In this document: positions 1 to 32,590 of the stretch, piece after piece
Layout: every line of letters starts with the position of its first letter
Numbering within the stretch: position 1 is the first letter of the stretch
Assembly: GCA_030841185.1 (NCBI GenBank)
Contig: JAVEDB010000004.1
Coordinates: 1-32,590 of the forward strand
Direction of reading: 5' to 3'
From: Actinomycetota bacterium
Lineage (GTDB): Bacteria; Actinomycetota; Actinomycetes; JACCUZ01
Length of the DNA: 32,590 bases
Made by a program: the position numbers and the translations under genes
The notes under the pieces: model-generated
The model's input: the letters and a program-made list of their open reading frames with translations, nothing else
Told to the model about the DNA's origin: nothing
Database searches by the model: none

Positions 1-642
1 GGGACCGCGATGCTGGCCGAGTTGTTCAGCCCCGCCGCGGCGTACCTCGTGTCGCCGTACGCCGAACCCCTGGTGGGCCTCCCCGCGATCGAACGCTTCT
101 GGGAGGAAGGTCGCGACGGTCCCGACGAGGCCTTCTCGATGCAGGCGGACGTCGTGGCGATCTCCACCGGGACTGGTGTTGCCCGAGTTGCGGTGACGCA
201 TGGGGAGCCGGTGCGGCAGGAGTACCTCGATCTGTGGGTGGTGCGGTTCGACGACGAGGGGAGGGCGACGCGGTTCGAGGAGTGGCCCTTCTGGCCGACG
301 CACGGGATCTCGCCGGTGCGGGCCGACCCGATGGTGGTGGCTGCCGCCGATGTGGAGGCGCGGCCGTGGCGGGAGGTGGTCAGGTCCGGCGCGTTGAGTG
401 CGGGCGTGTACGCGCTCGATCGGGGTGCGGACGACGGCCAGCAGCCGCATGCGGAGGACGAGGTGTACGTCGTGGTGAGTGGCTCGGCCGTGTTGGATGT
501 CGACGGCACCCGGACTGAGGTAGCGCCGGGTTCCGTGGCCTTCGTGCCGGCGGGTCTGGCCCACAGCTTCGTCGACATCTCGGAGGACCTGCGGGTGGCC
601 GTGGTGTTCGCGCCGCCCGAGACGCCTGGACCTGCCACCTAG
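1..642 (+). CDS. SnoaL/NTF2-like domain fused to cupin domain, 5' partial
   Basis: The frame is open from base 1 and ends at TAG 640-642. An ATG lies at position 10, but the SnoaL/NTF2 fold normally has about 30 residues before the AELFSPAAAY-like segment seen here, so the true start is probably upstream of the window. From ATG 10, residues 1-105 look like a SnoaL-like domain (VSPYAEPLVG, then EYLDLWVVRFDDEG and EEWPFWP near its end). Residues 115-205 look like a small cupin (PHAEDEVYVV, GSAVLDVDG, PGSVAFVPAGLAHSF) with two candidate metal-ligand His and one Glu. Such proteins are often enzymes or binding proteins of unknown substrate, and no specific reaction can be named. tRNA-Thr follows 23 bases downstream on the same strand. 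Confidence 0.75.
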   Translation, partial: GTAMLAELFSPAAAYLVSPYAEPLVGLPAIERFWEEGRDGPDEAFSMQADVVAISTGTGVARVAVTHGEPVRQEYLDLWVVRFDDEGRATRFEEWPFWPTHGISPVRADPMVVAAADVEARPWREVVRSGALSAGVYALDRGADDGQQPHAEDEVYVVVSGSAVLDVDGTRTEVAPGSVAFVPAGLAHSFVDISEDLRVAVVFAPPETPGPAT

Positions 643-665
643 GATTGGCCTGCTGAGCCATTCCT

Positions 666-738
666 GCCGGCGTGGCGCAATTGGCAGCGCACCCGACTTG
701 TAATCGGGAGGTTAGGGGTTCGATTCCCCTCGCCGGCT
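666..738 (+). tRNA. tRNA-Thr, anticodon UGU
   Basis: A full cloverleaf can be folded by eye: acceptor stem GCCGGCG/CGCCGGC, D arm GCGC/GCGC, anticodon stem CCCGA/TCGGG with loop CTTGTAA (anticodon TGT, reading ACA), a 5-base variable loop, and T arm AGGGG-TTCGATT-CCCCT. The length is 73 bases with discriminator U and no encoded CCA. It is intact. No integrase or partial repeat of its 3' end is seen nearby, so there is no sign that it serves as an attachment site. Confidence 0.95.
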
Positions 739-825
739 CTTGCCCACGAGGTGATCCGAACGTGCCCCGCGCCCGCTCGTGCCGGCATCCGCTGTCCGCG
801 AGTAAACCTGCGGGACCGTCCGGTG

Positions 826-851
826 CGAGTCCAACTCACAAGGTCGACTCG
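826..851 (+). promoter_or_regulatory. Possible stem-loop touching the ribosome-binding site
   Basis: CGAGTC (826-831) can pair with GACTCG (846-851). The loop is 14 bases, and the last paired base is the first G of the GAGGAGG ribosome-binding site of the secreted protein gene. The stem is only 6 bp, so this may be chance in GC-rich DNA. It does not match a riboswitch class I know. Confidence 0.25.
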
Positions 852-862
852 AGGAGGACGTG

Positions 863-1162
863 ATGAGTGCAGCACGACGGGCAGCGACGGCAGTGGCCCT
901 TGCGGGCCTGATCGGGATCGGCGGGGGAACGACGCCAGCGTTCGCCCTCGGGGCGCAGCTGCCCAACGAGCACGCGAGCTGTCAGGGTTATCTGGCCAGC
1001 GCCGCGAACCCGAACATGGGGGTCGTCGGCCACGAGTTCATCAAGCCGCTGGCCGACTCCCTGGGTGTCACGCAGGGCCAGCTGGTCTCGACGATGGCGG
1101 CGGACCGGCCCACGCAGGGCGGTTTCCCAGGACTCATCTCGTGCGTGGACCAGCTGCCCTAG
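863..1162 (+). CDS. Small secreted protein, unknown function
   Basis: This encodes 99 residues. A GTG at 860 is also in frame, but the Shine-Dalgarno GAGGAGG at 851-857 is better spaced for ATG 863. The N-terminus is a typical signal peptide: Arg-rich MSAARRAA, a hydrophobic core to about residue 25, and a likely cleavage after AFA near residue 28. The mature part is about 70 residues with only two Cys, in ASCQGYL near its start and LISCVDQL near its end, which could form a disulphide closing the domain. I do not recognise a named family. It is followed 32 bases later by an ECF sigma gene on the same strand, so it may be co-transcribed with the sigma system or be one of its targets; that link is inferred only from position. 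Confidence 0.75.
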   Translation: MSAARRAATAVALAGLIGIGGGTTPAFALGAQLPNEHASCQGYLASAANPNMGVVGHEFIKPLADSLGVTQGQLVSTMAADRPTQGGFPGLISCVDQLP

Positions 1163-1194
1163 GCTCCTCGCGAGGGGTTGCCCCGGGGAGCTGC

Positions 1195-1749
1195 GTGAGT
1201 GAGGCCGATGACGCGGATTGGGTCGACGTCGCTCGACTTGACGTCGCCGAGTCCTTTGACGCCTTCTTCCTCCGTAACTATGCGGCTCTCGTGCGGCTGT
1301 CGACCGGCCTGGTCGGCGACCGGTCCGCGGCGGAGGACGTCGTCCAGGATGCCCTCTACGCAGCGCACCAGGACTGGGACCGGATAGGAACGCTGGACTC
1401 GCCGCTGGGCTGGGTACGACGCATCGTCGCCAACCGGTCCGTGTCATTCCTGCGGCGGCGGGCGGCTGAGGCGCGGGCATTGGCGCGTCTCGTCTCCCGC
1501 CAGCGGATCGCGGTCGAGATGCCCGCCGATGCCGTTGACTTCTGGCGGCTCGTCCGGCGGCTGCCCGCACGGCAGGCACAGGTGGTTGCGCTCCACTACG
1601 CCGCTGACATGTCCCTCGCGGAGATCGGCGAGATGTTCGGAATCAGCGAGGGTTCGGTGAAGGCGTCTCTGTCGAAGGCGCGAGCCTCGCTGGCTCGGCG
1701 GCTCGGGGCTGCTAGCGCAGTAGCGGGCACATCGAGGAGCGGGAGTTGA
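1195..1749 (+). CDS. ECF-type RNA polymerase sigma factor (SigE-family)
   Basis: This encodes 184 residues from GTG 1195, preceded by GGGGAG at 1185-1190. The frame is open further upstream, but that part does not resemble a sigma factor and overlaps the preceding gene. Region 2 is visible as FDAFFLRNYAALVRLSTGLVGD followed by AAEDVVQDAL and GWVRRIVANRSV (roughly residues 23-87). Region 4 is LPARQAQVVALHYAADMSLAEIGEMF followed by GISEGSVKASLSKARASL (roughly 120-170). The protein should direct RNA polymerase to a small promoter set. Its TGA stop overlaps the ATG of the next gene by one base (TGATG), so it is translationally coupled to the lipoprotein and lies upstream of a probable anti-sigma factor. 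No sensor extension such as SnoaL is present; the length is normal for the family. Confidence 0.92.
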   Translation: MSEADDADWVDVARLDVAESFDAFFLRNYAALVRLSTGLVGDRSAAEDVVQDALYAAHQDWDRIGTLDSPLGWVRRIVANRSVSFLRRRAAEARALARLVSRQRIAVEMPADAVDFWRLVRRLPARQAQVVALHYAADMSLAEIGEMFGISEGSVKASLSKARASLARRLGAASAVAGTSRSGS

Positions 1750-2282
1750 TGACGAGAGCAACGATCGCAGCGGTCGCCGTGGCCCTGGTGTTGACTTCAT
1801 GCCAGGGAACGTTGACGAGTTCGGATGCACCCGTCACGACGAGTGCACCAGGACCATCGGCGAGCCCCACACCCGCGACAGTCCCCATCGACGTGCAGGG
1901 TCGCTTCGACGGCGTCATGCGGCCGGCGCAAGCCGCGGTCAGTCGCTCACCGCGAATGCCGGCGGGTTCGCTCGTGCTCAATGTCCGTGCCGACGGTGGG
2001 TTCGGGGTGCTCAACTTCAGCAACGAGACGATCTACACCTCCGGCATGCATGCCCACGGCGTGCACACGCTGGTCGCCACGACCACACCGGCGCCACTCC
2101 CGAGCTCGGGGCAGCCGGGGCCGCAGGTGCCGATGGGTTGCTCCGGGCCAGGTACCTACCGTTGGTCCTACGACGCGGTGCACTACCTGCTGCGCTTCAC
2201 CGTCGTCTCCGACGCCTGCGTTGATCGGGCGCTGCTGCTAGGCGGCGTCCTCTGGCGCCTCCACGGCATGAATGGCCGATGA
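1749..2282 (+). CDS. Lipoprotein of the sigma-factor operon, lipocalin-like C-terminal domain
   Basis: This encodes 177 residues from ATG 1749, with GAGGAGCGGGAG just upstream; a TTG at 1746 is less likely. A lipoprotein signal is clear: MTRATIAAVAVALVLTSC with the lipobox Cys at residue 18. A Ser/Thr/Pro-rich linker runs to about residue 45, then a globular domain follows. Its last part, with CSGPGTYRW, LLRFTVVSDACVDR and LLGGVLWRL, has the Cys/Tyr-x-Trp/Cys-x-x-Arg/Trp order also seen in the next gene, a probable anti-sigma factor. This order is reminiscent of lipocalin-like beta-barrels, but that is an inference from pattern only. The protein should sit on the outer face of the membrane, where it could bind the anti-sigma ectodomain or a ligand. 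Coupling to the sigma gene (1-base overlap) supports a shared role. Confidence 0.8.
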   Translation: MTRATIAAVAVALVLTSCQGTLTSSDAPVTTSAPGPSASPTPATVPIDVQGRFDGVMRPAQAAVSRSPRMPAGSLVLNVRADGGFGVLNFSNETIYTSGMHAHGVHTLVATTTPAPLPSSGQPGPQVPMGCSGPGTYRWSYDAVHYLLRFTVVSDACVDRALLLGGVLWRLHGMNGR

Positions 2283-2292
2283 GGTGACAGTG

Positions 2293-2862
2293 ATGGACTT
2301 CGAGCAGCAAGCCAGGCAGGCAGCGGACCATCTCAACGCGACACGAGTTCGGCCGCCCGCGGTGGTTGACGCCCTTCGGCGTGGTCGGCGCCGGCGCGCG
2401 CTGCGTGCCACCGGTAGTGCCCTTGCCGTCCTTGCGACGTTCTCGCTCGTCTCGGCTGTGCTCGTGCGAGCGGCTGGCCCAGACCGCCAGACGGCCCAGG
2501 TCGCGTCGGCTGGCCCGCTCGGCGGCCGGTGGACGCTGGTCGTGCCGGGCTCGGTCGCAACCGCCGCCCAGGTCCCGTCTGGACCCTGGACGGTGACGGT
2601 CACTGCCACGACGCTCACCTTCGAGCCGGTCGGTCGGTCGGGCGACCGCATCGTGGAGCGAGTTTCGGTTGCGAAAGGCGGGCACAGGCTGCTCGTGCAC
2701 GATGAGGACCCCGCCGTCGCCTTCAACTTCGCGTGTGTGTCGGGGGCGACCTACACCTGGGTTTCTGAAGCCAACGCGATCCGCCTGCGCGCCGTGACTG
2801 AGCAATGTATTTCTCGACGCCTGGTACTCACGCTGCCGTGGCAGCCGCTACGTGGACGGTGA
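2293..2862 (+). CDS. Single-pass membrane protein, probable anti-sigma factor
   Basis: This encodes 189 residues from ATG 2293, chosen because GAGGTG at 2281-2286 is well spaced. ATG 2272 is possible but lies inside the previous gene. Residues 1-40 are cytoplasmic and strongly basic at the end (LRRGRRRRALRATG). A membrane segment follows at about 41-62 (SALAVLATFSLVSAVLV), then an outer domain of about 125 residues. The layout and position behind an ECF sigma gene fit a membrane anti-sigma factor. The cytoplasmic part has no HxxxCxxC, so it is not a classical zinc-type (ZAS) anti-sigma factor. The outer domain repeats the pattern of the lipoprotein before it (GRW, CVSGATYTW, LRAVTEQCISRR, LPW). 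Sigma binding is inferred from context. Confidence 0.72.
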   Translation: MDFEQQARQAADHLNATRVRPPAVVDALRRGRRRRALRATGSALAVLATFSLVSAVLVRAAGPDRQTAQVASAGPLGGRWTLVVPGSVATAAQVPSGPWTVTVTATTLTFEPVGRSGDRIVERVSVAKGGHRLLVHDEDPAVAFNFACVSGATYTWVSEANAIRLRAVTEQCISRRLVLTLPWQPLRGR

Positions 2863-2873
2863 CATCCGCCGCT

Positions 2874-3302
2874 TCAGGAGGCCATCGCTGCCGGGACGTT
2901 GGCGATGTTGGCCACCTCGGTCTTGACCTGCTTGTTGATCATCGGAGTCATCAGGACCATGAGCCCGCGTGGCCTGAGATCCATCGTGAACGTCAGCTCT
3001 GTCGTCGTGGCGTCGACCTCCTTCAAGGCGAAGGATCCGGTCGGCCGGGCCGGCCCTGCGACAACCTCGAACTCCAACCGCGTTGGTCGCTGGAACGTGG
3101 TCACCCGGTAGTCACCGGGGATCGACCTTCCGCCAGGCCCCCTCATCGTTTGGGCATACAGCGATCCGACGCCCTCACCGGACACGTAGCGGATGCTCGT
3201 CACGTCCGGGCGCCACTTCGGGTCATTGACACCGTCAGCCAGGAAGTCGAACACCGCGGTGATGGGCTGCGGGACCGTAACCGTCTGCTCGGCGTGTGCC
3301 AT
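2874..3302 (-). CDS. SRPBCC-fold protein (polyketide cyclase/dehydrase-like)
   Basis: This encodes 142 residues from ATG 3302, with GGGAGG five bases upstream. The sequence has the usual SRPBCC/START-like order: QTVTVPQPITAVFDFLAD with NDPKWRPDV at the N-terminus, a middle beta region with LEFEVVAGPARPTGSFALKE, and the C-terminal long helix after LTFTMDLRPRGLMVL. Proteins of this type bind hydrophobic ligands in a helix-grip fold, and many actinobacterial members are of unknown role. It is convergent with the anti-sigma gene (11-base gap) and divergent from the O-methyltransferase gene across an 87-base gap. That gap holds the 8-bp palindrome GTGATCAC at 3331-3338. No specific substrate can be inferred. 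Confidence 0.85.
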   Translation of the reverse strand: MAHAEQTVTVPQPITAVFDFLADGVNDPKWRPDVTSIRYVSGEGVGSLYAQTMRGPGGRSIPGDYRVTTFQRPTRLEFEVVAGPARPTGSFALKEVDATTTELTFTMDLRPRGLMVLMTPMINKQVKTEVANIANVPAAMAS

Positions 3303-3389
3303 CCAGGCCTCCCTGGAGAAGGCGGCTTGCCGTGATCACAGTACTGCCGTTCGCCCGACCCAGCGGGCTCAGCGCCCCATAATCGGCCC

Positions 3390-4385
3390 ATGGTGAACCG
3401 TGATGAGCTCCGCCTGATGATTACCGGGTTTCGTCTTTCCGCCGCAATCATGGTCGCGGCAGACCTCGGGCTCGCCGACCAGTTGGCTGACGGGCCGCGC
3501 ACGGTCGCCGACCTTGCCGAGGCGGTATCCGCAGACGCCGACACGTTGAACCGCTTGCTGCGGGCGCTTGCGACGGTTGGTGTGTACGCCGAGCAGCCGG
3601 ACGGTTCGTACGCCAACACCGAGTTGGGGGAGGGCCTTCGTTCCGACGTGCCATCGAGCATGCGACCTCTGGCCAGGACATTGACCGACCCGGCGCTGTG
3701 GGCGGCATACGGACACCTCGGTCACAGCGTTCGCACCGGCGAGAACGCGTTCCGAGCTGTGAACGGCGTGGACGTCTGGACGCACCGCCTGGCCAAGCCG
3801 GAGCACAACGAGATCTTCAACGACAACATGACTGCGCTCACGTCGCTCGTCGTCGACGCGGTCGCCTCGGCGTACGACTTCTCCGGCTTGTCCACCCTCG
3901 TCGACGTCGGCGGCGGGCAAGGCAGCCTGCTCGAGGCCATCCTGGATCGGAACCCTGAGCTGCACGGCATCGTGTTCGACCAGGCCGGAGTGGTGGCCCA
4001 GGCGCCCACACCCGGTGCCTCGGAATCGGTGGCGTCCCGCTGGTCTACCGCCAGCGGCAGCTTCTTCGACGAGGTGCCGCGGGCCGATGCCCACATCCTG
4101 AAGTCGATCCTGCACGACTGGGAGGACGACGAGTGCATCGAGATCCTGCGCACCTGTCGGAAGTCCCTGAACGACGACGGTGTCGTCCTCGTCGTCGAGA
4201 CCGTCATCGGTCGACTCGGTCACGAGGTCGACGCGGCGTTCTCTGACATCAACATGCTGGTGATGCCGGGTGGACGTGAACGCAGCGAGGAGGAGTTCGC
4301 AGCTCTGTTCGAGGCGGCCGGCCTGCACCTGACGAACGTCGTACACACGAAGTCGCGGATGGCGGTGCTCGAGGCGAAGGGCTAG
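3390..4385 (+). CDS. SAM-dependent O-methyltransferase (COMT/hydroxyneurosporene-type)
   Basis: This encodes 331 residues, a normal length for the family-2 O-methyltransferases. An N-terminal winged-helix dimerisation region spans roughly residues 10-90 (ITGFRLSAAIMVAADLGLADQL, then TVADLAEAV and LNRLLRALATVGVY). The SAM-binding loop DVGGGQG is at 172-178. HDWEDDEC begins at His242, matching the position of the general-base His in plant and bacterial small-molecule O-methyltransferases. LNDDGVVLVVETVI and the C-terminal DINMLVMPGGRERSEEEF segment are also typical. It should transfer methyl groups from SAM to a hydroxyl on a small aromatic or polyketide-like molecule. No biosynthetic cluster surrounds it, so the acceptor is unknown. 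Confidence 0.92.
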   Translation: MVNRDELRLMITGFRLSAAIMVAADLGLADQLADGPRTVADLAEAVSADADTLNRLLRALATVGVYAEQPDGSYANTELGEGLRSDVPSSMRPLARTLTDPALWAAYGHLGHSVRTGENAFRAVNGVDVWTHRLAKPEHNEIFNDNMTALTSLVVDAVASAYDFSGLSTLVDVGGGQGSLLEAILDRNPELHGIVFDQAGVVAQAPTPGASESVASRWSTASGSFFDEVPRADAHILKSILHDWEDDECIEILRTCRKSLNDDGVVLVVETVIGRLGHEVDAAFSDINMLVMPGGRERSEEEFAALFEAAGLHLTNVVHTKSRMAVLEAKG

Positions 4386-4392
4386 CCGGCGG

Positions 4393-5277
4393 TCAGGACG
4401 TGATGTCCTTCGTCTGCAGCCGCGCCCAGGCGAGTGGCAGGAAGATGGCCAGGTAGGCGAGCTGTGTGAGCACCCCGCTCTGCAACCCGTGCCACGAGAT
4501 GGGAGACCGGAGCAGGTCGCCGAAGTTCAGCCACGGGTGCGACAGCAGGTAGGGGTGGATCGGGGCGATCTGCGGGATGTTGTCGGCGATCTCACTGACG
4601 ATCATCAGCATCGCTGTTGCGGCCATGGCGCCGATCGGCACCTCGGTCAGGGTCGAGATGAAGATGCCGACCGCGCACACGCCAGCCAGCATCAGCGTCA
4701 CGTAGAGCAGGACCAGCAGCGCGCGCCACAGGGCCTGCGGATAGGACACCGTCGTACCGGAGAGCAGCGTGACGTCCCCGTGCGGGAACAACAGCAGGCC
4801 CACGATCACGGCGACGAGGGCAACCGTCGCGACGCACACGAAAGCGAAGACGACCGATGCGGCGTACTTCACCAGCAGCAGACGCGTTCGGGACACGGGT
4901 ACGACGAGCAGGTTCCGGAGCGTCCCGATGTTGGCCTCGCCGGCGATCGACTCCCCTGACGCGACGGAGACCGCCAGCGGCAGGAAGAACGGCAGCAGCA
5001 CGGTCAGGGAGGCAAAGACGAGGAAGAGACCGTTGTCGGTGATGTCGCTGAGGAACGGCGGCCCGTCCCCGTTGCTCGCCGGCGACAGCCGCACGGCGGT
5101 ACCGATGAGGATCGGGAAGCAGCTGAGCACCCCGACCAACGCGATGTTCCGCCTGCGGCCCAGTACCAGGCGAAGCTCCGAGCGGAAGAACCGCAGGTCG
5201 ACGTGGGATCGGCGTGGCTCGCCGGCGCTGGAGGTGACGGCGCTGGGCAGCTCCATCGTGGGGCTACTCGTCGACAT
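4393..5277 (-). CDS. ABC-2 type transporter permease
   Basis: This encodes 294 residues from ATG 5277, which lies 14 bases inside the upstream ATPase gene; an in-frame ATG at 5256 is an alternative. About six membrane segments can be seen, near residues 45-65, 85-108, 128-158, 178-205, 210-230 and 268-286. Between the second and third lies the conserved cytoplasmic ESIAGEANIGTLRNLLVVPVSRTRLLLVKY coupling region typical of ABC-2 permeases. With the ATPase it should form an exporter of a hydrophobic or envelope-related substrate; the substrate cannot be told. It is the last gene of the LolA-like/ATPase/permease operon, and its end is 7 bases from the end of the O-methyltransferase gene. Confidence 0.9.
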   Translation of the reverse strand: MSTSSPTMELPSAVTSSAGEPRRSHVDLRFFRSELRLVLGRRRNIALVGVLSCFPILIGTAVRLSPASNGDGPPFLSDITDNGLFLVFASLTVLLPFFLPLAVSVASGESIAGEANIGTLRNLLVVPVSRTRLLLVKYAASVVFAFVCVATVALVAVIVGLLLFPHGDVTLLSGTTVSYPQALWRALLVLLYVTLMLAGVCAVGIFISTLTEVPIGAMAATAMLMIVSEIADNIPQIAPIHPYLLSHPWLNFGDLLRSPISWHGLQSGVLTQLAYLAIFLPLAWARLQTKDITS

Positions 5278-6253
5278 CGAAACCCTCTCCGGTCAGCGCG
5301 ACGAACATGTCCTCGAGGCCGGGCGACTCGACGATGAGCTGGCGGACGTCGATGTCCCTCGCGACGAGCTCGGCCGTGACGCGTTCGCTGGCCACGGCGC
5401 CGAGCGGCGCGATGACCGAACCGGCTTGCACCTCGGGCCGACCGGTCCCCAGACGGACGAGCACCTCCGCGGCTGCCTCGGGACGGGACGTCTCGACCCG
5501 CACCCGGACGCCGGCAGCAGCCCGCAGCTCGGGCAGCGAGCCCTGGAAGACGAGGCTGCCCCGGCTCATCACCCCGACGTCGGTGCAGATCTGGTCGACC
5601 TCGCTCAACAGGTGCGAGGAGACGAACACCGTCGAGCCCTGCTCGCACGCCTCGCGCAGGAGGTGGCGCACCTCCCGCGTCCCCTGGGGGTCCAGCCCGT
5701 TGGTCGGCTCGTCCAGGATGAGCAGCTCCCGGGGCCGCATCAGGGCCGCGGCGAGGCCCAGCCGCTGGCGCATCCCCAGGGAGTACTTGCGGTAGCGCTT
5801 GGTGGCCGCGGCCGTGAGCCCGACCGCCTCGAGGGCACGCTCGACCCGGGCCCGCGCCTGCTTTCCTGCGACGGTGCGGTCCGCGGCGTCCAGACGCAGC
5901 AGGTTGTCCCGGCCGTTGAGGTACGGGTGGAACGCGGGACCCTCGACAAGCGCTCCGACACGGGGCAGCACCCCGGCACCCTCGCGCGGCATCGATTGAC
6001 CGAGCAGCTCGTGCGTGCCCGAGGTCGCGGCGACGAGGCCGAGGAGGATCCGAATGGTCGTCGTCTTCCCTGAACCGTTCGGTCCGAGAAAACCGTAGAT
6101 CGCGCCCTGTGGCACGAGGAGGTCGAGACCATTCACCGCGACCTGACCGCCGGGGAACCGCTTGGTCAGACCGGCCGTGCTGATCGCGGGCAGGGCGGTC
6201 TCATCGGTGGATCGACTGGGTGCCTCCTCGACCACTCCCACCTGTGCCGTCAC
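5264..6253 (-). CDS. ABC transporter ATPase (ABC-2 exporter, drug/lantibiotic type)
   Basis: This encodes 329 residues from GTG 6253, which overlaps the stop of the LolA-like gene as GTGA. An N-terminal tail of about 22 residues precedes the nucleotide-binding domain. Walker A GPNGSGKT is at 57-64, the signature is SLGMRQR, Walker B is LLILDEPTNGLDP, and the H-loop is in SSHLLSEVDQICTD. All catalytic elements are intact. After about residue 235 comes a C-terminal domain (VRVRVETSRPEAAAEVLVRLG, ending ESPGLEDMFVALTGEG) as in DrrA/BcrA-like ATPases. It powers the permease encoded just downstream (14-base overlap). The divergent regulator-kinase pair is the likely controller of this operon. Confidence 0.94.
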   Translation of the reverse strand: MTAQVGVVEEAPSRSTDETALPAISTAGLTKRFPGGQVAVNGLDLLVPQGAIYGFLGPNGSGKTTTIRILLGLVAATSGTHELLGQSMPREGAGVLPRVGALVEGPAFHPYLNGRDNLLRLDAADRTVAGKQARARVERALEAVGLTAAATKRYRKYSLGMRQRLGLAAALMRPRELLILDEPTNGLDPQGTREVRHLLREACEQGSTVFVSSHLLSEVDQICTDVGVMSRGSLVFQGSLPELRAAAGVRVRVETSRPEAAAEVLVRLGTGRPEVQAGSVIAPLGAVASERVTAELVARDIDVRQLIVESPGLEDMFVALTGEGFDVDE

Positions 6254-7371
6254 TTGGCGGCGGCCTGTTCGAGCACCGCAGGGGTCACCGAGCCCACGAA
6301 GAGGCGGCCGTCATCGAGCAGCAGCAGGCTCACCAGTTTCGTCCGGAGGACCTGGCCGCTGCCGAAGGCACCCTGCACCGGCGTCATCGCCTTACGGAGC
6401 GCGCCCAGCTGGTCGCTCGCCGACCCCCTGTTGTCCCGGCCAGTCGGCGAGCTCGTGGGGAGCGAGACGCCAGAGAGCTCGACGACAGCCGTCCAGCCGG
6501 TTCCGATCACCTTGGGGGCGCTCTTGTCGGGTGCACCGGCCTTGGCATCTGGCTTCCTGGCTCCGCCGGGAGTGCCGGAGTTGGTCACCTTGGCGCCGGG
6601 CGGCGGCGAGAACCGGAACACGGCAGCGCCGGGCTTGCGCAGGGACACCGACGTGAACGTCGTCTCGAATGCCGGCCGCGTGTGCGTTCCCCGCGCGTAC
6701 ACCCGGACGCGCAGAGGGACGCCGGTCTTGCTGTCGACCGCGATCCGCACGTCGCCGACGAGAGATCGGGTGTCCTTGGGAACAAGGACCAACTCGTACG
6801 CCGAGCGGCCGGCGACCGAAGCAGTGCCGTCGACGGTGACCTTCGTGGTGGGGTCGACGGCAGCTAGCGCCTGGGCGGCCGCCTTCTGCGGCGTCACCGA
6901 CTCAGCGGTTCCCGGAGCCGCGGCCGCGCTTCCGGGCTTGGCCGCCGGCAGCTGGTAATGCTGCGCCGTGTTCGCGCCGCTGGTCCAGATCCACACGTCG
7001 CGACCGTTGCGGACGAAGTCGGTCTCCGCGAGCGGGCCGACGAGGGCGATGCGGGCCTTGTCGGCACCGTCGTACCAGACGTGCGCCGTGTGCGAGCCGG
7101 CCAGCAGCGCGGTGGGCGAGATCGCCGCACCCTCGGCCTGGGGCAGCGCGGGGATGCCGAGGCGCGCGGTCTCCACGACCGTGCCGGAGAGGGGCGTCCC
7201 CGACGACTGAGCCACCGACGCGAGCAGCTGGGCCGCTGTCCGGGTGGGGAGCGAAGGCGACGCACTCGCGACCATGGGCACGGTCACTGCTGCCGCCACG
7301 ATGACGAGACCGGCGGCAGGCGCGGCCCACGCAAGCGGGCGACGGCTGCGACGGGGGGCTTCAGATGTCAT
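6250..7371 (-). CDS. Secreted/membrane-anchored LolA- or MucB/RseB-like protein
   Basis: This encodes 373 residues from ATG 7371 (MTSEAPRRSRR); a longer in-frame start at 7395 would intrude on the divergent promoter. A basic N-terminus and hydrophobic stretch at about 12-38, ending VASASP, form a signal peptide or anchor. The rest resembles the LolA/RseB-N fold: TAAQLLASVAQS, SGTVVETARLG, HTAHVWYDGADKARIALV, FVRNGRDVWIWTSG, GRSAYELVLVPKD, VRIAVDSKTGVPLRVRVYA. This fold binds lipids or lipid-like groups through a half-barrel. A Lys/Ala/Pro-rich insert near 265-285 precedes a C-terminal segment. The gene is coupled to the ABC ATPase (GTGA overlap) and diverges from a two-component system. A role in sensing or handing on a lipophilic export substrate is plausible but inferred. 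Confidence 0.82.
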   Translation of the reverse strand: MTSEAPRRSRRPLAWAAPAAGLVIVAAAVTVPMVASASPSLPTRTAAQLLASVAQSSGTPLSGTVVETARLGIPALPQAEGAAISPTALLAGSHTAHVWYDGADKARIALVGPLAETDFVRNGRDVWIWTSGANTAQHYQLPAAKPGSAAAAPGTAESVTPQKAAAQALAAVDPTTKVTVDGTASVAGRSAYELVLVPKDTRSLVGDVRIAVDSKTGVPLRVRVYARGTHTRPAFETTFTSVSLRKPGAAVFRFSPPPGAKVTNSGTPGGARKPDAKAGAPDKSAPKVIGTGWTAVVELSGVSLPTSSPTGRDNRGSASDQLGALRKAMTPVQGAFGSGQVLRTKLVSLLLLDDGRLFVGSVTPAVLEQAAAK

Positions 7372-7404
7372 GGGCCCCAGTCTGCATCGCCGCACCTGTG
7401 GGCA

Positions 7405-7434
7405 CGCTGAGAGAGGCTAAGGGCGCTCTCAGCG
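7405..7434. promoter_or_regulatory. Operator-like inverted repeat in a divergent promoter
   Basis: Perfect 9-base arms CGCTGAGAG (7405-7413) and CTCTCAGCG (7426-7434) are separated by 12 bases, so their centres are 21 bp apart, two helical turns. They lie in the 95-base gap between the LolA-like gene (minus) and the response regulator gene (plus). This is where autoregulation by that regulator would be expected. OmpR-family regulators more often use direct repeats, so the binder is uncertain. Confidence 0.5.
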
Positions 7435-7466
7435 CAGAAGTCGCCGCGACAAGGCAGGGTAGGAGA

Positions 7467-8144
7467 GTGAAGCTTCTGGTCGTCGAGGACGAGGTGCGCC
7501 TGGCCCAGGCGCTGCGTCGGGGGCTGCAGGCCGAGGGGTTCACAGTCGATCTCGCTCATGACGGCGAGGACGGCCTGCACCGCGCACGCGAGGGCGACTA
7601 CGCCGCGATCGTGCTCGACGTCATGCTGCCGCGCCTGTCGGGCTACCGCGTCTGTCAGCAGCTGCGGCACGAAGGCAACTGGGTGCCCGTCCTGATGCTG
7701 TCGGCCAAGGACGGCGAGTACGACGAGGCGGACGGGCTCGACATCGGCGCCGACGACTACCTGACCAAGCCGTTCTCCTACGTCGTCCTCGTCGCCCATC
7801 TGCGTGCCCTGCTGCGGCGCGGCGCGCCAGACCGCCCAGCGGTCCTCACCGCCGGGGACCTGACGCTCGATCCGGCGAGCCACACGGTCCACCGGGGGAA
7901 GCAGGAGATCGCCCTGACCCGGCGGGAGTTCGCTGTTCTCGAGGTCCTGATGCGCCACCGGGGCCAGGTGGTGCCCAAGTCGCAGATCCTCACCGATGTC
8001 TGGGACAGCCACTACTCCGGCGCGGAGAACGTCGTCGAGGTCTATGTCGGCTACCTGCGCCGCAAGGTCGACGAACCGTTCGGCCGGACCTCCCTCCAGA
8101 CGATCCGCGGAGCCGGCTACCGACTGGCAGCGGACGGTGGCTGA
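7467..8144 (+). CDS. OmpR/PhoB-family response regulator (first system)
   Basis: This encodes 225 residues from GTG 7467 (VKLLVVEDEVRLAQAL); AGGG at 7456-7459 is a suitable ribosome-binding site. The receiver domain covers residues 1-115, with acidic pocket Glu7/Asp8, phospho-acceptor Asp51 (LDVMLP), Ser79 and Lys101 (LTKPF). A winged-helix DNA-binding domain follows at about 125-222 (LTRREFAVLEVLMRH, then GAENVVEVYVGYLRRKV and IRGAGYRL). It should be phosphorylated by the kinase encoded next (8-base overlap) and act on promoters such as the divergent exporter operon. An inverted repeat lies 33 bases upstream of the start. Confidence 0.95.
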   Translation: MKLLVVEDEVRLAQALRRGLQAEGFTVDLAHDGEDGLHRAREGDYAAIVLDVMLPRLSGYRVCQQLRHEGNWVPVLMLSAKDGEYDEADGLDIGADDYLTKPFSYVVLVAHLRALLRRGAPDRPAVLTAGDLTLDPASHTVHRGKQEIALTRREFAVLEVLMRHRGQVVPKSQILTDVWDSHYSGAENVVEVYVGYLRRKVDEPFGRTSLQTIRGAGYRLAADGG

Positions 8145-9552
8145 GCCGGGCACCGACCCGGCCGGCCCGGGGCGACGCCGGGTCGGGGTCCAGGGCCGCC
8201 TGACCCTTGCCGCGACGGGGCTGGTGGCCGTGGTGCTCGTGATCGGGGCCCTCGGCCTGCTGCTGTCGCTCCGATACGCCCTGCTCAGCACGCTCGACGA
8301 CTCGGCCCGCCAACGCGCCCGTGACGTGGCCACCCTCGTCGACAACCGCACGCTCCCGCGCAGCGTGCCGGTCGCCGGAGGCACCGTCCTGGTCCAGGTG
8401 GTCGACAACCAAGGCCGGGTACGCGCCGCCTCCCCTGGTGGTGACGCACTCGTCCCGGTGCTCTCCGGTGGTGCGCTGGCCGACGCGCGGCGCGGAAAGA
8501 CGCAGATCGTGCCCGGCTCGCGCATCGGTGTCGAGGACACGCTTCGGGTGGTTGCCACCGTTGCCGGCCCCACGTCGGACCGCCAGACGGTCCTGGTCGC
8601 GGTGTCGAGTACCGAGGCGGCGCACAGCCTGCGGATCGTGACGTGGGTGTTCGGCATCGGCGTACCGCTGCTGGTCGCCGCCTTCTCCGCAGCGTGCTGG
8701 TTCCTGGTCGGGGCGGCGCTCCGGCCGGTCGCGTCGCTGCGGCGTGGCGCCAGCGAGATCACCGAGGCCGGTGCGACGACCCGGCTAACGGTGCCGCCAA
8801 CGCGAGACGAGGTCGCCCGGTTGGCGGGGACCCTCAACGACATGCTGGACCGGCTGGCCGCCGGCAGCGCCCGCAACCGGGCGTTCGTCGCGGACGCGGC
8901 GCACGAGCTGCGCAGCCCGCTGGCATCGATGCGCACCCAGCTCGAGGTCGGGCGGGCCCATCCTCGCCATGCGGAGTGGGACGAGATCTCGGCCGGTGTG
9001 CTCGAGGACCTGCAGCGGCTCACCCGGCTGGTCGACGACCTGCTGGTGCTGGCCCGGCTCGACGACGGCCACGGGGCTGCGAAAAACGCCCGGACGACAG
9101 ACCTGAGGGCGGTCGCCACCGCCGGCGTGACGCGGATGGCGTTGCGCAACAAGGTGCACCTCGTCCCGCCCGACGACCCAGTGCTCGCCCTGGTCGATCC
9201 CGATGCGGCCGCGCGGGTGATCGACAACCTGCTCAGCAACGCCGACCGCCATGCGACCTCGCTGATCACGGTCGAGGTGCGCGACGGTCACGGCTGGGCG
9301 GTTCTCTCGGTCAGCGATGACGGACCGGGGATCCCGGTCGGTGAGCGGGACCGGGTCTTCCAGCGATTCACCCGGCTGGACGAGTCACGCTCGCAGTACT
9401 CCGGCGGCAGCGGGTTGGGTCTCGCCATCGTGCATCAGGTCATGCGGTCCGCCGGCGGCTCGATCGTGCTCGAGGATGCCGGTCCGGGCCTGCGGGCCGT
9501 CGTCACGCTGCCCAAGGCCGACCCACCAGGGGACGACGCGTCGCAGAAGTGA
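8137..9552 (+). CDS. Sensor histidine kinase (first system)
   Basis: This encodes 471 residues from GTG 8137, which overlaps the regulator stop by 8 bases. Membrane segments lie at about 22-47 and 168-190, flanking an outer sensor domain of about 120 residues (DDSARQRARDVATLVDN through VAVSSTEAAHSLR). A HAMP-like linker follows (ALRPVASLRRGASEI). The dimerisation/phospho-acceptor helix is FVADAAHELRSPLASMR with His256. The ATP-binding domain has an N box (VIDNLLSNADRH), G1 (DDGPGIP) and G2 (SGGSGLGLAIV). All catalytic motifs are intact. The signal is unknown; pairing with an ABC exporter and a LolA-like protein suggests an envelope or toxic-compound cue. It ends 3 bases before the end of the opposing kinase gene. 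Confidence 0.94.
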   Translation: MAEPGTDPAGPGRRRVGVQGRLTLAATGLVAVVLVIGALGLLLSLRYALLSTLDDSARQRARDVATLVDNRTLPRSVPVAGGTVLVQVVDNQGRVRAASPGGDALVPVLSGGALADARRGKTQIVPGSRIGVEDTLRVVATVAGPTSDRQTVLVAVSSTEAAHSLRIVTWVFGIGVPLLVAAFSAACWFLVGAALRPVASLRRGASEITEAGATTRLTVPPTRDEVARLAGTLNDMLDRLAAGSARNRAFVADAAHELRSPLASMRTQLEVGRAHPRHAEWDEISAGVLEDLQRLTRLVDDLLVLARLDDGHGAAKNARTTDLRAVATAGVTRMALRNKVHLVPPDDPVLALVDPDAAARVIDNLLSNADRHATSLITVEVRDGHGWAVLSVSDDGPGIPVGERDRVFQRFTRLDESRSQYSGGSGLGLAIVHQVMRSAGGSIVLEDAGPGLRAVVTLPKADPPGDDASQK

Positions 9553-9555
9553 CGC

Positions 9556-10935
9556 TCAGCCGGCGCGCCGCGACCCGCAGGGCAACCGGACCCGAAAGGT
9601 GGTGGCATCCGCTGCGCTCTGGACGAGCGTGACGTCGCCACCGACGTCGCGGGCGGTCTCCCGGGCCAGCCAGAGCCCGAGGCCGCCAGCAACGCTCGCG
9701 TCCCGGCTGCTCACCCAGGCGTCGAAGACGTGCGGTTCGAGCGATGCCGGTATGCCGGCCCCGACGTTCGTCACGTCGACGATCACCTCGTCGGGATCTC
9801 GGCCGATGCCGACCTCAACTGTGACCCGGTTGCCGCGCACGCTGTGCCGCACCGCGTTCTCCACGAGAGGGTCGACGACGTCCACGATCTCGGCGGGGCC
9901 GGTCGCGGCGACCGCGAGCGCGTCGACCTCGAGACTGACGTGGACGCCGTTCACGGCGCCCTGTCGTCGCCAGCGTGGTTCGGCCGCACCGAGCGTCGCA
10001 CCGACGGACACGGAGCCTTCTCCCCGCGGCCGACTCCGCGCCAGCACCCGGTCAACGACGTGTGTCAGCTGGTCGGCATCGCCGAGGATGCGCCGGATGG
10101 CGGCAGTCCTCTCGTCCGGGTCGTTCTCGCTGAGAGCGAGCTCTGCCTCGGCGCGCAGGGTGGCGACCGGTGTACGCAGACGGTGGCCCGCGTCCGCCGC
10201 GAAGGTGAGCTCGCGCAGGTGGGCCTCGTGCAGTCGGCTCAGCATCCGGTTCAGCGCGGTGACGAGCCGCGCCAGCTCGGTGTCGCCTGTCGGTACGGGC
10301 AGCCCACCCGCGAGGGAGTTCGTCCGGGTGCCCTCGGCCTCCTCGGTGAGCCGGGTGACGCTGCGCAGCGCCCGGCCGGTCAGCACCCAGCAGAGCAGCG
10401 CGATGGTCGACACCACCGCGATGAGACCGATGACCAGCAGCCACAGCAGATCGGTCTGGGTGGCGGTGAAGCCCTCCACGTCGACGGCCACCACCAGCGC
10501 CCCGGTAGCCGCGGGCAAGTTGCCCTGAGCGGGCAGTGCCAGCGGCACTCCGAGCACCGCCAGGTCGGTGTCGGGCTGCTGGAAGGATCGGCTGACCCGC
10601 ACGCCGTCCGGACCTGCCGCCTGCACGTCGGCGCTCGGCAGCAGCGGCCCGAGACCGGTCAGCCCTGCTGTCTGTGCCCGGACCCTCCCGTCCGGACCGA
10701 GCACCTGCACGAGGTCGGTCTTGAGGCTGCCGCGGTGCGGCTTGAGCGTCCCGTCCGGGCGCACCTCGTCCTTCGCGAGGTCGAGACGGCTCCGTAGCGC
10801 GGTGCCGACGGCGCGATCCTCCAGCTGGTGGATGCGCCAGGTTGCGACGGTGCCGAAGACGACGGCGAAGACCGCCCCCGCGGACACGGCGCCGAGCAGG
10901 AGCCGCCCCCGCAGGGACGAGGGGAACCTCCTCAC
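9556..10935 (-). CDS. Sensor histidine kinase (second system)
   Basis: This encodes 459 residues from GTG 10935, which overlaps the regulator stop as GTGA; the frame stays open upstream only inside the regulator gene. Membrane segments are near residues 8-30 and 160-185, with an outer domain of about 125 residues between them. HAMP-like GRALRSVTRLTEEAEG follows, then the phospho-acceptor helix FAADAGHRLRTPVATLR with His251, the N box (VDPLVENAVRHSV) and G2 (VAGGLGLWLA). The G1 box reads NVGAGIP, with Asn390 where DxGxG normally has Asp. The conserved Asp contacts the adenine of ATP, so nucleotide binding may differ; some actinobacterial kinases deviate here. It is encoded at the end of the lipoprotein/ABC/regulator run. 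Confidence 0.92.
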   Translation of the reverse strand: MRRFPSSLRGRLLLGAVSAGAVFAVVFGTVATWRIHQLEDRAVGTALRSRLDLAKDEVRPDGTLKPHRGSLKTDLVQVLGPDGRVRAQTAGLTGLGPLLPSADVQAAGPDGVRVSRSFQQPDTDLAVLGVPLALPAQGNLPAATGALVVAVDVEGFTATQTDLLWLLVIGLIAVVSTIALLCWVLTGRALRSVTRLTEEAEGTRTNSLAGGLPVPTGDTELARLVTALNRMLSRLHEAHLRELTFAADAGHRLRTPVATLRAEAELALSENDPDERTAAIRRILGDADQLTHVVDRVLARSRPRGEGSVSVGATLGAAEPRWRRQGAVNGVHVSLEVDALAVAATGPAEIVDVVDPLVENAVRHSVRGNRVTVEVGIGRDPDEVIVDVTNVGAGIPASLEPHVFDAWVSSRDASVAGGLGLWLARETARDVGGDVTLVQSAADATTFRVRLPCGSRRAG

Positions 10936-11609
10936 GCCAGTGCCGTCAAGCGATAGCCGACACCGCGGACGGTCTCGATCAATGCCGGCGCACCGGCATC
11001 CGCCAGCCGGGTCCGCAGGTATCCGACATAGACGTCCACCACGTTGGAGGTGCCGTCGTACGCGAAGTCCCACACGTGATCGAGGATCTCCGAGCGGCGG
11101 AGCACGTCGCCGGGCCGGCGCATGAAGTAGTCGAGCAGCGCGAACTCGCGCGGGGAGAGCTCGACGGCGCTGTGCTGCCACGTCACGCCGTGCTCGGCCG
11201 GGTCCAGAACGAGGTCGCCGTTGCGCAGCACTGGTGGCCGTTCGGTCTCGCCGCGACGAAGCAAGGCTCGCAGGCGGGCGGCGAGCTCGCCGAAAGCGAA
11301 CGGCTTGCCGAGGTAATCGTCGGCGCCGCAGTCCAGGCCGTCGATGCGGTCCTGCAGATCGGTCCGCGCCGTCAGCATCAGGACCGGCACCCAGTGCCCT
11401 TCCTGTCGCAGCCAGCGGCACCAGGCCAGCCCGGACTCGCCTCCCGGAAGCCCGACGTCGCAGACGACGGCGTCGTAGGGGTTGCTCAGCACCGCGTGCC
11501 GCGCGTCGACGGCGTCCCCGGCGACGTCGACCGCCCAGCCCTCGCGGGCCAGGCCGCGGCGGAGGAGCTCAGCCATCCGGACGTCGTCCTCGACGACGAG
11601 CAGTTTCAC
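10932..11609 (-). CDS. OmpR/PhoB-family response regulator (second system)
   Basis: This encodes 225 residues from ATG 11609 (MKLLVVEDDVRMAELL). The receiver has the acidic pocket Glu7/Asp8/Asp9, phospho-acceptor Asp51 (CDVGLPGG), Thr80 and Lys102 (LGKPF). The C-terminal winged helix contains LSPREFALLDYFMRRPGD, SNVVDVYVGYLRTRL and VRGVGYRL. It closely resembles the first regulator in length and motifs, so the two are probably distant paralogues. It lies 42 bases downstream of the FtsX-type permease on the same strand and is coupled to its kinase by a GTGA overlap. Control of the upstream exporter genes is the likely job, as in many ABC/two-component modules. Confidence 0.95.
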   Translation of the reverse strand: MKLLVVEDDVRMAELLRRGLAREGWAVDVAGDAVDARHAVLSNPYDAVVCDVGLPGGESGLAWCRWLRQEGHWVPVLMLTARTDLQDRIDGLDCGADDYLGKPFAFGELAARLRALLRRGETERPPVLRNGDLVLDPAEHGVTWQHSAVELSPREFALLDYFMRRPGDVLRRSEILDHVWDFAYDGTSNVVDVYVGYLRTRLADAGAPALIETVRGVGYRLTALA

Positions 11610-11651
11610 GAGCAGGACCTCCTCACCGAGACGCTAGCTCGTGGCCAGAGC

Positions 11652-14285
11652 TCACAGGTCGCGCAGCGCGCTCGGCCCCGCCCGTCCGACAAGGCGACCG
11701 ACGCCCGCCACGATCGACACGGTGACGCCGAGCACGAGAGCCAGCAGGGTGAGGATGTACGTCCACGGGACGTTGGCGCTGGCCGGCGGCGGATCGAAGA
11801 TCCCGGTCAGCACCTTGACCAACAAGTACGCGATCGACGCCCCGATCAGCCCACCACCGAGAACGCCGGACACCACCAGCCCCCACGCCTCCGCGGTGAG
11901 GAAGCGGCCGCGCTGGCGGGCCGTCGCCCCGAGCGCCCCGAGCAGCACCAGGGCCCGTCGCCGCTCGAGGATGCCGCCAGCCAAAGCCAGCGCCGAGCAG
12001 GCGAGGGCGAGCAGCACCCCGAAACCGAGCTCGAGCTTCGACAGGCCGGCGAGATCGGTCGCGGCGAGTCCCGACGCGCTGGCCACCTTCGCGCGCGCCG
12101 AGTTGATGTCCTCGACCTGTGCCCCGGTCCGCTGCAGCCGGGCTCGAAGGGCCGCAGCCGTTGTCGCCGGAGACTGGCTCGAGACGAGGAACGTCCCGAC
12201 GGCGTTCGATCCGGTCTTGGCGGCCAGATAGCCCGAGTTGGCGACGATGAAGCTGTCCTTGGGCGCGGTCGGCCATTCCTTGACCTGGCCCACCACGTGG
12301 AAGGGCACCGGCTGGTAGGTCTGGTCCGTGCCGCTCTGCAGCCGGATCCGGATCAGGTCGCCCGGGTGCAGCTGGTAGTCGTGCAGCGTTTCGCCCGAGA
12401 GCAGGACCCCGTCCGGGGTGGCCGCGAGCGTACGGAGTGTCCGGGACACGGTGCTGCCCGGGAAGAAGGCATCCTCCAGCTGACCGACGCGGGCGAACGA
12501 CGCGGCTCGAACTCCGTAGATGTCCTGCAGGTCGGGGCCGACGTAGGCGAACCGGTGCTGCAGGGGCTCGACGGCGTGAACTCCCGGCACAGGGGCGATG
12601 CTGCGCGCCCCCTCCGGGCCAACCGTCGATCCAGGCGGCTCGACGACGCTGACGTCGCTTCCGACCGTGAGCGCGACGTCGACCCGCGACTGTTGCTGGT
12701 ACGTCGAGGTGAAGACCGCCGTCGACGTGGCAAGGCCCAGGGCGATGGCGAGTCCGGCACCGCCACGGGCGATGACCTGTCGTCTCCGCCGTACCGCGGC
12801 GGCCTCGAGCTCCGGCGCAGCCCCCGGGCGCTGCCGTGCCCAGCGACCGGTCCGCCGCCCGAGCGCCATGGCCGACAGGCGCCACACGAGAAGCGCGAGG
12901 CCTGGCCAGGCCAGCGCCGGGCCGGCGAGCGCGGCGTAGTTCACCTGTGTGGTCGGCACGCCTTCGGGGGCGAGCACAACCTGGTAGCCGCTGCGTGCGG
13001 TCAAGGCGAAGGCCAACGCCGCTCCCGCGAGCAGGATCAGGTCGAGCCCGGCTCGCAGCGGCCAGGGCGTGCGCTGCCGCGGGCCGCGGGCTGCCTCGGC
13101 GGCGACTGTTGCCGCGCCTTGCCCCCGGATCAGCCCGAGCTGTGGCAGGGCCTGGGTCGCGGCGGCGAGCACGATGCCGCCGACAACGGCGATGACCGCC
13201 CAGCGGGTCGAGAGCGTGCTCCCACTGGGCAATGCCAGCCGAACCGCCAGCATCGCGAGCGGCAGGCCGAGGACAGCGCCGACGAGGGCGGTCAGCCCGG
13301 CCTCGCCCGCGATCAGGCCGAGGACGGACCGCGACGTCGCGCCACGCAGCCGGAGCAGGGCCATCTCCCGCCGACGCCGGTCCGAGCGCAGGGCGACGAC
13401 GAGGCCAGCGACCACCGCGGCGAGCGCGAAGCCCGGGAAGCCGAGCAGGAGGAACAGCAGGTCGGCGTACCGCGCGTCCTCGCCGGCCCCGGTCAACGCG
13501 ACGCCGAGGTTGTTTCCCACGAGCGCACCGCCCACGACAGCCGCCTGCACGTGGTTCGCCCGGCCGTCGATGACGGTTGCGGCTGTCTGCGGATCTGCCG
13601 GGAGATGGTCGTGCCGGAAGCCGACATGGATCTGGTGGATCACCGTCGTCGTCCCGACCAGCGCAGCGAATCGGTCCGGTGGCACGATCAGGACGTTGTC
13701 GGGTGGCGCGGTGGCACCCGCGCCCGGGGCCAGTCCCACCACCTGGAAGAACGAGTCCTCGGCCGGCATGTCGACGACGCCCTGAACGGTCACCGGCCGG
13801 AGGTTGGGTCCCGCCTGCACCTTTACCGTGTCGCCCGGAGCCGCTGCCAGGTTGGCGGAGGTCTGCTGGAGGAGCAGGGTGCCGGTCGACGCACCGAGCA
13901 GCGGGCGAATGACGCCGGGGAAGGAGGTGGCGTAACCCGGTGGCAGCGCCACGACGTACGCCGATCCGGTACGCCGAGTGCCACCGGGCCCGGTCGACTC
14001 CAAGGCGGCAACGCGTGCGTAGGTGACCTGCTCACTCGCTCGCAAGCCACCAAGCGTGGACACCACCCGGGCGATGGCTGCGGGGTCGCTTTGCGGGGTG
14101 ACCTGGACCTGCCAGTCGACCGGGACCGAGGCCGAGGCTCGGACGGTCAGGCCGGCGCGGCTCTGGGTGACGAAGGCCCCGAGGGAGGCGACGAAACCGA
14201 CCGCGATCGCGACGCTGAGCGCAGCCGTGAGCAACTCCACCGGACGACATCGGACGAGTCCGCCGAGCCACCTGAACGTCCTCAT
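11652..14285 (-). CDS. FtsX/MacB-type ABC permease with duplicated core
   Basis: This encodes 877 residues from ATG 14285, which overlaps the ATPase stop as ATGA. The first membrane helix is at about 17-40 and is followed by a large outer domain. A first FtsX core comes at about 255-400 (GFPGFALAAVVAGLVVALRS, REMALLRLRGATSRSVLG). Further helices lie at about 420-500, a second outer domain follows, and a second FtsX core is near 735-877 (LELGFGVLLALACSALALAG, RRALVLLGALGATARQRGRF). Each core carries the RG/LGAT coupling helix typical of FtsX. One chain therefore carries both half-permeases, with about ten helices. It should work with the two ATPases encoded just upstream, moving a lipid, peptide or lipoprotein, or passing ATP-driven force to the outside. 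The substrate is unknown. Confidence 0.92.
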   Translation of the reverse strand: MRTFRWLGGLVRCRPVELLTAALSVAIAVGFVASLGAFVTQSRAGLTVRASASVPVDWQVQVTPQSDPAAIARVVSTLGGLRASEQVTYARVAALESTGPGGTRRTGSAYVVALPPGYATSFPGVIRPLLGASTGTLLLQQTSANLAAAPGDTVKVQAGPNLRPVTVQGVVDMPAEDSFFQVVGLAPGAGATAPPDNVLIVPPDRFAALVGTTTVIHQIHVGFRHDHLPADPQTAATVIDGRANHVQAAVVGGALVGNNLGVALTGAGEDARYADLLFLLLGFPGFALAAVVAGLVVALRSDRRRREMALLRLRGATSRSVLGLIAGEAGLTALVGAVLGLPLAMLAVRLALPSGSTLSTRWAVIAVVGGIVLAAATQALPQLGLIRGQGAATVAAEAARGPRQRTPWPLRAGLDLILLAGAALAFALTARSGYQVVLAPEGVPTTQVNYAALAGPALAWPGLALLVWRLSAMALGRRTGRWARQRPGAAPELEAAAVRRRRQVIARGGAGLAIALGLATSTAVFTSTYQQQSRVDVALTVGSDVSVVEPPGSTVGPEGARSIAPVPGVHAVEPLQHRFAYVGPDLQDIYGVRAASFARVGQLEDAFFPGSTVSRTLRTLAATPDGVLLSGETLHDYQLHPGDLIRIRLQSGTDQTYQPVPFHVVGQVKEWPTAPKDSFIVANSGYLAAKTGSNAVGTFLVSSQSPATTAAALRARLQRTGAQVEDINSARAKVASASGLAATDLAGLSKLELGFGVLLALACSALALAGGILERRRALVLLGALGATARQRGRFLTAEAWGLVVSGVLGGGLIGASIAYLLVKVLTGIFDPPPASANVPWTYILTLLALVLGVTVSIVAGVGRLVGRAGPSALRDL

Positions 14286-14956
14286 CGGATGGCCGTCCCA
14301 GCCAGGTGGCCCTCCGCGACCGACAGCTGGTCGGTCAGAAGGGCGGCCAGCTCCGGGTCGTGCGTCGCAAGCACGAGAGCGCCGCCCGCGGCCACGACTC
14401 CCGCCCGAAGCGCCTCGATGGCCTCCTGGGCGTGGGCCCGGTCGAGGGCACCGGTCGGCTCGTCGGCGAGCAGCAGCTTGTGTCGGCCCGCGAGTGCTCG
14501 CGCGATCGCCACCCGTTGCTGCTGACCGCCGGAGAGCTGGGTCGGGAGCGCATCCGCCATCTCGAGCACCCCTGCTGCTGTCAGCGCAGTCACCGCGTCC
14601 ACATGAGCTTCCGGTCGGTTCACCCCGCGCAGGCGCAGGGGCAGGGTGACGTTCTCGATGGCCGTCAGCTCGGGCATGAGGGACGGCGCTTGGAACACCA
14701 TCCCGATCTCGCTGCGGCGGATGCCGGGGCGAGAGCCGAGTCCTGGCCATGAGACCTGGCCGGTCGTCGGCCGGAGCAAGCCGGACAGGGCGAGCAGGAT
14801 CGTCGTCTTGCCGCTCCCCGACCGGCCGGTCAGGGCGATCTCGTCCCCGGCGTACACCGCCAGGTTCACGTCGCTGACGATCTCGGCTCGCCCGAAGCGC
14901 ATGCCGAGGGACTCGGCGCGGACGAACGGCTCGGCCGTCTGGTCGTGGCCCGTCAT
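14282..14956 (-). CDS. ABC ATPase of FtsX/MacB type (canonical partner)
   Basis: This encodes 224 residues from ATG 14956, with an ATGA overlap to the ATPase gene before it and another to the permease gene after it. Walker A GRSGSGKT is at 44-51, the Q-loop is in MVFQAPSLMPELTAIENV, the signature LSGGQQQR is complete, Walker B is LLLADEPTGALD with a normal D-loop, and the H-loop is in LATHDPEL. This is the LolD/MacB subfamily pattern. It should pair with the neighbouring, less canonical ATPase under the single duplicated permease. Confidence 0.94.
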   Translation of the reverse strand: MTGHDQTAEPFVRAESLGMRFGRAEIVSDVNLAVYAGDEIALTGRSGSGKTTILLALSGLLRPTTGQVSWPGLGSRPGIRRSEIGMVFQAPSLMPELTAIENVTLPLRLRGVNRPEAHVDAVTALTAAGVLEMADALPTQLSGGQQQRVAIARALAGRHKLLLADEPTGALDRAHAQEAIEALRAGVVAAGGALVLATHDPELAALLTDQLSVAEGHLAGTAIR

Positions 14957-15618
14957 TGAACCCTTCCGTCCAGCAGATGTACGACGCGGTCAGCGGCTCG
15001 CGCCACCGCCGGGGAATGGGTGACGAGAACCGTCGCGCCCTCGGGCGGCCGCATCCGCCGGAGCAGATCGAGCAGTCCGGTCTCCTCGACGCGGCTGACC
15101 TCGGCGGTTGGCTCGTCGGCCAGCAACAGACTGGGGTTGCCGACCAGCGCGACCGCGAGATTCGCGCGGGCCGTCTCGCCGCCGGACAGGGTGGAGGGAC
15201 GAGCCGACGATCGCTGCCGGAGACCAACCTGGTCGAGCAGTCCCACCAGGTCAGCGGCGGCGGGTCGGGTCGGCCGGAACGAGCCGGCCAACCGCAGGTT
15301 GCCCAGCACATCGAGGTGCTCGACCAGCCCGGACGTCTGGGTCAGTACGCCGATCAGGCGTCCCCGCAGCCTGGCCTGGCTGTTGGCCGGCTGGTGGCTC
15401 ACCGCGTGTCCAGCCAGGGTGACGCTGCCTCCGTCCGGATCTTCGAGACCGGCGAGCAGGTTCATCAGGGTGGACTTGCCGGAGCCCGAGGGACCGACGA
15501 CGGCGACGAGCTCACCGGGTTGCACCGACAGGTTCACGTCGCGCAGCGCAGCGACCTCTTCGCCGCCGCGGCGATAGAAGCGATGCAGGCCGCGGGCCTC
15601 GAGCAGAGCGGCGGTCAT
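14953..15618 (-). CDS. ABC ATPase of FtsX/MacB type with altered D-loop
   Basis: This encodes 221 residues from ATG 15618, with ATGA overlaps on both sides. Walker A GPSGSGKST is at 42-50, the Q-loop Gln is near 94 (GVLTQTSGLVEHLDVLGNL), the signature is LSGGETARANLAVAL, Walker B LLLADE is at 164-169 and the H-loop is in LVTHSPAVA. The D-loop, normally GxLD after DEPT as in the next gene, reads AEVS here (172-175), so the Asp that helps couple the two sites is missing. The ATPase may be active but asymmetric with its partner. Two different ATPases plus a permease with two fused halves fit one heterodimeric exporter. Confidence 0.93.
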   Translation of the reverse strand: MTAALLEARGLHRFYRRGGEEVAALRDVNLSVQPGELVAVVGPSGSGKSTLMNLLAGLEDPDGGSVTLAGHAVSHQPANSQARLRGRLIGVLTQTSGLVEHLDVLGNLRLAGSFRPTRPAAADLVGLLDQVGLRQRSSARPSTLSGGETARANLAVALVGNPSLLLADEPTAEVSRVEETGLLDLLRRMRPPEGATVLVTHSPAVARAADRVVHLLDGRVQ

Positions 15619-16292
15619 CGGATCCGCAGACTCTTCGACATCGTGCGGTAGGCGTCCACGTTGTCCGCGCCCACGGGGCCGAACAGGTCCATCCGGACCA
15701 GGCGGCCGCTGGCGTACACGAGGTACTCCTCGACCTCGTCGCGGTAGACCTTCGCGGTCACCGGATCGGGATCGGAGTTACGCCGGAAGACGATGCGTAC
15801 GCCGGTGCCTCCCGGCATCGTGACCGCTGTGACGCTGCGCAGCGCGAAGGCGGGGACGGACTGCCGCAGCTTCGGTACCTGGTTGGTCTTCGCCGACTGA
15901 ACGGTGGGCGCTGCGGTGGCTGCGGCGCTGTCGACGTCGACGCCGTTGAGCTTGTCGGTGAAGCGCACGTGCGTCCCGGACCCGGTCTGCGCCCAGCCCT
16001 CCGGGTGGGTGAAGGTGTAGTGACCGGCGGGGTTGGTGTAGCTGACGAACGCGAGGTTGTCGGGGATGTCACCCGGAGGGTTGCTCTCCACCGGGACCGC
16101 CTTGACCGTCGCCCTCGTCGACGAGGGGGCCGTCGACGAGGACGCGGTCGCCGACGAGCTCGCACTCGTCGAGACTGTGGAGCCGGTCGCTTTGGTGCCT
16201 CCGCTGCTACATCCCGCAAGAGCCGGCAGCAACACGCCAACGACAGCGGCGGCGCCTACGGCACCCGTCAGTCCAGCCCGAGAAAGTCGCAT
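15615..16292 (-). CDS. Lipoprotein, LpqN/PsbP-like
   Basis: This encodes 225 residues from ATG 16292 (MRLSRAGLTG). The lipobox LAGC puts the lipidated Cys at residue 28. A low-complexity Ser/Thr/Ala linker covers about 30-72. The globular part (YTNPAGHYTFTHPEGW, HVRFTDK, VPAFALRSVTAVTMPGGTGVRIVFRR, YRDEVEEYLVYASGRLVRMDLFGP, DAYRTMSKSLRI) resembles the PsbP-like fold found in actinobacterial LpqN-type lipoproteins. It is the first gene of the run lipoprotein, ATPase, ATPase, permease, regulator, kinase, with an ATGA overlap to the first ATPase. It probably sits outside the membrane as an accessory or substrate-binding part of the exporter; that role is inferred from the operon. A 72-base gap upstream probably carries the promoter. 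Confidence 0.82.
   Translation of the reverse strand: MRLSRAGLTGAVGAAAVVGVLLPALAGCSSGGTKATGSTVSTSASSSATASSSTAPSSTRATVKAVPVESNPPGDIPDNLAFVSYTNPAGHYTFTHPEGWAQTGSGTHVRFTDKLNGVDVDSAAATAAPTVQSAKTNQVPKLRQSVPAFALRSVTAVTMPGGTGVRIVFRRNSDPDPVTAKVYRDEVEEYLVYASGRLVRMDLFGPVGADNVDAYRTMSKSLRIR
16117..16176. repeat. Low-complexity GTCGACGAG-rich stretch
   Basis: Short imperfect repeats based on GTCGACGAG occur here, including the 12-base palindrome CTCGTCGACGAG at 16117-16128. They encode, on the minus strand, the Ser/Thr-rich linker of the lipoprotein, and they are best explained as coding low complexity. Confidence 0.5.
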
Positions 16293-16364
16293 GGACCGAC
16301 CCTGACTCGCCGTCCCTAAGACAGGCATGAGAGCAAGGGGGTGAGACGCAGATCACTGCCCCGA

Positions 16365-17123
16365 CTAGGCGCGGGCGCGCACGCACCAGGCCGATGCGGC
16401 CACCTCGAAGGGCGCGGGGGGCAGCAGCTGCTCGCACCGGGCCCGGAGCGTCTCCCGGCCCACGTCGTCGAGCCCCGCGACGTGGTCGCCAGCCGGGCCG
16501 ACGCCCAAGGTGAAGGGCTCCCACCAGTCCGCGAACGTGGCCAAGGGCACGGTGACGGTGAGCTTCGACGGGTCGATGCTCCGCAGACCGGCCTGCTCGA
16601 ACAGCTCCGCCAGCTGGCCCTCTTGAGACCCCGGCAGCTCCCGCTCACCGACGTTATCCGGATCGATGTCCCGGACGGCTTGCCAGAACAACGACAACGG
16701 ACCACCCGATCCGCCGTGGTCCCAGACCGATGCGGCAACGAGGCCGCCGGACCTGGTCACCCGGCCCATCTCGCGCAGTCCGGCGACGGGATCCGCCATG
16801 AAGTGCACGACCAGCTGGGCCAGGGTGGCGTCGAAACTGTCGTCGTCGAAGGGCAAACTCTCGGCGGCGCCGTCCCGGACGTCGAGACCCGGAAAGCGGC
16901 CTCGGGCGGCCGCGACGAACTCGGGCGAGGGGTCGATAGCGGACACGGCGGGTGCGCCGAGCCGATCCACCAGCTGCGCGGTGAGAGCGCCGGGACCGCA
17001 CCCGACGTCGAGCACCCGGTCACCCGGCCGGACATGAGCCAGCTCGGCGAACTGCACGGCCAGTGGCTCGGAGAAGCGTCCCATGAAGCGCCCGTAGGCG
17101 TCGGCGCTGACGCGGAAGGTCAC
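16365..17123 (-). CDS. Class I SAM-dependent methyltransferase (UbiE/Methyltransf_11-like)
   Basis: This encodes 252 residues from GTG 17123. The ribosome-binding site is weak, so the exact start is less sure. Motif I VLDVGCGPG is at 37-45, with the acidic motif II in VSAIDPSPEFV, then GAAESLPFDDDSFDATLAQLVVHF (motif III/post-I region) and MGRVTRSGGLVAASVW. This is the standard Rossmann methyltransferase pattern close to UbiE and related small-molecule enzymes. The C-terminal cap (TFADWWEPFTLGVGPAG) is less typical and may shape the substrate site. It lies 47 bases downstream of the GH15 gene on the same strand. The substrate is unknown. Confidence 0.9.
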   Translation of the reverse strand: MTFRVSADAYGRFMGRFSEPLAVQFAELAHVRPGDRVLDVGCGPGALTAQLVDRLGAPAVSAIDPSPEFVAAARGRFPGLDVRDGAAESLPFDDDSFDATLAQLVVHFMADPVAGLREMGRVTRSGGLVAASVWDHGGSGGPLSLFWQAVRDIDPDNVGERELPGSQEGQLAELFEQAGLRSIDPSKLTVTVPLATFADWWEPFTLGVGPAGDHVAGLDDVGRETLRARCEQLLPPAPFEVAASAWCVRARA

Positions 17124-17170
17124 CCAAAGAAAGTATCCCGTCGCCGGGCCGGGACCGGTGAGGGCGCCGG

Positions 17171-19129
17171 TCAGTCCTCGAAGGACTCGTCGTGGGTGTG
17201 CAGCTTGCCCGGGCTCGGGGCCGCGCCACCGACGTTGTGCTCGGCGCGGATCACGTGCACGACGGCGTTGATCAGCGCCAGGTGGGTGAAGGCCTGCGGG
17301 AAGTTACCCAGGTGCCGGCCGCTGTGCGGGTCGATCTCCTCGGCGTAGAGCTCCAACGGGCTGGCGTAGGCAAGGAGCCGCTCGCACAGCTTGCGGGCCC
17401 GGTCGAGCTCCCCGATCTCCACCAGCGCGGACACCAGCCAGAAGGAGCAGATCGTGAACGATCCCTCCTCGCCGGTCAGACCGTCATCGGTCTCCTCGAC
17501 GCGGTAGCGCAGCACCAGACCGTCCACGGTGAGCTCGTCGGCGATGGCGAGCACCGTGGCGCGCATCCGCGGGTCGTTGGCGGGCAGGAACCGCATCAGC
17601 GGCATCAGGAGCAGAGACGCGTCCAGCGCCGTGCTCCCGTAGCGCTGCACGAACGCGCCGCGTTGGTCGATGCCGCGGGCGCAGATGTCCTGGTGGATCT
17701 GGTCGGCCAGCGACTGCCACTTGTCGGCGTACTCCGGTTCCTCGTGCATGCGGGCCAGCCGGGCGCCGCGGTCGAGCGCGACCCAGCACATGAGCTTGCT
17801 GGACACGAAATGCTGCGGTTGCCCGCGGACCTCCCAGATGCCCTGGTCCGGCTCCTCCCAGTGCTCCGCCGCGCACTCGACCTGCCGCTTGAGCACGGGC
17901 CACAGTGCTTCGGGGAGTTGGTCGCGCGACCGGGCGTGTAGGTAGACGGAGTCGAGGACCGCGCCCCAGACGTCGTGCTGGCGCTGGCGGTAGGCACCGT
18001 TGCCGATTCGGACCGGGATCGCCCCTTCGTAGCCCGAGAGGTGCGGGAGCGACTCCTCGTCGAGCTCCCGTTCACCGCCCACGCCATACATGACCTGCAG
18101 GTCGTGCCCGTCCCGGCAGGCATCGGCGATGAAGTAGAAGAAGTCGTTGGCCTCACGGTCGAAGCCCAGCGTGTAGAGGCCCCACAAGGCGAACGTCGAG
18201 TCGCGCACCCAGGCATAGCGGTAGTCCCAGTTGCGCTCTCCGTGCGGCGTCTCGGGCAGCGACGTCGTCGCGGCGGCGAGCAAGGCACCTGTCGGCGCGT
18301 AGGTCAGACCCTTCAGGGTCAGCGCGCTCCGTTGCAGGTAGCTGCGCCAAGGGTGGTCCGGGAAGTCACCGAGGGTGATCCACTGTCGCCAGTACTCCTG
18401 GGTCCGGCGCAGCCGCTCGGTGGCGTCCTCGAGCGTCCCCGGCCCGGGCAGCGGTGACCAGCACAGGGCCACGAAGTTGCTCTCGCCCTCGGTCATCCGG
18501 GTCCGCGCCTGCAGACCGGAGCCCTCGATGCCCGGTCGCAGGTCGGTCATCACCCGCAGCTCGATCTCGTCCACGTCGTCGGTGGCGACGATCTCCCCGT
18601 ACCCCTCGCCGACGTAGCGCCACTCCGGCTCACGACGTCCGTAGCCGAACCTCGGCTCGCAGCTCATCGACAGGTCCACGGTTCCACTCATGCACTTCAC
18701 GGTCCGCAGCAGGCAGTGCTCGGCGTCGAAGTCGGTCGGCGACCGGCGATGGGTCCGCGACCGCTCGTCGACGTTGTGCCACGGGCCCATGCACAGTGCA
18801 TCCCTGACGAGGAGCCAGCCGGTGCGCGTCTGCCAGGTCGTCTCGACCACCAGGCTGCCGGGCAAGTAGCGGCGGGCGGCTGGCACCATCTCGTCGTACG
18901 GGCCGAGGCGGAAGGAACCCGCGCCGCGGTCGAGCATCGCGGTGAAGATGCTCGGTGAGTCCGGCCGGGGCAGGCACATCCACTCGACGGCACCGCTCGG
19001 TGCGACCAGGGCGTTGGTCTCGCAGTCGGACAGGAAGGCGTAGTCCGCGATCGGCGGGAAGGGACTGCGCCCGGACGGCTGGCCCGGGGCGGCACCGGCG
19101 AACCCGTACTGCATGGCGTCATCGCCCAT
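17171..19129 (-). CDS. Glycoside hydrolase family 15 (glucoamylase/trehalase-like)
   Basis: This encodes 652 residues if ATG 19129 is the start; 19165 and 19114 are also possible and none has a strong ribosome-binding site. The N-terminal beta-sandwich domain begins PPIADYAFLSDCETNALVA with VEWMCLPRPDSPSIF. The (alpha/alpha)6 domain has RNWDYRYAWVRDSTFALWG, and DQGIWEVRGQ with Glu433 as the likely catalytic acid. EEGSFTICSFWLVSAL supplies the likely base, Glu555. GH15 enzymes release glucose from alpha-glucans or trehalose; actinobacterial homologues of this layout include trehalases. No signal peptide is visible, so it probably acts in the cytoplasm. A ROK sugar kinase gene is divergent. A short dyad (GACCGG 17153-17158, CCGGTC 17167-17172) lies at the stop. 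Confidence 0.9.
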   Translation of the reverse strand: MGDDAMQYGFAGAAPGQPSGRSPFPPIADYAFLSDCETNALVAPSGAVEWMCLPRPDSPSIFTAMLDRGAGSFRLGPYDEMVPAARRYLPGSLVVETTWQTRTGWLLVRDALCMGPWHNVDERSRTHRRSPTDFDAEHCLLRTVKCMSGTVDLSMSCEPRFGYGRREPEWRYVGEGYGEIVATDDVDEIELRVMTDLRPGIEGSGLQARTRMTEGESNFVALCWSPLPGPGTLEDATERLRRTQEYWRQWITLGDFPDHPWRSYLQRSALTLKGLTYAPTGALLAAATTSLPETPHGERNWDYRYAWVRDSTFALWGLYTLGFDREANDFFYFIADACRDGHDLQVMYGVGGERELDEESLPHLSGYEGAIPVRIGNGAYRQRQHDVWGAVLDSVYLHARSRDQLPEALWPVLKRQVECAAEHWEEPDQGIWEVRGQPQHFVSSKLMCWVALDRGARLARMHEEPEYADKWQSLADQIHQDICARGIDQRGAFVQRYGSTALDASLLLMPLMRFLPANDPRMRATVLAIADELTVDGLVLRYRVEETDDGLTGEEGSFTICSFWLVSALVEIGELDRARKLCERLLAYASPLELYAEEIDPHSGRHLGNFPQAFTHLALINAVVHVIRAEHNVGGAAPSPGKLHTHDESFED

Positions 19130-19230
19130 GATTGATGGTCGCCCCTCAGGGCCGCCGAAATCCATAGTTGTTGCGAACCGAATCTCGCGGTGCACTGCCC
19201 CACGCGGGTGATCCGTGGAAGGCTGGCGCT

Positions 19231-20283
19231 GTGAGCGCACCGGAACCCGCCGCCGTTCAGCCTTGGGTGGTCGTCGGCATCGACAACGGCGGCACCAGCA
19301 ACAACGCGACCGTGCTGACCTCGGCCGGACAGTTCATGGTCGACCACCTCGTCGAGGTGCCGAGCCGGGTCACCGAAGGGACCGAGCTCGCGGTCGAGGC
19401 GATGGTCGAGGCGCTGGGTACGGTCCTCGAGGTGACCGGTACGCCGCGCTCCGCGGTCCGCGCCGTGGGCCTGGACACACCTGGCCCGGCCAGTGCCGAC
19501 GGGATCATCTCCTCGCTAGGCGCCACGAACTTCGCCGCCCCGGAGTGGTGGGGCTTCGACGTCCGGGGAGCGTTGGAGGACCGCCTCGGGCTGCCCGTCG
19601 TCTACAACAACGACGGCAACGCGGCCGCCCTCTACGCCCACCACGAGCACTTCGGCACCGATGCGCTGCGCCGGGGGTCGATCTCGGCCATCGTCGGCAC
19701 CGGGCTCGGCGGCGGCGTCGTGGAACGCGGCCAGGTCATCCGCGGTGCGGCGGGCATGGCCGGCGAGCTGGGCCACGTGGCGATCCCGATGGACGGCCTG
19801 CTCGAGCCCGGACAGCCGGTGCCGCGGTGCAACTGCGGCAACGTCGGCGATGCCGAGAGCGTGGCCTCGCTGACCGGGATCCTGAACAACCTGCTGCCCT
19901 ACTGGCTGTCGCGATTCCCGGACCACGAGCTGGCCAGCATGCCGAGCAGCCAGGCGGCCAAGGCAGTGCGCGGCCTGGCCGCCGCGGGCGACCCGCTCGC
20001 CCTGCGCGTCTTCGAGCAGCAGGCGCAGGCGCTCGGGCGGCTGTTCACGCTGGCCGCCCAGTTCACCGACCCGAATGCCTACTTCGTGGGCGGTGGCGTG
20101 CTGGAGACCGAGTCGGGCTTCCGGTCGTGGTTCCTGGAGAAGGTCGTCGAGGAGACGCACCTTCGTGCGGAACAGCGCAAGGTCGCCACCGTGGAGCTGA
20201 TCCCGCACCTCGACATGGCCGGCGCCCGCGGTGCCGCGGTGGCCGCCCTCGCCGTCGCCGCGCGCCAGCCCGCGGACTCGTAG
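19231..20283 (+). CDS. ROK-family sugar kinase (glucokinase-like)
   Basis: This encodes 350 residues from GTG 19231, with GGAAGG eight bases upstream; the frame is open upstream but overlaps the divergent gene region. The ATP-binding phosphate-1 motif reads DNGGT (18-22). Catalytic Asp128 is in NNDGNAAAL, phosphate-2 is GTGLGGG, and the ROK zinc region is GELGH (His182) followed by Cys200 and Cys202 in CNCGNVGDAES. The usual ROK pattern CxCGxxGCxE has a third Cys where Asp207 stands here. The protein should phosphorylate glucose or a related sugar in the cytoplasm. A pairing with the divergent GH15 enzyme (glucose release, then capture) is an inference from position. ROK repressors have an N-terminal winged helix, which is absent here. 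Confidence 0.9.
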   Translation: MSAPEPAAVQPWVVVGIDNGGTSNNATVLTSAGQFMVDHLVEVPSRVTEGTELAVEAMVEALGTVLEVTGTPRSAVRAVGLDTPGPASADGIISSLGATNFAAPEWWGFDVRGALEDRLGLPVVYNNDGNAAALYAHHEHFGTDALRRGSISAIVGTGLGGGVVERGQVIRGAAGMAGELGHVAIPMDGLLEPGQPVPRCNCGNVGDAESVASLTGILNNLLPYWLSRFPDHELASMPSSQAAKAVRGLAAAGDPLALRVFEQQAQALGRLFTLAAQFTDPNAYFVGGGVLETESGFRSWFLEKVVEETHLRAEQRKVATVELIPHLDMAGARGAAVAALAVAARQPADS

Positions 20284-20335
20284 CCCAGACGGCGGCCGGC
20301 CGGGGTTGTCGCCCAGCTGTGGTGGGGTGGGTGCC

Positions 20336-22465
20336 ATGACCCCGCCGCCCGCCCCCGTGACGGCGCTGGCCGACGAGGCGCAGGCACTGTTGGCGCGGCT
20401 GGTCGGCGATCCCGCAGCAGCGTTCCGCGACGGGCAGCTCGAGGCCGTGACCGCGCTGGTCGAGGGCGGCGAGCGCGTCCTGGTGGTGCAGCGGACCGGC
20501 TGGGGAAAGTCGGCCGTCTACTTCGTCGCCACGGCGCTGGTCCGGGCGCGCGGCGGCGGCCCGACGCTGATCGTGTCGCCGCTGCTGGCCCTGATGCGCG
20601 ACCAGGTCGATGCGGCCCGACGAGCGGGCCTGCGCGCGGTGACCATGAACTCCGCGAACGCCGAGGAGTGGGCGTCGGTGACTGCGTCCCTCGCGGCGGA
20701 CGAGGTCGACCTCCTGCTGGTGAGCCCGGAGCGGCTGAACAACCCCCGCTTCCGCGATGAGCAGCTGCCCCGGCTCGCGGAGGCCACCGGGCTGCTCGTC
20801 GTCGACGAGGCGCACTGCATCAGCGACTGGGGGCACGACTTCCGGCCGGACTACCGGCGCATCCGCGACCTGCTGGCCGAGCTGCCACCGGGCCGCCCGG
20901 TGCTCGCGACGACAGCGACGGCGAACGCGCGGGTGGTGGCCGACGTGGTCGAGCAACTCGGCGCCGGCGGCGCCTCCGTGCGTGCCGTCCGCGGCTCACT
21001 CGCCCGGGAGAGTCTGCGGCTCGGCGTCCTCGCGTTGCCGACGGCCGACGCCCGGCTGGGCTGGCTGACCGCCCGGCTGGGCGAGCTCCCCGGCAGCGGC
21101 ATCGTCTACGCGCTGACCGTTTCGGCGGCGGAGGACACCGCGGCGCTGCTGCGCGAGGCGGGCCACCAGGTACGCGCCTACACCGGGCGGACCGCCCCGG
21201 ACGAGCGTCTCGAGCTGGAGCGGGCGCTGCGCGACAACACCGTGAAAGCGCTGGTCGCCACCAGCGCGCTCGGCATGGGTTTCGACAAACCCGACCTGGG
21301 GTTCGTCGTCCACCTCGGTGCGCCGGCCTCTCCGGTCGCCTACTACCAGCAGGTGGGCCGGGCCGGTCGGGCCACCGAGCGGGCCGACGTGCTGCTGCTG
21401 CCGGCCCCCGAGGACCACGAGATCTGGCGCTACTTCGCGACCGCGTCGATGCCGCGACGGGCGGACGCGGAGGCCGTGCTCGCCGCGCTGGCCGGATCGG
21501 ACCGACCGCTGTCCACTGCTGCCCTCGAGACGGTGGCCGACGTGCGACGGACTCGCCTCGAGCTGTTGCTGAAGGTTCTCGACGTGGAAGGCGCCGTACG
21601 CCGGGTCAGCGGTGGCTGGATCGCCACGGGCGAGGGGTGGAGCTACGACGAGGAGCGCTACGGCCGGGTGGCTGCGTCCCGCGATGCCGAGGCGGCATCG
21701 ATGCTCGACTACCAGGCCACCGAGGGGTGCCGAATGCGCTTCCTGCAGGCCGCGCTCGACGACCGGGGCGCGGCCGACTGCGGCCGCTGCGACCGGTGCG
21801 CGGGGCAGTGGTTCGACCCGTCGGTGCCGGAGGGCGCCGCTCTGGCCGCCGGCCGCAGCCTGCGCAAGGTGGGCGTCGCGGTCGAGCCGCGCCAGCAGTG
21901 GCCGGGCGGCATGGCCCGCCTCGGCGTGCCGCGGACCGGTCGCATCGCGCCCGACGAGCGGGTCGAGGAGGGTCGGGTGGTGGCCCGGATGACCGATCTC
22001 GGGTGGGGGCAGCGGCTGCGCGCACGGCTCGCCGAGCGCAGCGCCGACGAGCCGGTGGACGAGCGGCTGCTGTCCGCCTGCGTCGAGGTCCTCGCCGGTT
22101 GGGACTGGGCCGAGCGCCCGGTGGGGGTGGTCGCGATGCCGTCGCTGCGGCGCCCGGTCCTGGTGTCCTCGCTCGCCACCGGGATCGCGTCGCTCGGCCG
22201 ATTGGCCGACCTCGGGGCACTCGCCCTGACCAGCAGTGCGCCGACCGGTGGTCCGGGCGGCAACAGCGCGTTCCGGCTGGCGGCGGTCCACGACCGGTTC
22301 GCCGTGCCCCCCGAGCTGACAGCGCGGCTGGCCGAGATCGACGGACCGGTGCTGCTTGTCGACGACGTGGTCGACTCGCGGTGGACGATCACTGTCGCGG
22401 GTGCCCTGCTCCGGACGGCCGGTGCCCGGGCGGTGCTCCCGTTCGCCCTGGCCACGGTGGCCTGA
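20336..22465 (+). CDS. recQ: RecQ-family DNA helicase fused to phosphoribosyltransferase-like domain
   Basis: This encodes 709 residues from ATG 20336, with a GGTGGGG-type site upstream. Residues 1-350 carry the superfamily 2 helicase core: Walker A RTGWGKS (Lys58), LIVSPLLALMRDQV, DEAH box at 157-160 followed by the RecQ-specific CISDWGHDFRPDYRRI, TATANARV, and motif VI YYQQVGRAGR. A zinc-binding subdomain has Cys465, 482, 485 and 488 (CGRCDRC). There is no obvious HRDC domain. Instead the C-terminal 130 or so residues end with VLLVDDVVDSRWT (about 672-684), which matches the PRPP-binding loop of type I phosphoribosyltransferases such as ComF. The protein should unwind DNA 3' to 5' during repair or recombination. 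What the phosphoribosyltransferase-like part does is unknown. Confidence 0.92.
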   Translation: MTPPPAPVTALADEAQALLARLVGDPAAAFRDGQLEAVTALVEGGERVLVVQRTGWGKSAVYFVATALVRARGGGPTLIVSPLLALMRDQVDAARRAGLRAVTMNSANAEEWASVTASLAADEVDLLLVSPERLNNPRFRDEQLPRLAEATGLLVVDEAHCISDWGHDFRPDYRRIRDLLAELPPGRPVLATTATANARVVADVVEQLGAGGASVRAVRGSLARESLRLGVLALPTADARLGWLTARLGELPGSGIVYALTVSAAEDTAALLREAGHQVRAYTGRTAPDERLELERALRDNTVKALVATSALGMGFDKPDLGFVVHLGAPASPVAYYQQVGRAGRATERADVLLLPAPEDHEIWRYFATASMPRRADAEAVLAALAGSDRPLSTAALETVADVRRTRLELLLKVLDVEGAVRRVSGGWIATGEGWSYDEERYGRVAASRDAEAASMLDYQATEGCRMRFLQAALDDRGAADCGRCDRCAGQWFDPSVPEGAALAAGRSLRKVGVAVEPRQQWPGGMARLGVPRTGRIAPDERVEEGRVVARMTDLGWGQRLRARLAERSADEPVDERLLSACVEVLAGWDWAERPVGVVAMPSLRRPVLVSSLATGIASLGRLADLGALALTSSAPTGGPGGNSAFRLAAVHDRFAVPPELTARLAEIDGPVLLVDDVVDSRWTITVAGALLRTAGARAVLPFALATVA

Positions 22466-22495
22466 CGGAAGCGCGCGCCCAGGTCCGGCTCGGCA

Positions 22496-22792
22496 TCAGC
22501 CGCCGGCCATCGCCCCGATGACCATGAACGGCTCGGTCCCGTTGGCGACCGCGTCCGGCAGCGGCTCGTCTGGTGAGTCGTGGGACACGTCCTGTTCGCA
22601 CGCGAAGAACCGCACGAAGGCGCGGCGCTGCTGGGTCCCCTGATCGCGGATGGTCCCGCGCAGCTTCGGGAACTCCGCCTCGAGTGCGTCCAGCACCGCC
22701 CGCTGGGTGACCTGGCCCGCGACGTCGAGCTGCACCTCGCCGTCGATCCGCGCGATCGTGCGCAGGTGCGCGGGAAGCACGACGCGGATCAT
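22496..22792 (-). CDS. MoaD/ThiS-family ubiquitin-like sulfur carrier
   Basis: This encodes 98 residues from ATG 22792, which overlaps the stop of the propeller gene as ATGA; an open frame upstream of this is only shadow. The sequence follows the beta-grasp pattern: [49 protein letters not shown] and a C-terminus [10 protein letters not shown]. The last two residues are Gly-Gly, the activated tail of MoaD/ThiS proteins, which is adenylated by an E1-like enzyme and carries sulfur as a thiocarboxylate. No MoeB/ThiF-like activator or molybdopterin gene is in the window. The tight link to a BNR propeller suggests a dedicated role. It converges with the RecQ gene across 30 bases. Confidence 0.88.
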
Positions 22793-23904
22793 GACAGCGT
22801 CTGAACCTCGACGGAGAGAACCGCGGGAAGGTCGCGCACGATGGGTGCCCAGTTGTCGCCGGAGTCCGACGACGCGTAGACCTGCCCGCCCGAGGTCCCG
22901 AAGTAGATCCCGCAAGACTCCAGAGAGTCGACTGCCATCGCGTCACGCAGCACGTTGACGTAGCAGTCCCGCTGCGGCAGTCCGTTGGTGAGCGCCTCCC
23001 ACTCGTCGCCGCCGGTGCGGCTGCGATAGACCCGCAGCTTGCCGTCGGGCACGAAGTGCTGGGAGTCGCTCAGGATCGGGACGACATAGACCGTCTCCGG
23101 CTCGTGCGCGTGCACCGAGATGGGGAACCCGAAGTCGGTCGGCAGGTTGCCACTGACCTCCTGCCACGAGTCGCCGCCATCTTTGCTGCGCATGACGTCC
23201 CAGTGCTTCTGCATGTACAGCACGTCGGGGTTGGACGGGTGCATGTCGATCCGGTGGACGCAGTGGCCCACCTCGGAGTCCTGATCGGGGATCTCGCCGG
23301 AGCGCAGGCCCTTGTTGATCGGCTGCCACGTCTGGCCGCCGTCGACGGTGCGGAAGGCGCCGGCTGCAGAGATCGCGACCCACAGACGGTCCGGATCGCT
23401 CGGGTGCTGGAGGATCGTGTGCAGGCACATCCCGCCGGCCCCCGGCTGCCACTGCGGGCCGGTGTCGTGCTTGCGCAGACCGGACAGCTCGGTCCAGGCC
23501 GCGCCGCCGTCGGTGGACTTGAACAGAGCCGCGTCCTCGACGCCGGCGTAGACCGTCTCGGCGTCGTGCAGTGAGGGCTCGAGATGCCACACGCGGGTGA
23601 ACGACCACGGCCGCAACGAGCCGTCGTACCACTGGTGCTCGCCGGGCACGCCGTCGTAGCTGAAGTCGTTGCCTACCGGCTCCCACTTCTCGCCGCCGTC
23701 GTCCGAGCGCTGGATCACCTGGCCGAACCAGCCGCTGGTCTGCGAGGCGTAGATCCGGTCCGGGTTCACCGGTGACCCCTTGACGTGGTAGATGTCCCAG
23801 CCCGCGAAGTGCGGACCGCTGACGTCCCAGTCCTTGCGGCGCTCGTCGGACGTGAGAACGAACGCCCCCTTGTGCGTACCGACGAGAACGCGAACTCCAC
23901 CCAT
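22789..23904 (-). CDS. BNR/YVTN-type beta-propeller protein (sialidase-like fold)
   Basis: This encodes 371 residues from ATG 23904, with GAGGAGGG seven bases upstream. There are repeated Asp-box/BNR motifs of the form SxDGGxx[56 protein letters not shown] and [11 protein letters not shown], spaced through the whole chain, as in a six- or seven-bladed propeller. No signal peptide is visible ([20 protein letters not shown]), so it is probably cytoplasmic. It may bind or act on a substrate as sialidase-like propellers or photosystem-assembly factors do, but the catalytic residues of sialidases are not evident. It is translationally coupled to the MoaD-like gene by a 4-base overlap. Function unknown. 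Confidence 0.87.
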
Positions 23905-24017
23905 CAGCGACCCTCCTCGACTCTGCGCCCTCTCGGGCGACCACCTGCCAGGACACCACGGGACAGTGCGGCGCCATCATGCAGACCGCCGGCCGGCCCA
24001 GAACTCATCGGCCCCAC

Positions 24018-25394
24018 TCAGACCGCCGCCGCTCGGCGTACCGCGTCGACGCTCGCGGCGACGTCGTCGGCGTCGGTGGACCAGTTACTGACCGAGACGC
24101 GGAGCACTTCCCGGTCGAGCCACCGGGAGCCCGACATCCACGCGGTCCCGTCGGCCAGCAGCCGCGCGGTGACCTCGCGGGTGCGCTCGTCGGAGCCGAA
24201 GGCGACGGAGACCTGGGTGTAGACGACGTCGTTGAGGATCTCGGCGCCGGGCACCTCGGAGATGCCGGCGGCGATGGCCCGCGCGTTGGCGACCAGCCCG
24301 TCGACGAGGCCGGCCACGCCGGACCGCCCGAGGGACCGCAGCGCGGCCCACACCGGTACACCGCGGGCCCGGCGCGAGAGCTCGGGTACCCGGTCGAGGG
24401 GGTCGCCGACGTCGTCCGCGTGAACCAGGTAGCTGGTCTGTACGCCGAAGGTTGCGCGCATGATCGCCGGATCGCGGACGACGGCGATGCCGCAGTCGTA
24501 CGGGGTGTTGAGGGTCTTGTGAGCGTCGGTGGCCCAGGAGTCGGCCCGATCGAGACCGTCGGTCAGGTGCTGCAACCCCTCCGATGCGGCCGCCCACAGC
24601 CCGAATGCCCCGTCGACGTGCACCCAGGCGCCGTGCTCGTGTGCGAGGTCGGCGCATTCGCCGAGCGGGTCGAACGCCCCCGAGTGCAGGTTGCCCGCCT
24701 GCAGCGCGACGATGACCGGTCCGGACACCCGGTCGAGTGCCTCGGCCAGCGCGTCCGGCCGGATCCTGCCCTGGTCGTCCGAGGCCACCGCTGTCGGGGC
24801 GCCGAGGCCGAGGTAGCGCAGCGTGAGGTCCACGGTGGCGTGCCGCTCGTCGCCGACCAGGACGGTCACGCGCGGTGCCCCGGTGAGACCGTCGCGGTCG
24901 AGGGCCCAGCCGGCCTCGGTCAGTACGTGCTGGCGGCCGGCGGCGAGACCGGTGAAGTTGGCCATGGTGCCCCCGGTCACGAAGCCGACGCTGGCGCCGG
25001 GGGGCAGGCCGAGCAGGTCGAGGAGCCAGCTGGCGGCCACCTCCTCGGCGCCCGTCGTGCCAGGTGTCGCGAAGCGCATACCGCTGTTCTGGTCCCACGC
25101 GCTGACCAGCCAGTCGGCCCCCAGTGCGGCGGGCAGCGTGCCGCCGATGACCCAGCCGAAGAACCGCCCGGACGGCATGGCCATCAGGCCCGGCTCGACG
25201 TGTGCGGCCAGCAGGTCGAGCACGGCGGCGGGGGCCATCGGCTCGTCGGGGAGGTCCCCGCCCAGCCCGGCGACCACCTCGTCGGCGCCCACCTGAGGTG
25301 GCACGGCACGGTCGGGAACCTTTGCCAGCCAGCTGCGTGCGTGCGCGGCTGCGCGGTCGAGGGCGGCGTCATAGAGATCGGGTCGGGCGCTCAT
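24018..25394 (-). CDS. PLP-dependent group II decarboxylase/aminotransferase-like enzyme
   Basis: This encodes 458 residues from ATG 25394. It shows the group II amino-acid decarboxylase pattern: MPSGRFFGWVIGGTLPAALGADWL, then SVGFVTGGTMANFTGL for the phosphate and ring region of PLP, VTVLVGDERHATVD, and AWVHVDGAFGLWAAAS with the Asp that pairs with the PLP nitrogen. The Schiff-base Lys293 is in TDAHKTLNTPYDCG. The C-terminal domain has LRVSVSNWSTDADDV. It probably decarboxylates an aromatic or acidic amino acid in the cytoplasm, though some homologues act as aldolases or lyases. It lies 113 bases upstream of the propeller gene on the same strand, too far for certain co-transcription. No transporter or catabolic partner is nearby. 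Confidence 0.9.
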   Translation of the reverse strand: MSARPDLYDAALDRAAAHARSWLAKVPDRAVPPQVGADEVVAGLGGDLPDEPMAPAAVLDLLAAHVEPGLMAMPSGRFFGWVIGGTLPAALGADWLVSAWDQNSGMRFATPGTTGAEEVAASWLLDLLGLPPGASVGFVTGGTMANFTGLAAGRQHVLTEAGWALDRDGLTGAPRVTVLVGDERHATVDLTLRYLGLGAPTAVASDDQGRIRPDALAEALDRVSGPVIVALQAGNLHSGAFDPLGECADLAHEHGAWVHVDGAFGLWAAASEGLQHLTDGLDRADSWATDAHKTLNTPYDCGIAVVRDPAIMRATFGVQTSYLVHADDVGDPLDRVPELSRRARGVPVWAALRSLGRSGVAGLVDGLVANARAIAAGISEVPGAEILNDVVYTQVSVAFGSDERTREVTARLLADGTAWMSGSRWLDREVLRVSVSNWSTDADDVAASVDAVRRAAAV

Positions 25395-25427
25395 CCCGAC
25401 ACTGTGCCGTATCCGGCCGGACGTCGA

Positions 25428-25447
25428 CAGGTGCTTTAGGGCACCTG
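25428..25447 (-). terminator. Hairpin after the Cys-repeat gene
   Basis: CAGGTGC (25428-25434) and GCACCTG (25441-25447) form a 7-bp stem with a 6-base loop. It lies 13 bases past the stop of the Cys-repeat gene on the minus strand and before the PLP enzyme gene. There is no U tract, so it is a weak intrinsic terminator or a transcript-end hairpin. Confidence 0.4.
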
Positions 25448-25460
25448 CCGACGGCGGGGG

Positions 25461-26387
25461 TCAGCCGGCTCGGCGTACCTGACGTCCGAGCAGGAGCACG
25501 GACCCGGAACCGAGGAGCACGGCCCCGACGGCGAGCAGCGGGAGCCGACTCGAGCCGGCTCCTGCGCCCTGACCGGCAGCCACCCCGCCGGTCGGCGGCT
25601 GGGCGATCTGCTGACCTGGTGTGGTTCCGGCGCTGCTGGCCGTGACGCGGGCAGTGATCCGCGTCGTGATGCTCGTCGAACACGTGAGCAGCGTGCCGCC
25701 CTTGTTCCCGGTGCCGTTGCACTGGTTGACCCGGACCGGAATCGCCGGGCTGATCCGTGACGCGGACGCCACTGTGCATCTGGCGGTCGAGCCGCCGCCG
25801 GTCACGGAACCGTTGCACTGGGTGACAGTCGCTCCGGTCGTCGTGGCCGGGTACGGGCTGCAGAGCAGGGGACCGGTGGCGCCGTACTTGCCGCCGCCGG
25901 TGCCGGTGCCTACGCACTGGTTGACGGTCGCGGCGCTGACCGGACGCGAGCGGAGGGTGCCTGCACTGATGTTGTTGGTGATGACGACGCGGCAGGTGAC
26001 CAGAGGCGGAGCCGCGTCGTTGGCCGAGGCGTTGCACTGGTTGACCCGCGTCACGAGCCTGGTGGACCGGGTGGTGAACGTGCCGTTGCCGCCCGGGCAC
26101 GGACCGAGTCGGCAGGTGCGCTTCAGGGTTGTCGTCGAGCCGCGGAAGCTGCCGCGGATCGTGTTGACGACGGTGACGGTGCAGGTGAGCGTCGTCGTCG
26201 CCCCGGCCGGGGTGCCGTCGACCCCGTTGCACTGGTTGACAGTCCTCGTCGTCGCGGCGTGGGCCGCGCTCGGCGGGAGGGCGATCGTGACGGCGAGGGC
26301 CGCGGCGAGGAACGCCAGGAAGGCCAGCGAGGCATGGAGGGGAGTGGTTCGGGCGGGGTGCAGGGCCGGTGCGGTCACGAGGGACAC
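25461..26387 (-). CDS. Secreted Cys-repeat protein with C-terminal membrane anchor
   Basis: This encodes 308 residues if GTG 26387 is the start; GTG 26378 is better spaced from GGAAGG and equally possible. A signal peptide covers about residues 1-45 (LAFLAFLAAALAVTIALPPSAAHA). Five tandem repeats follow, each opening with V(N/T)QC(N/V) and closing with a second Cys 15-25 residues later: VNQCNGVDG, VNQCNASAN, VNQCVGTGT, VTQCNGSVT, VNQCNGTGN. The first is longer and has an extra Cys pair (TCRLGPC). A Gly/Ala linker leads to a final hydrophobic anchor (LPLLAVGAVLLGSGSVLLLG) with a basic tail RQVRRAG. There is no clear LPxTG sorting motif. The protein should sit on the cell surface, perhaps as disulphide-rich beta modules. 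Similar repeat proteins of unknown role occur in actinobacteria, as far as I recall. Confidence 0.85.
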   Translation of the reverse strand: MSLVTAPALHPARTTPLHASLAFLAFLAAALAVTIALPPSAAHAATTRTVNQCNGVDGTPAGATTTLTCTVTVVNTIRGSFRGSTTTLKRTCRLGPCPGGNGTFTTRSTRLVTRVNQCNASANDAAPPLVTCRVVITNNISAGTLRSRPVSAATVNQCVGTGTGGGKYGATGPLLCSPYPATTTGATVTQCNGSVTGGGSTARCTVASASRISPAIPVRVNQCNGTGNKGGTLLTCSTSITTRITARVTASSAGTTPGQQIAQPPTGGVAAGQGAGAGSSRLPLLAVGAVLLGSGSVLLLGRQVRRAG

Positions 26388-26468
26388 GCCTTCCGAGAGA
26401 CGTGTCGCGCCCCGGATATGGAGCGTTTATGCACGCGATGACGCAAGTAGAGACGCAGGTAGCGGTGC

Positions 26469-26519
26469 GACAAACAAGGTCGCTACGGTATGAAACTAGA
26501 CAATTACCGTGCGTTTGTC
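26469..26519. promoter_or_regulatory. Nested inverted repeats, possible RNA structure or operator
   Basis: The outer arms are GACAAAC (26469-26475) and GTTTGTC (26513-26519). The inner arms are ACGGTA (26485-26490) and TACCGT (26505-26510) around a 14-base loop. The two stems are separated by 9 bases on one side and 2 on the other. On the minus strand this would lie about 80-130 bases upstream of the Cys-repeat gene start. No known riboswitch class is recognised. Confidence 0.4.
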
Positions 26520-26641
26520 ACGTCTGGACTACGAACTTTCCTGCTCCTACCCGTTCCTGCCATTGCTACCCGGATGGAGGGCGAGGTGACTCACGTGCGC
26601 CCGTCCGGGTGTAGGCGAGGTCGCCCTGAGTGCCCCTGACG

Positions 26642-26656
26642 TGTCGCAGTGCGACA
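26642..26656. promoter_or_regulatory. Perfect palindrome, operator-like
   Basis: TGTCGCA and TGCGACA flank a single G, giving a fully symmetric 15-base site. The right arm, extended to GTGCGACAA, recurs at 26465-26473. A dimeric repressor site is plausible; the regulator is unknown. Confidence 0.4.
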
Positions 26657-26893
26657 AGATCACCGACCACCCGGGAACGAGCAATCTGCGCTATATGCTG
26701 CCGCCACTGTGGCCGCCGTCCCAAGCGGTGGCGACCGGTGCGTCCGCACTGGTCCAGGGTTGAGACCGCAGCCCGCTCAGCGCCCTCTCGGTCATCCGGT
26801 GTCCGCGAGGGCCCGACCAGGTCAGGCTCACCCGCGCATGCTGCACGCGTCACGCGAGGGTGGCCCGGCCCACGTCCCGAGAGCGGTCGAGAA

Positions 26894-27646
26894 ATGAACG
26901 CCTCCCCCGAGGAGCCGGTTGACGACGGCCGGATGGAACCCCATCTCGCCTTCGCCGAGCTCGGTCGCACGCTGCTCGCGGAGCAGCCGCTCGAGGCGAT
27001 CCTGCAGCGGGTCGCAGATCTCGCGAAGCGCACGGTCACGGGCGCCGACGAGGTGTCGGTGACCCTCGTCGAGGGCGACAAAGCCCACACTGCGGCGTTC
27101 ACCGGCGAGCCGGCCCTGGCCCTGGACGAGCGCCAGTACGAAGCCGGCTTCGGACCGTGCCTGGACGCGGCCCAGGCCGGGGACACTTTCCCCATCGAGG
27201 ACATGTCGGCCGCGGACACGATGTGGCCGAAGTTCTGCGAGCAAGCCCTCGCCAAGGGCATCCACAGCACCTTGTCCATCGGGCTGCCGGTGATGAACAG
27301 CACGATCGGCGCCATCAACCTGTATGCGACGCGGCCGCGCGCCTTCGGCGAGCACGACGTGCAGCTCGCCCAGACGTTCGGCAGCTACGCCGCGGTCGCT
27401 CTCGCCAATGCCAGTCTCTATGCGCGCACGGCCGCCCTCGCCGACGAGCTGCAGCAGGCCCTGCACTCCCGTGCCGTCATCGACCAGGCCAAGGGCATCA
27501 TCATGGCCAAGCAGCACTGCAGTGCCGACGAGGCCTTCGCGATCCTCAGCCGAGCCTCGCAGTCGTCCAACCGCAAGCTGCGCGACATCGCCCAGGCGAT
27601 GGTCGACGGCCTCAGCGGCAATGGCACTAACGGCAATGGCGCTTAA
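26894..27646 (+). CDS. GAF-ANTAR transcription antitermination regulator
   Basis: This encodes 250 residues from ATG 26894. An in-frame opening far upstream has no start signal and no domain match. The GAF sensor domain spans about residues 20-175 (LAEQPLEAILQRVADLAKRTV, ADEVSVTLVEGDKAHTAAFTG, SIGLPVMNSTIGAINLYA, FGSYAAVALANASLY). The C-terminal ANTAR domain at about 185-240 has the typical LQQALHSRAVIDQAKGIIMA, SADEAFAILSRASQSSNRKLR and DIAQAMV. ANTAR domains bind paired RNA hairpins and stop terminators from forming; GAF domains sense small ligands or redox state. The C-terminus GNGTNGNGA is encoded by a short tandem repeat. Its TAA stop overlaps the opposing allantoinase stop by 3 bases. 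Confidence 0.93.
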   Translation: MNASPEEPVDDGRMEPHLAFAELGRTLLAEQPLEAILQRVADLAKRTVTGADEVSVTLVEGDKAHTAAFTGEPALALDERQYEAGFGPCLDAAQAGDTFPIEDMSAADTMWPKFCEQALAKGIHSTLSIGLPVMNSTIGAINLYATRPRAFGEHDVQLAQTFGSYAAVALANASLYARTAALADELQQALHSRAVIDQAKGIIMAKQHCSADEAFAILSRASQSSNRKLRDIAQAMVDGLSGNGTNGNGA

Positions 27647-29001
27647 CGGTCAGTCCGGCTGAGCAGACGACCGCCCGGGCGCCGGCCGGTCACCTGCTCG
27701 CCGCGCAACCACGTCTCGCGCACGACCCCGCGCAGGTTGCGACCCTCGTAGGGCGTGACCGGGTGCCGGTGGTGGAGCGATCGAGCGTCCACCGCCCACG
27801 TCTCCTCCGGGGCGAAGACGCACAGGTCCGCGTCCGCCCCTTCGACGATGCGGCCCTTGCCCGCCAGACCGGCGAGGCCCGCTGGTTCGGTCGCCATCCA
27901 GCGGACCACCTCCGCCAGGTCCACACCGCGGTCCCGCGCCGCTGTCCACACCAGCGGCAGGCCGAGCTGCAGGGAGGCGATGCCGCCCCAGGCGGCACCG
28001 AAGTCGCCGGTGTCTGGGCACTTCAGGTCGGCCGGGCAGGGGGAGTGGTCGGACACGACGCTGCTGATGGTCCCGTCGCGGAGACCGCGCCAGAGCGCAT
28101 CCTGGTTGGCCTGGTCCCGGATCGGCGGGCAGCACTTCGATGACGTGTCGCCGTCGGCGATCTCCTCGGCGGCGAGCACCAGGTAGTGCGGGCAGGTCTC
28201 CGCACTGACCCGCACGCCGCGGCCGCGCGCATCGGACAGCGCCGGCAAAGACGCGACGCTGGAGAGGTGTACGACGTGCGCGCGCACACCCGTCTGCTCA
28301 GCGAGACCCAGCACGGTCTGCACGGCCGCCCGCTCCGATGAGGGTGGGCGCGAGGCGAGGAAGTCCCGGTAGCGGTCGCCATGCGCGGCGGGCGATGACG
28401 CGAGGACTCCCGGGTCCTCCGCGTGCACGACGAGCAGTGCGTCGACCTCCGTGAGGGCTTTCATGGTCGTCGCCAGCTGCGCTGTCGTCAGGGCCGGGAA
28501 CTCCTCGACGCCCGAGTCCACCAGGAACGCTTTGAACCCGAAGACACCGGCGTCATACAGCGGCCGCAGGTGCGCGAGGTTCGCCGGCACCGCGCCGCCC
28601 CAGAAGCCGACGTCGACGTGGACCCGCCCGCGCGCGGCGGCGCGCTTGGACTCGAGTGCCGGCACGTCGATGGTCGGCGGGATGCTGTTCAGCGGCATGT
28701 CGATGATGGTCGTGACGCCGCCGGCAGCCGCGGCACGGGTCGCGCTGTCGAAGCCTTCCCAGTGCGCTCGGCCCGGGTCGTTGACGTGCACGTGGGTGTC
28801 GACGAGGCCCGGCAGCAGCACCTCGTCCGCGCCGAGGGTGACCTCTCGATCCGCCTCGACGTCCGCGTCGACCGCACCGACGGTGACGATCCGCCCGTCG
28901 CGCACGCCGACGGACATCGGCCGCTCGCCGTCGGCGCCGATCCCTCGCGTCGCCCGCACCACCAGGTCGAGACGTGTCTTGCGGTGCGTCCGTGACGGCA
29001 T
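27643..29001 (-). CDS. allB: Allantoinase
   Basis: This encodes 452 residues from ATG 29001, whose first base is shared with the malate synthase stop (TGATG). The open frame further upstream lies within malate synthase. The amidohydrolase metal site is complete by eye: His70 and His72 in LVDTHVHVND, Lys157 in GVFGFKAF (carboxylated Lys bridge), His in HVVHLSS, His in AETCPHYLVL and Asp in VSDHSPCP. DMPLNSIPPT and the length match bacterial AllB better than dihydroorotase or hydantoinase. It hydrolyses allantoin to allantoate in purine breakdown. Coupling to malate synthase fits, since ureide breakdown ends in glyoxylate. No other ureide genes (allantoate amidohydrolase, ureidoglycolate lyase) are in the window. 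Confidence 0.92.
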   Translation of the reverse strand: MPSRTHRKTRLDLVVRATRGIGADGERPMSVGVRDGRIVTVGAVDADVEADREVTLGADEVLLPGLVDTHVHVNDPGRAHWEGFDSATRAAAAGGVTTIIDMPLNSIPPTIDVPALESKRAAARGRVHVDVGFWGGAVPANLAHLRPLYDAGVFGFKAFLVDSGVEEFPALTTAQLATTMKALTEVDALLVVHAEDPGVLASSPAAHGDRYRDFLASRPPSSERAAVQTVLGLAEQTGVRAHVVHLSSVASLPALSDARGRGVRVSAETCPHYLVLAAEEIADGDTSSKCCPPIRDQANQDALWRGLRDGTISSVVSDHSPCPADLKCPDTGDFGAAWGGIASLQLGLPLVWTAARDRGVDLAEVVRWMATEPAGLAGLAGKGRIVEGADADLCVFAPEETWAVDARSLHHRHPVTPYEGRNLRGVVRETWLRGEQVTGRRPGGRLLSRTDR

Positions 29002-30584
29002 CAGTCGAGCAGCTCGTAGGCCGGCACCGTGAGGAAGTCGACGAACTCCTCGGAGAGCGCCACCTGTGCGAACAAGTCGGCGGCCTGCCGGTAGCGCCCC
29101 TCGTCGTACCCCTCGGTTCCTGCGAGCCGGGCCAGCTCCTCGTCGAGGATGCGCCGCACCAGGTCCGGGGTGACCACCTCGCCGGTGTCGAGCACCACGT
29201 CGTTGCGTAGCCACTGCCAGATCTGTGATCGGGAGATCTCGGCGGTCGCGGCATCCTCCATCAACCCGTTGATCGCCACTGCGCCCAGCCCTCCGAGCCA
29301 GGCAGCGAGGTACTGCACGGCGACGGAGACGTTGTTGCGCAGTCCGTTCTCGGTGACGCGTCCTCCGGCCGAGGCGACATCAAGGAGGTCCTGCGCGCTG
29401 ACGGTCACCTCGGAGCGGTCCCGGTCGAGCTGGTTCGGCCGGTCGCCGAGCGCGGCGTCGAAGACCTCCTGGCAGATCGGCACCAGGTCCGGGTGCGCCA
29501 CCCAGGAGCCGTCGAACCCATCGGCAGCCTCGCGCTGCTTGTCCTCGCGCACCTTTGCAAGGGCGCGCTCGTTGGCTTCGGGGTCGCGCCGGCTCGGGAT
29601 GAACGCCGCCATGCCACCGATCGCGAAGGCCCCGCGGCGGTGGCAGGTGCTGACCAGCAGCTCGGTGTAGGCGCGCATGAACGGCGCCGTCATGGTGACG
29701 TCGGCGCGGTCCGGCAGCACGAACTGCGGCCCGGCCGCGCGGAAGTTCTTGATCATCGAGAACAAGTAGTCCCAGCGACCGGCGTTCAGCCCGGCGGCGT
29801 GGTCGCGCAGCTCGAAGAGGATCTCATCCATCTCGAACGCGGCGGGCACCGTCTCGATGAGGACGGTCGCGCGCACGGTGCCGTGCGCGAGCCCGATCGC
29901 CTGCTCGGCGTGGGTGAAGACGTCGTCCCACAGGCGGGCCTCGAGATGGCTCTCCATCTTCGGCAGATAGAGGTACGGGCCGCTGCCACGGCCGACCAGC
30001 TCGGCGGCGTTGTGGAAGACGTACAGCCCGAAGTCGACGAGCGCCCCGACGGCCGGGCGCCCCTCGACCTGAAGGTGCCGCTCGTCGAGATGCCACCCGC
30101 GCGGTCGCGGCACGATGACCGCCGGCGCGCGGTCGGTGGGCAGCCGGTAGTCCTTCTCCGGCGTCGACAGCGAGATGCTGCCGCGGACGGCGTCGCGCAG
30201 GTTGACCTGGCCGCTCACGACATTGCGCCAGTGGGGGGTGTTCGCATCCTCGAGGTCCGCGAGCCACACCTTCGCTCCGGACGCGAGCGCGTTGATCGCC
30301 ATCTTGCGTTCCGTCGGGCCGGTAATCTCGACCCGCCTGTCGCGCAGGTCCGGGGGCGCCGGCACGACTTCCCACGCGCCTTCCCGGACGTCGCGGGTCT
30401 CCGGGAGGAAGTCCAACCGGCCGGTCGCGGCGATCTCGTCGCGTCGCTGCCCCCGTCGTACGAGCAGCTCGTCGCGCCGGGCGCCGAACCGCTCCTGCAG
30501 GTCGGCGACGAAGGCCACCGCCTCCGCGGTGAGCACCTCGTCATCACGGTCGACCGCGGGACCGGTCACCTCGATGCGCGGCAC
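29001..30584 (-). CDS. aceB: Malate synthase A
   Basis: This encodes 527 residues from GTG 30584, with GGGTGAGCGG just upstream; the length is standard for the A form. Conserved parts are visible in order: WLADLEDANTPHWRNVVSGQ (Mg/glyoxylate region), PRGWHLDERHL, LIETVPAAFEMDEILFELRD, GLNAGRWDYLFSMIK, the FVLPDRADVTMTAPFMRAYT segment, GGMAAFIPS, and GSWVAHPDLVPI near the catalytic Asp. The C-terminal helical domain has GRVTENGLRNNVSVAVQYLAAWLGG. It condenses glyoxylate with acetyl-CoA to malate. No isocitrate lyase gene is adjacent. The overlap with allantoinase points to use in purine-derived glyoxylate assimilation. It lies 33 bases downstream of the pirin gene. Confidence 0.95.
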   Translation of the reverse strand: MPRIEVTGPAVDRDDEVLTAEAVAFVADLQERFGARRDELLVRRGQRRDEIAATGRLDFLPETRDVREGAWEVVPAPPDLRDRRVEITGPTERKMAINALASGAKVWLADLEDANTPHWRNVVSGQVNLRDAVRGSISLSTPEKDYRLPTDRAPAVIVPRPRGWHLDERHLQVEGRPAVGALVDFGLYVFHNAAELVGRGSGPYLYLPKMESHLEARLWDDVFTHAEQAIGLAHGTVRATVLIETVPAAFEMDEILFELRDHAAGLNAGRWDYLFSMIKNFRAAGPQFVLPDRADVTMTAPFMRAYTELLVSTCHRRGAFAIGGMAAFIPSRRDPEANERALAKVREDKQREAADGFDGSWVAHPDLVPICQEVFDAALGDRPNQLDRDRSEVTVSAQDLLDVASAGGRVTENGLRNNVSVAVQYLAAWLGGLGAVAINGLMEDAATAEISRSQIWQWLRNDVVLDTGEVVTPDLVRRILDEELARLAGTEGYDEGRYRQAADLFAQVALSEEFVDFLTVPAYELLD

Positions 30585-30617
30585 CCGCTCACCCTGCCAC
30601 GACCCGCAGGGCCGGCG

Positions 30618-31583
30618 TCAGGACGAGGCGTGCTCCGCGGGGACCGAGCCCAGGCGCCCGGCATGGAAGTCCTGGAAGGCCTGCAGCACCTCGGCCTTGG
30701 TGTTCATGACGAACGGTCCGCCCCACGCCACCGGTTCCCGGATCGGCAGGCCGCCGAGGACGAGGACGTCGAGGTCGGGGCTGCGGCTCTCCTGGTTGGC
30801 GTCGGCGCGCACGCGGAGCGTGTCACCGGGGCCGTAGACCGCGAGCTGCCCGGCCCGCAGCGGCTGGCGCCCGGACCCGACGGAGCCGGTGCCGCCCAGG
30901 GCGTAGACGAGGGCGTTGAAGTCCGGCCGCCACGGCAGCACGAGCTCGGCTCCGGCAGAGATCGTCGCGTGCACGAGGGTGATGGGGGTGTACGTCGAGC
31001 CCGGGCCGGCCTGTCCGGCCAGCTCCCCGGCGATGACCCGGACGAGTGCGCCTCCGTCGTACGAGGAGAGCAGTCCCACCTCTCGCCCGCGGATGTCCTG
31101 GTAGCGCGGCGGCGACCACTTCTTGTCCCGGGGCAGGTTGACCCAGAGCTGGAAGCCGTGGAACAGGCCGCCACTGAGGACGAGGTGCTCGGGCGGGGTC
31201 TCGATGTGCAGGATGCCGGCACCGGCCGTCATCCATTGGGTGTCGCCGTTCGTGATCAGGCCACCGCCACCGTTGCTGTCCTGATGGGCCATCTCGCCGT
31301 CGATCATGTAGGTGACCGTCTCGAAGCCGCGGTGTGGGTGCCACGGGGTGCCCTTGGGCTCGCCCGGCGCGTACTCGACCTCACCCATCTGGTCCAGGTG
31401 CACGAACGGGTCTAGCTGCGACATGTCGACACCGGCGAAGGCCCGGCGGACGGGGAAGCCCTCACCCTCGAGGCCGTGCGGCGCTGTGGTCACGGACCGG
31501 ACCGGGCGTTCGCGGCTCACCGCCGGGTCGGGCTGGGGGATGAGCGGGAGGGCGAGCAGGTTGTCCACGGTGATGGCTGGCAT
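30618..31583 (-). CDS. Pirin-family bicupin protein
   Basis: This encodes 321 residues from ATG 31583. The N-terminal cupin carries the pirin metal ligands: His82 and His84 in WHPHRGFETVTYMIDGEMAHQD and His126 and Glu128 in GAGILHIE. SGGLFHGFQLWVNLPRDKKW is the usual pirin core, and the C-terminal cupin domain (LVYALGGTGSV through WGGPFVMNT) completes the fold. Pirins bind Fe or another metal; some oxidise quercetin and others act as redox-linked regulators. The gene is 33 bases upstream of malate synthase on the same strand and diverges from a nucleotidyltransferase gene, with 62 bases between. A possible operon pirin-aceB-allB is suggested by spacing only. Confidence 0.92.
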   Translation of the reverse strand: MPAITVDNLLALPLIPQPDPAVSRERPVRSVTTAPHGLEGEGFPVRRAFAGVDMSQLDPFVHLDQMGEVEYAPGEPKGTPWHPHRGFETVTYMIDGEMAHQDSNGGGGLITNGDTQWMTAGAGILHIETPPEHLVLSGGLFHGFQLWVNLPRDKKWSPPRYQDIRGREVGLLSSYDGGALVRVIAGELAGQAGPGSTYTPITLVHATISAGAELVLPWRPDFNALVYALGGTGSVGSGRQPLRAGQLAVYGPGDTLRVRADANQESRSPDLDVLVLGGLPIREPVAWGGPFVMNTKAEVLQAFQDFHAGRLGSVPAEHASS

Positions 31584-31645
31584 GGCTGGTCCAACACGCA
31601 GCCGCGGGCCGCTATTTCGCCGCGGTCCCCGGGTCGGGATGCCCC

Positions 31646-32446
31646 ATGCTGGCGCCCGTGACCGAGACAGTGCGCGGGCTGGCAGCGGTCGTCCTCGCGG
31701 CCGGCGCGGGCACCCGGCTGCGCCCGCTCACCGACCTGCGCCCCAAGGCGCTGTGCCCGGTCGACAACCGGCCGCTGGTCGACTGGGCGCTGGACCGGGT
31801 CGCGGCGTACGCCGGACGCACCGCGGTCAACGTCCACCACCACCGCGACCAGCTGCTCGCCCACCTGGCCGAACGCGACGTCCACCTGTCGGTCGAGGAT
31901 CCGGTGGCGCTCGGCACCGCCGGCGCCCTCGGCCGGCTGCGCGGCTGGATCGACGGCGCCGCGGTGCTGCTCACCAACGCCGACTCGTGGTTCCCCGTGT
32001 CTCCCGCCTCACCACCGCCGCTGGCCGCCCTCGTCGACGGCTGGGACGGCGACCGGCCGCGGCTGCTCTGCGCGCGCGACTCACAGCGCGGGGACTTCGG
32101 CGACCTCCGGTACGTCGGGGCGGCGCTGCTCCCGTGGTGGTCGGTCCGCGACCTGCCGGAGGAGCCGGCCGGGCTCTATGAGGTGTCGTGGAGGCGACTG
32201 CACGAGGCGGGCGGCCTGGACCTGGTGGTGTCCGGGGGCCAGCACGTCGACTGCGGGACGCCGGTGGACTACCTGCTGGCGAACATGCTGGCCTCGGGGG
32301 GTACCTCCGTGATCGGGCCGGGCGCTGTCGTCCAGGGGGAGGTGGTCCGCTCGGTAGTGTGGCCCGGAGCGTCAGTGGGTCCGAACGAGCGACTTGTCGA
32401 CGCGATCCGGGCCGAAGATGTGACGCTGCGGCCGGGGCGGGGTTAA
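31646..32446 (+). CDS. Sugar-phosphate nucleotidyltransferase (ManC/GlmU-type N-domain)
   Basis: This encodes 266 residues from ATG 31646; GTG 31658 is a possible later start. The nucleotidyltransferase signature is clear: AAVVLAAGAGTRLRPLTDLR with PKALCPVDNRPLVDWALDRV, then DPVALGTAGALGRLRGWI and VLLTNADSWF for the nucleotide/metal Asp. The C-terminal part (HVDCGTPVDYLLANML, then TSVIGPGAVVQGEVVRSVVW) looks like a short left-handed beta-helix turn as in mannose-1-phosphate guanylyltransferases. At 266 residues it is shorter than typical GlmU or ManC. It should make an NDP-sugar for glycan or polysaccharide synthesis; the sugar and base cannot be told. It diverges from the pirin gene, with two CCGCGG copies in the gap (31602-31607, 31620-31625). 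Confidence 0.88.
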   Translation: MLAPVTETVRGLAAVVLAAGAGTRLRPLTDLRPKALCPVDNRPLVDWALDRVAAYAGRTAVNVHHHRDQLLAHLAERDVHLSVEDPVALGTAGALGRLRGWIDGAAVLLTNADSWFPVSPASPPPLAALVDGWDGDRPRLLCARDSQRGDFGDLRYVGAALLPWWSVRDLPEEPAGLYEVSWRRLHEAGGLDLVVSGGQHVDCGTPVDYLLANMLASGGTSVIGPGAVVQGEVVRSVVWPGASVGPNERLVDAIRAEDVTLRPGRG

Positions 32447-32496
32447 CTGGGAGCACCGGCGGGCCGGAGCGACGCGGGCGAGGCGAGGAGGTCAAT

Positions 32497-32516
32497 GAAT
32501 GACAACGATGTCATTC
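32497..32516. promoter_or_regulatory. LacI-like operator palindrome
   Basis: GAATGACA (32497-32504) and TGTCATTC (32509-32516) are perfect inverted repeats, and the central bases 32506-32507 are CG, so 9 of 10 base pairs are symmetric. A CG-centred AT-rich palindrome in GC-rich DNA is typical of LacI-family operators. It lies 49 bases before an ATG (32565) with a good ribosome-binding site, and it overlaps an alternative start at 32499. Confidence 0.55.
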
Positions 32517-32590
32517 GACGTCTACGATGGGGATCGAGCACGTCCCCGACCCGCGAGGAGCACGATGGACGCCGCGAACGCCTACCGGCC
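32499..32590 (+). CDS. Start of an unknown gene, cut by the window end
   Basis: The frame is open to the last base. Two starts are possible: ATG 32499, six bases after GAGGAGGT (32485-32492), or ATG 32565, four bases after GAGGAG (32555-32560), giving MDAANAYRP. If the palindrome at 32497-32516 is an operator, the later start is more natural, because an operator normally lies upstream of the coding region. A third frame from ATG 32495 is also open but is too close to its ribosome-binding site. Too little is visible to name a family. Confidence 0.5.
   Translation, partial: MTTMSFDVYDGDRARPRPARSTMDAANAYR

Follow-up and report, generated by a model that had tools for sequence, protein, structure and literature searches.

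A Candidate Type VII ABC Module with Two Unlike ATPases and a Clade-Specific D-Loop Serine

Introduction

Among the described ABC systems that resemble the locus reported here, LolCDE is built from two permease chains and two copies of LolD, MacB is a homodimer of an ATPase–permease fusion, and both systems, like BceAB, are driven by two copies of one ATPase. In YbbAP, two YbbA subunits are located on a single 10-TM YbbP (PMC12646458, in part). According to the accessible parts of two reports, the sole extracellular domain of BceB lies between TM7 and TM8 (PMC5985334, PMC8003753), and in the latter, BceAB is described with a single ATPase gene and the BceS-type kinases without an extracellular domain. 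Because two copies of one ATPase are used in YbbAP, BceAB, LolCDE, and MacB, the asymmetry between ATP sites must be engineered in these systems before it can be studied. The D-loop positions the Walker A of the opposite subunit, and its Asp caps a helix (PMC4242082, in part). In TAP, the D-loop sets both coupling and direction (PMC4242082 and PMC7756269, each in part).

Here, we describe a locus in the genome of an Actinomycetota bacterium, in which two different ATPase genes accompany a single permease gene. The stretch of DNA analyzed, which we call the window, is 32,590 nucleotides long. In the openly licensed literature, we found no account of this module, and it appears to be an unnamed but widespread envelope module, often found near two-component genes. 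Because the family naturally has unlike ATPases, with Ser in the D-loop of one clade and Asp in the rest, it offers a ready comparison of the role of the D-loop Asp.

Gene Organization and Predicted Folds

The genes for the lipoprotein, ATPase1, ATPase2, and the permease are four minus-strand genes, each overlapping by 4 nt, and those of the two ATPases and the permease together span exactly 11,652–15,618. A response regulator gene and a sensor kinase gene lie directly downstream of the permease gene (Table 1).

Table 1. Coordinates and characteristics of the genes of the module and of the adjoining two-component genes in the window
Feature	Position	Strand	Characteristics
PsbP-fold lipoprotein	15615..16292	-	ATG at 16292, leading to lipobox LAGC; frame open from 16328
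ATPase1	14953..15618	-	221 aa; signature LSGGE, D-loop AEVS; 4-nt ATGA overlap with lipoprotein gene
ATPase2	14282..14956	-	224 aa; signature LSGGQ, D-loop GALD, Walker A GRSGSGKT; 4-nt overlap with ATPase1
Duplicated-FtsX permease	11652..14285	-	877 aa; 4-nt overlap with ATPase2 stop
OmpR-type response regulator	10932..11609	-	starts 42 nt past permease stop
Sensor histidine kinase	9556..10935	-	4-nt GTGA overlap with regulator; predicted TM segments 8–26 and 163–181 (hydropathy) around a 136-aa outer loop

Both ATPases of the window match Pfam ABC_tran. In NCBIfam, their top match is LolD, with a score far under its cut-off, and neither the permease nor the lipoprotein has a match in that collection. 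The permease contains two stretches that match Pfam FtsX (E 4.8e-15), and the two FtsX cores that had been predicted in one chain are therefore seen. Its predicted model (pLDDT 84.0) has 10 TM helices, eight of which were recovered in a hydropathy scan, and two extracytoplasmic domains at about residues 53–258 and 542–744. In the model, a large domain lies between the first two helices of each 4-TM half, which is a type VII trait and matches MacB, LolC, and LolE. The top fold match of the model is Escherichia coli YbbP (9ge7; Z 23.0, 678 residues, rmsd 8.4 Å, 14% identity) and the second is BceB (7tch; Z 21.4, 578 residues, rmsd 6.8); both extracytoplasmic domains are present in YbbP and not in BceB.

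The model of the lipoprotein is well defined from about residue 90 and matches a cyanobacterial PsbP (Z 14.7, 138 residues). The match to Pfam PsbP is weak, being seen in 27 of 64 lipoprotein members at E values up to 0.1. The PsbP-type fold is common to PsbP, Mog1, DcrB, LpqN, and the Eag chaperones and, because it is found across so many functions, it does not name a function for this protein. For the five Pseudomonadota loci in the tree, a pattern search found no convincing lipobox, and the partner may therefore be a soluble protein in those organisms.

Distribution of the Module and Pairing of the ATPases

Searches with the permease gave matches in 9 of the 60 genomes of the nearest set and in 21 of the 393 genomes of the whole class, with the window's genome counted in each case. 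Among named genomes, 353 relatives were found, and the best 80 of these are the named loci analyzed here. The hosts include many Actinomycetota, together with Pseudomonadota (records of Pseudomonas, Mesorhizobium, and Rhodoferax, and a Paraburkholderia plasmid). Across the class, the long family matches score at least 298 bits and the next FtsX permease scores 50.6 bits, and this gap sets the permease family apart; one genome, G028, holds two short family pieces of 134.7 and 100.3 bits.

Genes for both ATPase1 and ATPase2 adjoin the permease gene in 75 of the 80 named loci (the best 80 of 353 relatives), and in the remaining five (L018, L023, L033, L040, and L051), the contig begins too near the permease. 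Of the 75 named loci with ATPase1 (from the same best 80 of 353), 74 also have a lipoprotein relative upstream of that gene, the lone exception being a locus in which the contig begins within ATPase1. As controls, we used 20 stretches from the class, each with a duplicated-FtsX permease outside this family, hand-picked for matches in both FtsX halves; two of them (L128 and L145) come from one genome and one (L141, G000:C232) from the window's own genome. Exactly one ATPase gene lies upstream on the same strand in 18 of the 20, with at least 1 kb of further upstream sequence seen in 17 of these 18; in the other (L137), just 320 nt precede the ATPase gene and a second gene could lie beyond. Of the two remaining controls, L139 lacks an upstream ATPase and has a partial one on the opposite strand, and in L143, the permease frame starts 153 nt inside the contig. 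Another control (L138) has an additional, unrelated, convergent ATPase (64 bits). A tandem pair of ATPases upstream of the permease occurs in 0 of the 20 control stretches, and all 18 single ATPases keep the D-loop Asp (GNLD in 17, GALD in one).

In an unrooted tree of 82 ATPases, three separate groups are seen: ATPase1 (32 rows; support 100/99), ATPase2 (32 rows; 100/99), and the single-ATPase controls (18 rows; 100/97), although which of the three are closest kin is not given by such a tree. The stems of the ATPase1 and ATPase2 groups are long, with 1.08 and 1.12 changes per column, respectively. A recent duplication as the origin of both ATPases was considered and is ruled out, because they fall into separate, long-stemmed groups. 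That the two groups are separate and yet have been kept paired indicates that the pair is old and has stayed together, and this old and persistent pairing is the best sign at hand that the two proteins may form a heterodimer. The original prediction of an unlike ATPase pair serving one duplicated permease, in contrast to single-ATPase systems, is thus borne out at the level of the genes.

The D-Loop Serine

The translation of ATPase1 in the window gives GPSGSGKS, LSGGE, LLLADEPTAEVSR, and THS, and that of ATPase2 gives GRSGSGKT, LSGGQ, LLLADEPTGALDR, and THD. The D-loops had been read correctly: DEPTAEVS in ATPase1, with Ser for the usual Asp, and DEPTGALD in ATPase2. Walker A, the Walker B Glu, the signature, and the H-loop His are intact in both proteins, and the catalytic Glu is present in both as part of DEPT. 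Because both ATPases keep the catalytic motifs, neither ATP site is degenerate in the classical sense. LSGGE is common in LolD. The idea that this signature marks a dead site was dropped, since LSGGE occurs in 74 and LAGGE in three of the 77 ATPase1 sequences compared.

Among 91 non-redundant ATPase1 sequences, drawn from the best 80 of 353 relatives and from further loci, the D-loop residue is Ser in 20 and Asp in 71. The aligned sequences contribute 19 with Ser (15 AEVS, three AEIS, and one GEVS) and 58 with Asp, two more with Asp (L064 and L078) were read outside the alignment, and further class loci together with two plasmids add one with Ser (L112) and eleven with Asp (L114 and L116–L125). 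Eight loci (L013, L018, L023, L030, L031, L072, L113, and L115) were left out as contigs already counted, and six (L003, L004, L009, L033, L040, and L051) have no readable ATPase1; L028 and L029, near-copies of one MAG, were each counted. The 19 Ser-type sequences are grouped by the Ser itself, and the independent grouping is that of the permease tree. In the latter, the window's clade has Ser in 17 of the 17 rows with a readable ATPase1, its 18th row being unreadable; a branch with support 100 separates these 17 rows from all 56 Asp rows, and five rows have no D-loop reading. Three further Ser loci lie near this clade (L008, L010, and L112, with permease identities of 66, 67, and 55%, respectively). 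Because all 17 clade rows and these three loci carry Ser, the residue in the window is not a sequencing accident.

Whether the loss of the D-loop Asp is fixed across orthologues has thus a divided answer: it is fixed in the window's clade and it is not in the family, in which Asp prevails. Orthologues with a normal D-loop in both ATPases, which the original prediction had named as evidence against itself, do exist in the wider family outside the clade. In other words, the asymmetry is real and has two layers: the ATPase pair belongs to the whole family and the D-loop change to one clade. The ATPase tree, which includes 11 Ser rows, places these in one group (100/100) inside ATPase1, beside AEVD forms of Pseudomonadota (92/93, below the star of that tree), and Ser is therefore most likely the derived state. 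Of the 20 Ser-type ATPase1s, the codon in 19 is AGY (17) or TCN (two), and only 72 of the 221 ATPase1 columns are invariant among the 19 Ser-type sequences. The use of two codon families amid so few invariant columns points to selection for Ser rather than to decay.

In ATPase2, the D-loop Asp is kept in 76 of 77 sequences (19 Ser-type and 58 Asp-type loci), the exception being L060, with GQLN. In the same loci, the Walker A of ATPase2 has Arg45 in 19 of 19 Ser-type and three of 58 Asp-type loci; Asp-type loci with this Arg include L075, L080, and L088, as well as L124 from the further loci. As the changes that mark the Ser type, this Arg among them, share one branch of the tree, and as L124 has the Arg together with Asp, no coupling between the two residues is shown. 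Arg45 adjoins the expected contact residue of the D-loop. Some ATPase2 sequences of the Ser clade also have an altered signature (LSGGM in 6/19, LSRGM in 2/19), so the deviation is not limited to one site, which counts against the reading that Ser tunes a single site. Among other ABC genes of the same genome (20 stretches), 16 of 19 readable D-loops have Asp and three do not, and D-loops without Asp therefore exist in other ABC families.

Two-Component Genes near the Module

With search settings and flanks equal for module and control loci, 43 of 62 module loci (both genes in 28) and 0 of 15 controls have a regulator or kinase gene in their vicinity when 1.8 kb upstream and 1 kb downstream are considered. 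With 2.5 kb upstream, the numbers are 48 of 59 (both in 32) and 0 of 11. The predicted link between the module and two-component genes therefore holds for the family. An arrangement such as that in the window, with regulator and kinase directly downstream, is found in seven of 15 Ser-type and five of 41 Asp-type named loci with a 3-kb flank (from the best 80 of 353 relatives) and is thus no constant of the family.

Proposed Mechanism and Alternative Explanations

We propose that the four genes encode a type VII ABC module consisting of a PsbP-fold lipoprotein, two different ATPases, and a permease that holds both transmembrane halves. ATPase1 and ATPase2 are most likely joined in an obligate 1:1 heterodimer beneath the single permease, and the ATP-driven closing and opening of this dimer would act on the two extracytoplasmic domains by way of two coupling helices, in the manner of YbbAP, MacB, and LolCDE. 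The module would then perform mechanical work outside the membrane, together with the lipoprotein, on a lipid-like or envelope-active compound, and its expression is probably set by the nearby two-component genes. The D-loop of ATPase1, with its Ser in the window's clade, is expected to lie opposite the Walker A of ATPase2, and the Ser would tune, and not abolish, one of the two composite ATP sites. As a whole, we consider this explanation (an obligate heterodimer, mechanotransmission of the type VII kind, and Ser tuning one site) to be moderately probable. In the available parts of the reports on other ABC proteins, the replacement of the D-loop Asp with Ala is described as having no effect in the TAP2 D-loop or in ABCG5/8 (PMC4242082, PMC7756269), and in TM287/288, as being tolerated in the degenerate site and not in the canonical one (PMC7756269). 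By analogy with these partly available results on TM287/288 and ABCG5/G8, the site with the Walker A of ATPase2 may be the one that tolerates an altered D-loop. We also entertain, as a rather doubtful extension, a nucleotide-gated switch or sensor that reports the state of the envelope through the lipoprotein, instead of a plain pump; here, too, the heterodimer would be obligate, with a slow or gating site made up of the ATPase2 Walker A and the ATPase1 signature and Ser D-loop, and the stroke would be driven by the other site.

Ser might stand in for Asp as a helix cap, and for this reason, a neutral Ser stays a strong rival, to which we assign a probability a little under even. In that case, Ser would still cap the helix and contact the opposite Walker A backbone, and both sites would hydrolyze ATP alike within a real heterodimer. 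All catalytic motifs are kept in both ATPases of the window, 3/19 of the D-loops read in other ABC genes of the same genome do without Asp, and an Asp-to-Ala change is described as tolerated in ABCG5/8 and TAP2 in the accessible part of PMC4242082. On the other hand, two observations speak against neutrality: Ser persists in 17/17 rows of the clade, while the 19 Ser-type sequences agree in only 72/221 columns of ATPase1, and its codons come from two families. The heterodimer itself would be called into question if each ATPase formed homodimers that exchange on the permease, creating alternative transporters under different conditions. The gene content is compatible with such an exchange, which is nevertheless improbable: the module has one permease, in which both halves are contained, both ATPase groups are of ancient origin and still paired, their genes overlap by 4 nt in the window, and systems with a single ATPase and a duplicated permease exist in the same class.

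Finally, the module had been suggested to be an actinobacterial variant of the Bce-like modules, in which case it would sense flux and detoxify, with the permease signaling to the kinase in the membrane. The two-component genes that often adjoin the module fit this reading, as does BceB as the second fold match (Z 21.4, rmsd 6.8 over 578 residues). However, YbbP is the nearest fold, the permease model has two extracytoplasmic domains against one in BceB, the kinase has a predicted 136-aa loop where the BceS-type kinases are described without an extracellular domain, and BceAB is described with one ATPase gene (PMC8003753), these Bce traits being those given in the parts of the reports available. 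Moreover, the family occurs in Pseudomonadota too, and regulator and kinase lie directly downstream in only 5/41 Asp-type and 7/15 Ser-type loci (best 80 of 353). A Bce-like module is therefore quite improbable, and the obligate heterodimer within a type VII machine is the reading that we prefer.

Comparison with Known Systems

As far as the partly available description goes, the closest counterpart, E. coli YbbAP-TesA (9ge6/9ge7), resembles our family in its single, duplicated permease chain, which has 10 TM helices and two periplasmic domains, features that are predicted from the model here. YbbAP-TesA uses one ATPase in two copies and has the esterase TesA as a partner, whereas in the window's family, two ATPase genes are accompanied by the gene of a PsbP-fold lipoprotein and often by two-component genes. 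The single-ATPase systems of the class, such as that of the window's own genome (L141, G000:C232), likewise have an ATPase ahead of a duplicated FtsX permease, but they have one ATPase, which belongs to a separate group, and two-component genes near 0/15 of the loci with enough flank. With BceAB-RS, as described in the cited excerpts, the module shares the 10-TM duplicated permease and adjoining two-component genes, and differs in its two extracytoplasmic domains (in the model), its two ATPase genes, and the 136-aa predicted loop of its kinase. With LolCDE and MacB, it shares the type VII fold and, judging from the model, similar extracytoplasmic domains. Two unlike ATPases, here at the level of the genes, are shared with TAP and TM287/288, which have another permease fold and a weak site without catalytic residues, whereas the catalytic residues are present in the ATPases of the window. 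On the basis of sequence and gene order, the module is a variant of the type VII ABC systems with two dedicated, unlike ATPases.

Sequence exceptions in the two ATPases

Among the 77 tabulated ATPase2 D-loops (19 Ser-type and 58 Asp-type loci), only that of Mycolicibacterium moriokaense (L060) lacks the Asp, reading GQLN, and the signature of the same protein is ISGGE. In L024 and L035, two members of the Ser clade (the branch of the window, in which the ATPase1 D-loop has Ser where Asp is usual), the LSGGQ signature of ATPase2 is replaced by LSRGM; judged from these residues, the second site, too, is altered in both loci. The Walker B motif reads DELT in ATPase1 of L119 and in ATPase2 of L125, two further loci carrying the module, versus DEPT in the other sequences.

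Kinases and neighboring genes

The histidine kinase of the module and a second sensor kinase in the window are convergent, with 3 nt between their ends. In the L124 locus, on a Paraburkholderia plasmid, the stretch upstream of the module encodes a regulator and a kinase as well as a PepSY-domain protein.

Kinase genes and an additional ATPase match in the window
Feature	Position	Strand	Remark
Histidine kinase of the module	10935-9556	-	
Second sensor histidine kinase	7996-9552	+	518 aa
Additional ABC ATPase match	5618-6151	-	33% identity to ATPase1

The presumed phospho-acceptor His of the module's kinase sits in HRLRTP, and NVGAG stands at the position of DxGxG, the usual histidine kinase motif; from its sequence, this protein may be a weak kinase.
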